Assembly (NCBI GenBank): GCA_025266875.1
Contig: JALLLT010000002.1
Coordinates: 310,001 to 374,000, forward strand
Direction: 5' to 3'
DNA length: 64,000 nucleotides
Origin: Fennellomyces sp. T-0311
Taxonomy: Eukaryota > Mucoromycota > Mucoromycetes > Mucorales > Lichtheimiaceae
Under the pieces are notes generated by a model. That model was not told the DNA's origin and ran no database searches. It saw only the letters and a list, made by a program, of their open reading frames with translations. Positions 1 to 64,000 of this stretch are shown here, piece by piece (position 1 is the first letter of the stretch; every line of letters starts with the position of its first letter). The translations under genes and the position numbers were made by a program.

Positions 1-299
1 ACGCGGCAATTGTTTTGGGGTGGAGGAGGAGCTGGACGAAGTTGGTGATATAAAATCTCTTTCGAGACTGGCAGCAACCCTTTGCCAATATTGCTCTGCT
101 TCTCCACAGGCCAGGATCTATGAAGTATACTTCCTCAGCATCATATTTTATATAAAGCGAAGATACTAACACTGTACTCAGTATCGGCAAGAAGCTGCGC
201 CCACTTGCGGATGCCCTTTTGATTTCTTTTTTGCGAAGCAATTCCAGCAATGGTTTGTTTGAAGGCGCTTTCGGCAGCATCTCGGTTCTTGATACCCAT
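1..299 (-). CDS. Partial hypothetical gene, runs off the left edge
   Basis: Read on the minus strand, an ATG at 299 opens a coding stretch (starts MGIKNRDAAESAF) down to 171. A probable intron follows at 170-118 (donor GTTAGT, acceptor ATAG), then a second exon from 117 to the window edge in the same phase (ILACGEAEQYWQRVAASLE), ending in a Ser-rich run. Only about 82 residues are visible. The peptide is charged and soluble with no signal or membrane segment. I do not recognise the family. The clean splice and coding-like composition favour a real gene, but the downstream end lies outside the window and a transposon-derived or repeated family cannot be excluded. Confidence 0.45.
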
Positions 300-1856
300 G
301 GAACCAAAAAGCCCGCCAAGCTACCTCATCAAACACGCCATCGGCAGTCACTTGATCCGTGCACTAAATGCACGCCGCAACAAGTTTTCTCCCGCAGGCC
401 GAGCACTCCTGGAATGGCGATGGGGTCTGGTCCTGTTCCTACCGGTCAGACAAGAGCGGAAAGCTGTGGTCAGCGCGCGTTAATATATGTCGTCAAAACA
501 AAAGCATTAATTTCACCCTGCTCCTACCTCCCCAGGCACCGTCTCAAATGGCAAATGCATTAGCTCCCTTCGTACCCACTCAAGCAGTGTCAACGCGGCG
601 CTGATAGTTCCTCTCCGGACCGCTCCCATTTCCAGCCACCGTCAACACATTTGCTAGTCTGACCTCTAGTCGCACCAGCTCTTGAGCACTTGCGCCAAAG
701 CGACAGTGGTCCTCCGATTTTTTCCTAAGCGGATGGAACGCGAAAAACCGAGTAAAAAGCGGGAGTGAGGAAAAAGATAGGTAATGTAGACATTAAAGTC
801 GAGCGGAGAGTATGCTCAGACCTACGAAAAACGCGAGGGTAAGGGAAAAAAAAGAGGAAAAAGCGGGGGTTCACTGTAATAAAATATGTACTTTGAAGAG
901 TTCTGTTGTTTTAGCTTGGCGTTAAACGGCGACATTGCGAAAGGGAAAGAAGAGAGAAAGAGGTACTGCAAGGCAAGTCACCTGGAAAGAGCATTTTATG
1001 TGAGTGGTTCCAGAGGTATGGTTACGCAATATGTTTACTGTTTGAAGGTAACTTTGCAAAAACCTGTAAGGCATGCAGCGGCTGCCATTAGAAAGCGCAA
1101 AAATCGCTCTAGATTTTAATCAACTTGAACTGATATGACAAGGATGTATTTTATTTCATAGAAAACGAGAAGCGATCTTTATGTGAGGTCCATATTGGAT
1201 CTGGCATGGATCTCTTTTTTCGAAAACAGTCATCCCAAACAAGCTTCATGACGGGTTGAGGATACTTGTCCATTTGATCTCACTGCATAAGTCGCGCTTT
1301 ACTGTAATACGCGTTTAGGTCCATCTCATCAACAGTGGACACCACTCTTGAATACAGACAAAAAACTGTATTCAGGACAAGCGCAGGATTTCATTTAATG
1401 TTTAAGTTTATTAAGCAGCCACGTAGTCGTGTGAAAATACATAGTTGACAATGCACATTAAAAAATCCCACAATGAGGCTGGCATTCGCTTTCTCGATAT
1501 GGCAATCAATACACTCGATTGTTTTGCCACCACCATCAGCATCAAATCACTTGATGTCCCTGACTTGCTGCAATGTCATCAATGTTCAGTTTTGTTGATA
1601 TACGTGCATCCTCTTTTAAATGAGTTTCTAACTGACAACTGGATCCACAGAACGTGTCCGGCGTAATGATTGTTTCTCCCGGTCTACCCACCTGAAGTGC
1701 GTACCCTAGCTAGAAGCAAGAAGTGATCGACACACTATTGTAGTTACTGATGTCTGACCCTCCACAGGCTTGGATTCCGCGGATAATTTGTTCTTCCACA
1801 CCCAAACTTTTTTTCTGGTTCAACTGACTCTTAAAATCGCTTCTTTCATACAACCA
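300..1856. other. Intergenic, no gene recognised
   Basis: Only short ORFs without recognisable motifs. The stretch 770-880 is purine-rich on the plus strand (GGGAAAAAAAAGAGG-like). I see no RNA gene or repeat here. Confidence 0.5.
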
Positions 1857-3058
1857 ATGTCTGCTCACATGGAAGAGCAGTTTGTCAAGTTTATAGAGGA
1901 ATATCAAGGTCCTTTCTCTGCTTATGATACCAAGAGGAGCCTTTGCTAACAAGGAAGACAGAGATCAATGGGTCTCATATTCATGTATATGATGCGCCAC
2001 CGTCCCCCGTCGAGTTTCTGCGAAACAGTGTGCATCCAAACAGACCTGCAATAATAAAAAACGCCTTTTCTCACTGGCCAGCATACACGCTATGGACCAA
2101 CGAATACCTTCGCGACAAGATTGGCGATTCCATTGTAACAGTAGCCAGTATGTATATGCAGCGCACGTTTCGCTTTTGGAATGCTCTAATCCACCATCTC
2201 CGTTGTCTAGCAACACCGAACGGGTAAAACCACTGTCTTGTTGGAAAACGCAACTTTATTTCCTGACGATTCGAACAGATATGCAGACGCAGTGACTTAC
2301 GATCCAGTTACTGATCGAGAATACTTTGCTCTTCCTCATGAAAAGACAATGTCGTTCGGTCGCTTCCTCGACATTCTCGAAGACAAAGAGTCCACACCTG
2401 ACGCGCACTATATTTCCCTGCAAAACGATAGTCTTCACACCGAATATATGGCACTCAAGGACGATATCGAAGAAGAAATCAGTTGGTGCAGCGAAGCATT
2501 GGGCAAGAAGCCGGACGCTGTCAATTTTTGGATGGGCAACGAAAAAAGCATCACTTCGCTGCATAAGGATCCATACGAAAACTGTTACGCGGTTCTACGC
2601 GGTAAAAAGACGTTTGTGCTGTTACCCCCATCCGAATACTACTGCATGCACGAATCCATCTATCCCACGGCCATTTATACACCCACAGAATCAGGATCGT
2701 ATGAACTGAAGCCGCTGGATCCACCTATGCAAACACCTTGGATACCAGTCGACCCATTGGATCCCGACCTGGACCGGTTCCCACGATTCAAACACGCAAA
2801 GCCCATCATCGTCACCGTCGAAAAGGGGGACATGCTGTACCTTCCAGGTAAACTAAGGAGGCAGTCGTCGTGCGCAACGGATTACTCATGCTAGGGATGA
2901 TAGCACTGTGGTTCCATCAAGTGCTGCAGCACGGCGACGAAGGTGTAATTGCAATCAATGCATGGTATGACATGGATTATCGCAACGTGCTCTATCCAAG
3001 CATTGGGCTGTTCCGTAACCTTTTATTCGAGAATACCAATGACAAAGATGACGATTAA
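1857..3058 (+). CDS. JMJD7-like JmjC-domain hydroxylase
   Basis: Five exons give 324 aa: 1857-1908, 1962-2147, 2211-2223, 2279-2847, 2904-3058. The ATG at 1857 is the first in frame; the first intron (donor GTCCTT) is the least certain. The protein follows human JMJD7 closely: PNRPAIIKNA near the N-terminus, TPNGYADAV rebuilt only by splicing through a 13-nt exon, KKPDAVNFWMGNEKSITSLH, and GDMLYLPALWFHQV across the last intron. The Fe(II) ligands are visible as the HKD motif and the later His in LWFHQV. Family knowledge: JMJD7 is a 2-oxoglutarate oxygenase that hydroxylates a lysine in DRG-type GTPases, and a protease activity has also been proposed. The gene stands alone; nothing in the context hints at another role. 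Confidence 0.9.
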
Positions 3059-3595
3059 AAGCCAATGTAAGCGTTGTTCCAGACAAACGGGTCAGGCATC
3101 GGCTTGTTCGTATCAGGGACAGGAAACCGACGATTCCGTGCACGTTAACTATTGAGCTGTTGTTTGCAGACAAAGGTGATAGGATTGTGCTTGATGCTAT
3201 CCTTGGGCAGCTGGATCTAATAGACCAAGAGTCCTTCTACTTTTTCAACTGACATCCCAGGATAGGCATAGACACTGTGTTCTATCGTCAAGCTCATGCC
3301 TCATATCCCTCTCCATGACGAATGATGCGCTTGTCTATGACGTGCGCACGAATCCTGCACATGTCGATCCTTCTCATGCCACTAGGAAAAGGCATTTCGA
3401 CGCGTTTTCAAAAGAGCGTACAATTTTTCGCTCTTCGGGGATCTTCGGGGTCGCAATGTCGAGATCTTTATAAATGACTTTGAGGGCTTTGAAGGTAGTA
3501 TAAGGGCTTTTCTTAACTTTGACATAGAAAAGCACAACATAGCATGACTCTGAAGTTTAATAGCCGGGGTTTGGGAACGAATAACGCCCACTTTA
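3059..3595. other. Intergenic between convergent genes
   Basis: Lies between the 3' ends of the JMJD7-like gene and the PAS regulator. No gene or repeat is recognised. Confidence 0.5.
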
Positions 3596-4840
3596 TTAAG
3601 ATAGTAAAGCATCCACACTCATATTCGATTGCCTGGATGACTCGTTGTTTTGAAAAAGGCGCATTGATTGTCTAACATAGTCCATGGTCGCCGTCGATTT
3701 CTCTTTATTGGTGATAGGCGCAACATGCACCTGTTGCCATGGACTACGGAGAGATATGGTCGATCTGGATGGATGCGTGAGAAGAACGGGTTGATCTGTG
3801 CTGCTGCTACTTTCATTGGATGCCTGGCTTTGACGGGGTGCAACAGGCCTTTGGGTTTGGGATAGTGATGTTGATGGTGCAGGTAGTGATGAAGATGACT
3901 GTTCTTCAACAGGAACGGGCTGCTCTGATTGCTGTCGTACCTGTTGCTGCTGTGTTTGACCCGGTCGAGAAAGTAAGCACACAATGTAGAGGCTGGTAAG
4001 CGTTGAGGGGGTATACAAGTCGGCGCCGAGACCGCCTCCCAGGTAAAACTGTGCCACGAGAGGTTCGACGGCGCCATCATTACGTTTGACCCATAAAGTA
4101 TCAGCCACCGTCTGCGAGCCGTTTGCAATGGAAGTCAGGGTATCTGGGTGATGGCTGAAGAACTTATCAGAGGTGGTACGTTCTGTCGGTGGCATGCGCT
4201 GGTAGGTTGGATCAGCACGCTGGGCGACGTGAGTGATGTTGTCGAGCAAAACACGATGTAACCGTGCCAAGGTCTCGCTGCTTCTGGGGGCAATAAATGA
4301 AAACAAGGGACGGTGGGCGAGCTCTTGCGGATAATAGCCTAGTAATGGCTGTATCTCGTCGGACACGCGTGCGCAGCATACTTCCATGGACAAAAAAGCA
4401 GTGACGATGGGTGCAGAGAATGTTTGGGTGGTTACGGTAGCTGCATTGGCTGTCATGGCAAAGGAAGACTGACGCATAGGCGTGGTCATGGCGTGCTTTT
4501 GGACGCGCTGGCCATTGGGACGTAATTTGGGTCGTCCGCGCTTTTTGTGGTCAACGTCGTAGCAGGTCTGTTCTTTTCCGAGTGACACGCATCGTCTGCA
4601 GGGTCTGTCAGCTAAAGCATGGTGGGATGTCAGGGAGCGTACAAAAAATTCCCGCAGGGCTCATAGCTTACTGTCACAGGCAAGATGTGCTTTGCGGCAA
4701 TTGACCTATTGTGTCGATTCAGGAAACACTGTTGTGTAAGGCAAAAGAAGCATATAGGAGATACAAACACATGCGCGTAGAACATGCGACTTTGTGGCGG
4801 GGCGGGCGGCTGCGGAGGAGGAGGCCTCTTGCGAGAGCAT
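3596..4840 (-). CDS. Zn2Cys6-PAS transcription factor
   Basis: Three exons (4840-4769, 4705-4672, 4611-3596) give 373 aa. The start is the ATG at 4840, with an in-frame stop just upstream. The binuclear zinc cluster exists only after splicing: SHVLRAC + VNCRKAHLACD + TDRPCRRC, with the sixth Cys in KEQTCYD, followed by the basic linker KKRGRPKLR. Residues about 90-150 form a PAS-like segment (VSDEIQPLLGYYPQELAHR). The C-terminal third is rich in Gln, Ser and Pro and is a plausible activation region. The layout resembles fungal Zn2Cys6-PAS regulators of the ERT1/AcuK type that control carbon metabolism; the target genes here are unknown. The middle exon is only 34 nt. Confidence 0.85.
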
Positions 4841-5193
4841 GGATCAGGAATCAGAAAAAAATGAAGAAAACAAGAAAAAAGGAAAAAATACCCTTTTCTT
4901 GAGAGCGTCCCTTATTTTCGGGGAATTTTTCGCGACATTTGACATGTTCGTTCAAGGGATATGCCGCGGCTCCGTCAACAAATCAGACGTTGCTTATGCC
5001 GGGCATTTTGTGGGAGGAAAAATCTCCGTGGTGCTTGGCCAAGATGCAGATCTCTTCTCTTCTCGTTCACACGCGCGTGCGTTATAAGCTAAACGGAAAT
5101 AAAAATAAGATTGTATAGAAAAAAAACAAACAGAAAATTATGCGCGTAAAAAAGAAACTAATGTAATTGTGTATACAGAAAGAAGGTAGAACC
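4841..5193. other. Intergenic, upstream region of the Zn2Cys6-PAS gene
   Basis: Contains the promoter side of the minus-strand regulator and the 3' end of the RhoGAP gene. A-rich tracts at 4856-4890 and 5095-5155. No further gene is seen. Confidence 0.45.
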
Positions 5194-8022
5194 TCAGTCC
5201 TTCCGGCTAAGGCGCCGTGGAGGTCCTTCACGTGGTACACGTGCGTTTCGCTTCAGGGTCGCACCGACCGTGGCTGACCGCTGGAGCCCAGGAGCGGGAG
5301 GAGAAGTGTTAGGGTCTTGAGAGAGCCAGCTTAGCGAAGACGGAGGGACTGTGGCGCTGTTGATGCTGGGAGGAATAGGTATAACTGGCTCTCCTCCTTG
5401 GGTATCGTCACTGCTTGCCGTCACAGTGATAAGATGGTTGGGAAGCTTGGTATCCACTTTGAGACCGCGGTCTTGTGAAACTGCTCTGAACCTGGGCTGC
5501 TGGTCCAAGTTACTGCTATCCATTAACGGTGGTAGTGCTGCTTGCTGATGATCCTCCTGTGGCGACACATCCTCCTCGTCATAGTCCGGCTCAGACTCGG
5601 TCGGTGAAGAGTTTGTTCGTCCGTACATTGAGCTTGACGGTGAGGACGGCAAATCAAAGTCGTACTCCTCGTGGAATCCGTACTCAATGACGCCAGTAAT
5701 CGCTGAAGCACCGCGTAGATCTTTATCCGCAAACAAGGTGTCACAATTCACAATCAAATCTTCCAAGACGCAGTCGCTGTACCACTCGCCAGGTGACCGC
5801 TGAGCCTGGTTATGGTCTTGGAATATGGCCGGCGTAAACATGAGGGACAAGTTCTGGATGGTCATCTTGTTCTTTTCCACAAATCCTTCTAGTCTGTTTT
5901 GTGCACGGTGAGTCCGGTGATCCAACAATGTCCGCGTCTGTGTAATCCTCACATACCTTGCCAGATGCTCAATAAGCACCTTTAATGTATCGTAGTTAGC
6001 GGGTGGCAGCTTGAGAATGCGAGTCAGCAAGTTCATCAGCCGCAGCTCCTTGTCAGGGATTTCTATAGTAACCATATAAGTACCGCATGATTTGCTAATA
6101 TTAAAAAAAAAAACGTACGTGAGTAGGTCACCCGATCGCCAAGCTTGAAAGGAAAGAGCGGCGTTGCAAGGTCACGAAGGAAAATTTTGAGCAGCGATCC
6201 AACGCTGAATACATCTTCTGGAATACCGTTCTGACCAAGCACAACCGATACTTCATCTTGCTCAAAACTGTGCTTCAGCTTGTCAATATTGCTCTGCTTG
6301 CCGGATATCCGATAGATTCCCTCCCTCTCCAATCCACCCTGCCGCTCAATGGCCTCGATGCACTTGGAGACCAGCAATGGCGGGGATCGCTGGTGCTGCT
6401 GTGCGTATTCCATAAGCGAGGTACCAAATATCAGATCTAGTCGCATTTGTTAGGACAGATGAGCGCATGAGCAGGTAACTTGGGACCTACATCTGCATTC
6501 ACCAACGTGGAAATTGTTGTAGTAGATGGGTTCAGGCACTGGGTATCGGCTGTTGTTCAGCATTTCTCGATAGAGGGCGGCATCACGTTCGGGATCAAGG
6601 TTTGTCAATAGACCTCGTGTGCTCCGAATCATGTCATGCATTCCATTAAACTTTGTAGCCTCCGAATCCATCACCTTCTCGAAGCACTCTTTGACCCTTT
6701 CTGTCTTTTGTGTGATCTGCTCCTGTGCCGTCTTGATGGCGAATTCATTGACGCCTGTCTGACGTTTGCTCAATGCATCCAACTTGCGCACCATCTTGCG
6801 GTATTCCTTGTCTGCAGCCCATATCAATCGTTGCATTAGTAATCGTCGTAATCTTGTCCCACACCGATAACTATAAATACCTGCTTCAACCACCTCAACT
6901 TTGAGTTTGGCAGTTCTCGCGCTCTGCTTGGCTGGATCAATGTGCTGGTTGCCAAGGTGTGAGAACTTGTTGACAAAGCGATCGATGCGTCGTTGCTGTG
7001 TGGTTGGTGTCATTGGAGTCATTGGAGTGGGCGGTGGATCGTTGGGTTGTTGCTGCTTTGCCATTACTGATGAGGCGACACTGGAGAAGGAAGGGCGTGG
7101 CGTATTGTCGCTCTCGTCGGGACTGTTTTTCGGCGATGAGGTTGTCGCACTGGCGCTGGTCGTCAAGAGGATCGATGAACTGTTACTACGGGGAGCTAGG
7201 GGAGACATGGGTGTGCTGGGGATCGCCGCATTGGCCATACGCTCGATCTCCAACCATTTTTGCATATACGCCTCGCGCGCCTAATACACGAACATCAGTC
7301 CATTGGCAGGCAAACAATCATTAACACGTACGGCGGGCAGCTCATGCAGTCGGGTGTGCAGATATTGATTGTTCACATGGCGCATGTTCTTCCTGTGGAG
7401 GCGCCTTGCGCGATCATGTTGTTCCTGGACGGTATTTTTAAATCCAGTTTAATATAACAAAATTGAGTGACACAGGGACAAATTTACCTTGAGTTCAGCC
7501 AGCGATTGCAGCTGACCCTTGATGGTCTGGATATACTGCGATCGCAATGGTCGCTGGTTGATGCTCATCTCGACGTGGGACATGAGGGCGTGGTGCATGC
7601 TCGTGGTCGGGCTGTGGTCGCGTGATGGTTGGCTTTGCTGCAATGATCCTATGATTTTATCCAGCGAGTTCTGGTATCCTTCCTCCAGTTCAACTCTAGC
7701 GCTGTGCATTAGCCATCTGTTCCTACGTGCGGCATTGTGGATAGATACCGTTGCCGTAGATACGTGATCAGGCGTCCCAAATCGTCACTGTTGTCTTTCA
7801 TTATGGTGTCGACCGTGGTGGATTGCGCATAGACGACCTGTTCCAATTGGATTTCCATTGGTGACCGCTGCAAGAGTAATATATTAGGTAGCTGCTTAGG
7901 GTCATGGAGGGCATGAGTGTCATTACCGGTGGGGAGAATGCCATCTTGCTGATGGAGTGTGTGGCAGCAGCCAAGCTCTTTCGGGCTGTCTTCTTCTTCT
8001 TTTCTTGCTCGGGGCCCTGCAT
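5194..8022 (-). CDS. RGD1: Rgd1-like F-BAR and RhoGAP protein
   Basis: Nine exons: 8022-7927, 7867-7749, 7701-7488, 7424-7332, 7280-6881, 6811-6491, 6436-6119, 6062-5957, 5893-5194, giving 788 aa. The N-terminal half is an F-BAR domain rebuilt across introns (LRQRARVELEEGYQNSLDKI), interrupted by a Ser/Pro-rich linker at about residues 185-240. The RhoGAP domain covers about 415-570 and carries the arginine finger in EGIYRISGKQ and the conserved KNKMTIQNLSLMF. The tail is Ser/Pro-rich with acidic patches. Yeast Rgd1 has the same order of domains and switches off Rho3/Rho4 at sites of polar growth; membrane binding by the F-BAR part fits that. The 63-nt intron at 5956-5894 is in frame, so it could be retained. 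The start at 8022 is the first in-frame ATG. Confidence 0.88.
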
Positions 8023-9721
8023 GGATGAGGAGCGAGGAATGGCTGAGCAGCTGCGACGGGAATGGCGATAGTGAATGAAGCGCGGGAAAAGCTCTTGACT
8101 TTGGTCAATATGTTTCAAACAAAAATAAAGCTCCTTCAGCTGGTGTAACGTCCAAACCCACAAAAGCGTCGATCGCAACGTCGCACCGGTTGCGCGGCTG
8201 CTCTCCAAAAATAAAGAGCGGTTTTTTCGGTGTACTGAGGAACCCACGTTTAATTAAAAGTTACCTTGAGGAAACATTGCTTCAGCGCCTATGCACGAGC
8301 TTCCAATTATCTCAGATGGCCAATGATCCTGTTACCGCGCTTCATCCTTTCGACTTCATCAAACCAAGTTTGTCGCTTATTTTTCTACTTCTGCACCCCG
8401 CCATCTTGCAGAAATGCCACTGACCCCTTTCCCTTGTGCCTTCTGTCAACAACTGTCAGCGTAGATAGCATTGTCCCGCATTTATGCTTTCACTCGTCGG
8501 CCAATCATTGCTCGGACTGCGTGGCACCAGAAAGTGCCTTTTCCTACAGCTGCCATCTACGTCACTCTCTTCCTCTGTCACTTGGTCACGGGACTTTTAT
8601 TAACCAATCGTTTAGCTGTTGATGCTAACAGCATCAATCACCTCATACCGTACGTGATCCTGTGCTCGAATCTTTTACAAATCACATAAACCATTGGAGT
8701 GTACACACACAGCACTCATCATTAGAGTGTGTCCCGGGCGCAGTAGACCCATTGTGCCGTCACCTTTACCGGTTGTGGACCATTCAATAAGCTGAAAAAG
8801 CCCTACTCTTATTTTCTTTTCTTCTTTTATTCACAAAGAGGACGCAGTCATCGTGAGTGCTGCTTAGGAAATTCACTGTTAAGATTTGTGTCAGGGGTGA
8901 CCTCAGGTCCCAAATAATCGTCTAGAGTTACACACGCTCTCAAAAGTGGCAAATTCCGATGCCGCTCATTTTTGTGAGTATCATTTCATACAAACATTCA
9001 GGTGATAGTAGGGCAACCATTTAATTATTATCATACTTGATCGATAGTTCGAGTGATATCGGAATACTTCGCATGTAGACAGGCACGAAGTAATCTAGTG
9101 ATTGTGTCAATACCTTCAATGTTGACGCATGTGTCATTCGTTTATGACGCACACCTATCCCTTTGAGAAAGAATGTGAATGGATTTACTGCCTTAGTAAA
9201 CTTGAATCCCCAAAATCATAACGTTGAAATGACAGTACGTACGTATCCACGCAAATACTATGCGCAACAGAATCTATCATGTACACGGATAATCGCTTCC
9301 TCTTGCCTATTAACCTCCTGCTCCTGCTCCTGTATAGGATCCTCCTAGACTTAATGAATAAATCCCAGTTATAGCTGTATTCATATAAAACCTTTACAGT
9401 ATTTGCTGGCGTGCATCAACCTTTGCGATTCTCGTTTTGTCAACCATCTACATGATACATACCTGAGCTAACTTTTAAATGACAGAAGCGGAATGAATTA
9501 TGTATTTACAAAGAATGAAAAAAGTGCGGAAAGAATGAAATAATAGATGAGGAGAGCATAAGGAATGAATGTACAGAAAACGTAATAATGAAGGCAAGAA
9601 GCTTATAAGTAATAGGGATGTTGAACGGAAGGTAAGATTATTAATATGGGAGTAGGAAAATCATAACGATGAGCATAGAAAAGGGCGTAAGGAAAGGAGT
9701 AGCGGAAGTAGGTGTTAAAGT
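8023..9721. other. Intergenic, 1.7 kb
   Basis: Promoter side of the Rgd1-like gene, then AT-rich sequence. From about 9480 to 9720 there are many short A/G-rich pieces of the type GGAATGAA/GGAAAGAATGAA. No gene, RNA or mobile element is recognised. Confidence 0.5.
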
Positions 9722-11484
9722 CTATAAGCGAGTTCGTTGACGTTTGTTAGGCTTTCTAGGACTTGAGGGACAAGGAGGAAGATCGGGAATGGTGGTTACG
9801 AACGAATCATCATCGGCGCCTTCTTCAACACTTTCGCGCTTTGTAGCGGTAACAGTACGTTTCACCACCGTTTTTGCTTGATTGACAAGCGACAACAACG
9901 AACCCATGTCCACCGCAAAGGTATCCAATGACGTCGGGAAGTGCATTGATTTACACTCCTTGACTCGGCATACGTACGATGAAGGTCGATCCATTCGGAT
10001 CAAAGTCAGCTTCGTGCCTATATAATGCGACTCAGTTTATGAGAGTTGCAAGTTAACCTTAAAGTACGTACCCATGATTATGAAGGCTAGAGTTTCAAGA
10101 TCCCGTGCATTTGGCCAAGCTTTGCGGAGCGAGCACAACATATCCTTCAATGCCTTTGGGGCTTTCAACCACTTTTCGTTCCTCTCCTTCGTTGCGAACT
10201 CACCACCGTCTCTCCGTCCCGCCTCTGCACAGCCAAATTCGTCACTTGCGACTTTCAACAACATATCGACACGATGGCCGTGGAGCTTACGCTCTCCAAG
10301 TAAGCACTCGCTGTTATTGTGAGTCGACGAAGCCACATTCTCCATCTCGCCACTATATGCGCTTTTGATTAACCACAACGTGTTACTGAATTAAAATACT
10401 TACCTGCGGATGGTGATGGGAGTGTCATCGAAGGCCTTATCAACAAATATCCACAAATGCTTGAGGATATCAGACTCTGTTTGGTCGCTCAATGGGAAAT
10501 ATTTGCCAGGAAAGGGATAGAGGAGCAGTGCCGTTTCCATAGTATGCTGCGCCCAGTGCATATCATAATCCTTAATTGGATCAAAATACTGGCTACGCGC
10601 ATGCGCAAGAAGGTCACTAAACGTTGTCTATCATTCTTATAAGCCTTCTTTTACATTAATTGCTAGGAAGCAAAACACTACCTTATCGATATAAGATTCA
10701 AGATACTGCTTGAACCTGACATCCACTGCTGGCATATTCTTTGCTTTTATCGAGTAAATTTCTTCCCTGTCTTGTTTATGCTGGAATAAAGTTTTCCAAA
10801 TTGGGTCAGAAAGATCGATGATAAATGAATGAGCAGCGCTATATGAACTTTTTTAGAGATGACTGTTATGGTGACCCAAAGCAGACTTACTGTTCAGTGC
10901 CACAGGTCAACCCAAACTTGTACATCACATCTTCAACTTTAAGACCGGATGGGAGCTCCCATTTTTCAGTATCCTTCATGGAACTATAGGTAGCTTTAAA
11001 CTCATCCCAAAAGCTGTCCGTTAAGGAAGCTGCAGTTGTTGTTGATGCGGTTTCCACGGAAGTAGTGGCGTCTTCACTCACGGAGCTAGAAGATAGCTGA
11101 TATACAAAAATACTGATTAGAAATATCGCAAATATGGCTAGTCCATCGCTTTACCTGCAGTTCTAGAATCTTCGTTGCAACAGTGCCCCAGTTCGGCTTT
11201 TCATTCCTTTGTACGCTTACTGCAACTTCGCTCCCGCCGCAATAATACTGCTGAGCATTAGTGTATCGTCTCAGCCAGGTCCGCTGCAAGTCTTCACCGA
11301 TTCTGTGGTTCGTCGCAATAAAATTGCAATGCTTGTTCACAAAATCGCGGAAGTTCGCGCGTTCCTCGTTCTCGCGGAAGTAGGGTTCAAAGACTAGAAA
11401 TCACGTGTTAAAACCATGGTTACGTCGTACCATAGCAACAAAAATAATACCGTCGTAGAAAGTAGGCGGTTGTTGGTCATTCAT
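9722..11484 (-). CDS. Hypothetical multi-exon protein of a repeated family
   Basis: Seven exons give 478 aa: 11484-11451, 11393-11155, 11096-10891, 10838-10682, 10627-10404, 10352-10072, 10017-9722. The start ATG at 11484 reads MNDQQPPTFYD. Visible landmarks are EPYFRENEERANFRDFV, a Ser/Thr-rich segment, WELPSGLKVEDVMYKFGL, SFIIDLSDPIWKTLF, HWAQHTMETALLLYPF and a basic tail (PSSPRKPNKRQRTRL) that could be a nuclear signal. I know of no assigned function; my impression is that related proteins are numerous in Mucorales genomes, but I cannot check it. A decayed piece of the exon 5 region recurs at 16796-16965. No transposase motif is seen in it, and no terminal repeats were found around it. Confidence 0.7.
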
Positions 11485-11664
11485 GTTGTCACAATCAGAG
11501 ATGTGCTGCCCAGACAACCAGATCGTCACAGCAAAGCTCAAGTAAATACCAAGTAAACAGTTACGTCATGTCTCCTGTCACGCTAGGTCATGTGGGTCAC
11601 CTACACCCTCTTGATTTCCTACGCTGAACTGAGCATCATCCAATCATACTTTCATAGAGCACGC
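11485..11664. other. Upstream region of the hypothetical gene
   Basis: Short spacer between the minus-strand gene and the decayed Harbinger element. Nothing specific is seen. Confidence 0.4.
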
Positions 11665-11929
11665 GGCAGTTTTAGTTTGGCTTAAAGTTGGCGGTTTCGC
11701 TACCTTTTGAGTTAGGAATCTTGTTTATACCGGTTAAATTACGTTGCTTGTTGCGCTGTATGCCGATGTTTTATCTGATACTGTAGCTTTGCAATTGTTG
11801 TCTGTGTTGGCTAAGGGGCTAAGCTCGTGGATGTTGTCTGTATATAAGTATTAGGATATTGTTTGGCTGAAAAACGTTGAAGCCACATCATTCCTTCACG
11901 GTATTCTTCTTTACAAACCTTTTGCCAGT

Positions 11930-13612
11930 ATGCATTACTTTAACTTTTTCGAGCACTTTGACCCCTGCAACCTTGATGTTCTGATTCTTACAGCTCTAGA
12001 AGAGGAGGACGACAATGACGAGCATCCTGCTCGATCAACGGTCGACAAAGCATCACAGCGTGGCGGTCAATACCCGGGCCGAAAAATTGTGATGTGCGTG
12101 ACTTTTGGATTACTCCTTACAAGCTGTTTTATTAGACGAAACTATGAGTATCTGCGTTACAGTGAATTATCGGATATGGGCTAAGGTACTCACTTCTTGT
12201 GGGAGTAGAAGAGTTTTCTAAGAGGTGCAAAGTACAAGGATTTTGGGGAGGGATGGTCTATTTATTGCTACTGCGGGTGGTACAAGGGTTTTGTGTATCT
12301 GGCTCGTACAAGAACTAGTGGAGTCACGCATTGTTCAGAAATTTCAAAGTACTTCAATTGTACCCCGAGCGGCAACTCAAGTTAACGACAACCTGATGAG
12401 AGATTATTTTGGCGATCATCCTGTATACGATTCTGATATATTCCGTCGCCGATTCCGAATGAGTGAAGACCCCTTTTTGCGGGTAATGAATGCTGTCGTC
12501 GAAAAGAATGATTACTTTCGTAGGAGGCGTGATGCAGCAGGCAAGCTCGGCCATTCTCCACACCAAAAAAATAACGGCAGCTTTGCGACAACTAGCATAT
12601 GGCATCAGTGCGGATGCGCTCGACGAATATCTTCGTATTGGAGGAAGTACTGCGTTGGAGTGCTTGCAGCGATTCTGTAAGGCTGTTATTGCTGCTTTCG
12701 AGGAAGAATGTCTTTTGCAGACGAACATCGACGGATTTTGAACAAGTGCTTGCCGTGGGCAAACTTCGTAGATTTCCTGGGATGATCGGCTCGCTGGACT
12801 GTATGCATTGGAGCGGAAAAACTGTCCAGTTGCATGGGCTGGTCAGTACAAAGGCAAAGAGAAGAAACCAACCGTTATCCTCAAAGCCGTTACTTCCTAC
12901 GACCTTTGGATCTGGCACGTAATGTTCGGCCCTTCAAGGATCATTGAATGACATCAATGCTCTACGCCGATCCCATTTCTCAAGTCAGCTGGCTGAGGGA
13001 CAGGTACCGCCGATGAACTTCCGTGTTGGCCACTAATGAGTACGACATGGGCTATTATCTTGTGGGTGGTATATACCCAAACCGGGCAGTATTTGTCCAA
13101 CGTATTCCGGTCCCACAAGACAATAAAAACTTGGTGGGTTTGGGGGCGTCTTTTATTTTTTAATTGATTACTTTACAACCATACAGACCTTTGCGAAAGC
13201 GCACGAAGCTGCACACAGCGATGTCGAGTGTGGATTTGTTGTATTGTAGTCTTGGTTTGGAGCCAGCGCACAATCAGGTAAGTTTTGGCGTATTTCTGAC
13301 TTCTCGGATATCTTGACGGCATGTATTATCATGCATAACATGATTATCGGAAGTGAACAGGATGAAGATCTTTTTTGGGAAGGTGACGAAATGAGGCCTG
13401 AACCTCTGGTGATACATCGTGAACCTGCCTCCCTTCGTGAGTTCCTTCAAAAGTACAATCATTTCTACGATACGCAGTTGCACGCGCAGTTGAAACGGGA
13501 CTTGATCAAGCACGTATGGTCTCTGAAGGAGAGAAGAAAAAGAGGTCTCGTTAAAATGGGGAGGGTCAAATGCCGTTTTTTTTACTTGTTTATTGTTTTT
13601 TATGTCATTTAA
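11930..13612 (+). pseudogene. Harbinger transposase, frameshifted
   Basis: Fragments in several frames add up in order to a PIF/Harbinger nuclease: VNDNLMRDYFGDHPVYDSDI, FRRRFRMSEDPFLRVMNAV, ITAALRQLAYGISADALDEY, PGMIGSLDCMHW, then the continuation encoding an AVTSYDLWIWH-like stretch in another frame, NDINALRRSHF, a MGYYLVGG piece, and finally ACIIMHNMIIGSEQDEDLF and EFLQKYNHFYDTQLHAQLK. Reading frames break near 12570, 12740 and 12860 and again before 13300, so no intact enzyme can be made. The first DDE aspartate (SLDCMHW) is still recognisable. It was presumably a cut-and-paste enzyme with the partner gene downstream. Confidence 0.85.
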
Positions 13613-13797
13613 TATACAAATGAGAAAATAAGTTAAAAAAGCCTGTTGCGACAACATTCTCCTTGTTCTTCCTCTTCCTCTTCATCCGTCATTCCTTCTC
13701 CATCTTTACCCAATCTATCGGCAGTACTTCGCCTCAACACCTCAAGAAACCGTTGAGACACCTCATTCATCGTCGAAGTATCTCCAGATAAAATGGC

Positions 13798-14111
13798 TCA
13801 AATAGTTGCCGCCTCTATGGCAACGCACTTTCGTGTCAAAGCCTTGGTACGCTTGCGCTCCTGATCGATCAACTTCTCTTCAGAGCGGCGCTTTGTCCCC
13901 AAGCCACTGTTTCCCTGTTTGCGGCCAATGCCTCGCTCTTTGGAGGCGTCATCGATGGGACATTTGCTGTACTCGGAAGAGCCAGCAAGTCTATGCTCAC
14001 GCACTCTGGTTGCCTTGTCCGCTTTGGCTGCTCTTTTAAAATTTTCCAACAATGTTCGAACTTGAAGATGGATTTATGGGTGACGTTTGAATAATTCTTC
14101 TGCATCGTCAA
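13798..14111 (-). pseudogene. Harbinger second ORF (SANT/trihelix-like DNA-binding partner), broken
   Basis: The 5' part reads NVTHKSIFKFEHCWKILKEQ, which resembles the FKFxHCWxIL signature of the DNA-binding partner protein in plant and fungal PIF/Harbinger elements. The expected continuation (DDASKERGIGRKQ, then a Lys/Arg-rich helix) lies in another frame, so at least one frameshift separates the two halves. The position, convergent with the transposase remnant, agrees with this call. No upstream ATG was fixed. Confidence 0.6.
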
Positions 14112-14227
14112 TATGTATGAAGTATGAATACTGAACTAATGAATTCTGCAAGTAGAAGCATGATACTTACACGATCCGAAGTTACGGCGCCACTTTACTT
14201 GCATTTGTCAAACTTAGCAAGGCTGCC

Positions 14228-14759
14228 ACAAAATGATGAGACGTTTGATTGAAATGTCAGCCAGCGATTGATCAGACTGATCGTATTGCGTTCAGTTCTT
14301 TCCTTTTCTCCTTAAAGCCTTCGTGGATTCGTGCCCAAAGTGCGTACCAACAACCGGATCAACCGGTGTATCCAGCCATAAGTAACACAGCTGCTTATCC
14401 TCGGCGGTACTGAAGTTTAGATGCTCTTTTGCTGCTATGGTTATACTTTTTATATCCATCAAAGCAAAAGTTATTTAAGGTCTCTTTTAAGACGTCGTTT
14501 TTGTGCTTTAATACAACAAAAGTCCGTTACGTTAAAGCCCACTGACGGAGATAGATTCACCCACTGTATTCTGTTTCGTCTGTACTATTGACTGTAACTG
14601 TGCATTATGTATACTTTGAATTTCACAACGAACTACGTAAGGGTTCGCACACTCTTCAAAAAAAAATACACGCAGTATTGCAATGTAAGCTGTAGTACTT
14701 CTAGCGTCAAAGTTTCTAACGTAATCTCCAGGTCCATCCCTCTGCATGCGAAAGAAGAT
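14228..14759. other. Spacer between Harbinger remnant and tandem repeat
   Basis: No gene or RNA recognised. Confidence 0.4.
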
Positions 14760-15310
14760 GACCGTACACTGGTAATGCGCATAGACCTCCCTTCCCGACA
14801 ATTTTCGTCCGGTTGGATTAGGGCCAATGGACTGCTGTAAATGCTTCACCGAGCACCTCATGGTTGGTTGCGATTTCGCTCTCTTCTCTTTTACTTGTGT
14901 TTATACCAGGCCTCCCCTTCCCGGCGTTTTGCGTCCCGTTGGGGTAGTGCCGAGTGATAGCCGTGAATCTTGACATCGGCTTTGTCCGATCGAAATCCCT
15001 CACGGTGCGTAGCGGTTTTCTTCACTCTTCTCTTTTACTTGTGTTTATACCAGGCCTCCCCTTCCCGGCGTTCTGCGTCCCGTTGGGGTAGTGCCGAGTG
15101 ATAGCCGTGAATCTTGACATCGGCTTTGTCCGATCGAAATCCCTCACGGTGCGTAGCGGTTTTCTTCACTCTTCTCTTTTACTTGTGTTTATACCAGGTC
15201 TCCCCTTCCGGCGTTTTGCGTCCCGTTGGGATAGTGCCAAGTGATAGCCGTGATTCTTTGACATCGGCTTCGTCCGATCGAAATCTTTCACGGCGTGTTG
15301 CGAAACTCTA
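14760..15310. repeat. 144-bp tandem repeat, three copies plus a diverged fourth
   Basis: The marker TTACTTGTGTTTATACCAGG recurs at 14891, 15035 and 15179, so the period is exactly 144 bp. Copies one and two are almost identical; copy three (about 15175-15310) has several substitutions and small indels. A further, strongly diverged copy precedes them (about 14760-14886, CCCTTCCCGACAATTTTCGT against CCCTTCCCGGCGTTTTGCGT). The unit is pyrimidine-rich at one end and shows no convincing ORF. Confidence 0.9.
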
Positions 15311-18202
15311 ACCGGTTTACTTAGATTACATGCAAGGTTCGATCAAGTCGTGCTATAGTTGATCCGTTTCAAGGCAAGTATTGGTGATAATGTTCGGTGG
15401 CAGATGAACTCATTGAACATCACAGTGTGCTAGTCCCAAACCACTCATCCAGTGGATATCCATGGTGGTGATAACATCTTTGACAACAACTTTATTAAAT
15501 CTGTAAAACTGTTATATACTTCCTAAAGCTATGTTTTGCGTACCGTTCTTGGTACTGCTTTTTTAAATACCCATTTCTTAAATATATATTTCATGATCAT
15601 GTCGATGATAGTATGCTTCTTGTCGTCGGACCAACTTGCCACTTCTTTCATCACAATTAAAAGTATTCCAGCAGCCCAAATACACAGTCAAAAGTCTTTT
15701 ACACACCACTGGCTATACCGTAATTACCGTTGCTCACTATCACCAAAAATGCTCATCTCATAGCCCAGTATATAACCATTGAGAATCCCAACCTTTATTC
15801 TGGTCCGTATTAGCGATTCCATCTGAAGCAAAAAGCATTTTAATCTCATAAGTAACAGTATAAAATGGTATCCAAAACAAGCGTGCTCTAACTTACTATT
15901 CTAGCTTTCATTTCAAGCACCCACAAAAATTGATGTTTGTCCATAATAAAGATGTATATATGTATGTATAATCTACATTTATACATAGGGAAGCGACGTG
16001 TTGCTAGTTGCAACATTACTTTCTAGACAACATTCGATCCAATATTTCAAACTTTCGATAATACACCGCTTCAGTTCATATATCAATTTATTGTTACACT
16101 TCATTCGACTTCTTACGTCGCTATGACGGATTAAGCGCGGGTCTGTGGCGTATGTAGCACTAATGTAAAATAGCCCTGGTGTTGTACTATAAGGTTCGTT
16201 GAGTGTTCGAAACCATTTTACGATAGTTGCTGATGGAGAGAGAAGAAGATGAGAAAATGAAGCATAGGTTAGTGCAACGAACACAAAGATATGCGAGCCG
16301 GGGGCGATAGAACAGAATACAACTCCAAGAAAGATTGATATAGTCTCAATGGAATAGGGCATTGCAATGGAATGCAAGCAGAATGTGGCTGCCACGGGGA
16401 CGATCTAGAGCACGATTGACACTCATCTTTATCTTAGCGATGCTGACTCAACACCCAACTATTCCTTAATTACAAAGGCACACGTTTTTAATTATAATTG
16501 GGAAAATACCTGTTGTTTTTATTTTTTCGGAATGAGAGAGTTTGTGCGGCTTCGTTTTACCACTAGTGCCACCATGCGACGTCCACTCATTTCCTTACAG
16601 TGACTTCTTTCATTGTATTTAATAAAACCTTCTCAAAATTTCCTTCATTCCATTGACCAGGCTCAGCACAAGCGAATTCGCTAGTTGCTTACTTGAATAA
16701 AAGGATGTACGGTGCTTGGGAACTTCATTCATGTGATGCAATAATGTAGCACTCCACAGCTTGCTATAATACACTTCTGTCAGTTACAAAGAAAGAATAA
16801 ACTGTACCTGCAGATGGTGATAGAAGGATAATCGAATGTTTTGTCGACAAGTATCTACAAGTGTTTGAGGATCTATCTTACACGATTTGGTCACTCAACG
16901 GGGGATATTTTCTGTGGAAGCGGTAACGGAGTAGCACAGTCTCCATAGATGACGCCCGTCGGATAGTGTTAAAAAGTGGCTAATAAGATAACAAAAAAAA
17001 GACAAAGAGGTACTTGCTATTTACGATGTATGCTCCGGTGTTTTAGTAAGTCTGTGAAGCGCTAGATCTGCTTTTTTTTCTGATTTTTCAACAGAAGTTT
17101 GTTTACAGTGGCACAAATTATTCCAGTTTGTATTCCTGTTATCAATTAAAGTGGAACGTTTTGGATCTGTATGCCCAATCCACGTAGCACTAATCGACAA
17201 AAAATATAAACATAAAACGTCAATCATGGGAGGTCGTGTAACACAGTTAAATTTACCTTGTGCAACCAATTTCTGGGGCACTAACACATAGAATGACTGT
17301 AAGCATGGAATATTCTGTAAAAAAGTAGCGGAACGACTTATTACATTAATCTGTAAACCGCTTAAATAAAGTCATATGTTAGTCGACATTTAGGTTTTAT
17401 ATTGTCATCAAACTTAAATGAGCCATTAGATATGCACACCACATCGATATCGCAGCTAGAGAACATCGACGATATCTTTTTCACAGTGGAAAGAAAATTG
17501 ACAGATGCACGCCCTACAGTTTACAATGCCAATTGTAATTGCAGATATAAGCGTCTTGTGGTGAATTTGGGCATTTATTCGCCGCGAAAAGTATGAAAGG
17601 ATATTACTGATGTGATCATGAAAATGCTAAAAATTAGTACAGCATCCTCATTCACAGATCTTCAGTGCATGTAATCAGTTTCTCAAGAGAAGATAGCGAA
17701 AGTGGCTTTCCAACTGTTCAAGCTGAAAGGATCATCCACGAAATCAGTGATTGCCAATAACCTTGGAATCCATCTACAGATAAAGGAGACGTGGTAGCAA
17801 GGTCTACAGATCCAGAATACTTCTAAAAAGACGAAAACGGTGGCGTATGCGCCCATTATTATGTGACACAAAAGTATGTTACGTTCCCTAGAACTTTAGG
17901 GATACTGCTGGTTTTGTTAAGAAAAAGTATGAAAGCAAAAGAGTAAAGCCTGGGAAAAAGTAGGAGAGAAAAAAGTTACGAATAAACAGTACAGAGAAGC
18001 AAACGAGAGCAAGGAGGGAAGGAGGAAGATGGAGGGAAAGGGAGACAGATACAGCATGTTGCAAATTTTACTGCGTGTTTAGATTTAATTAGGGAAAACG
18101 TGCCGTCGCCATTGGAAGTTGTGTTTTGTTTGTAATGATGATGCGATATGAGGGGAATGGCAACGGCAGCACTCCTGTTTTTTGTTGTGCGTTTAGCTCT
18201 TA
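15311..18202. other. Intergenic, 2.9 kb, with gene-family relics
   Basis: AT-rich and mostly featureless. It contains the relic at 16796-16965 (separate entry), a short segment around 17252-17290 that resembles 20489-20520, and an isolated minus-strand ORF at 16395-15979 (138 codons from a non-ATG start, no recognisable motif) that I do not accept as a gene. Confidence 0.45.
16796..16965 (-). pseudogene. Relic of the 478-aa hypothetical gene family (exon 5 region)
   Basis: The plus strand from 16806 (ACCTGCAGATGGTGATAGAA) follows the functional copy at 10402 (ACCTGCGGATGGTGATGGGA) for about 160 bp with substitutions and small gaps, including GTTTGAGGATCTATC against GCTTGAGGATATCAG, TTTGGTCACTCAA against TTTGGTCGCTCAA, and TTTCCATAG-type sequence further on. 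The rest of the gene was not found around it, so this is a fragment rather than a second gene. Confidence 0.65.
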
Positions 18203-19440
18203 TTACAACAGACCACCCTCACGCAGGTTGTTCTGAATAATAATGTCGTTCACAGCCGCCATCACGAATCGGATCTGCTGGGTGTCCGTGGCGCAAGTAA
18301 AATGCGTGTAGATCTGCTTCGAGTCTGACTGGTTCAAGGAGACAAATCGATTGAGGATATAGTCGCTGGCTGCGTCGTATGTTTCTGGGCCGCTAAAGTC
18401 GGCGAAGCTTTCTGATAACGCGTGTTTGGGCAGCTTCTCTTTGAAGATGTCGATTTTGTTGAGGAAGAGAATGATGGATGTCTTAACGAACCACCGCGAG
18501 TTGCAGATCGAGTCGAATAGAGTCAATGCCTCCTGCATACGGTTCTGATGGAAAAAGAGAAGCATTTTGAGTTTACACGATGGCTAGGACACCCTAAGGA
18601 GCAACCAAACTTACCACTGTCTCGTCCTCAATCAGCACCTGGTCGTATTCGGAAATGGCAACCAAGAAAATGATCGCAGTGACATTTTCGAAGCAGTGGA
18701 TCCACTTCTTGCGCTCGGACCGCTGGCCACCAACGTCGAACATGCGGTACGTTAAATCGCCAATAACAAACGTAGTTTCGGTGATACCCGTGGTTTTTAC
18801 TCGTGAGCGAAGCACATCTTGATCTGTAGGCACGTAGTTGACGTCGCCAATGCGATCAATTGAATCAAAGTAGCTGCCGCACGGTCAGTTTCGATGCCAG
18901 CCAATCAGGTTGAAAAGGTGCCACTTACTATTTAGCTGAATCGTTCAATTGGTATTCCCGGCTGCGCTCGAAAACACTCTGCAAATGGGTATCTTTCCAC
19001 AAGGTCTTGACGGCCAAGGTGACTTCGTTGGGCAAGGATTCGCGCTCAATCTGGGAGGGCAGATCCATAATGACGGCAGCATGTTGATGATTGGCAGACT
19101 GGGCGAGTGCTACGCCCATATTGTCCATGGCCTCCAGGATGACTCGCATGGACTGGACGGTATTCGAAAAAATGATTTCCTTAAACGCCTCTCGCTCGTC
19201 ACGCGAATAGCCACCGTCGTGGATCAATTTCATCTGTTTGAGAATAGTCGACTTGCCAGATTCACCGGCACCTGATTATGAAATGTCAAACAACTGTCAG
19301 ACCAGCAGAAGCGCCATCATACCGAGAAGCAGCATTTTGACTTCGTTGCGCATGTTGAGCTTGTCACGCTTGATCTGATTCTCAATCTCCTCATTCCGTG
19401 CCTTGCCATCGTGGACTTCGTTTGATTGACAGCAGCCCAT
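18203..19440 (-). CDS. Heterotrimeric G-protein alpha subunit (canonical)
   Basis: Four exons (19440-19323, 19271-18929, 18873-18615, 18544-18203) encode 353 aa, the usual length. N-terminus MGCCQSNEV supplies Gly2 for myristoylation and Cys3/Cys4 for palmitoylation. P-loop GAGESGKS spans about 40-47; the switch-I arginine is R178 in RSRVKTTGI; switch II is [12 protein letters not shown] and TCATD bind the guanine. These are the full set for GTP binding and hydrolysis at the plasma membrane. The extreme C-terminus reads NNLREGGLL: the Cys four residues from the end, the pertussis-toxin site of many G-alphas, is Gly here. Which receptor it serves cannot be told. A second, divergent G-alpha lies at 46.3 kb. 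Confidence 0.95.
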
Positions 19441-22425
19441 ATTATCGTTCTGTAGTGTCTGCGTGAATATGAAAAGGAAAAAAGAGAGGTTAAGAATAAG
19501 ATGCCTTTGTGTGTCGATCTTTATGTTATCTGGCCATCCCCCCTTATTTTCTCCCCGATGACAACTGCTAACTGTATACAACACACATTCACCATTGTAG
19601 CCCCTTCTCCTCCCCTTTCACCCTTCTCTTCTTGCTCTCTTCTATCTACCAGGCAGCCGTGGGTGCGTGGGCCATCCATATGCACCCGTCCGCCGCGCCC
19701 GGAAAGAGAGGAAGCAGCCGTAGAAAATCACCTACCCGATCGGGGACACGGCGATGATCTCGTGTCGTGGAGGTAATGATAGCGATCCGGTTTTTGTTGC
19801 GTAGAAACGTCGTAGAGTGTGTCTTTTACCGTGCTTTCCTCTTATTAACCTTCAAGGAGGGGGTGGGGGAGTGGTGAAAGGGAGCAGAGCAACCAAAAAG
19901 GCACACACGACCTAGATATTCTTGTGTCCCCCACGCCAACAAGAGGAGTGGGCCATTGAAAACTTGACACTCTTTCGCCAAGTAGTAGCGCAATATCAAA
20001 AAGGGGCCAGTCTATATGGAAAAGGCACATTTAGGAGACCCGCGGCCACAGGGCAATACTTACAAAATATAGTGCGCTTATCCTGCCCGGCCCTCCTTTC
20101 TTTTTCTGCGCGCCCGATAGTGCGTTGTCGCCGCAATGCTCTTACTTGAAATGAATGGTATCGGCCCGCCTCGTACAGACTGTCCCTCTCTCACGACGGC
20201 ATCCATACCGCAACATGGATTTGCATCTCGCTCTTGTGCCAACTTCCTCCGCCACTTCCAACCGATTTCTGGGTACACCACCACAGTAGCCTCGATATTT
20301 CTCAACGGTGAACAGTGAGTCATTCTACTAGTTAACTCTTAAAGTCTAATGAAATAATAAACATTCTGTGCTTTGAGAGCACTTTTATCAGTATGAACTT
20401 GGGCCTGTGCGCGTTGTTCTGGCGTTCTATAAGGAGTGTACGTGACACAAAATTGTCAAATATAAGTTGCGACCTTGCAACTCGTCCGGTGCAACCAATT
20501 CTCTGGCACAGTTTCCTTTTCGGTCATTTTACTTTCAATACGGAGAGGAAACGTTGTTGATGATAAAAACAGATTTTAGCCCATATCGACTACACCATCA
20601 ATCAAAACCAACGCTGTTTTGAATTGATTTGCCAGCTATTGAATGTGGTTCTACTTACTGGCTAAACCAATATGTGTAAGAAGACTAAGCAAAGAGGATT
20701 TTTATATAGCATTGGTCGCTGCGTGTGCATGAATGCCGCTGTTCTGCTCATGAGCGAAATGGATCAAACTAAACGAAATACTGATATTGCATATACACCC
20801 GGAAATCGATGCACCTTCCTAGGGATCGGGCAACCAACAGTGTTTTATCATCATACTTACATTTCTATTCACGTATCTCGACAGCCTCTATTATAATTTC
20901 ATGGTTCGGTACGTATATAAATAAATAAAGTTAGAGAATAGCAATGAGCCATCGGACGATCAGTATACGTACTTGTTTCATCTTTTTTCACGAAGCTGCT
21001 ATCAGAAAGATACCACTGACTAGCTATGTTGGTGGATCTTTAAGAAACGAGGTTATGATGTACATAGTTAGCTTCTTAAGCCACTGATGGGCAAGTAACC
21101 TATTCATCGGATGAGAGCAGTAGGAATGAATGTGTTAACGACGACGAAAATATCATTAATGAAGAATTTGGACATGAAAATGTAGGTGACATCAATGCTT
21201 CAAAGGGCTTGTGTATTACATACTGACAGTCATATGGATGAATGGAGTAATATTTATGAAGGATGATACTGTGAAATCGCGGCTTGATGATGCCAGCCAC
21301 CCTAATAGCTATTTATTTTATCAAAAATAAATTAGACGGGAAAATACAGTATGACAAAACGTGCACAGCTTGATTATCGTATAGTATTGTATGCTAAGAT
21401 TATGGTACACCGCAAATAATTTTTTTCGAAGTGGTTACTCATAAGCTTTTTAACCACTTGAGTTACTAAAAATGGTAGTATAAGTGGTTAAAAAGCTTAT
21501 GTTTAACCGCTTTAACCACTTATAACCATCGAAATTATTCGCAGTGAGTTACCGGGGAACAACTCCAATATACGGACGAGGATCACAGTGTCATAGATGA
21601 GGGAGGAATTCATCATGAGCGATAACCGGTATTATTAGCGCTATCAAAAGGTGGCTCTGTAGTCATAATTTCATCATTTCAGTAGTACTTGATTGATGGA
21701 TATGCCATCCAGAAGCTCCTCGCAATACGAAGTATGTACCCAACTTTTGCCTATGGAAACTATGGACCAACTTTTTAAAGTCCAAATCATCGAGCATTTC
21801 TCGGAATATTTTTGAAGATGTGCTAGCACATGAGGCTGATATATCTCCCATTCGTTGTTATTTCAGCTTCGTCAGGCGTATCATCAACTACGTAAAATTT
21901 TCTTAGGACGCTGCTGCATGCGATACTTATGACATTTAGAGTCACATGTCGTAAGCGTCGTGAGTAGACATACACATACCTGTAACACTTGCAAGATAGA
22001 TTTACCCCACATACTCCTACAGTGAGCTCAGCTTAATAGGTAGGAAGTTAATTGGTTTCGGCTCAAGAAATTGCAGCTTAATAGTACAATAGATATCCGG
22101 CGCTGCATAATCTTGGAAGAAAAGCAAAGTGTACCAAGTAGCGTTTGCGGTAACATATAAAGATTATAAACTGATACAGTCTTGAAAGATTACTTCGATA
22201 AACAGACAAAAGTAGTCTATTGTGTCAATTAAGTACACTCCGAAACCTTTCTTTACAAATGAGAGTAGCGGCCCAGGATGACCAGTCATGTACCAAAACG
22301 TTATCCGCTATATATTCGTGCATTTTAGCAAGTCGTAAGATAACGGCATACATCAAAAGCACACTTCTCACGATAAAGTTGCTCACAGAGCTCGAAATAT
22401 TTATTATTCCATTATACTTAAGAGT
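19441..22425. other. Intergenic, 3 kb, upstream of the G-alpha gene
   Basis: The first 800 bp (19441-20300) are pyrimidine/purine-skewed and contain short ORFs but no recognisable protein; they probably hold the G-alpha promoter and leader. A foldback element lies at 21408-21546 (own entry). The rest is AT-rich and featureless. Confidence 0.45.
21408..21546. mobile_element. Foldback MITE-like hairpin element
   Basis: A perfect 20-bp inverted pair, CATAAGCTTTTTAACCACTT (21440-21459) and its complement (21482-21501), flanks a 22-nt spacer. The outer ends are also complementary with mismatches: CACCGCAAATAATTTTTTCG at 21408 against the inverse of the right end, CACTGCGAATAATTTCGATG, ending 21546. 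The motif AGTGGTTA or its complement appears four times. The element has no coding capacity. No clear target-site duplication is seen at these borders. Confidence 0.6.
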
Positions 22426-25400
22426 TTAGTCCAAAAGTGATCCGCCGCCGTTACTAGGATTCAAAGGTTGCCAATAAGTCTGCTGCTGTTGCTGTTGCTG
22501 AGGAGCAGGATTCCCAGGCATTGGTTGTTGAGGAGGCGGAGGATGTTGACGACTTTGCTGCTGCCATGGCTGTTGTTGGGAATTAGTACTGTAGTACGGT
22601 TGTTGTTGTGTTGGGGGCTGTATATTGGGAGTTTGCTCAGGTCGAGCCGAAACATTTGATGATAGCATGGGGTAGTAACTAGGCATTGAGGCAGGAGGCG
22701 CTGGTGGTTGCTGGGGCTGCGGTTGTTGATGCTGCATCTGTGGAGGCTTGCTTGGCAACGGTGGGGGTTGTTGTCGCTGTGATTGCTGTGGCAAACGTGA
22801 TTGTGGCATTGTGTGCTGCTGTGGCATTGGGGTTTGTTGAGCCACAGGTGGTTGCCGAAGCATTGACGGCTGCTGCTGAGATACCGGCAGCGGTTGTTGA
22901 GGAATTGATGGCTGTTGCGGCATCGATGGCTGTTGTATTGATGGTTGGGGCATAGACTGCTGTTGTGGAGATGGCTGCGGCATCGATTGCTGTTGTGATT
23001 GTGATGGATACACAGGCATGGAATAACGATACTGCTGCGGTTGTTGTTGTTGCTGCTGCTGTTGTGATGGAGCAGTCGGTGGGGCGCCGTACATGTTTAC
23101 TGGAGGTGCAGGAGCCACAGGAGAAGATACGTACATTTCTTGTCTCGGGATTGAAGGCGCAGATGAAATACTTTGCGAAAACATGTATGGTACAGGAGAG
23201 GCACCGGCTGGCGATGCGGCATATTGTGCTGAGTTGGAAGAATAGGACGGAGCTCTTTGGAGAGGCGGTGGCTGTGGTGGAGCAGTCGGCTGTTGTTGAT
23301 AGACATTCGTCTGTTGGGAAGGTATCTGAGAGCCATAGCTGGTATACGGTTGTGGCGGCGGTGCACTTCTAGCCGGTGGGGACTGCGGCGGGTTGGAGTA
23401 GCTTGCAGTCGGTTGCGGAGGAGCGGATGCAAAAGATTGCGAAGATGTCGAGTAAGAACGAGGAGTAATGGGTGAGGCAGTTGGCTGTGCGTTGTAGAAC
23501 GAAGTGTGCTGACCAATCGACATTTCGCGTGCCTTGTCTGCCAAGCTTGACATGGTCGTGTCAATTTTGGGAGCTGCAGCTGATGTGTACTTGCTCAGCT
23601 TTTCCTTGAGCAGCTCTTGTTCCTTCCCAATTCGCTCGTTCTCCAATGTTTCGCCCATACTCTCGCGTTCCTGTGCTCGCTCACTGGTAAACTTGCGGGC
23701 ATTGCTCATCAGCGACTCGATCACGTCACAAAGACTGGAGTAGAATTGAATCCCTTTTCTGTAAAAGGTGCAGTGAGTACCACGTTGGACAGAACCGGTT
23801 GTGTCTCACACTCCTTACCTTAAACCTTCTTTGGTCTCGAAATAACCGGATTGTGCTCGGTTAAACCTGTCCAAGACACTGCGGCGCTGTCGCTCTGCTG
23901 CATCCCACCGCTTTTGCAACTTTTGTGCTTCTTCGCCGTCCATCACCGCTTTGAAAGCAGCAGTCAGTTCCTGGATCACCTGCTGCTGGTGATGGATCGA
24001 TGCTGTGATGCGTTGCTGATGAGGTCGAAACTTTTCCAGCTCACTGGTGAATATCTGCTGCTCGATATTGACAGTCTTTTTGTTGAGGATCAAAAGCTGG
24101 GAGATGTCATCTTGCATGGTCTACATAACATGAGGTTTGTCAGCTAAGCTTACACGTGATAACTGTCCAACGAAAGAGCTTACCTTTTCCTTCAAATCCT
24201 CAAACGTTTCCCGACGGTCATTCTCGATCTGCCGAAGCTTGTCTAATGTATCCTCCACTCGTTTGACCTTGATTTCCATGCTTTTACTGCTGATTCCGAC
24301 GTCGATCTCCAGATCCAGCAAGTTGCTGGCATCCTTTCCATTTGTCTTGTCGCTGAACAGACCAGCCAGACTCTCCGTAAAAGCCGTCTCCAACGCCTTG
24401 CTTTTGCCTCCTTGTCGCAGCACACCAACATCCTGCGCAATCTCATCGTAGTGCCGGAGCAGCTGGCCGTCTGACTGTGATGCACTGCTCAAAGCATCCC
24501 GATGATTACGTAGATCTTGTCGGAAATCACCTGTCAATAACCCAGATGGCTTCTGTGTCCATTGATCTCCATATTTGACCTAGCGGATGAGCTGCTAAGC
24601 GACATGAGCTTGAGGGGTACAATATATCTACTTACACGCATCTTCTCGCACTCTTGCATTTCTTGATCCAGCTCTAGCGACACTTGATCTAGCATCTGTC
24701 CAGCACGCGACTTGAGCCCATCCAGCGTTTCAATTAGCTCGCGCACTGTTGTGTTGTTGCTTGATTCCTCCTGTGAGATCTTGTCAGCCCACTCACGGAC
24801 GTCAGACGACGGCACAGCAAAGCTATCCAGCATTGCATTATCTGCATTCGCCCCGAGCTGGTGCTGCTGCTTGAATTTTTCCAGCGACTTGGGCAACTTC
24901 ATGTACTCCAACGAAGCATTAAGCTCTGCCTTTGCAATGTCACAGCGCTCTGATTCCGCCCGCACCATCTTTGCCTTCTCCTCCGAATACATGGATGCGC
25001 TTTCATGCACGCTGAGGGGAATAAGCCTTGCAAAGATATCCCCGCCAATGATCTTGCTCACTTCATTGGGCCCGTACAGCTCTGAAATGGGCACCGGCTT
25101 GACGGCCTTGAGTCGGTCGATGGGAGTCAGGATGGCGTCCTTCGGCACATGGTCGTGGTAAATCATATCGTTGTCGCGTGCAGCAGCTGTATGTTTTTCT
25201 GCAAGGTTGGCAGCGAGCGACTTGCACAGCTCTTGGAGCACCGATCCACAGTCGCCGGGCAGCGCGTGGCCCGAGCTTAGCAGAGACATATTACTGCCGG
25301 CCAACTTGCTTGCTTCCTTGGCCACGGCTTCGGCTGCAGCGAGTCGCGACACCTGCTCGCCAAAATTCTGGTCGAGTTCGCATGCGGCGGCTCGATGTTG

Positions 25401-26207
25401 CTGTGCGACAGCCTGATAGTACTTTTGTTTGATCTGGGACATGATCATCCAGCTCTTGTCGACGCCCACGCCCCGCCCGATGCAATCTTGGATATCGTCC
25501 GACAAGCTCCCATACACCCATGCAGCATGGCTCGCCAACTTGGCCACCAAGCTATCTTTCTTCTTTTCCCGGAGCGAATTTTCCAGAAAGCTTTCGTGCG
25601 CCTGCGCAAGCATAAGCTCGGTCAGCATCTTGACTGTGTCACGGTTCAGGTCCTGCGAAGGCGCATGCAAAAAATTGTCGTTAATGTACAGAAACATGCC
25701 TGCCGACGCCTGGAAGAAGTTGAACGCGCGTTTGCGCCCCTCGGCCTCAGCTCGATTCTGTACTGAAGCGATAGCAGAAAGTGTTGCTGCCGTGTTGAAT
25801 ATCACGCTGGCCTTTTCATATGCGAGAGAATATTGTGAGGTCGCCCGTCCATTGAACGCATCGTACCTGCAAATGAAAGCTTGTGAGCATACCCTTTTTT
25901 CTTACGCAATCCCGGACAATCCCTACCAGGTAAACAGGATCTTGATGTGCTTTTCATCAACCGGAAATCGAAGGTCAAGCAGCTCCAGCTGTCCAAAGTA
26001 GCGGTAGAGTAAATCTCGACCAGTCAGGTCCTTCCCGGCCCCGCGAATGTCCTGCCGTAGTCGGTTCAGGGCATAGGTTTCTTCGCTGTATTTCTCGGGG
26101 TCATCTTGGTAGACGTTGGCAATGTAGTACTTTAGCGGGTGAATCCAATCGACATCGTCGGTGCGCTTGAATGGCGCACTTATGAAGGGTATTTGCTGTT
26201 GAGCCAT
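22426..26207 (-). CDS. BRO1: Bro1/ALIX-family ESCRT adaptor
   Basis: Five exons (26207-25927, 25866-24636, 24579-24184, 24120-23819, 23758-22426) give 1180 aa. Residues about 1-380 are a Bro1 domain (IPFISAPFKRTDDVDWIHPL, SVIFNTAATLSAIAS), the ESCRT-III Snf7-binding surface. About 390-730 is the coiled, V-shaped middle (YGPNEVSKIIGGDIFARLIP, then long helices). From about 780 the chain is Pro/Gln/Ser-rich with poly-Q runs, typical of the flexible ALIX/Bro1 tail that binds partners. Family role: on endosomes it links ESCRT-III to the deubiquitinase for multivesicular-body sorting. PalA/Rim20 has the same fold but usually a shorter tail, so Bro1 is preferred. Exon 3 uses the frame YGDQWTQKPSG after a 56-nt intron. 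Confidence 0.92.
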
Positions 26208-29200
26208 TTACGAGCGAGAGTTGAGTCTCTGAGGAACAGAGTTACGCTGCGATCAATGCGCTGAGCTTCGATTTCGCTTGAATCGACGTCCCCTCTTGCC
26301 TTTCATTTTTTAAACTGCCCCGAAACACATGCCTTCTTGACCTGTAAGGATGCCTTGCATATACCTTTTACCGCTCCTTCCGATATCCAGGTGGACGCTT
26401 GTTGCTTCCCTGTGCAACAGCAATGTAAACAGCAGGTCACCTGATCCCTTAGATTGTGCAGAACATGGATACCCCGCCCAGAAAAAGGTGTGTCGTGATT
26501 CTAAAGGGTGTCACCACCTTGTCCAGCACAGAAGGTGCTTTTATCTGCCCACCATTAGTGCAACCCCCCCCCCTGACGAATACAAAAGAAACCTTTGTTG
26601 CAAAGATGGCCATGATCATCATTGGGTAGTTTTTCTTGCCACTGTGTTGTCTGACAGCATGTTCGCTGCCGTCGCTTGGATCGCTCAAACATGGTATCCA
26701 GTGCTATGCACCAGTTTGAAAATGCTGAAATTGTAGCTTTATTACTCCATGTGCCTGTAGTAAAACCGCCTCCAATGCTGTGTGTTAGCCAGCATATTCT
26801 TTCTCGCAAGAATACTGTTTCGTGCGCTTTTGTGTATGATAAGCGTATGCAAAGCATCCAGGAATAGAAACCACACTTACTATCAGAGCTAATGCTACTT
26901 TATATAAACTGATCATTCCTACTTGTTACACTGCAATCCAGACACCTTGCAAGAGCTTCATGGAGTTCACATGTTTCGCACAAGAAACAAGCACTATCGC
27001 TTATCAATTGGATTATCGAAAATACACAGCCACATACATCACTTGTATTTATATCAAAGATGGTATCGTTTAGCGATGCCTGAAGCTAAAGCTGCATATG
27101 TACAATTGCGATCAACTTGCTACGTACTCGTCTCCTAGGTATACGGCCGCCCTTCTTTATAAGCTAGCTGCCTAGTATCTCCAAAGATGCTTCACATATT
27201 TCAATTCTTTTTTTTCTCTCAAATAACGGCGGGGATCAGGTTTCCAGGCCAAAGCTCGACGAATGGGATTTGAGAATAGCTTTTTCGTTTATCCTACCAT
27301 CAAATAACACGTATCATTTCATTGATACATTACTGTACGTACTGCTCTGAGAGCATGCTTTGTTTTCTCCGAAGCATAACAATAATGACGCTCATGCTAG
27401 TAAATAGCTAGTCCATGAACAAAGCGAAGCCGATTGTTTTGCCTTTACTACATTTGCTATATTTAAATCATACTGACTCAACAATAGTGCTAAACCAATC
27501 GGTACCCATGAGTCATGACATAAGGCCAATAATTCACACGAAGAATTCGAACGAACATTTTTGCATTGTTGCGCGGAGATTACCTTCGATGCCGTGATCG
27601 GATTATCGAACAGACCATACTTAAGCAACCGATATTTTGGACACAAAGCATACATACAGTAGTTATGGTACGATATAATTCCATTGAAATGCTGCGCTCA
27701 ACGGTACAGCAATAAATGAATATTTAAAATAAACAATAGCAGCTTTATTGACAAGTGTACCCCCCAATGCTATATGTCCACTCATACATACATACATATA
27801 TATATATTGTTGTGTCAAGGTTAACGATTCCCTTGACCGTTCAATTACACACTATGTATTTTGACCAGCACTGTATCTAAGAAAACCTTTGTAGATTTTT
27901 GGAACTAATTATTCACTTTTTACCTGCTCTGCATGCGTTTTTTCTTTAGCTACATATCATTCGACAAAAAAAAGGGATCAGCCTTAATGTCTATATCATT
28001 GCATATCAAAAGTTCACTTTGAAACAGGAGTGGCCAACCTAACATACTACCTTACTGCCAGAAAAGACGGATTAGCGCCGAGTGGCACATATCGTTAATG
28101 GGTCATCGTGCTGGTAATAGGTCCAATGATTGCGCTTTATGATTCAATGTCAAAAGTTCAAACCTAATCGGTTTAGCTTCTTCATATGAGATTGATACAA
28201 ACTCATAAACTACCTACACATGCGACAAAAAGATCCTTGTCCCGATAGACTTGCTCATGTGAGTAAATAGTGCAGAAAAGGAAAGTGTGTGACGAAGATC
28301 TTCGGATCAGGATAAAAACATAGACAGTTTAAGCTACAACCAAATACCAGTAGAAGCTTTCGGTGTATACTGTAACCGTATAAACAAAATTTCAGATTTC
28401 TCTAGCAAATGCATTCATAAGGCCTAGTATGTTATCGGACAGCAAGGGTATTATCTTTTAATGTGGGACTTTATGTAGCACATTTGCTTAAAATTTGCAA
28501 GCAATTAATGTTACTCCATGCTTTAGAAAAGTCAATCAAATGCTACTGATGGCATGACAAGGCATCACTGAAAGCTGCAAGGTATATCTATACATCGTGA
28601 CCCTGTAAAACATTTAAAAAAGACTGTACATCACATATGCAGCCATATATGTCTTAATGCATTCGCAGAAATGCGGGAGCATTAGATCCAAAAACAGCAA
28701 GAGAGAAAGTTTGCCACTCTGCCGTGACTATAACACTACAAAGAGGGACTTCCGGGTTCTCCTGATTTGTGCTCTTGGACATAAAAAGCGATTTCCAGCG
28801 GATGATGAAGTGTTTATGTTGGGTCCGGACCCATTTTCAAAAAACGATCAGCCTTATCATCTAATACGTTCAGTGAAATGAAAAGACGTACAGCACTTTC
28901 CTGCTAAGGGAATCAGTTCTCTAAAAATATGGCCGCTCATGCACATGCATGTGAACTGCAGTAAAAGAAAAAGGAAGAACCAGTAGCAGACACCCCGTTG
29001 GCTGTGGCTGAGTGTGTGTATTATGTGTTCATGCGCCTGCATGGCTGTGAAGCTCCTCCACGATCTAGATCCCTCTCCTTACGCTGTACATTTCACTCCC
29101 CCCTCCCCCTCCCCCCTTCGCTCGAAACCCCTGGCCTCCTTTTTTGCCTGCCATCCCGTTCAGTGGCGGGTTTTCAACCGTCAACCTCGGCTTGTTTCCA

Positions 29201-30124
29201 TAAAAGTGTAATGAGGATAAATAAGTAAAAAGGAAATCGGAAGGAGATGAGGATGGAATACCAGTTTCGCCTTAATCAGTGTGATCCGAATGATGTATTG
29301 AATTCGGTCTCTGATTGGTTACTTTAACTGGGCAAAAGTTGTTGATCGGTTTTGGTTGAACGTAAAATTTTTTTGTCGTCGTCATGACCACGCAACGTGG
29401 TTGATGGGTTAGACCCCTCGTGATGATGGGAATGAAGAGATGAGTCAACTTTGCTTTGGGAGAGAACGAGAGGGGTTCAGCTGGTGGCCCGAGCAATTGA
29501 ATACTGTTGGGGAAGGAAACAGATTTTTCTGCGACATGTTTCATTGGTTCATTAGTCGTACTACGTTTGTATTTTTGTGCTAAATTGGCCGCATATTTTC
29601 ACGCTAACCAGCAAAGACACACCCTAAAACTGCCTAGAATGAAAAATAAGATGAGCAAGCAGCCTTTCCAAATTCTTGGGACCGTCCCAGATCGGAAGAC
29701 TGAATTTAAGCTATATGACCGCGGCGTATTATAGAATGTACCGTAAAAGGCAGGCTATTTACTTTTTTGTTATCCAGTACGCGCGCACAGGAATTGCTTA
29801 CAAACAGCCCAATTGGAATTTCTGTTACATCATATCATGGCGGTCGATGCATGTTTACAAGGAGAGAGGAAACAAAAAAGATATCGAGCCTCGGAGTTGG
29901 AATCGTTACACAGTCAGCGCCATGACGACATGACCACTTCCCTTTTGCGGATTATTTTTGGGGGGATAAATCTGGCTATGGTTAGGGGGCAGGGGGGGGG
30001 TAGTCTTCTCGGACATGATGTCATGGCAACAAGCACCCATATATATATAAAAGAGCGCCTTCATGTTTTTGATTCTTCATTACTTCAACCGACTTTCTAA
30101 CAACATAATAACATCTTCACAATA
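26208..30124. other. Intergenic, 3.9 kb
   Basis: Promoter side of Bro1 at the left and of the small Ser/Thr-rich gene at the right. A homopolymer CCCCCCCCC run sits near 26565, and AT microsatellite-like TATATATATAT near 27797. Isolated ORFs here have no recognisable motifs. No RNA gene found. Confidence 0.45.
30042..30053 (+). promoter_or_regulatory. TATA box of the small Ser/Thr-rich gene
   Basis: TATATATAAAAG about 80 bp before the ATG at 30125, followed by a C/T- and A-rich leader. Spacing and sequence match the sugar-transporter promoter in this window. Confidence 0.6.
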
Positions 30125-30397
30125 ATGGCTTCCATCTATACCAAAGCTAGCACCGGTCCTACCACCACCGCTGCAAACCACCATCATCACCATCGCAATA
30201 TCCGATCGTCGCTCACTCGAGAAGATCTACTGGCCATGGCACGCAACGAATATGCCCGACAATTATGCAAGTTCACCGAGGCTCAACTCAAGCAGCGTGT
30301 CCCCTCATGTTACACGAACAGCGCTTACAAGCGGACTGCGCCCGGTGCGACTCGTTCGACGGTAACGAGCAGCAGCCACTCGTCGAACAACAGCTGA
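30125..30397 (+). CDS. Small His/Ser/Thr-rich hypothetical protein (90 aa)
   Basis: Single exon with an ATG in good context (ACAATAATGGC), a TATA box about 80 bp upstream and a stop at 30397. The product starts MASIYTKASTGPTTTAAN, has a five-His run, a central amphipathic charged segment (LTREDLLAMARNEYARQLCK) and a Ser/Thr-rich end (TVTSSSHSSNNS). No signal peptide or membrane helix. I do not recognise it. The strong promoter layout and an A/T-rich 3' region support a real, possibly highly expressed gene. Confidence 0.6.
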   Translation: MASIYTKASTGPTTTAANHHHHHRNIRSSLTREDLLAMARNEYARQLCKFTEAQLKQRVPSCYTNSAYKRTAPGATRSTVTSSSHSSNNS

Positions 30398-30884
30398 AAA
30401 AGCCAATCGTTTTTCGCCACTTTTGGCCCCTTTGATATACCTATTTACGGCAGATGTATTCGATCCGCACACATACAAACACACACACATCCATCCCAAA
30501 ATAATCACAATTAGTTGTATATTTCCGTTTTTCATTACGCATTCATATCATTTTTGCCGTTTGTACATAACACAACACCAATCATTTCTTCATCTGCACA
30601 GCGCAGAAAAATAAAAAAAGTGTCCGTCGGCTTGGAAACCTAAAAATATCAAGGTGTGGAGTAGCAGTTTCCATGCCAAAGGGGGTAGCCAATGGCTTTA
30701 ATAGCCCTAAATGGTCTGGACCAATGATGGGCGCACGGCAGCTCATATAGGCTCGTTTCTTTTTTCCTGCCTGCAATATCACAGGCACACGAACAGCCAT
30801 ATTGCTCTTGCTGGACCCTCCTTTTCTCAATATACCTCTGGCCTATTTTACTCCTTTTTCCACTCTTTTCTATCTCTTTCGACC
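30398..30884. other. Intergenic between two plus-strand genes
   Basis: 3' region of the small gene (AATAAAAAAAG at about 30609) and the promoter and C/T-rich leader of the RhoGAP gene. Nothing else seen. Confidence 0.45.
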
Positions 30885-32464
30885 ATGTCGACCTTCGATA
30901 TTCCCACCGTCCTCTCGCCTACGCAGAAAACCCTGATTCGTGCCTGGTGGAAAAAAGTGACGGTGGCCAATCCCAAAGGGCCGGGTGAGATGGACGATGG
31001 CGGCTCTGGTAATGCAAACACGAAGATGAAACAAGAGCGAAGAAAAGCAGCAGGGAAAAAGCTTATTTTTTTGTTGTAACCTGCCCGCCTTAGACAAAAA
31101 AGTGTTCGGCCTTCCATTAGTAGAATCCATCAAATATGCCCATTCCAGCATCTCCTACGTTGACGCCAAAACAGGCAAACGCTGTTACGGCATCATTCCA
31201 ACGATCATTGCAAAGTGCGGCTCCTATTTGAAAGAAGAAGGTAGGGCGTTTCCTTTTTCTGCCCAACGCACGCGATCACCTAGCCTCCCGCTTACATATG
31301 ACTTAGGCTTGTTGATCGAAGGCATATTCCGCATGTCCGGCAGCGCCAAACGCATCGGCAGATTGCAATCACTGTTCGACGATTCAGAAGATTACGGGGC
31401 TCGGTTTAATTGGGAAGGAGCGTACACAGTGCACGATGCAGCAAACGTTATGCGTCGCTTTCTGAATCACCTTCCGGAGCCTGTAATTACTCTCGACTAC
31501 TACCGCCCCTTCAAAGATGCCATGAGTAAGTCCACGCCGATCCGTTGCATGGCGCCCAGAGAGTGTAACCACTTGTTTCTGGATTACAGATGAAGAATAC
31601 CCATCCATCGACGCCAAGATCGACGCCTTCCAGAATCTGATCTACAAGCTACCGTTGGTTCATCAATACTTACTATTGTACTTGATGGATATGCTCGGAC
31701 TTTTCGCAATGACAAGTGAGGTGACACGTATGGATATATCTGCTCTGGCTGCTGTGTTTGCTCCGGTAAAATCCCCGAGAATGGCGTGTTTCTTGCTGTG
31801 GTCCTTATGGTTTTGTTAGGGTGTTCTATCCCATCCCGACGACGAGCTGAACCCGGCTGGATACAAGGAGTCCCAGCGGGTGATCGAGTTTTTGATCGAA
31901 CATCAGGACAAGTTTGCTGCTCCTCAATCACTGATTCCCCCAAATCAATCCATGATTCCTCGTCACAATCCTACTCCAAAAGAAACAGGTTAGTTATTAT
32001 GCGAGATGTTGCTTATGTAACTGCGGAGCTAACCGTTGTCATAGTTTCTGAGTCTTCGTTGCGGAGGAAACTGTCCAATAATTCTGACAAACGCGCTGAT
32101 ATGGCACGCATTGCGCAGGATCTGCAGAAGCACGGACTTGGATCAACACCGGCGCTCCAGCGATCAGCCACAACGTCAATGGCAAAGGGGAAACGACCAG
32201 GCATTCCGTTCAACGACACCGCAATTTCATTACCTTACGAGAACACAGCGACCACACAGCTGAAACGATCCAAAACAGTGCCAAGTAAAAGGCACAAAGA
32301 GAGCGAAGCCGCGGCACACGGTAAGACAACGGAAAATGTGTTTGTAACGCTCAGACATACTCAACTCTTATTCTGTAGGTGAGAAAAAAGCAGGAGGTCG
32401 ATGGAAATCAATCCGCCGGGTACCGGGTGGGAAGGAGCCACATGAACTCGTGTCCCAGTCTTAG
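30885..32464 (+). CDS. Sac7/Bag7-like RhoGAP
   Basis: Seven exons (30885-30984, 31094-31240, 31307-31525, 31590-31765, 31820-31988, 32045-32320, 32379-32464) give 390 aa. The GAP domain begins VFGLPLVESIKYAHSSIS, continues with the arginine finger in GIFRMSGSAKRIG, then YTVHDAANVMRRFLNHLPEP and SALAAVFAPV. This order and spacing match fungal Sac7/Bag7-type GAPs that act on Rho1 in the cell-wall and actin pathway. The last 150 residues are basic and Ser-rich, probably disordered. All introns fall at standard GT/AG sites; the first is longest (109 nt). It differs from the Rgd1-like gene by having no F-BAR part. Confidence 0.88.
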
Positions 32465-33372
32465 AACCCTTCACTACAAACACCTACGCATACTATCTTC
32501 TGTACCTTTAGTTAAACACTGCCGCTGTATATGTATATCCTTCGTCTTACCATCTATTCTGCTTAAATATATGTATATCCTTTTGTTGTTGCTTTGACCA
32601 AGTCACTTTTGGATAAACGCAAAGGCATATTGCTGCGTGTGATCTGTGCTACACGATGTGTTAGGTATTACTTTCGGTCTCATGTCGTACGGTGGAGCAA
32701 ATGTAATGATTCGATCCTTCTTTCCCGCCTTCTTCGATTTCTTCCGTAGCGTCCCAAGAAACCCTTATTCTGATGGATGTTGGTGACTCATGATCAGGAG
32801 ATACGGCACTATCAAACAACATCCTATGCATTTTTCCCGGTAAAGTTGCAGCGTGATCCACGTGGGATAAACCAATTAGGGTTCCAATTCTGGGCTTTTT
32901 TACAGTTTGAGGCGGTAAAAACAGGGAGGGAAGGAATGGAACCAATCAACCTGTCCGGAGCGTACGATGGAATTTCTGGATCATGGGAAGCATACCATCC
33001 AATAAGCTGTAAGGTTAAATGACAAGTCAAAGTTTGTTGCAGCTAACCAGGGTGCTCGTTCATATACTCGGTGAAGATGTCTATGTGCAATGTACACCCA
33101 TACGAAAAATAAATCCGCTTGATTTAGAAGTATGTGACCTAAATCGCAAGAGGATATGCACACAAGCACAATCCACCCATACACAACTTACACATGCCGC
33201 GGGAGAGGGCTCTCCACACTCACACACCCTCTCCAACTATGTCGTATTCCGCCGGTTTCGAGTAGCACAAATGTGTGATCCCCGCGTTTCTTGGTTATTC
33301 CAGCCGTCCCTTTCAGTGATCCGACAGACCCGGAAAGTCGCATAAGCACGCCACAGGCCCTGCACACGACCC
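32465..33372. other. Intergenic; contains the sugar-transporter promoter
   Basis: No gene recognised. The right part (33180-33370) is C-rich and precedes the TATA box at 33373, so it probably holds the control region of the transporter. Confidence 0.45.
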
Positions 33373-33380
33373 TATAAAAG
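33373..33380 (+). promoter_or_regulatory. TATA box of the sugar transporter
   Basis: TATAAAAG in CCCTATAAAAGCG, 82 bp before the ATG at 33455, followed by a pyrimidine-rich leader. Confidence 0.7.
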
Positions 33381-33454
33381 CGCCCTGTTTGATTAGTCTT
33401 TTTTTCCTTTCACTCTACTCTTTCTATTCTTTCCTATCTTACACTTCAAAAGAG

Positions 33455-35348
33455 ATGCAGGCTAACTGGAGAGTCTACGCTGTATCACTCTTTGCTGCCA
33501 TTGGCGGTTTCTGCTTCGGTTATGACACTGGTGTCTTGAGTGTAAGTCTTTTTTGTCCTACATGACTTGCAATCGTTTGCCAACACAGCATACGTACATT
33601 AGGGTGTGTTGACGATGGATCACTTTATCTTTACCATGCGCGGGCGTGAGTTTTTGACACCGTTGGAAACGGGTACACTTACGGGTTTGCTGCTGGCTGG
33701 TTGTTTTGTGGGTGCCCTCTTGGCAGGTATATATAATTAATGACTAATGAAAGTTTCACGATAACCTATACTGAACATTCTTTCTTATACAATAAGGTCA
33801 ATCTGCCGAAATTCTTAGCCGAAAGCGCACAATTATTCTTGCTTCTTGTATCTTCATGGTTGGCTGTGCCATCCAAACTGCTGCTAATGGCTACGCTATG
33901 ATGGTTGTTGGCCGTGCTATCGCTGGTCTTGGTGTCGGCTCTTTGTCCATGGTTGTGCCATTGTATCAGGTAATACAACAACGATTGGGATTGTAACATG
34001 GTTCGTTTTTAACTCGTGCGTCTCTACTAGTCTGAATTAGGTTAGCAGGAAAAAGCTTGGAACCGAAAGCTTTCATGCATAGGCTTTGGTACTCATCCAC
34101 ATTTCTATAGCTCCCAAGGAAATCCGTGGTCGACTTATCTCGCTGCAGCAATTCATGATCACCGCAGGTCTTATGGTTGCCTTCTGGTGCGGTGCTGGCA
34201 CCCAATACATTGAAGGTCAGGCTTCGTGGCGCGTTCCTATCGGTATCCAGATCGCTCCTGGTTTTGTCCTTGCTATCGGTGCCATCTTCTTGCCTTTCTC
34301 TCCCCGTTGGCTTATCAGCAAGGGTCGCAAGGAAGAAGCTCTTGCAGTCTTGGCCAATTTGCATGCCGGTGGTGACCAGAACGCACCCGTGGTGGTTGAA
34401 GAATACAACGAAATCGTCCAACAGATTGAACTCGAACGTAAGGTTGCCATTACTAGCTATCTCGAACTCTTCTCGGTCAAGAACCGTCGCCGCATGGTTC
34501 TCGGTATTTTCATCCAAATCTTCCAGCAATTTACCGGTATCAACAGTATTATGTACTATGCTCCCAAGATCTTCTTGCAAGCTGGTATTGGTGAGCGAAG
34601 CTCCACATTGATCGCTTCGGGTGTGAATGGTGTCTTGAACATGTTGGCAACCATTCCCGCTGTCCTCTACTTGGATCGACTTGGTCGTCGTGGCACTCTT
34701 ATCAGTGGCGCCATCTTTATGGGCACTGCTATGTTGCTCTGTGGTATTGTCATGGGCGCAATTGCTGAAGTCACATTCAACGAGGAAACTGGTGAGAACG
34801 AAGTCAACATTGGTTTCAACCAGCATGCTTCGTACTTCTGTATCGTCATGATCTACTTCTTTGTTGCCGGTTTCGCCTACTCGTGGGGTCCAGTCGGATG
34901 GGTCTACCCTGCCGAAATCTTCCCTCTCAACATTCGTGCCAAGGCTACTTCCTTGACAACCGCTGCTAACTGGTTGATGAAGTAAGTTCCCATTATAGCA
35001 ACTCCATACTAGTATTTTACCAACTAATGACAACGTAGCTTCGTTATTTCTCAAGTTGTTCCTATTATGCTTGCGGATATCACCTGGGGAACGTATATCT
35101 TCTTTGGCTGCTGCTGTTTCGGTATGTAAAGCATATAGATATGTGTGAAAATGATAAGGGCTAACTTTGATGGTCTTTATATAGTCATGTCAGTATGTGT
35201 TTATGTCTTCTACCCTGAAACCAAGAACAAGAGTCTTGAAGAGATGGACCAGGTATTCGATGGCCCAGTTTTGGTATTCAGACAGAAGCGTGCGTATGCA
35301 GAGCGCCACCTTGAAGCTGCAGAAAAAGGCAGCATCGAGGAGAAGTAA
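33455..35348 (+). CDS. Sugar (hexose) transporter of the major facilitator superfamily
   Basis: Seven exons give 503 aa: 33455-33541, 33603-33726, 33797-33969, 34031-34040, 34111-34981, 35039-35121, 35185-35348. The 10-nt exon at 34031 is required to restore SELAPKEIRGRL. Sugar-porter signatures are present: GGFCFGYDTGVL in helix 1, a degenerate GRR-type motif (AEILSRKRTI), RAIAGLGVG, PRWLISKGR before the central loop, QQFTGINSIMYYAP in helix 7, YLDRLGRRG, and PETKNKSLEEMD after helix 12. Twelve membrane helices fit the pattern, so it is a plasma-membrane hexose importer, probably proton-driven; the exact sugar cannot be read off. A TATA box and C/T-rich leader suggest strong, regulated expression. 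Confidence 0.93.
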
Positions 35349-35626
35349 ATTAATTTACTGCTTTCCTGTGACACGATATGTTACATTCATCATTCCTACT
35401 TTTCCTTACTATGTACCTTTTTCCTTACTACGAATCATTACTATAATTAGTACTCTTCTCCTCTCTTAGAAAACTCCAATAAATCATCTAACTTTCTATA
35501 TCATCACGTCTGTGCAACATCTATAAATCAATTCTTTGCCTTATGTGCCAGTTGTGCAAAATTTATAAAAACTATACATATTATTAACCTTTAAGTTTGT
35601 CTATATCATTGTCGGTGAGTACGCAG

Positions 35627-35745
35627 CACCTTAGAAAAAAAATATGAGAAATATATTGGAATATGGAAAATTTCAATATCAAATATGCAATTATGGGGAT
35701 CAAAAGCATATGTATCACTTTTATATTGAACAATTTTCAATATAG
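35627..35745. repeat. Left terminal and subterminal repeats of the transposon
   Basis: Terminal inverted repeat of about 28 bp with one mismatch to the right end, then AAATATGCAATTATG and three ATATTGAA-type motifs (TTTCAATATC, TATATTGAAC, TTTCAATATA). The transposase stop codon is only about 150 bp from the end. Confidence 0.8.
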
Positions 35746-35775
35746 TCGTAGTCTGAAAAACATCGTGTCAATGGG

Positions 35776-38700
35776 TTACCGTATATAGTCTAAGTTGTAA
35801 TCCATTGGTGGGCCATCATCAGATGACTCGATTTGTGACCAATAAATATATTCCCTTCCTGACTGTCCCTTTGCACGACCAGCAAATCCGACAATGTCTT
35901 CGATATCGACCACTACATGTTTTGATCCTGCGGCTTCTGTTTTGTAGGGCCAAGGGGATGGAGAAACACCTTTGACTATCTTGCAAACTTTTACGAAGGC
36001 GACCATTTTTTCCCAGTCCTTGAATGTGTGAGTAAAAAAGAAAAGTACTTCACCGAAGTATTGTCTTTTGTCTGTTGTAACGGCAGTCCTGGCACTGTTA
36101 TTTACACAAACTTCTTTATGGATCCTTACGAATGGCTGACTTCCACCGTAGACAGTTTGTTGCTTCCATAGCCTGCCCCCTGTTCGCAAAGTTTCATTCC
36201 TGTCGATGGCTACATTCTTATAGCTTTTGTTATGCCAAGCCCAAAAATGCACCAGCGCCGATTTGCATTTGAGATTTGCTATTGAATCATTTGCATAAGG
36301 TCCCCAAATCTCCGGGCTGTTGGGTTCATCGGACAAGGCGATAACTCCTGTTTTTTTCTTGCGTGGACTTCTATTGTTCGTGGATAGGTCGTTATCGTAT
36401 TCTTCGTCATGGCCGTCAGGAGTCTCCGTGCTGATAATGTTGTTTTCATCACCATGTTCCTCGAGGCGTTGCTGTCTTCGAATAGCCGCAAGCTCGACTA
36501 ACACGTTTCCAGCATTCGTGCCAGCATCTCGTGTGGAATTTATCCGCTTCTTCAATGCACCAATCGCTCTTTCCATAGCGAACGCAGCAACATACGGTAG
36601 AGGGCCCATCCTTTCAATGACTTTGTACAAGTGGTTTAAATAATGTTGGTTTACGGTGAAGACTTTCATCGGCATACGCTTGTCCTCCACTTGATCTGCT
36701 AACCAGCCAGTCCATGACATTGTCGTCTCCTTTAACGCTCTGATCTGTTCTGTGCGTATTTGGCGGGCAAAAGTGTAACGGTAAATAGTCGATAAGTCCA
36801 CTAAGGCTTGCCTTGTATCGACATCAGTAAAGAACTCCAGTACAATAGTTGGGACAAGATATAATACAAAATGTATCCAATCTATGGCACGATAGTAGCC
36901 TCCGTGTGTGTAAGTGTCATCGCAATCACCTGAGAAGCTGGATGGTGTTAATTTTCGTGATGCAGCAACTAACTTCCCAATTTCCTGCTGTTTCTTGGTA
37001 GGTAAATATAGCGGATGATCGCTGTTGTCGCCATACTTTCCACGAATCATCTTCCAAAGATGTTTACCAACACCAGGTCCCAAAAGGTGCATGGGGTCGA
37101 TAGGGAAAAAAGTCGCGCCATGGAATGTTGGGAGGGCAGTAAACTTGCAACCTTCTTTTTGCCCGATGTCAACATTTTGGCATTCAAAGTCTTTAGCAAG
37201 TCGGATTTCAATTTCACCACTGTCAAAGGGAGGAAAGGTCATGCGGTTCTCGATGAAAGTTCCCTCAATTGTGCAGAAGCGACATCCATAGTAATGTGTA
37301 TGCCCACTATGTCCTGCCATTTTAGCCACCGCCGGAATGTCTCCGCCAACGTAAAGTAAGTGCGCCCTGAGATCAATTACGCCGTCATCAGTTGAAACGG
37401 ACATACCGTGGCTGCAAAGCTCCTTAAGCTCGTTAAGGGTTGGCTCTAAGAAACTAAAAATGTCTGTGGGCTTGCTTGGGCCTGGGATGACACAAACTTG
37501 TATCATATTCTTATCTTCCATCCGCTTGTCTGGAGGGAAATTCAGAATTACGAAGTGGACGATGGTCATGGAATGTTGCGAATGCTTGAAAGGATTAAAG
37601 TCGTCGGTAAAGAGTGCCAGTGCAATATCCAGCTTGTTGGAGAATAGCTGCTGTACATTTTGATAAAGTTTGCCATCGAAAATGTCTTTCATCACACCCT
37701 GTTCAGAACTACGTTCTGACCGATGTGCCAGCATCTTGCGAGTTCCACTGTCCTCGACCATCAATGTCAATTGATCCTTCAAAGAGAGCTGCTGCATACG
37801 CTTCATCGCGGTGTCTGTGTTTTTATAAAACCGAGGGCCCTTGCAATGTTCGCATTTGTCGCTTTTATCCGTGTCACCAAACATTTTACATCCATTGACG
37901 CAAACATCAAACATCTTTGCTTTGACTGGATAGCTGTTGCGAAGTTTCTCCCTTGCACAATGGTAGCTGAGTAGTGCAGGTAGTTCACCTTTGATATACT
38001 TGTTGACTCTGGATATGATCGTGTCGTATAATTCGCGTGATGCACCCGCTTTCACCACCGCGGAAAGAATATCGATACTTGCTACAGTATTCTCTTCTTG
38101 TACAGCCTCGGTAACGGCGACTTGGCGGTTATTATAAGTTAATCCTTTTGTGATCAGATCCCCATAATTGTCGCTATACAAGTTACTGCAGTAGCGCTGA
38201 ATATTATTGTGTTCAGATCTGGCGCGATGATTGTGTTTGTCATTTTGTGGAGTAGCTATGTTGTTTTCTATGTATCCATCGTCCCAAACGTCGAAGTCAT
38301 CATATCCATAGTTACACTGGGCCTCATATTGTTGATTCCCGCTATCACTATTCATTATTTGATCCTCAGTGTCTAGAAGCATGCTGTCGTTGTCATTGCT
38401 CATTTGATGATGCTCAATGATATCAACAAGTTGACTGCTCTTTTCGTTGCCCGTTGTGCCATCATCGTTAACACCGGAATAGTTGCTCTGCGCGTGAGGG
38501 TCGAAACGCCATAATTGTGGCATAGTTTGTACATTGAAAGTATGATCGGTGATATCCCCGGGTGATAGATGTAGCAAGTTTTCAAACTAAAGAGAACTTG
38601 GTTTAACTGTAAGAACGCATGCGACATGTCAACTTACATTTGGATATGCGGTTCTTAAGTGTAAAAGTGCAGGTTGACTTTGAAACTGTTGCATTGTAGT

Positions 38701-38811
38701 TGCAATGGTTTGATCGACGCATTCTTTTTTATGCCTGAAATGATAATCATGGGTACCAAAAATCAAGCGCCTGCAGTTTCCACAATGCTTTTCAAATGCG
38801 TTCTGCGACAT
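35776..38811 (-). CDS. Tnp2-like transposase (CACTA superfamily), 994 aa
   Basis: Two exons, 38811-38638 and 38586-35776. The first exon starts at ATG 38811 (MSQNAFEKHCGNCRRLIF) and carries a Cys/His cluster with HFRHKKEC, a likely zinc-binding DNA-contact module. After an acidic, low-complexity region come a CVNGC...CEHC pair (about 287-306) and the Tnp2 core: LFTDDFNPF (about 385), FVILNFPPDKRMEDKNMIQV, VIPGPSKPTDIFSFLEP, LRAHLLYVGGDIPAVAKMAG, HYYGCRFC, then DPMHLLGPGVGKHLW. This series matches Tnp2 transposases of EnSpm/CACTA elements, a DDE-type enzyme, with the Asp of TDDFNPF a likely metal ligand. There is no stop or frameshift. It reads away from the accessory gene across a 123-bp shared promoter. 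Confidence 0.88.
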
Positions 38812-38934
38812 TCCGGACGCGTGTGGCAGCGTGAAGGTGGAAGTGAAAGTTTGCACTTGTAAAATGCGGTGCGTGAAAAATAAATCAAGCGCCGGCTGCT
38901 GCGGAATACGCGACTTCTCCCTTTTTCAATCACC
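38812..38934. promoter_or_regulatory. Divergent promoter of the two transposon genes
   Basis: Only 123 bp separate the ATG of the transposase (38811, -) and that of the accessory gene (38935, +). Both genes must be driven from this gap, which implies coordinate expression. No TATA box stands out clearly. Confidence 0.6.
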
Positions 38935-40583
38935 ATGGCTTCGTTATCAGAGCAGACTGTCGTTCAAATGCTGAACAATGTCTACGGATTGATCAATGAA
39001 ATGAAGGCTATCGTCTCTAAAGACATAGAAGAAGTAAAAAATGCAGTAGACGAACTGAAAACTGATGTGAGAAATTTGACAGAGCAGGTCGAAGATCTCA
39101 AACAGCAAATGGAATCAAGCCAAGCTGTCGCTACAGATGCCCAACCAATGGTGTACTTACGCCCCGACTTGTCTGTACCCAACCCTTTTGAGAACATGGT
39201 GATCAAAAGAACCGTGGAGCATCCAAAAAGTGGACATTTGTTACGGCAATTTTCATGGCCACTTTATGAAATGCTTGCCAATGAAGTCCTCAAGACAACG
39301 ACCTGGGATAGGTCCATATTCAACATTTTCAAAAAGAATGTTATGCCGTTTGCGGAAGGAATTGCAAGATTCATCCGCATAAGAGATCGAATCCCCGGGA
39401 CAGTATTGTGGCGGCAACTTACTGACAGCCAGTTTTATGACGCGGTCAGTATCCTAGAGAATGGTATAGGTGATTCTTTCCCTCTGAAGGCTTGTGCTGG
39501 GCACTGGGGCGCGCGTTTAATTATGGTGGAAGCATGGAGAAAAACTAGGTCAAAAGGTATAAGCAACGAAAGATAACAGAATAAATATATGTTGTTAACC
39601 TTCAGTGCATAGGGGACAAGGCAACAGATGAAACACCGCAACAGGAGCAGGAAAGGTACGATATGTTCTATTTCAAAGCTACTGGTCTAAATGTAAATGT
39701 TGACTAGTCTGGCGTCGGTGGAATCAGCCCGGAACACAGACGAGATGGCATATAATCATCCGCATGAATTTGACGAACCAAGTCTACACGATTATTCGGA
39801 TCTTCACGGTAATTCGAGCTGGGGTATGTCGAGTGTATTGGATCATGCAAACTCGACTGCTACGGCAACGCCGAGTGGCCATGCCCGTAACCTGTCAACG
39901 GGGTTGTCGAGCAGTTCTGACCATACTCTACCCGCAACAACGCCAAACGGTTACGCTCATCTCTTGTCAGCGGAATTGTCGAGCAGTTCTGATCGTCTTG
40001 CACTTGCAACCATGTCAAATGGCTACGCAGATCTTCCACCCACAACAATGACTACCAGTTATACACATCCTTCAATCCCAGCGGGATCATCAAGCGGTTT
40101 CGTTCGTCTTCCACCCGTAACGATGACAAGCGATTATGCTCCTCCTCCACTCGCAGGATCGTCGAACGCGTTTAACAGGACTCAACCATTGGGAGATCGA
40201 TTGAACACCATAGTAGCTCCTCCCCATCAGCCCATCTCAACTACTCTCGATGCAGAGTTAAGCGATGATGAGATACCCCTTAGACGCAAACGCAGGCGAC
40301 AAGATCCCTCGGCAGCCCCAGGAACCATTCAGCAAGCAGAGTCCACAGCTGGCACAAGTATTTCAGATTAATCTTTTTGAACAACCAAACTTGGTAATTG
40401 ATACTTTTATTAGATCAAAGCCTTGAAAACAACGGTCTTCAAGGAAACGAACGTGGTGTTGGCCCTGGCGTTCGTCGCGGTGCTGGTCGCGGTGCTGGTC
40501 GCGGTGCTGGTCGCGGTGCTGGTCGTGGTGCTGGTCGTGGTGCTGGTCGTGGTGCTGGTAGTGGTACAGGTCGTGGTGTCTGA
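38935..40583 (+). CDS. Transposon accessory protein: coiled coil, Ser-rich linker, RG-rich tail
   Basis: Four exons (38935-39556, 39613-39655, 39708-40357, 40414-40583) give 494 aa. Residues 1-60 form a heptad-like coiled coil (EEVKNAVDELKTDVRNLTEQ). A compact segment follows at about 80-205 (HLLRQFSWPLYEMLANEV, FIRIRDRIPGTVLWRQL). Residues 222-410 are Ser/Thr/Pro-rich with imperfect SSSSD-containing repeats, then comes a basic cluster, RRKRRRQD, likely a nuclear signal. The last exon, joined after TAGT, encodes a tail of RGAG repeats from a 12-bp DNA repeat. By position it corresponds to the second gene (TnpA role) of CACTA elements, which binds subterminal repeats; no sequence match to known TnpA is seen. 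If the last intron is retained, the protein ends at 40371. Confidence 0.75.
40471..40570. repeat. 12-bp coding minisatellite (GGTGCTGGTCGC units)
   Basis: About eight near-identical 12-bp units, each encoding Gly-Ala-Gly-Arg, form the C-terminal tail of the accessory protein. Confidence 0.85.
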
Positions 40584-40854
40584 AATGGCGGTAAAGGTGA
40601 AACCGATGCCCAGCTTGGGCATCGACATGATGGCTAACATGGCACTGGGAGTGGGGGTGAAATGGTTGTCATTAGCTGGCATGATTTACTGCTACCCTAC
40701 TATATTTATCGTTAGTTCTTTCAATGTTACCTCTCCAAAATGATTGTATAGCATAATAAAATGGTGTTTGTACCGCCCAATCGTGTTGTCGTTTGAACTA
40801 TCCCGCATCATAAAATTAGACCAAATTCGCTGAATAAGGAGATCAGTCGGAGTG

Positions 40855-41017
40855 AAAAAATATTGAAACTTGTTCAATATTTTGTGAGAAATATTGAAAT
40901 GTCTTCAATATACATATGGGAAAAATATTGAAAAAATATTGAAAACCTCCCTTTTTTTCCATATCTTCATAATTGCATATTTTTCTGACATATTTCTCAT
41001 ATTTTTTTCCTAAGGTG
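40855..41017. repeat. Right subterminal and terminal repeats of the transposon
   Basis: Six ATATTGAA/TTCAATAT motifs lie between about 40858 and 40945 in both orientations, followed by the AATTGCATATTT block shared with the left end and the terminal inverted repeat ending CCTAAGGTG at 41017. Confidence 0.85.
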
Positions 41018-41020
41018 CAG

Positions 41021-41493
41021 TATCAAACAATCTTTAGTACTTATGATACTAATCGAAACCAAACCATTCGACTTCACGCGTTGAATCTGGACCAGTACAT
41101 CTTTACTTGATTATATTGTTATACATGATCTGTCGTCGCATTACACATGTCCACGTAAAATATAGAGTAATTTTCTATAGTATTTGTAATGCTAACGGCT
41201 CGTTTATATGTAGATCATTAATAGCTGGCAACATACGATAGAAAACGGCAGTATAAGCTCTTAAGCACCGAAGAAAATCCACTCATACAGAACTTCAAGT
41301 AACAGCATTGTTCAATGGTCCTGCGCAATTGCTCTTCTATAGATATCATAGAGAACAGCTTTGTCGAGAGTCTGAAAAACGATGGGTCTTCTTCCGATTA
41401 AAGTTGTGTATATGAGAAAATGATTAGCAACAAATCATTCATTGTTCCATCTCATAATAGCAATGTGTGCGCAATTTAACTAAATGGAAAAGG
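41021..41493. other. Intergenic between transposon and microprotein cluster
   Basis: AT-rich, no gene recognised. Confidence 0.4.
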
Positions 41494-41503
41494 TATAAAT
41501 ATG
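41494..41503 (+). promoter_or_regulatory. TATA box of microprotein A
   Basis: TATAAATATG, 98 bp before the ATG at 41592. The same element recurs at nearly the same distance before copies B and C. Confidence 0.7.
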
Positions 41504-41591
41504 CTAACATTTCAAAGGCGCCTTTTTTTCTCAAGCTCATCAGCCACAATATTAAATTTCAAGGACCTCAGTGCCCAATCAAGAATACAAT

Positions 41592-41768
41592 ATGTGTGGA
41601 ATTTGTGACAACAAAGGCAGTTTTAGCTCTGCTAAATCTGGCCCTAGCACCCTGTCTATATCATCCTTCTACTTACCTTATGCTTTCGTGGTAGAAATCC
41701 TTGTTCTTGTCATCACTGTCATTGCTGTTGGAGCTATTGCGCAAGTCTTAGCTGATGATCCATTCTGA
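41592..41768 (+). CDS. Tandem membrane microprotein A (58 aa)
   Basis: ATG at 41592, stop TGA at 41768, single exon. The N-terminus is MCGICDNKG, with a CxxC pair; then a polar Ser-rich stretch, an aromatic turn (SSFYLPYAF), and one hydrophobic helix of about 25 residues ending VIAVGAIAQVLADDPF. An acidic residue (VVEILV) sits at the start of the helix, as in the other two copies. Compared with B and C the linker is about 10 residues longer. A TATA box 98 bp upstream and AATAAA at 41807 frame the gene. Function unknown; it is probably a single-pass membrane peptide whose N-terminal cysteines could be lipidated or bind metal (inference). Confidence 0.75.
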   Translation: MCGICDNKGSFSSAKSGPSTLSISSFYLPYAFVVEILVLVITVIAVGAIAQVLADDPF

Positions 41769-42735
41769 ATATATAAGTAGTGGTCCAGCGTGATTAACGT
41801 TGAAATAATAAATATCAGGAACGCTTATATTTGGACTCCCTATTTGTATTTTATTTTATACACCGTTTCTTTACCCTGTCACTCCTGTTATACTTTGTGC
41901 CTAAAAGTGGCCCAATATTTCATAAATCTATGTCCTTTAAAAAAGATAAAATTGTTTTTAATGATGGTATAAGATCTGTTGATCGACCGATGATGAAGGT
42001 CTTGAGCAATCTCAGTCATAAATTAAGCTAGCGAATATCAGCCACATATGCATTCTGGATTGCCAATAGTGATATAGGTTTTTTGAACTGATAATAGACG
42101 TTGTTGGTGGGTAATATGGCAGCAACATACGTATTAGGCCTTGAGAAAGCGCCCGAATCTGTGAACGATACCAGGAACGGGTGATAATGAGTGAGCGTTG
42201 GCTTTAGCATTCTGAACATAGATACTCGGTTTCTGCTATGTTTTCGTTACTCCCATATTCTAACAGTACTTTATCAAATTCGTAACAGTTATGGTGCAGA
42301 AAAGCATGCCTAGTGAATAGGTGAAAGCGGACGGTGGTGATACAAATATGGTCAGTGCAGAATTATGAGTAACAAGTGACGATGATTATTAGCCATGGAG
42401 GATGCATAACAAGGCTGCAAGCTTGTCATTGTTAATTGTCTTTCATTACATAACCTTCGATACAATGGCTGGCTTCTATGTAATAGTTGCTGGTCTTGAA
42501 AAACTCTGTACCGTTCTTATTATATCTCGGCAATCTTCATCGAATTTTTCCACTAGTGCAACCAGAACTTTTCATGTGTAGTTTTTAATGCATCAATATA
42601 ACACGTAAGTAAGCAAACTGTAATAACAGGGCACATTTGTTCAAATGTATCTTTTTTATTATGTAATATATGTATCAGAGTACTTTGGAAAGCGCCCACA
42701 CTAGCAACAATGAACTTCTAATGGAAGCAAAAAAG
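41769..42735. other. Spacer between microproteins A and B
   Basis: AATAAA for copy A at 41807-41812; beyond this AT-rich sequence without a recognised gene. A minus-strand ORF at 42219-42028 has no motif. Confidence 0.45.
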
Positions 42736-42746
42736 TATAAAGTATG
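42736..42746 (+). promoter_or_regulatory. TATA box of microprotein B
   Basis: TATAAAGTATG, 91 bp before the ATG at 42827. Confidence 0.7.
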
Positions 42747-42826
42747 CGATAGAGTTATCTATGGTTGTGCACTTTACCCTGTTTTTTTAACATCAATTGG
42801 TCTTATCTGCTTATAATTACTACACT

Positions 42827-42976
42827 ATGTGTTGCGAATTGTGCTCTCCACCGAACCAGGTTTCCCCAGCCATGAGATCTGCGTACATCTTTATGGCCGA
42901 ATTCTTGATCTTCGCAGCCACTGTTATCGGTGTCGGAATCATTGCGCAATTTTTAGCGAGTGATAGCGGTCCATAA
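42827..42976 (+). CDS. Tandem membrane microprotein B (49 aa)
   Basis: ATG at 42827, stop TAA at 42976, single exon. Below the length most gene finders accept. The N-terminus MCCELCSPPNQ carries three Cys in the first six residues. One membrane helix follows (YIFMAEFLIFAATVIGVGII), ending AQFLASDSGP. From the helix Glu to the SD near the end it is almost identical to copy C (EFLIF-AT--VG-IAQFLASD). TATA box 91 bp upstream, AATAAA at 43125. The 3' region resembles that of copy C (GCGCTGAAAGTAGAATAAA against CGCCTTGAAAGTAATAAAT), so the whole transcription unit was duplicated. Confidence 0.75.
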   Translation: MCCELCSPPNQVSPAMRSAYIFMAEFLIFAATVIGVGIIAQFLASDSGP

Positions 42977-43722
42977 GTAGTTGTCGTTGTCATCACAGCA
43001 GTATCGTCGAAGAGCCGCCCAACAATGGGACAGGGTGCATTGTTTATTACATAATTAATACTCCCTAGTCATTTTGTATATCACTTCATATGCGTGCCTG
43101 TTTATCTTTATGCGCTGAAAGTAGAATAAAACTAGTAACTTAGATGGGAGCAGGAAACATGATACATACAAAATGTTTCAGATAGGTTGCTAGCAATAGA
43201 CCTGTGATTTGCATCCCCAGATTTTGGAGTCTCTACTCCTTTTATGTGTATGTAAAAATTCACTAAAAGCTTCTCTATACTTTATTTTATTATATACTGT
43301 CCTTGGTGGCTACTGCTAAGTAGCAATTCTGGTAGCAAAATTTGAAACTCCTTCAGTAGGTATAACAAATACCCAGATCCGGGTACCAAAATGATAACTG
43401 CAGATCCAGCATAGATAATTACTTTGCTTCCTAAACAATGGCTACATATCATACGAGTGCTTATATTAGTAGAGGATTCGCACAGAGTATATCACAAGGA
43501 CATTACCAAGAGATTTTTGCGCTTGCTTAGTATCTGCTACCAGAAACATTCTATTTAAAGCAGCAATGGTTCTTATCGAGATCGATCTAATACTGGGAAA
43601 AAACCACTTGGAAACAGGAAATTTACTCACACTTGTCATTTATGTCCTGTGGTCCCTTCACACTACTCTGGAATTAGCTGGCACCAATAAAAATGAGCAC
43701 CTGTTGACGACAGCAAAAAATA
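42977..43722. other. Spacer between microproteins B and C
   Basis: Contains AATAAA of copy B (43125-43130). No other gene recognised. Confidence 0.45.
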
Positions 43723-43732
43723 TATAAATATG
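43723..43732 (+). promoter_or_regulatory. TATA box of microprotein C
   Basis: TATAAATATG, identical to the box of copy A, 96 bp before the ATG at 43819. Confidence 0.7.
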
Positions 43733-43818
43733 GGCAAAAAAAATGTGTTCACAGAATGCAATACACTTTTATCCCAATTTTATCTTCAGTCGATCCTATC
43801 AACTTACGATTCTATATT

Positions 43819-43962
43819 ATGTGTTGTACCAGGTACACTACAAGCAAGGTCGGTCCAACTCCGGGCGTCTGGTCCGTGCTTATTTTCCTTATGGAATTCT
43901 TGATCTTTGTTGCCACAATCGCCGCAGTTGGAGCGATTGCACAATTCTTAGCGAGCGACTAG
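43819..43962 (+). CDS. Tandem membrane microprotein C (47 aa)
   Basis: ATG at 43819, stop TAG at 43962, single exon. It starts MCCTRYTTSKVGPTP, so it keeps the Cys pair at positions 2-3 but lacks the later CxxC cysteine. The helix reads VLIFLMEFLIFVATIAAVGA and the protein ends IAQFLASD. AATAAA at 44089. An in-frame extension upstream of the ATG is open but has no conserved sequence, so the MCC start is preferred; it aligns with copies A and B. The conserved end and Glu within the helix suggest a binding partner in the membrane or an oligomer (inference). Confidence 0.75.
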   Translation: MCCTRYTTSKVGPTPGVWSVLIFLMEFLIFVATIAAVGAIAQFLASD

Positions 43963-46262
43963 AATCCCTGAGCAACTGCTGCGACCCAAAATGACAGATG
44001 GCAAAACAGTAGCTTTGATGTCAATCAACATTTCACATTAATTCATGCACTGTCCCTTTGGTCTTGTTAGACTTTACGCCTTGAAAGTAATAAATCCGGT
44101 GAACTCTTATGGAGCATACAATTCGTATAGCTGAGACACTGGTAGGGCTCGGGGCTCGTTCGTCGGACAAACGGGAGAACCGATTTGGACAGACATTGAC
44201 AGTGGGGCTTTGGGCAGAAGTGTTGGCCTGAATACGTAGAGGATCGGATCGTCAGCTAAAAACACGTTGTCAGACATCAATGAGACTAAGTATATGTTAC
44301 AAAGTCTTGAGTCAAGAGGATCGCTTGATCTATTGTTGAAAAATATGCTGGATATATTCAAGCTGGTTACCTTCGTTTAGAGTGGCCGCTGCACGTCGTA
44401 CAAAGCAAGGACCAGGTGAACAATGAAATACTGCAACTGTTACAGCCGGTTCTGCTTTTGACGCCTGTCTATTTATCTCCCGCAAATACTCATTTCGTTT
44501 GCGGGATTTTTTGCAACTTCACACTTCACAGCCTCTAATCATGCTCAGCAATGAACGATTTCGATCTGGATTAGTCGTTACCCCATTGACAACTCCATCT
44601 CAAACACGATCATGTTGGTCGGTCCACGTTTTTAGATGTACCTGAATCTTCGGGCGCGGTCCAACAGCCTTGGTCGTTTCAAAATGATCCATGAACGATA
44701 GTCCGAGTCCTATTGTTGGGTGACCTACTTTTCATGCAGTCAATCGAGCCAACGACAAGCTCGGCTTTGGTCCGTCGATTTGGTCGTAGATACAGCTGAA
44801 GCGAAAGCTTTAGGTTGAAAGTGATCTGCAATCTTCGCAAAATACTGCAAGCAGCAGCTCAACAGCAGAGTACAAGTCTTCACGATATGCTATATATAGC
44901 TTCACGGTCTTTGGAGGCTAAAAGCGCCACGAAAGCACGATAAAGAGGCGTGTCGATGACGATTACTGATCTTCAGTTTCGACTTTGCTTCGTTTCCTTG
45001 CCTTTTTTTTAAGTGGAAGTTACCGTGGATGGTGATCTGCTAAATTTACTACAGAAATGACGGGGCCTTCTTATCTTCTAGTATCTTATACCATATCTAA
45101 TTAGCGGTATTGCGTAATCAAAATGTCCTTCGGCAGATCAGCGATACAAGGAAACAGAGCTTATCATTGTCCTCCCAGGAATCATTTGTGTGGAATGCTC
45201 TTTTTTTTAGTTGAGCCCAAAGTCAAATTTATGTATGCTCTACGTTGAGAAGCGCACTTTCGCATCACGTAGCCTTTTTTAAGCAGTCGTGCCTGGTTGT
45301 GTGGCTCAAATGGCGTCAATAATTTTTCATCCCTGGGCCCGAAAAATGGGTTCGCCATTCCCGACGTTCTGTGTCTAAACGTATAAAACATTCTAAAATG
45401 CTAGGAAACCTGCAATCTCGATCGATGCTACAGTATTTATCGCTGACGTTTAAAATTTAGCCTGATTTTGACACCAAACATGTGGCTAGTCTGTGCAATC
45501 ATCTAGCGCAGCCTCTACCCTCACCACGGCATGTTGTGTTACGTTACCGGGTAATTGGTTAAAAAAGGGAAATGTAAGCCACGCCCGTCTTTACATTCTC
45601 AATTCTTCATTGCGCTTTCCTTCTTTTTCCCTTCTCGTTATTTATCAACCCTAAAAATCCGTATCAACAGCACTACACCCTTTTGAATTTGGAGCTCAGA
45701 CACTGTCTCTTAAGGAACGTAACGCTTCAAACGCAAACTCGGAATTAAAGCGCCTGGGGCACCGGTCTTGTGCGACCAATATCCATGTTCTCAAATGACA
45801 GAAAGAGTGAAGATGATCATAAGAACATGCTTTGTTATATAGGCCACCCAGCTGAGTACAGCAACTAAGCCATAGCTACTTTGATATTTTTTCTCACATC
45901 GATTATCATTACAGTGGGCGGCACGCCCAGTTACCCAGTTTGGTACCTCAGACTTAAAGTCCGGGTGGCACGGTGATTTGAAGGTGCATAACACCTCAAC
46001 GCTGTATCGCACATCTTAGACTACAACGCTAATACAAAAACAACATAGAACACCTATTTGTCATATGTTGGTGGTGCGGAAAAGCGAAGGCATACACTTT
46101 TTAATTTCCCGGTGACCTTTCAGCGCGGGGGTCCGTGACACATTGAGGACAAAAGTTTGAAGTTTTTTCTTTTAATACGCTCATCCCGCCATATTTTACC
46201 CTCTTCTTCTTTTTCTTCCGCTCCTTCTTCCACTTCCCTTCCTTCTTTGTGCAGACCATAAA
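43963..46262. other. Intergenic, 2.3 kb
   Basis: AATAAA of microprotein C at 44089-44094. The rest holds no recognised gene, RNA or repeat. The C/T-rich tract 46200-46260 is the leader of the second G-alpha gene. Confidence 0.45.
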
Positions 46263-47841
46263 ATGGGAAATAAAGCCAGCTCATTTTTCGTTCGTAAGGA
46301 TCCCGAAGGATCAAAGAACAAGCTTATCGATAGACAACTCAAGCTGGATGAAAAACGAATGAAGGCTGAAGCCAAAATTCTACTGCTGGGTATACATAAG
46401 CTATTAAAATTGTGGGGTCGCCGACCAGGCCGCCCAATCTTCCTACATATGCTAATATGCTCCCTTTCAAAACGTCCTTCTAGGTGCCGGAGAATCGGGA
46501 AAGTCGACAGTCTCGCGCCAGATGCGATTAATTCATACATGCGGTTTCGATGCCGACGAAAAAGAGTCGTTCCGCGCTACTGTATACAGCAATATCATTG
46601 AAGCAATGCAAACCTTGCTCGATGCTCTCGAAAGCTTCAATATGGAACTCGAGAACAAATCATTAACAGTAATTTACCTGCGCAATGAAGTACAACCCCA
46701 ATAATTATTGACAAAGCCTGGAACTGGCACTTTAGGCTCACATCACACTAATTCAATCGGCGATACCTGATCTAACTCCAGGCCAGCCTTTTCCTTCCGA
46801 ATATCTTGATCCACTGAAAGCACTCTGGAGCGACGGCAGCATTCAGAAAGCATGTCAATTGGGAAATCAATTTGCATTGCACGATAATATCAACTAGTAC
46901 GTTTCGGTACATTTATCTACTGGATCTCCGCATTTTCTCATTTGAGGTGCAACGTATAATTCTAGTTTTTACGAGCGGCTAGACACGTTCTGGGCCACAG
47001 GATATATACCAAGCGAGCACGATATCGTCCGGTGTCGTATAAAAACGATTGGCATTGTGGAGACAACAGTTAGTACGGGATCATTGACATACCGAATTGT
47101 GGATGTCGGAGGCCAGAGAAGTGAACGGAGAAAATGGTAACCGACGCTGTGACACAGTGAATATATATATGGCATTCATTGTCCATGCTAATGGTAGACA
47201 TATGTGTTAGGATACATTGCTTCGAGGACGTTACCGCAATAATCTTCGTCGTTGCCATAAGTGGATATGACAAATGCTTAATTGAGGACTGGAACTCAGT
47301 AAGTTGGCTTGTGTTGATCCAACCATAATGACTCGCTCTTAACTTGTACAATTTTTGTGGCTATTCGCGTTGGTCAGAATCAGGTATGGTAACAAAAGGA
47401 AAAAGTGTGAGAATATTTCTTTTTTTACTAACGATCGGGGCGATATAAATAGATGATTGACGCGATGATGCTCTTCGAAAACATCAGTAATTCTCATTGG
47501 TTCCAGAAGACTTCAATGATCTTACTTTTAAACAAAATGGACATTTTCCGCCAAAAAATCAAATACTCGCCTATATCAAATTATTTTGATGACTACAAAG
47601 GTAATACTTATTTGTGGGTATGAGATATACGCAGTGAATCGCTGATGCAACTACAGGTGGTGATGACTGTGATCGAGCAGTGACATACTTCAAAGGCCGA
47701 TTTGAATGGCTATCTGCAAACCCACGGAAGCATATCTACACACATTGTACGAATGCAACAGATCGCACCATTCTGCAACGGGTCATGTCAGCAGTGCTGG
47801 ATATCATTATGACCGAAAATGTAAATAACCTCATGCTTTAA
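46263..47841 (+). CDS. Divergent second G-protein alpha subunit
   Basis: Eight exons give 356 aa: 46263-46389, 46484-46668, 46736-46896, 46966-47136, 47211-47298, 47378-47383, 47453-47600, 47657-47841. P-loop GAGESGKS is at about 43-50, the switch-I arginine is R182 (RCRIKTIGIVET), switch II is [12 protein letters not shown], and the base-binding motifs are NKMD and TNATD (TCAT changed to TNAT). The N-terminus MGNKASSFF keeps Gly2 for myristoylation but has no neighbouring Cys. The C-terminus ends ENVNNLML instead of a GGLL/CGLL-type tail, which alters the receptor-contact end. Exon 6 is only 6 nt (AATCAG) and restores the NQ that aligns with NR of the canonical copy. All motifs and splice sites are intact, so it looks functional but specialised. 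Confidence 0.88.
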
Positions 47842-48494
47842 GCACACGTGCTTCGTTACTTCACTCCTTTCACAGTATTTAGATAACACTTTAAGTAATC
47901 GTACATATGTATTTTACACTACTTTATAATTCATAACACATTAGGCCGCTACCACTCTTATATATGCATTAGAAATACAGAACCCATATATATATTCGAC
48001 GATAAGAAGTAGACCTGTGCTCCTTATCATACCCTAATGCTTGTTCGGTTAGCAACATGCATGATATTATCAGTAGCAAATTAGAAAATCTATCACTAAA
48101 CTACACAGGCACTTTTACTGGTCCTGATGACTAATAAGCTTCTACTCGAGTTATTCTGCCGCTGCATAAACTGGATAAGTCGGTGTTTTATGTTTGTCAA
48201 ACCCAAATGAGATGTGGCACAGGCCATGGCCTCCAGGAATCGGTCTTTTGGTATGGCTTTCATGCACACGAAGCATACGATAAAACCATATTTCTTTATC
48301 TTTAAATCGTTAGAAATTCTGTCCTAACCATTCAATAGCTGGATAATGCCATCTGGTTCCCCAGTTTCCGAAGAAAGCTACATCCATTCAAATTCTGAGC
48401 CAGGTTTGCGGAGAGAGATAGCGAACACTTGGCGAAATACCCGCTCGCAAATTTTTACAGTTTAACGCACTGTGTACATTATTTAAATGGAGAC
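47842..48494. other. Intergenic 3' of the second G-alpha gene
   Basis: AT-rich; nothing recognised. Confidence 0.4.
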
Positions 48495-48499
48495 TAAAC

Positions 48500-49470
48500 T
48501 AAATCTAAGCTCATTACTCTGCAGTCGCTCGACACAGTAAAGGGTACATGCCGTGTCACTTGTAAGATATAATATTGCTGCTGTTCATATGTGGAGCATT
48601 GAACGCCAACAAAGGCGAGGACAAACGAAAGGAATGTGTACCTTGAGCGAAGTGTGAGGAGCAAAGAACATGGTAAGTCGAAGACCTTGAATTTATTGTG
48701 GAGCGTGTGTCTTGCAGATAGGTGGTCTGATGCTAATTTGCTTCTTCCCAACCACCTAGAGTTTCCTGACGCGCTATGTCTTGACAGGCCAAACACTAGA
48801 GCTTGATTTACGCCTCAGCTATTTGAACCTGTGCTGCACATCATTGTTCGTTTATCTGAGTCAACGATTTCAAGTTAGGATCATATTCAAAAATGATAAT
48901 GAAGAGAGTGTTAAAGCCAAAATACTTGCTTAGGCCGAAATGGGGGCTGATGGTAAACAAGCAGTGGTCGACAACAAGAATTTTTGGGAAATCAAGGCAG
49001 GACACATGATGAAATATGCACGATTGTCCCAAGATTTATTGCTACTTGCTGTATCTGTGAAACAGGGATTGATAATGACCAGCTAAAGAAACAGACATGG
49101 TGGAAGCAATTGGCAAGAGTGGAATGTGGGTCACCGAAGTTAGTTGGCTAATTGCCTATTCAATGCCAGGTTAAATAGTAATCTTCTATGCTGTATCATC
49201 GGTTGATAATGCGTTGTACACAAGGGCTGAAACCAAAAGGAACTATATTGCAGAGTTCCACAAACGACGTGTAGGCTTCCTTTGTTGGTACCGCTCATGG
49301 ACAATAGTTTACTGGTATGTTTATTGACAGAGATCGGTTGGAAATTTATTGTACATATCAGCGAGCAAAATGGGCAGCCTTTGCTACCTACGTATTCTGA
49401 GTGTCCTATTTTAGAACTACAAGCAAGAGAAGTAATTGATGGCCTTCCCATATGGAGTTTGCTTTGAGCA
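48500..49470 (+). pseudogene. Probable relic of a multi-exon gene, family not recognised
   Basis: On the plus strand an acceptor-like CCACCTAG at 48760 is followed by an open stretch SFLTRYVLTGQTLELDLRLS, then FVYLSQRFQVRIIFKNDNEE. A TAG stop interrupts it near 48931, and the same frame goes on AEMGADGKQAVVDNKNFWEI to AGHMMKYARLSQDLLLLAVS. A further open piece lies at 49282-49467. The combination of coding-like peptide with an in-frame stop suggests a dead gene. I cannot name the family, and an undetected intron removing the stop is possible. Confidence 0.4.
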
Positions 49471-49832
49471 ATGTGTCACTCTAAAACAGCTCGTGCAGTT
49501 GCTTATCAACTTCACGGATTTTCACCATCCTAGTAACAAACTTTAAGCAGTAGCACGGATTGTATGTTTCTTTTAAGATAAATTCTCACCGTCTTCTCCT
49601 TGCTAATAAAAGCCCAATTTCCATTTGAGTTGTACATGTTACACGATCTCGACAAATCGATGATCGTTACATTGAAAACTGACACTTGTCATACATACTA
49701 AACTTGCAGTGTCTCTAACACATCGAACTTTCTTGAAATGCGGCTATTAATAGTACTTTATTCTTATTATTCTACGCAAACAGAACAAGTGGGCATCGTG
49801 AGAAGGATCAAAATCAAAATACTACAAACAAT
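49471..49832. other. Intergenic, 3' of the first esterase
   Basis: No feature recognised. Confidence 0.35.
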
Positions 49833-51170
49833 CTAATAATCTAGTGCTACTGGGACGGGACCAAAAGCCAACAAGCCCATTCCATCTGTGGTCTCCATAT
49901 TACATATCGGGTCCATCCCGTATCCATAATATAAAAATACATCCTTCGTGTCCAATTTCCGTGCATCGTCGGTCAAGAAAAGCCGCACACTTTTACCGTC
50001 TTCTTGGATCTTTGAATTGTATATCACTGGCAATAGAGTACCATCAGAGGCATGCAAGCTAAATCCATAAACGCCGTCATCGTACAGTTTCCATTTGTTG
50101 ATGTACTCGAACTTTATCAGCAAAGTAGACTGTATAGCAGCTCTCGAAGTGGTATCGGTAAGACTTTTGCTCTCGAAAGTGACGCTTGAAAACGTTGGAG
50201 TGCTCATTCCGGCTTTGTTGTTCAATGAATTTGCTGCTACAACGGCTAACCGTTCTCCAACAACTGATAGACCATGAGCTGACAAATGAATGCGGTCATC
50301 CATTTCACAGTCAATACTGGAGACGGCTCCAACACGCTTGGTATCCCAGCCATCGTTAATCAGTAATCGCTGTTGTTCTCGGACAGTGTTCCAACCTTCG
50401 TCATTGCTCTTCATATTTACGGAACGCGCGATCTGAACATAAGCAAACGCCATTTGATCGTTTTTGAGTTTGGACCGCGTATTTTGAATAAGTGACTTGA
50501 GATTAGCACCGTGCTTGGCGGAAAGAGTAAGGTCATCGGCGTCAGATTCTCCTTGGTACCATAATATTCCAGTAATCTGGTTCTCAACTTTATCTATTCG
50601 TCCTAGCATGGCACCGTACAATGTTCTGTTGTATGGGTCCTCGGTTGTCTCGAGTAGCGCTGGATTCCATTGATCCATAGTTGTGCCGCCATGTGTAGAT
50701 GCTATTAAGCCGACAGGAACTTGTACTTGTTTGCGGTATGCTTTGGCAAACGCCATTCCAGGGGAAATTCCTCGATATTGATAATAGTTTTTCGTACTAA
50801 CGGAAGGATCTGGAAGTTCGTGGTCGATTTGTCGTACCGATTGGTCTAGTCTGTGAGTTGGTTCGCGGGCAACGCTCCATGTTTCGTTGGATTGAAACAT
50901 GTGCACCATTTTGTCGAAGTGTTCCGGAAAGGTGGTAGGAGGGTCAGTCCATGGGTCTTTGTAAAATGCATTTCCACGCATATTGCTTTGACCAGCCATC
51001 ACCCAAACATCTCCAACAAGTACATTGCTCGCATCGTCAATATCATATGGTCCTCCAACTTCAAGTGCGCGGACATGGCCATTAGCTTGCTTTACAAGAG
51101 CCTTGTTGGTGGAGAAATCTCGCTGTAGCACCTGATAGCTGTTTACACGACTATACACATGTTGCTCCAT
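49833..51170 (-). CDS. SASA-type carbohydrate esterase, unanchored paralogue (445 aa)
   Basis: Single exon from ATG 51170 (MEQHVYSRVNSYQVL) to 49833. It is an SGNH/SASA-domain protein like sialate O-acetylesterases: the nucleophile block is GDVWVMAGQSNMRG (Ser about 62), then LIASTHGGTTMDQWNP, ILWYQGESDADD, and the Asp/His block DDRIHLSAHGLSVVG. The C-terminal part (EYINKWKLYDDGVYGFSLHA onward) is a beta-rich domain. Such enzymes remove acetyl groups from sugars. The paralogue at 53.4 kb is colinear over the whole domain but has about 44 more residues at the N-terminus, including a membrane anchor. Here an in-frame stop lies about 45 bp above the ATG and no anchor or signal peptide is seen, so the product may be cytosolic. 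Confidence 0.85.
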   Translation of the reverse strand: MEQHVYSRVNSYQVLQRDFSTNKALVKQANGHVRALEVGGPYDIDDASNVLVGDVWVMAGQSNMRGNAFYKDPWTDPPTTFPEHFDKMVHMFQSNETWSVAREPTHRLDQSVRQIDHELPDPSVSTKNYYQYRGISPGMAFAKAYRKQVQVPVGLIASTHGGTTMDQWNPALLETTEDPYNRTLYGAMLGRIDKVENQITGILWYQGESDADDLTLSAKHGANLKSLIQNTRSKLKNDQMAFAYVQIARSVNMKSNDEGWNTVREQQRLLINDGWDTKRVGAVSSIDCEMDDRIHLSAHGLSVVGERLAVVAANSLNNKAGMSTPTFSSVTFESKSLTDTTSRAAIQSTLLIKFEYINKWKLYDDGVYGFSLHASDGTLLPVIYNSKIQEDGKSVRLFLTDDARKLDTKDVFLYYGYGMDPICNMETTDGMGLLAFGPVPVALDY

Positions 51171-53450
51171 CCTCAAGTCTTCAGTTTTAATAATACGAAT
51201 ATAAATAGAAGAAAAAGAAGCGGTTATACAAAATTATTTTCTTATTTCACTTTGCATAAAGGGGTAGCGGACTCCAGGGAGTGCCTCTCCGTTAAATCGT
51301 GATTTATGTCTATCCTAAGCAGCTGCCAAATCATTTCTACAAATTAGGGAACAAACCAAATCGCCATGAGTAGAAAATATAATATATCATGTTGTTTCAT
51401 TGTAATATATAACTGCATACATAAGCAAAGAAAAGATGTGCATAGTTTGTAGATTGGAAAATGAATTCAATATGCTAGGGAAATACAATCACTCACAATC
51501 TAGAGTGCTCACTATAATGAAAAGTTGGTAAGTTTTCACAGAGCTATTCTTACTCTATAAAATATGCCACTACTTTATTGGCCACACCTAATCATCTTAT
51601 ACGTTATACAGTCATAGGGATCTTCCTTATCTACATTATTGTTGTAGTAATCAATTTTCAAGGAGAAAGTAATGAAAACACTCCCCTTACTTATCGCTGA
51701 TTTCTAGTCTACATTGAGTATCAAAAGCGTGTATTTACTTTGTAACTGTTAAAAACTCTTCTATGTGAGCTATCCGAGGCCAAGTTAACGTGTCTTGTGC
51801 ACACAGTGACGAATGGCCCTCATTTAAACACGAGAATGAACTGTAGACAACAAAAGTAAGCTTTTTGTCTCACAGTGCAATGTTGTCCTTCGCATTATAT
51901 ACACTTAACATGTGCTAACTGTGCCCATAATTACCTCGTTGTTAATAACGGACAGGTTCCACTAGCTACTTTTTTTTTAAAAAAAAAAAGTTCAACGACA
52001 CATCGGTGTCGCTGTAATCTTATTATTGTATAGACGATGTCGAGCGTCACACAGCTTTATATTACGTTAGGGACAGGGGTGTTAACTTGGCGCATACACT
52101 GGCGTACCGTGCAGAGTGACGGTGATAGGCAACAGTAAAGTTTAATTATTTCCGCGCTTTGCTTTCCTAGACCCATAGGGGTGATCACTACTATTCTTAG
52201 CAGCGGAGAATAGTTGTTCAGAAGAAGAGTCCTTCAATGCGTACAATTTCTTCGCCCATGCTTAAACATAGAAATCGACCAATTATGTTAGGATTCGATT
52301 AGAATCCTTTTATATCCATTATCCGTGTCAATTATCTAGGAGAATCTATAATACTCTGCTCATCAATTCCGCTGTACGAAAACGAAACTTAATATACAAG
52401 CACTTTATCCAGCAACTCCTTACCGAACAAGTCTGCCCAGTGCACTCTTTTAATTCTTGTAAGTACGTTGTAGCCAACATCAACATTATTTTATGATATG
52501 CACCCTCTTGGTGATATATAATATATCCGTTGTGCTGCTCAGGCTCAATGAATCGACTTTTTAATTTCGGAACACAAAAAATCGCTTCCATGTGTAACCC
52601 ATTTTTAGGCGCTGACTGAGCTTATTTCTCCTCTACTAGCTAACGATATCAGTATATACATACATAGTTCCTAGTTACATATTTTTGGATCAACAAATAG
52701 CTATAATCTCTATTTGTTCTCCAGGTTAGGAGCAAATATAGAAGGACCAGAACACTGATAATTCCATTGTTCTAGAAGTACTTGGTACTACTGTATACTT
52801 CCTATCGATAATGCCATTTTCTTTAAAACTTATAGATGCGCTGACTTTGCCTTGGGACATTGTTTCTGGAACGGCCTAATATATATGTTATTTCATCTCT
52901 GATTCATTATTCTTGACAGGAAGCACAATTAGTTTTGTTCAAGCATGTGGTGAAGCAACCGCAGATAATAATAATAGAAGATATTTCCTACCGGATAACA
53001 CATATCGGTTCAACATCATCACGAAGTGTACTTACATAGTAGCTTGTCTACACGGATTAAGAATTACACCGTATGCACGAATGGGATAAACTCAACAGGA
53101 CATGGAATTGACTCCAATATAGCAATGCGGTCATTACACTGCATGGCGGACGTCAAAGACATCCTCAGATCCGCATGACCAGAACAAAGGAAAGGTCCTA
53201 GACGCCCTCTATTCATTCAGGCAATTCTGAAGACGAAACACTATCTAAACTGCCATCGCTGATTCAATACGCAAAAAGATATAAAAGCATAGAGCGTTGC
53301 ATTCAATAAAGCATATCCGAAACTTCAGAGATACTTTTATAAGTCTCTTTTCATTCTTTGTACTGTTGATTCACTTCAAAGCATATAGGTATATATTGAA
53401 TGTCATTAATAGTATACTTGGGATTGTAGGTACATAAAGATGCATATTCT
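51171..53450. other. Intergenic between the two esterase paralogues
   Basis: AT-rich, 2.3 kb. A T/A homopolymer palindrome lies near 51970-51990. No gene recognised; a minus-strand ORF at 52591-52346 has no motif. Confidence 0.45.
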
Positions 53451-54920
53451 TTAAAAGTTTAATGGTACAGGAACCGGTCCAAAGGCAAGCAAACCCATTC
53501 CATTCATAGCTTCCATGTTACATCTGGGATTCATACCGTAGCCATAGTAGAGAAAAACATTGTTCGGATTCAACTGCATTGCACTGTCGCTTAGGAATAG
53601 CCTCACAGTCTTCATGTCTTCTTGAATCGCTGACTTGTATATTACGGGCAATATTGCGCCGTTCGCGTCATGTAAGCTGAAACCGGAAATGCCGCCTTCA
53701 GGTGATTTCCATTCGTCAACATGCTTGAACTGTAATAACAAAGTCGCTTGCAGGGCAGCAACCGAAGTGCTGTTGGCAAATTTCCATTTTTCAAAGGTAA
53801 CAGTGTCTAAATCAGGACTGCTGGATCCGCCCGTATTTTCAAGCGTTTTTACCGCTGCGATCGCCAATCGTTTTCCAATTACTGCTTGGCCGTTGGCTGA
53901 TAAATGGACAGGATCATCCAATTCACAGTCGATACTGGAAACAAGCCCAATACGCTCGGTACTCCAGTCGTCATTGATAAGCGACCGCTGTCCTTCTCGA
54001 ATCGTATTCCAATTGTTGTTATTGTTTACCATGTTTGACGAACGTGCAATCTGGACGTATACGAACGGAAGGCGATCATTTTTGAGCTGTCTGCGGGTTG
54101 TTTGAATAAATGACTTGAGTCGGGCGCTGTGCTGGGTTGCAAGAGTAGAATTCTCGGCGTCTGATTCTCCTTGGTACCATAGAATCCCCGCCACTTGATT
54201 CTCAATCTTCTCAATTCGTCCCAACATGGCTCCATAAAGCGTGTTGTTGAATGGGTTTTCGGTCGTTTCAAGCAGCTCCGGATTCCATTGCTCCATAGTT
54301 GTACCTCCATGGCTCGATGCCACCAAGCCTACTGGAACATTCAATTGCTCGCGGTAAGCTTTACCAAAGGCAGTTCCCGAGGATACACCTCGGTATAGAT
54401 GATAATCCTTGAGGTAAACGGAGGGATCAGAAATACTGTAGCTAACTTGGCGGGGTGATTGGTCGATTCGATGTGTTGGTTCGCGAGCCAGGCCCCAGTC
54501 CTCGTTGGATTGAAACAAATGCACCATTTCATCGACATAGTCTGGATATGTTTTCGGCGGGTCCGTCCATGGGTTGGTATAGAAACCACTTCCACGCATA
54601 TTGCTCTGGCCACTCATGACCCAAACGTCTCCCACAAGGACATTGGTTGCGTTGTCAATAGTGTAAGGTCCTCCAACTTGGAACGAAATAACCTCGCCGT
54701 TAGATTGTCTGACCAACGCCGTGTTCGTAGTAAAATCTCGCTGTAGTACTTGATAACTGGTGACTTGGGAGTAGATATGTTGGGAACTCATTGCACGGTG
54801 TATAAGGATTGGAATTAGAATTGGAATGAGCAATAATATAAAGCAGATAAAGGAGAGGATAGAAATTGCGGTTGGCGATAGTCTTGATCGTAATCTTTTT
54901 TGCCACAAAGGCTGTTTCAT
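53451..54920 (-). CDS. SASA-type carbohydrate esterase with N-terminal membrane anchor (489 aa)
   Basis: Single exon from ATG 54920. Residues 1-14 are basic (KRLRSRLS) and about 18-41 form one hydrophobic helix (ISILSFICFILLLIPILI), so this is a type II membrane protein or a secreted enzyme with an uncleaved anchor. The catalytic domain repeats the pattern of its neighbour: DVWVMSGQSNMRG (Ser about 106), LVASSHGGTTMEQWNPELLE, ILWYQGESDAEN and DDPVHLSANGQAVIG. Several Asn-X-Ser/Thr sites fit passage through the secretory route. Probable action: deacetylation of glycans at the surface or in the Golgi (family knowledge plus inference). Same strand as the paralogue, 2.3 kb apart, so a local duplication. 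Confidence 0.88.
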   Translation of the reverse strand: MKQPLWQKRLRSRLSPTAISILSFICFILLLIPILIPILIHRAMSSQHIYSQVTSYQVLQRDFTTNTALVRQSNGEVISFQVGGPYTIDNATNVLVGDVWVMSGQSNMRGSGFYTNPWTDPPKTYPDYVDEMVHLFQSNEDWGLAREPTHRIDQSPRQVSYSISDPSVYLKDYHLYRGVSSGTAFGKAYREQLNVPVGLVASSHGGTTMEQWNPELLETTENPFNNTLYGAMLGRIEKIENQVAGILWYQGESDAENSTLATQHSARLKSFIQTTRRQLKNDRLPFVYVQIARSSNMVNNNNNWNTIREGQRSLINDDWSTERIGLVSSIDCELDDPVHLSANGQAVIGKRLAIAAVKTLENTGGSSSPDLDTVTFEKWKFANSTSVAALQATLLLQFKHVDEWKSPEGGISGFSLHDANGAILPVIYKSAIQEDMKTVRLFLSDSAMQLNPNNVFLYYGYGMNPRCNMEAMNGMGLLAFGPVPVPLNF

Positions 54921-57505
54921 CCTTGTAACAGAAGTGGCTCAAAAGTTTGTTGTACAGATCATTTATAAGCCGATGCTAAAATAAAGTCATGGCAAAACAT
55001 GGAAAACCACGTGCTTGTTAAAAAAAAAAGGAAACGTGTATAGGCTTTGAAAAACGGCTGTGCTTAGTGCGTGACAGCATAGAGGTGTTGTACAAGCAAG
55101 CACATAAAGCATAGCGTGCTTCTTACACTAATCAACAGCGGTTAGTTTTTACTCGTGCAATTGACACCGATCGCATTAGATTCACTACCTTTCAATTGAG
55201 AGGTGACCGCCATCAGAAATGCTTGTCCTGAAAGAGTGTGCAGAACTGTTCTTTAGGAAATTCCCGCGCTTACACAGCTCAGCAGGTCGGAGTGGCGTAT
55301 TTACAGTGTCCCAGCATTTATGGTTTCACAGCAAGGTAACCGTATCACCACGATGGTAAAACGCACTCATACAGTAATATGATGTTCTTATTCTTCCTGT
55401 TCAACGCAAGCTACTTAAAGTTAGACGCATCAATGAAAGTTTCCAAGAGATGAATATGTGCTATGTAGGTTTAAAAATATGTTGTACTTGGACTCACGCG
55501 TCTAACGATGTAATGGAAAGTAAAAAGAATTCATGAGAAGTAGGAAAATGGGCTTATCTGTACATAGTGACTAATTGGTTGGCAGATTTAAAGTAAAACA
55601 TTGTGTTACCACATCGCGAGATATGGTACGGGATAATTAGTCATTCTACCATATATATATGATTTGCTCTCATTTGGATACTGGTGGCATCACCTACCCT
55701 GGTAAGCCAGTGGGGCGGTATACTACTGAGTTAAATCGCAATATTCGGTACAGCGATTCACTACAGTAAGAATCAGACGGATTGATACGTTGCATTGGTC
55801 GCTTAGTATTTTGACAGTACGAAGTACTCACCTATTATAAGCAAGTGCTAATAATGCGAGCCTCTGCTTTCATTCATTGTAAACAAACACTTTCCAAACG
55901 CATTAAACCATGGCATAGTGATTATGAGAAAGTAGATGCACTGTATAACTCTGTTGCGATGTTCAACAATAGGTAGGGACAGGTAAGTGACAAGGCTCAA
56001 CTAATGACTGATTTATTTCGTATGTTGAATTTTCACCTTAAATAATAAAAGCTCATTCTCGAGGGGTTGGACCATTGACATGGCTGTAAGGCACATGAAC
56101 CGCTGTGGTAACCAGGGTTATGTGGGTTTCACTAGGATATGCAAGGTTACGATGAAGGACGCATGTCAAGAACAGGGAGCTTTGTAAAATTAAGGGTTTA
56201 ATTTCCAAGTAAAAACTTTAGTATTCACTTTTTGCTCTTTGATTAACGGAAGCTATTAGTAAAACGAATCGCTCTTTGCGGAGTGATTGAGAATCTACTA
56301 TAAGGAATCGTTGGTAATTCCATGATATATTATACTTTATAGAGGTAGAAATAACCGTCTGGAAAATAGACTATGGACACAATCGAAGTTTTTACTCTAG
56401 GTAGACATTGTAATAGTTTCACCGAGTAATGTCATTATATTATCGCGATAAATAGTGAGCGAAGCGCTCTAGTGAATCTGTAGTGCCCCAGCTTAGAGAA
56501 GAAGGGCGGATTTGGTTTCCATTTTAATCTCTTTACAGAAAGCATTCCTTTCTCAGCAGGTTCTTCTCGAACACAAACGAATAATTCCGCTTCAAAGTGC
56601 TACTTTAGCGGCGAAATAAATTGTATGTAAACTCAGTGCTGTCATTCACCACAAGGGATATTTATTAAAAAAGAAAGCTCCCTCTTTTATAGCAATAAAC
56701 TTCTAAAGGTATAGTTTTCAGTAATTTAACTGTTCCACAGAGATGAAAGTTCCTAATGTCTCACGTGTATAACTCAAGTCTCCGCCACTCTGAACGTACA
56801 TGCCCGTGGAATTCCAGGAAAAATATAAGGCTACATATGCAGAGTTTGTACTACAAGCACAGGGTGAGATAGAGGCTTTTATTGACCACGTTTTTTGAAC
56901 GCGCACTGATCACAACTTTCTGCTCTCGCAAGATCCATTAAATGAAGAAGAAATGAAAAACATGCTAGGCAGGGAAAGAAGAAGGATATAGGGAATGATT
57001 TAAAGCTAACAGCCGGAGAAGGGGGGAAAGGATGGTGAAGGAAATACAAAATAAAAATTAGAGGGAAGTGGATCAGTTACAGTATAATTACTAGGAAGGA
57101 AGTGGAAACGGTATAATAAATATATTTTTTTCTAGGAAAAAAGAGGCGACGTGGACAGGGTTGACACTGGCGTCGGTGGCTCCATCCATTCAAGGAGCGC
57201 TTGACCATGTTGGGCCACCTACTACAAGTATAGCGAATCTCCGCTTTTTCCTCGATCTGACCATACTATCCACTCGACTTTAATATCTATTTTACCTCGG
57301 ATTTTCGCGTTCCATCCGTCTAGGAAATAAACGGAAGACCACTGTAAATTGAGGCTTTGATACTTCTTTATCGGTAGTGCGTATCTGTTTACTCTTGACA
57401 ATATGTCCACACTGGAAAATTGACCTAAAGCTAAAGCGAAGTACGCATACTAGGTAATCACATACTATAGAAACATATATACCCTATCGAGGCTGGGTAA
57501 CAAGG

Positions 57506-57529
57506 CATATATCAAGTACTTGATATATG
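57506..57529. repeat. Perfect 24-bp palindrome
   Basis: CATATATCAAGT followed directly by its complement ACTTGATATATG, without spacer. Could be a protein-binding site or chance in AT-rich DNA. Confidence 0.5.
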
Positions 57530-58839
57530 GACCTGGGTGCCTACTAAAAAAGGGAGCTTGGGCGTGCATAATGCTGACAGCACTTCGCATACTGGAAGTA
57601 ACTGCCTTCTGGACATATGTACGAAATTTTTCTACATGACATATGAAACTATAGTGTACACACATCACATTATATACTTATCGTGCATGGTGGGACATAT
57701 ACTGATTGGTGGATTATTCAACGCGTATTTAATAACAACCGTAGCATAACATAGAGATTCGTGATAACGAATTCAATTTTATTCGTTGCATTCAAAAAAA
57801 GCTATAATCTACACTATGTATATGAAAGGATCCAAAACGGCTGCGCTAAACTGAAGCAGAGAATGGTATAATGGCTTAAAGTGAAAAGAAAGCTAGCAAT
57901 CATAAACAAGGACCCTAGCAGTCATCATGAAGACCGGTCATGGCAGCATATGACATGAAAAGCTGTACACGCTCGAGTGAGAACCGTAATTGACAAAAGA
58001 AAGTACCGTAGTCAAATGATACACCAGCTGAAATGCGTTGTTGTAAAAGGAAATTGTTTGTGTAAAGTTATTCTGTGTGAAACAGGGTCCACAAAGTAGG
58101 TTGAATATAGAGAAATAGAAAAGGTGAGTTAACCAAATACAGATATAAGCTCCTGCCTTGGGCTTCTGAAAGGTATGATCAAAGATAATTGAAGTCAAGT
58201 TTACTGCTTTATTTCATTTGATTCAACAAGGGTATTTATATATTTCTGTGGATACGCTGACTGTGGATACATCGGGCTGTGCCGGAGGTAAAAGGTGGGT
58301 TAGATAGGAATTAGAACTAGCAAGAGATCCGAGTGCGGAAGAAGATAAACGAAAGTGCAGATGCACCATATAGTTGAATGGAGGTCAATACAAAGGTCAA
58401 GTGCGTGCCAAAAAGGGAAAGGTAGCATAAACGAAGAGGGGCCGAGAAATTTCGTTACAGCGTAAATGAAAGTTGTTCCAGATTGCTTTGCAAATGTGCG
58501 ACAAACATAGTGAAATGTATGACTGCTACAGAAGAAGCATTGAGTCAGCAGAAGAGTCTTTGAAAAAGCATTAGAAAAACATTACGTACATTAATATCGG
58601 CAGATCGCGTACGGCTTGACGCCTTTTCGTTAGTAAAAGTAACGCGGTCGGTTTCATATAGCATACCTGGTGATGATAAAGGGTACAGCCTTGGGAATAG
58701 ATTTGTTAGTGGAAAAGGAACCGGTAGCATTGGATTATTACCTGAGCTTTTGAACAGGCCCGTGGAAGATTGAAGAAAATGGGAAAAGAAGCAGCAATAA
58801 CAGTTTGCATCCGAAACCAGAATACATGCAAAAGTAAAT

Positions 58840-59865
58840 GTTCTCATACCTGACAATGCACACACGGTATTGATGGACTCGATAGCCCACGAATAAACCC
58901 CCCCCCCAACGGGGGAACCTTCTGTGGCCCAAAAAATATTGCGGCGCCTTTACGATTTTTGGTTCTTTTTATGAAAAGCAGTGAAAGCAGTTCTTGCGAA
59001 ACGATTACCTCTGGCTGTATGTTTAATGACTGCAACTTGCTTACGCCGCCGATGGACAACCAAGGTGCAATAAAAAATGTTTGGGTATATTCACTCGACA
59101 AAGTCTCAATGAACTGATCGGTACATTCGTGGATGCGGTTGTCAGCTTCCTCAAGGTAACGGAAGAAGGCAAAACATGGTGTACGGGCCAGCAATCAATG
59201 GAACACGTATGTCTGAAAAACATTGGATCTCACAAGGCCAGATGATAACGTTGCGTGAGCCTGTTACGAGAGCATGGGGAACTCTATGTGATTGTGCTGC
59301 AAAGCTTCGGCATGCCTGTCCTATCAGCGTGATCGTCCTTATCGCTTCAACCAAGTCACTGACAAGAAATCCTTGGTCAGTTTGATTTTCCACATCGTGC
59401 AGCAGTATATCACGTTACTGCGTACGATAAAATGCCAACAAGCGATGGTAATTGACGACGATTGTATCGGATATCATTGTTGGTGCCTTCATCAGGGATG
59501 GAGGGTTGCCCTGGTCCAAGGCGATATAGGTATGTAGTGGCATCGAAGACAAGACGCGCAGGTGCACAGAAGATCGATCATGCGAAGAAGTCAGTGTATT
59601 GATGCAATGTTGCAAGCGATGCTGGAAGCGAAAACGTTGGGAATATCTCTGCAACCGTGACCATACAAAAGTCGATCAAGGTGATCACCGTGCGCTCGGA
59701 AAGAGAATGCCGTTGGAAAAAGACGATGAATACCACAGTTAAGGTAAGTAGCAAGGGGACGTTGTCCATCCATGAGGTATTTGCACGACGAATTTTCGAA
59801 GTTCTGTAGTGGTGCACAATGTGGGGATAATGCAACTATGCACAATAAAACGCTTCGTAACAACT
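58840..59865 (-). other. Possible unrecognised multi-exon gene or relic
   Basis: Minus-strand pieces with coding-like composition follow one another: YIALDQGNPPSLMKAPTMIS, DTIVVNYHRLLAFYRTQ, then after a stop LHDVENQTDQGFLVSDLVEA, PHALVTGSRNVIIWPCEIQC and, in another frame, RYLEEADNRIHECTDQFIET with FIAPWLSIGGVSKLQSLNIQ. I could not join them with convincing splice sites, and no family was recognised. Either introns were missed or the gene has decayed. Confidence 0.25.
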
Positions 59866-62507
59866 AACTTTCCTTGTCGGCTACTTCTGTCACATTGCTC
59901 ACTTGTTGACCTTGCATCGCAAATTCGACATCTGAAGCATCCAACGCATCATCAGCATTACTGTCATCATCATATCAGTTGGAACGTTATCATCATCATC
60001 ACTTATGTATTCGTCGTCATCATTGGCATCGGCACTATCGTCATGGCCAAATACACCGTTATCCGAGGGAACAAACCCTTCCAGTGGTTCATCATTCATC
60101 TCTACTATATGAATTTTAGTAAGCGCCATACAATACAGAATAAGTAGTTACCATCGTCATTTGCAGGGCGACTTGATGTTCCCTCTTGTCTATACATCAT
60201 CGGTGATGGATCCACAGACTACTACTCTCTCTCGAATTCTACCACAACAACCCCCACTGTAATGTTAACATTATTAATACTGATTCACTCTTTCAAGCAT
60301 TCCGATAAACAAATACCATCACTTCTAGGTCCAGCGTATATAATGTCTTGCGCATGCTTCCCACGATATCATTCGGAATCCAAAATTATTCTGTGCACTG
60401 CATACGGAACAATAACAAGCAACATAATTCATTTGAAGTGATATAGAAAAGATTCAATGAGAGCTGGTCGTTTATGCACTTCGTATCTTATTAACTCGGT
60501 CATATTGAACAAACAAGTCGAATTAAAAGCACATGGCTTTACTGGAGAACGAGCAGCTTTTACAGAACAATAAAGATACTACGCATGATGCAGTTAATGC
60601 AGATGCAGCAGCTAGCATTACTGCACTTTGCTTATGCAGCCACAGTGTGACGTGTGTCATTACAGGATATTAGATGATCTTTGGCAACCCCTTCAAATAT
60701 AACAAAACGTGCTTTTTTTTATTAGATCTCTGGGCTAATGCCCCGTCTACGCTGCTCTCTCTACCGCTGTAACTTCTCCAGAAGCAGGTTTACGACTCTT
60801 TTCTTCGTACGATCGCACGCCAATGCATCCGTTCCTTCATCAGCTCTTCATTGATGCACTCTCGTCGATTTCGTCCACTTCCTCATCTAAACAGCGGCGG
60901 AACAATATTGCCTCCTCTACCTTCGCCTTCTAAACTAGTGTCCTTTGGTTTCTGAGTAAAGCAACAATCAAGTCATTTTGCAACGAGAAATACACAGCTG
61001 CCAATTAGTCAAAACGCATCCTCTCTTTAATAAGGCAGAATCTTCCTTCTCGCATTTTCTTTGACTCCGTATAGCTGAAGAAAATAGCCGTTTTCTCATT
61101 GTACGCGGTGGCTTCAGTGGTTTTACGAACGCCAATGACTGTACCAAATATTAACAACTACGATGGATGATATAGTTTTACACTTGTTGTCTTCTGTTCT
61201 TGATTACTTTTGTACCACTACATATCTCGTTGTTCAGTTGTCGCTCAGTAATTGACTAGTACGTTCCCTCTTCCCCTATTTCAGATTTATATATCCGGTT
61301 CTGACCACTAATACCCGTCATTGTAATTGGCAAGTAGTGACGTCTGTATAGTAGCTTAACCCAGAAAGTATTATAATATTAATCCCGTAATTTGTACGGC
61401 CCAGTAGCAAAGCATCGTATCATACAAGGAAGTTCCTTCGTCAGACCTCGTTGGAAAGCCTGAAGGATTGGATTTCATACCTATAAGGAATTTGCAGGCT
61501 TCTTTGAGGAAGAGAAAGGAAAGGGCAATGTGGAAGCACGATGACGAAGGGGCAGGACGAGTCGACTTTTGTGACGCCCAAGATGCCAAGTGCTGGTAGA
61601 CATTGATACCTGCATTAACCGAAAATATTACGGACGTAGGCCCAAAATATGGCACCTCAGCCTAAAGTGTACGTGTACAATAAGCGTGAGCAACAGAAAA
61701 AAGCTTGTGTCCATATTAGAAGGGCACGTTACACTTTTCAGGGCCAGTTGACTATTTTTGGATGTCGTTGCCGTCCGGACCGTGTGCAGCTCCGCGCACC
61801 GATACCGGTCGCCTCCGCCGGTCATCAAAGTTCAAAGCCGTTGTGCAAACAATGCGAGTTTGGTGACTGCTTCGTGGGATAGTCGCTGTTGTTTTGGAGA
61901 AAGATAGCAAAACTAGCTTGACGATGACAGGTCTCAGCATCGAAACAGGGAAGGGGTTAGAGTAATAAGCAAAGCCCGCGTGTTCTTGGTGTTTTCGATC
62001 GGTTGACAGGCCCTTAAAAAGTTAAGCATCTCCACCTTCCCTTCTGTACATGAATCTTTAAGACACATGAGCAATGGGTGTAGCACCGTTACCCGAGTGC
62101 AAGCCATTACGTGTGTACCTTTCATCCATTCATGGGCAAAAGCCTTTTTGGATCGGCGCCCGAGGAGCCGACTTTTTACTTGACGGACGGAAGCATCGCG
62201 AACGATAATGCAGATCCTAGACGCGTGACAGACTATGCCCGATCTCCAAAGATGATCCGGCTACTGTAACGGACAACGCGTGTGGCAATCTTCGGTTGTA
62301 CTGTGTCAGCACGGCCAGCCAGGGCGCTCTCCATGCGCCCCTTGAAAGTAGGTTTTTTAGCGTCGCACACACTCAGGGAAAGGAACCTAAAAATCTGCGG
62401 GAGGTGGAATCAGTCTCGCGGCTTTCTTCTTTCTTTCGGTTCAAAAATCAGGGTAATGTCCGGCGAACGCGCGAGATGACTGACATGCTAAATGAATGTC
62501 TATGTAG

Positions 62508-64000
62508 ATGGGAGCTGAAAAGTATAAGCCTACCACCTGGGCTGCTATCCAGAACGCCACGCTTCCCGCTCAAGGCGCTGGCAACCAGACCTTTGACAAT
62601 CGCGTGTTCTTTGGCGTTGCGCTTGGCGTTCCCGCCTATCTGACCTACACGCTTGGCCTTCCCTTCTGGTTTTTCTTGGTTCTGGCTGTTCTCCTGTTCT
62701 TGCCCATTCTGGCCGTAACCTTATACCTGACGTCGCGTTTCGCGTCGCGCTACCGCAACCGTGTCGACTTGCCTGGCAAGCCTATCGAAGAGTACATCAC
62801 CATCCACGACCCCGAGCTGAAGGCCAGCTACCATGGCCGCAACAAGATCCCCATGGAGCTTTTCTTTGAATCTTACTTTGAAGGCAAGATCGACTTTAAC
62901 GGCGATCCGCTTGAAATTATGGAAGCCCGCCACGACTGGGCTGCGTTCCAGTTCCAGCTTGGCCAGTTCAAGTTCTTCTTGACCCAGTGGTTGCCCGAGA
63001 CCTTCTGGCACTCGCGCGACCAGGATGAAAACCAGGTCCGTGATCACTATGACCGCGGTGACGACTTTTACGAAGGATTCTTGGGCCCCTTGATGGTCTA
63101 CACCAGCGGCATCATTTCCGACAAGAACAAGCGCGAGACGCTCGAGGAATTGCAGGAGAACAAGATGCGTTTGATTTGCGAGAAGATCCACATGAAGGAG
63201 GGTGAGAAGCATCTGGATATTGGCTGCGGTTGGGGTACCTTGACTGGCTTTGCTGCCAAGCACTACAAAACCGACTCCACCGGTGTCAGCTTGTCGCGTA
63301 ACCAAGTCGCTTATGGCAACAAGCGTTTCGAAGAACAAGGTATCAAGGATAAGGCTAACCTTGTCTGCATGGATTTCCGCAACTTCCCCGCCGGCGCCAA
63401 GTATGACAAGATTACCTGTGTCGAGATGGCTGAACACGTCGGTATTCGCCGCTTCCAAACCTTCTTGCATGACGTTCGTGAACTTTTGGATGACGATGGC
63501 ATGTTCTTCATGCAAGTCGCTGGTCTCCGTGCCACCTGGCAATACGAGGATTTCATCTGGTAGGGTCTGGAAAGAGTGCATCTGGATTACATCTTAATTA
63601 CCATTTTTCTTAGGGGTCTTTTCATGGCCAAGTATATCTTCCCTGGTGCTGATGCTTCTACTCCTCTCAACTGGTACATCAATCAGCTCGAGACCGCCGG
63701 CTTTGAAATCCACAACGTCGATACTGTCGGTGTCCACTACTCTGCCACTTTGGAGCGATGGTACCACAACTGGAATAAGAACAAGGAGCCCTTGCGCGCC
63801 AAATACGGCGACAAGATGTAAGTTGTGCTCTTTATTTGGTCTATCGTTTCAACGTCCAGCTAATCTTGCCGTGTCATAGCGTCCGTGTCTGGGAAGTCTT
63901 CCTTTCGTGGTCTACTATCATTGCTCGCCAGGGCAGTGCCACCTGCTTCCAGATCACCGCCAACAAGAACCGCAACGACTTTGACCGTGCTGCTCTGATC
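62508..64000 (+). CDS. MTS1: Sphingolipid C9-methyltransferase, 3' end beyond the window
   Basis: Exons 62508-63559, 63614-63817 and 63880-64000 (open). After MGAEKYKPTTWAAIQNATLP the protein has two close membrane helices at about 38-80 (VPAYLTYTLGLPFWFFLVLA, then FLPILAVTLYL), then the catalytic part: DHYDRGDDFYEGFLGPLMVY, the S-adenosylmethionine site HLDIGCGWGTLTGFAAKHY, GVSLSRNQVAYG, EMAEHVGIRRF and FVMQ-like FFMQVAGLR. This is the fungal enzyme that adds the C9 methyl branch to the sphingoid base of glucosylceramide, at internal membranes, in the cyclopropane-synthase-like methyltransferase group. About 458 residues are visible out of roughly 500. Codon use is more GC-rich than in neighbouring genes, which suggests high expression. 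Confidence 0.93.

Follow-up and report, generated by a model that had tools for sequence, protein, structure and literature searches.

Pmp3 (UPF0057, PF01679), a very small hydrophobic membrane protein, has two helices, and Pmp1 and Pmp2, similar in size to the proteins considered here, have a single helix followed by a basic cytosolic tail. Pmp1 and Pmp2 are described as very small membrane proteins encoded by duplicated genes (PMC6521590). In CYSTM proteins, five or six cysteines lie in the helix, three or four of them consecutive and followed by an acidic residue, and there are an N-terminal element predicted to be a β-strand and a variable linker (PMC10217909).

The three open reading frames (ORFs) studied here, a, b, and c, lie on the plus strand of a stretch of 64,000 nucleotides (the window) of contig JALLLT010000002.1 from Fennellomyces sp. 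T-0311. Copy a (41592-41768) has 58 codons for 58 amino acids, copy b (42827-42976) 49 codons for 49 amino acids, and copy c (43819-43962) 47 codons for 47 amino acids, the stop being included in each span; their start codons are 1235 bp (a to b) and 992 bp (b to c) apart. The products begin with MCGIC, MCCELC, and MCCTRY, respectively, and their C-terminal hydrophobic helix carries the pattern VGxIAQxLAxD, so that the plus-strand frames, lengths, MC starts, and closing pattern reported in the initial annotation are all present as described. The core containing the helix comprises residues 30-56 in a, 20-46 in b, and 21-47 in c. As the best explanation, to which we give about even probability, a, b, and c are ancient paralogues in tandem, representing an unannotated gene of a Fennellomyces-like mould (Mucorales) and encoding a single-pass tail-anchored microprotein with an accessory membrane role.

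Comparison with described small membrane proteins

CYSTM proteins (among them yeast YDR034W-B and MNC1) resemble a, b, and c in being very small and probably tail-anchored, with one C-terminal helix, a variable linker, cysteines, and a small paralogous set. However, CYSTM cysteines lie in the helix, whereas the helices of a, b, and c have none, and the acidic residue of CYSTM follows the helix cysteines, whereas a glutamate is found near the start of the helix in a, b, and c, in which acidic residues also occur after the helix. Membership in CYSTM, a type suggested earlier for these products, is therefore ruled out by the absence of helix cysteines and of any Pfam match. Pmp1 and Pmp2 share with a, b, and c the duplicated genes for very small single-helix membrane proteins, but differ by description in their basic tail, since no Lys or Arg follows the helix in a, b, or c, which have an acidic end. 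Pmp3 is likewise a very small hydrophobic membrane protein but has two helices, and a, b, and c show no Pfam match. Pmp3 itself occurs elsewhere in the genome, as pieces of 29-30 residues from two other loci match PF01679 with E-values of 8e-11 and 2e-11.

The statement that no named family has this layout is borne out by the searches. None of the three proteins matched a Pfam-A family at E ≤ 10, although HMMER filters may drop weak matches, and a three-sequence profile gave 159 candidates among 5.8 billion proteins, none of them a relative at E ≤ 10. With copy c as the sole single query, no candidate sharing three words was obtained from this collection, which includes annotated proteins of Fennellomyces sp. 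T-0311, a nearby esterase being 99% identical to one of them. Among viral contigs, 152 pattern matches contained no relative, and among solved structures the best match was proteorhodopsin (E 0.32), which we take as chance hydrophobic similarity. Literature searches found nothing on microproteins in Mucorales or on tail-anchored transmembrane microproteins of fungi, and the entries retrieved for Mucoromycota small open reading frames and for Fennellomyces showed nothing on these genes.

Predicted topology and the N-terminal cysteines

Hydropathy maxima over 19 residues are 2.86, 2.39, and 2.56 for a, b, and c, respectively. The AlphaFold model of copy a consists of a single helix (residues 21-55; mean pLDDT of 94-95 across residues 31-50) and has no β-strand in the N-terminal part, where it is of low confidence. 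With one hydrophobic helix near the C-terminus, as indicated by hydropathy and the model, and no N-terminal signal recognizable by eye, a, b, and c are best read as predicted tail-anchored microproteins, a designation that refers to a class and not to a family. The positive-inside rule uses the charge pattern to judge membrane orientation. As two, one, and two Lys or Arg residues are located on the N-terminal side of the helix in a, b, and c and none on the C-terminal side, the pattern favours an N-terminus in the cytosol; acidic residues C-terminal to the helix number two, one, and one. Conserved helix positions did not cluster significantly on one face (2053 of 20,000 shuffles were as good), and therefore there is no support from this analysis for a partner-binding face.

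It is possible, if on the unlikely side, that the expressed products work through their N-terminal cysteines, by metal or redox binding at the membrane in the manner of a CYSTM-like stress peptide, and that the helix is a plain anchor without a specific partner. Cysteines are found at positions 2 and 5 in a, 2, 3, and 6 in b, and 2 and 3 in c, so that every copy has Cys 2 and a further one or two by residue 6, and none occurs beyond it. This arrangement, the tail-anchor-like layout, the lack of a single conserved face, and the TATA-type promoters described below, which frequently accompany regulated genes, are consistent with such a function. In contrast, the helix is the best-conserved part of the proteins while the linker after the N-terminal cysteines varies, cysteine number and place differ between copies, and the helix is devoid of cysteine, unlike that of CYSTM.

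Paralogy and constraint on the reading frame

When the 45.6 Mb genome was searched with the proteins, b retrieved c with an E-value of 6.5e-8 and c retrieved b with 6.4e-7. Matches to or from a score less well (genome-wide E-values of 0.0148-0.0667), yet they lie at the same locus, on the same strand, and in the same frame. Judged from these similarities, a, b, and c are tandem paralogues, in keeping with the duplication of ORFs proposed initially. Only these three were found by protein search in the genome, counts being lower bounds, and a mobile element is rejected on the basis of this single locus. In the window, no more copies or relics were detected, as a profile search against 2119 six-frame segments of at least 20 residues gave the three and a next best match at E 0.25. 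DNA similarity is strongest in the helix-coding core and, for b and c, in the 5′ UTR and around the start, and is weaker at TATA and AATAAA, a pattern as would be expected of old duplicated transcription units.

Constraint on the frame was analyzed in the 27-codon core, chosen because it is well aligned, which favours the test, and this evidence for conservation comes from three paralogues of one locus. When the same nucleotide changes were placed at random, the observed BLOSUM score was reached in 13 (a/b), two (a/c), and none (b/c) of 20,000 trials each; the protein of the sense frame is preserved much better under the actual substitutions than under randomly placed ones. The sense frame had the top score among six frames in all three pairs, and the claim that protein identity is held to one frame stands on both counts. 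One antisense frame is likewise open across the core in all copies and ranks second. Differences on codon positions 1, 2, and 3 amount to 6, 6, and 16 for b/c, 10, 7, and 14 for a/b, and 13, 5, and 13 for a/c. For a/b, YN00 estimates a dN of 0.58 and a dS of 0.72, a ratio near 0.8, with dS across pairs being saturated or method-dependent, which makes dN/dS, the check suggested initially, uninformative; this synonymous saturation suggests that the copies are old. Codon usage was compared with that of seven long pieces of ORFs in the window, and the resemblance was equalled by 23 (c), 136 (b), and 396 (a) of 2000 null draws, a signal that is clear only for c, weak for b, and absent for a.

It seems rather unlikely that these are dispensable or recently arisen microgenes with no settled function, tandemly duplicated, weakly constrained, and restricted to the genus, that are transcribed and perhaps also translated. 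Such an origin would be consistent with a single locus with no relative in the protein collection searched, with strongly diverged copies, and with the missing codon-usage signal of a. However, synonymous saturation points to old copies, yet frame and core are intact in all three.

Promoter and 3′ end signals

On the plus strand, a TATAAA box precedes the ATG of a by 98 bp (41494..41499), of b by 91 bp (42736..42741), and of c by 96 bp (43723..43728), within the 91-98 bp noted at the outset. Among 200,000 random position triples from 30000-60000, none had TATAAA 50-150 bp upstream inside an 8-bp span; the agreement exceeds chance, and the core promoters of the three copies match. The 10-mer TATAAATATG has two exact occurrences across the window, one at a and the other at c. 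DNA matches around TATA are individually weak (BLAST E 0.8-2.7), and no shared block was found 5′ of TATA (6 of 12 columns identical; five shuffles gave 5-7). The first ATGs of two nearby esterase ORFs were inspected, one with TATAAA 47 bp upstream and the other with none within 200 bp; judged from these two, TATAAA at a comparable distance is no general rule in the neighbourhood.

Candidate poly(A) signals (AATAAA, plus strand) are located 39 bp past the stop of a (41807..41812), 149 bp past that of b (43125..43130), and 127 bp past that of c (44089..44094). Related 3′ ends had also been claimed, and the AATAAA contexts GTTGAAATAATAAA (a), CTGAAAGTAGAATAAA (b), and TTGAAAGTAATAAA (c), which look alike by eye, support this; 3′ spacing is less constant than 5′ spacing. 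With 88 AATAAA motifs observed in the window against 62 expected, AATAAA by itself is weak evidence, and its context, again by eye, appears to be the sharper 3′ evidence. Each copy may be transcribed separately, as a compact unit, apparently without introns, that comprises a TATA box, one ORF, and a poly(A) signal. Were transcription to start 26-41 bp past TATA, the 5′ UTR would be short, at about 55-70 nt.

It is highly improbable that the ORFs are 3′ exons, encoding a C-terminal helix, of larger spliced genes. Copy c would lend itself best to this, as its frame stays open for 37 more codons 5′ of the ATG, the in-frame stop being 114 bp away, and includes another ATG (43756), from which the product would be 68 amino acids long (68 codons). 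However, this ATG may lie outside the transcript because it is only 33 bp past the start of the TATA box of c. In a as in b, an in-frame stop is situated 39 bp 5′ of the ATG, and in b no AG was seen by eye between stop and ATG, so that a downstream exon is disfavoured for these two copies and, provided that acceptors are AG, excluded for b; the TATA boxes at 91-98 bp and the common M-C start also speak against spliced exons. Least probable of all are conserved non-coding DNA or RNA elements with incidental ORFs, for which one might cite the frequency of AATAAA in the window, but against which stand the frame-specific protein conservation, the open frames in all three copies, and the absence from 40500-45500 of any Rfam family reaching the gathering score, on which a structured RNA is rejected.

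Possible role of the predicted tail-anchored microproteins

If a, b, and c are tail-anchored microproteins with an accessory role, the N-terminal part, 19-29 residues from MC, would face the cytosol and would be followed by a helix of about 25 residues ending within some six residues of the C-terminus. Membrane insertion would be post-translational, because the helix emerges from the ribosome only at the end of translation. The helix, in which T, G, A, and Q are invariant, as is a Glu close to the cytosolic boundary, might self-associate or bind a larger membrane protein. Cys 2, together with Cys 3, 5, or 6, might be S-acylated or be redox- or metal-sensitive. The lipid anchor and the ion-pump partner raised in the initial annotation are likewise conjectural. 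More speculatively, and with rather low probability, they might form an undescribed, lineage-restricted tail-anchored family in which the N-terminal cysteine cluster acts as a reversible lipid or redox switch, the acid-tipped helix regulates a membrane pump or transporter, and each divergent copy, driven by a promoter of its own, serves as an isoform for particular conditions.

Small ORFs are routinely overlooked by gene finders, and a, b, and c have no match in a collection that contains annotated proteins of Fennellomyces sp. T-0311. Their case illustrates that comparing paralogues within one locus can provide sequence evidence for coding without a transcriptome. For now, what the locus offers is a clearly delimited target and not a mechanism; if confirmed, it would add an orphan family of membrane microproteins for an early-diverging fungal lineage.

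The three ORFs and their relationship

Three plus-strand ORFs, a (41592-41768, 58 aa), b (42827-42976, 49 aa) and c (43819-43962, 47 aa), are present within 41494-44094 as described in the initial annotation, and the alignment of their proteins contains 15 invariant columns, which include M1, C2, a Glu in the helix and the pattern V-G-x-I-A-Q-x-L-A-x-D. When each protein was used as query against the 45.6 Mb genome (182 contigs, six frames; E ≤ 1 for c, E ≤ 10 for a and for b), b retrieved c with an E value of 6.5e-8 and c retrieved b with 6.4e-7. Matches involving a were weaker (E 0.0148-0.0667) but lay close together, in about 2.2 kb, all with a common strand and in the frame of the ORFs. 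Judged by their sequences, a, b, and c are related beyond chance, and a is more distant from b and c than those are from each other. The genome-wide protein searches returned the a, b, and c loci and no fourth place, and a profile search of 2119 six-frame segments revealed no fourth copy in the window (next best E 0.25). It is very probable that a real and old tandem family of three genes is encoded here.

Upstream of a, at a distance of about 3 kb, a 936-residue ORF (35776-38586, minus strand) contains a Transposase_21 (tnp2) domain. A second pair of similar neighbors consists of two sialate O-acetylesterase-like ORFs on the minus strand, 49833-51233, with a SASA domain, and 53451-54938. The gene in the latter, at 53451-54857, shares 99% identity with a protein of Fennellomyces sp. 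T-0311 (Lichtheimiaceae, Mucorales) across 90% of the query, which makes this strain, or one very near to it, the probable host. The same ORF shows 64% identity to a sourceless protein taken as the product of ORF 49833-51233.

Coding evidence

If the same substitutions are placed at random, equal or higher BLOSUM scores arise in 13 of 20,000 trials for a/b, in 2 of 20,000 for a/c, and in 0 of 20,000 for b/c. The sense frame is the best of six in all three pairs, scoring 72, 72, and 92 vs. 51, 60, and 79 for the second-best, antisense frame. The protein identity in one frame that had been perceived initially is therefore upheld, and the nucleotide changes do respect the protein. Antisense to b, a 57-codon ORF exists (42820-42993, minus strand), and the corresponding frame is open in all three copies over the core, the conserved 27-codon segment with the helix (residues 30-56 of a, 20-46 of b, 21-47 of c), where its conservation is fair but below that of the sense frame.

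Compared with seven long ORF pieces within the window, codon usage shows a resemblance in c, where 23 of 2000 null draws do as well, a weak one in b (136/2000), and none in a (396/2000). The dN/dS comparison proposed in the initial annotation was carried out with NG86 (a/b dN 0.34, dS 2.36; a/c dN 0.39, dS 1.34; b/c dS undefined), LWL85 (a/c dN 0.43, dS 14.6; b/c dN 0.27, dS 1.69; no a/b value), and YN00 (a/b dN 0.58, dS 0.72; no value for a/c and b/c), and is uninformative because synonymous sites are saturated between the copies.

Promoters, 3' ends, and gene boundaries

TATAAA precedes the ATG by 98 bp in a, 91 bp in b, and 96 bp in c, a spacing equaled by 0 of 200,000 random position triples, so the constant promoter spacing claimed earlier holds. 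AATAAA follows at 39, 149, and 127 bp, respectively; in line with the related 3' ends of the initial annotation, its surroundings are similar in all three copies (judged by eye), though its distances vary more than those of TATAAA. Between units, the DNA has stayed clearly similar in the helix-coding part, with identities of 74% over 65 bp (b/c), 74% over 58 bp (a/b), and 86% over 29 bp (a/c), and, in b and c, also in the 5' UTR and start (74% over 50 bp). Matches in the TATA region are short and each weak alone (E 0.8-2.7), and upstream of TATA no similarity between units exceeds that of shuffles. Both the layout and the way in which similarity has decayed count as evidence that the ORFs are genes.

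Common to b and c is CACTTT, 34 and 41 bp downstream of TATA, while a has GCCTTT at 26 instead and no CACTTT at the corresponding place. CACTTT could mark the transcript start of b and c, in which case an in-frame ATG of c at 43756, situated 33 bp past the start of the TATA box and adding 21 residues if used, would fall outside the transcript. The nearest in-frame stop upstream of the ATG is at 39 bp in a and in b and at 114 bp in c. No AG occurs between this stop and the ATG of b, so that b cannot be a 3' exon joined through an ordinary acceptor to other parts of a larger gene.

Protein features and known families

Each protein possesses one hydrophobic stretch in its C-terminal half (Kyte-Doolittle mean 2.4-2.9 over 19 residues), and by eye no signal-peptide-like N-terminal hydrophobic run is seen in any of them. 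AlphaFold, given the three-row alignment, predicts a single helix at residues 21-55 of a (mean pLDDT 70.9; block means 94 and 95 at residues 31-50, and a low 48 at residues 1-20). Conserved helix positions are no more concentrated on one face than in shuffled controls, of which 2053 of 20,000 did as well, so that a partner-binding face is only a possibility. All Lys and Arg residues are N-terminal to the helix, and acidic residues follow it, one also preceding it in a and b. Cysteines are confined to the N-terminal end, where C2, common to all three proteins, is joined by C5 in a, by C3 and C6 in b, and by C3 in c. In tail-anchored proteins, a near-C-terminal helix is freed at termination and inserted later, leaving the N-terminus cytosolic. 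The helix of a, b, and c would be released from the ribosome at termination and then inserted, with the N-terminus in the cytosol, and cytosolic cysteines close to the membrane are candidates for S-acylation.

Pfam-A offers no family at E ≤ 10 for any of the three proteins, in agreement with the initial view that no named family is known to have this layout; as the same search recognizes Pmp3 pieces of 29-30 residues, short length alone does not explain this blank. Two Pmp3-like (PF01679) sequences of the same genome (L001:1405-1623 and L002:1501-1590, both plus strand, the latter match containing an in-frame TAA) are unrelated to a, b, and c. Among 5.8 billion proteins, in a search that depends on shared exact words and on annotations that often omit proteins so short, no relative was detected at E ≤ 10 by the three-copy profile (159 candidates), and none with c alone as query. 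Since this collection contains annotated Mucorales proteins, some from Fennellomyces sp. T-0311, a, b, and c are probably unannotated genes.

Pmp1 and Pmp2 are single-pass proteins similar in size to a, b, and c, but their tail is basic, in contrast to the acidic end of a, b, and c. By one report, loss of both Pmp1 and Pmp2 halves specific activity, and a Candida albicans mutant does not differ (PMC6521590). CYSTM proteins, as outlined in another, carry 5-6 Cys in their C-terminal helix, 3-4 of them consecutive, followed by an acidic residue (PMC10217909); by that description, the helix of a, b, and c, devoid of Cys, resembles them in outline only, and membership in the CYSTM family is not supported. 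The helix and the paralogy of the three proteins are shown by computation, and a tail-anchored accessory protein with modified cysteines is our best guess, to which, as one statement, we give about even chances. The family is ordinary in kind and an orphan by sequence.
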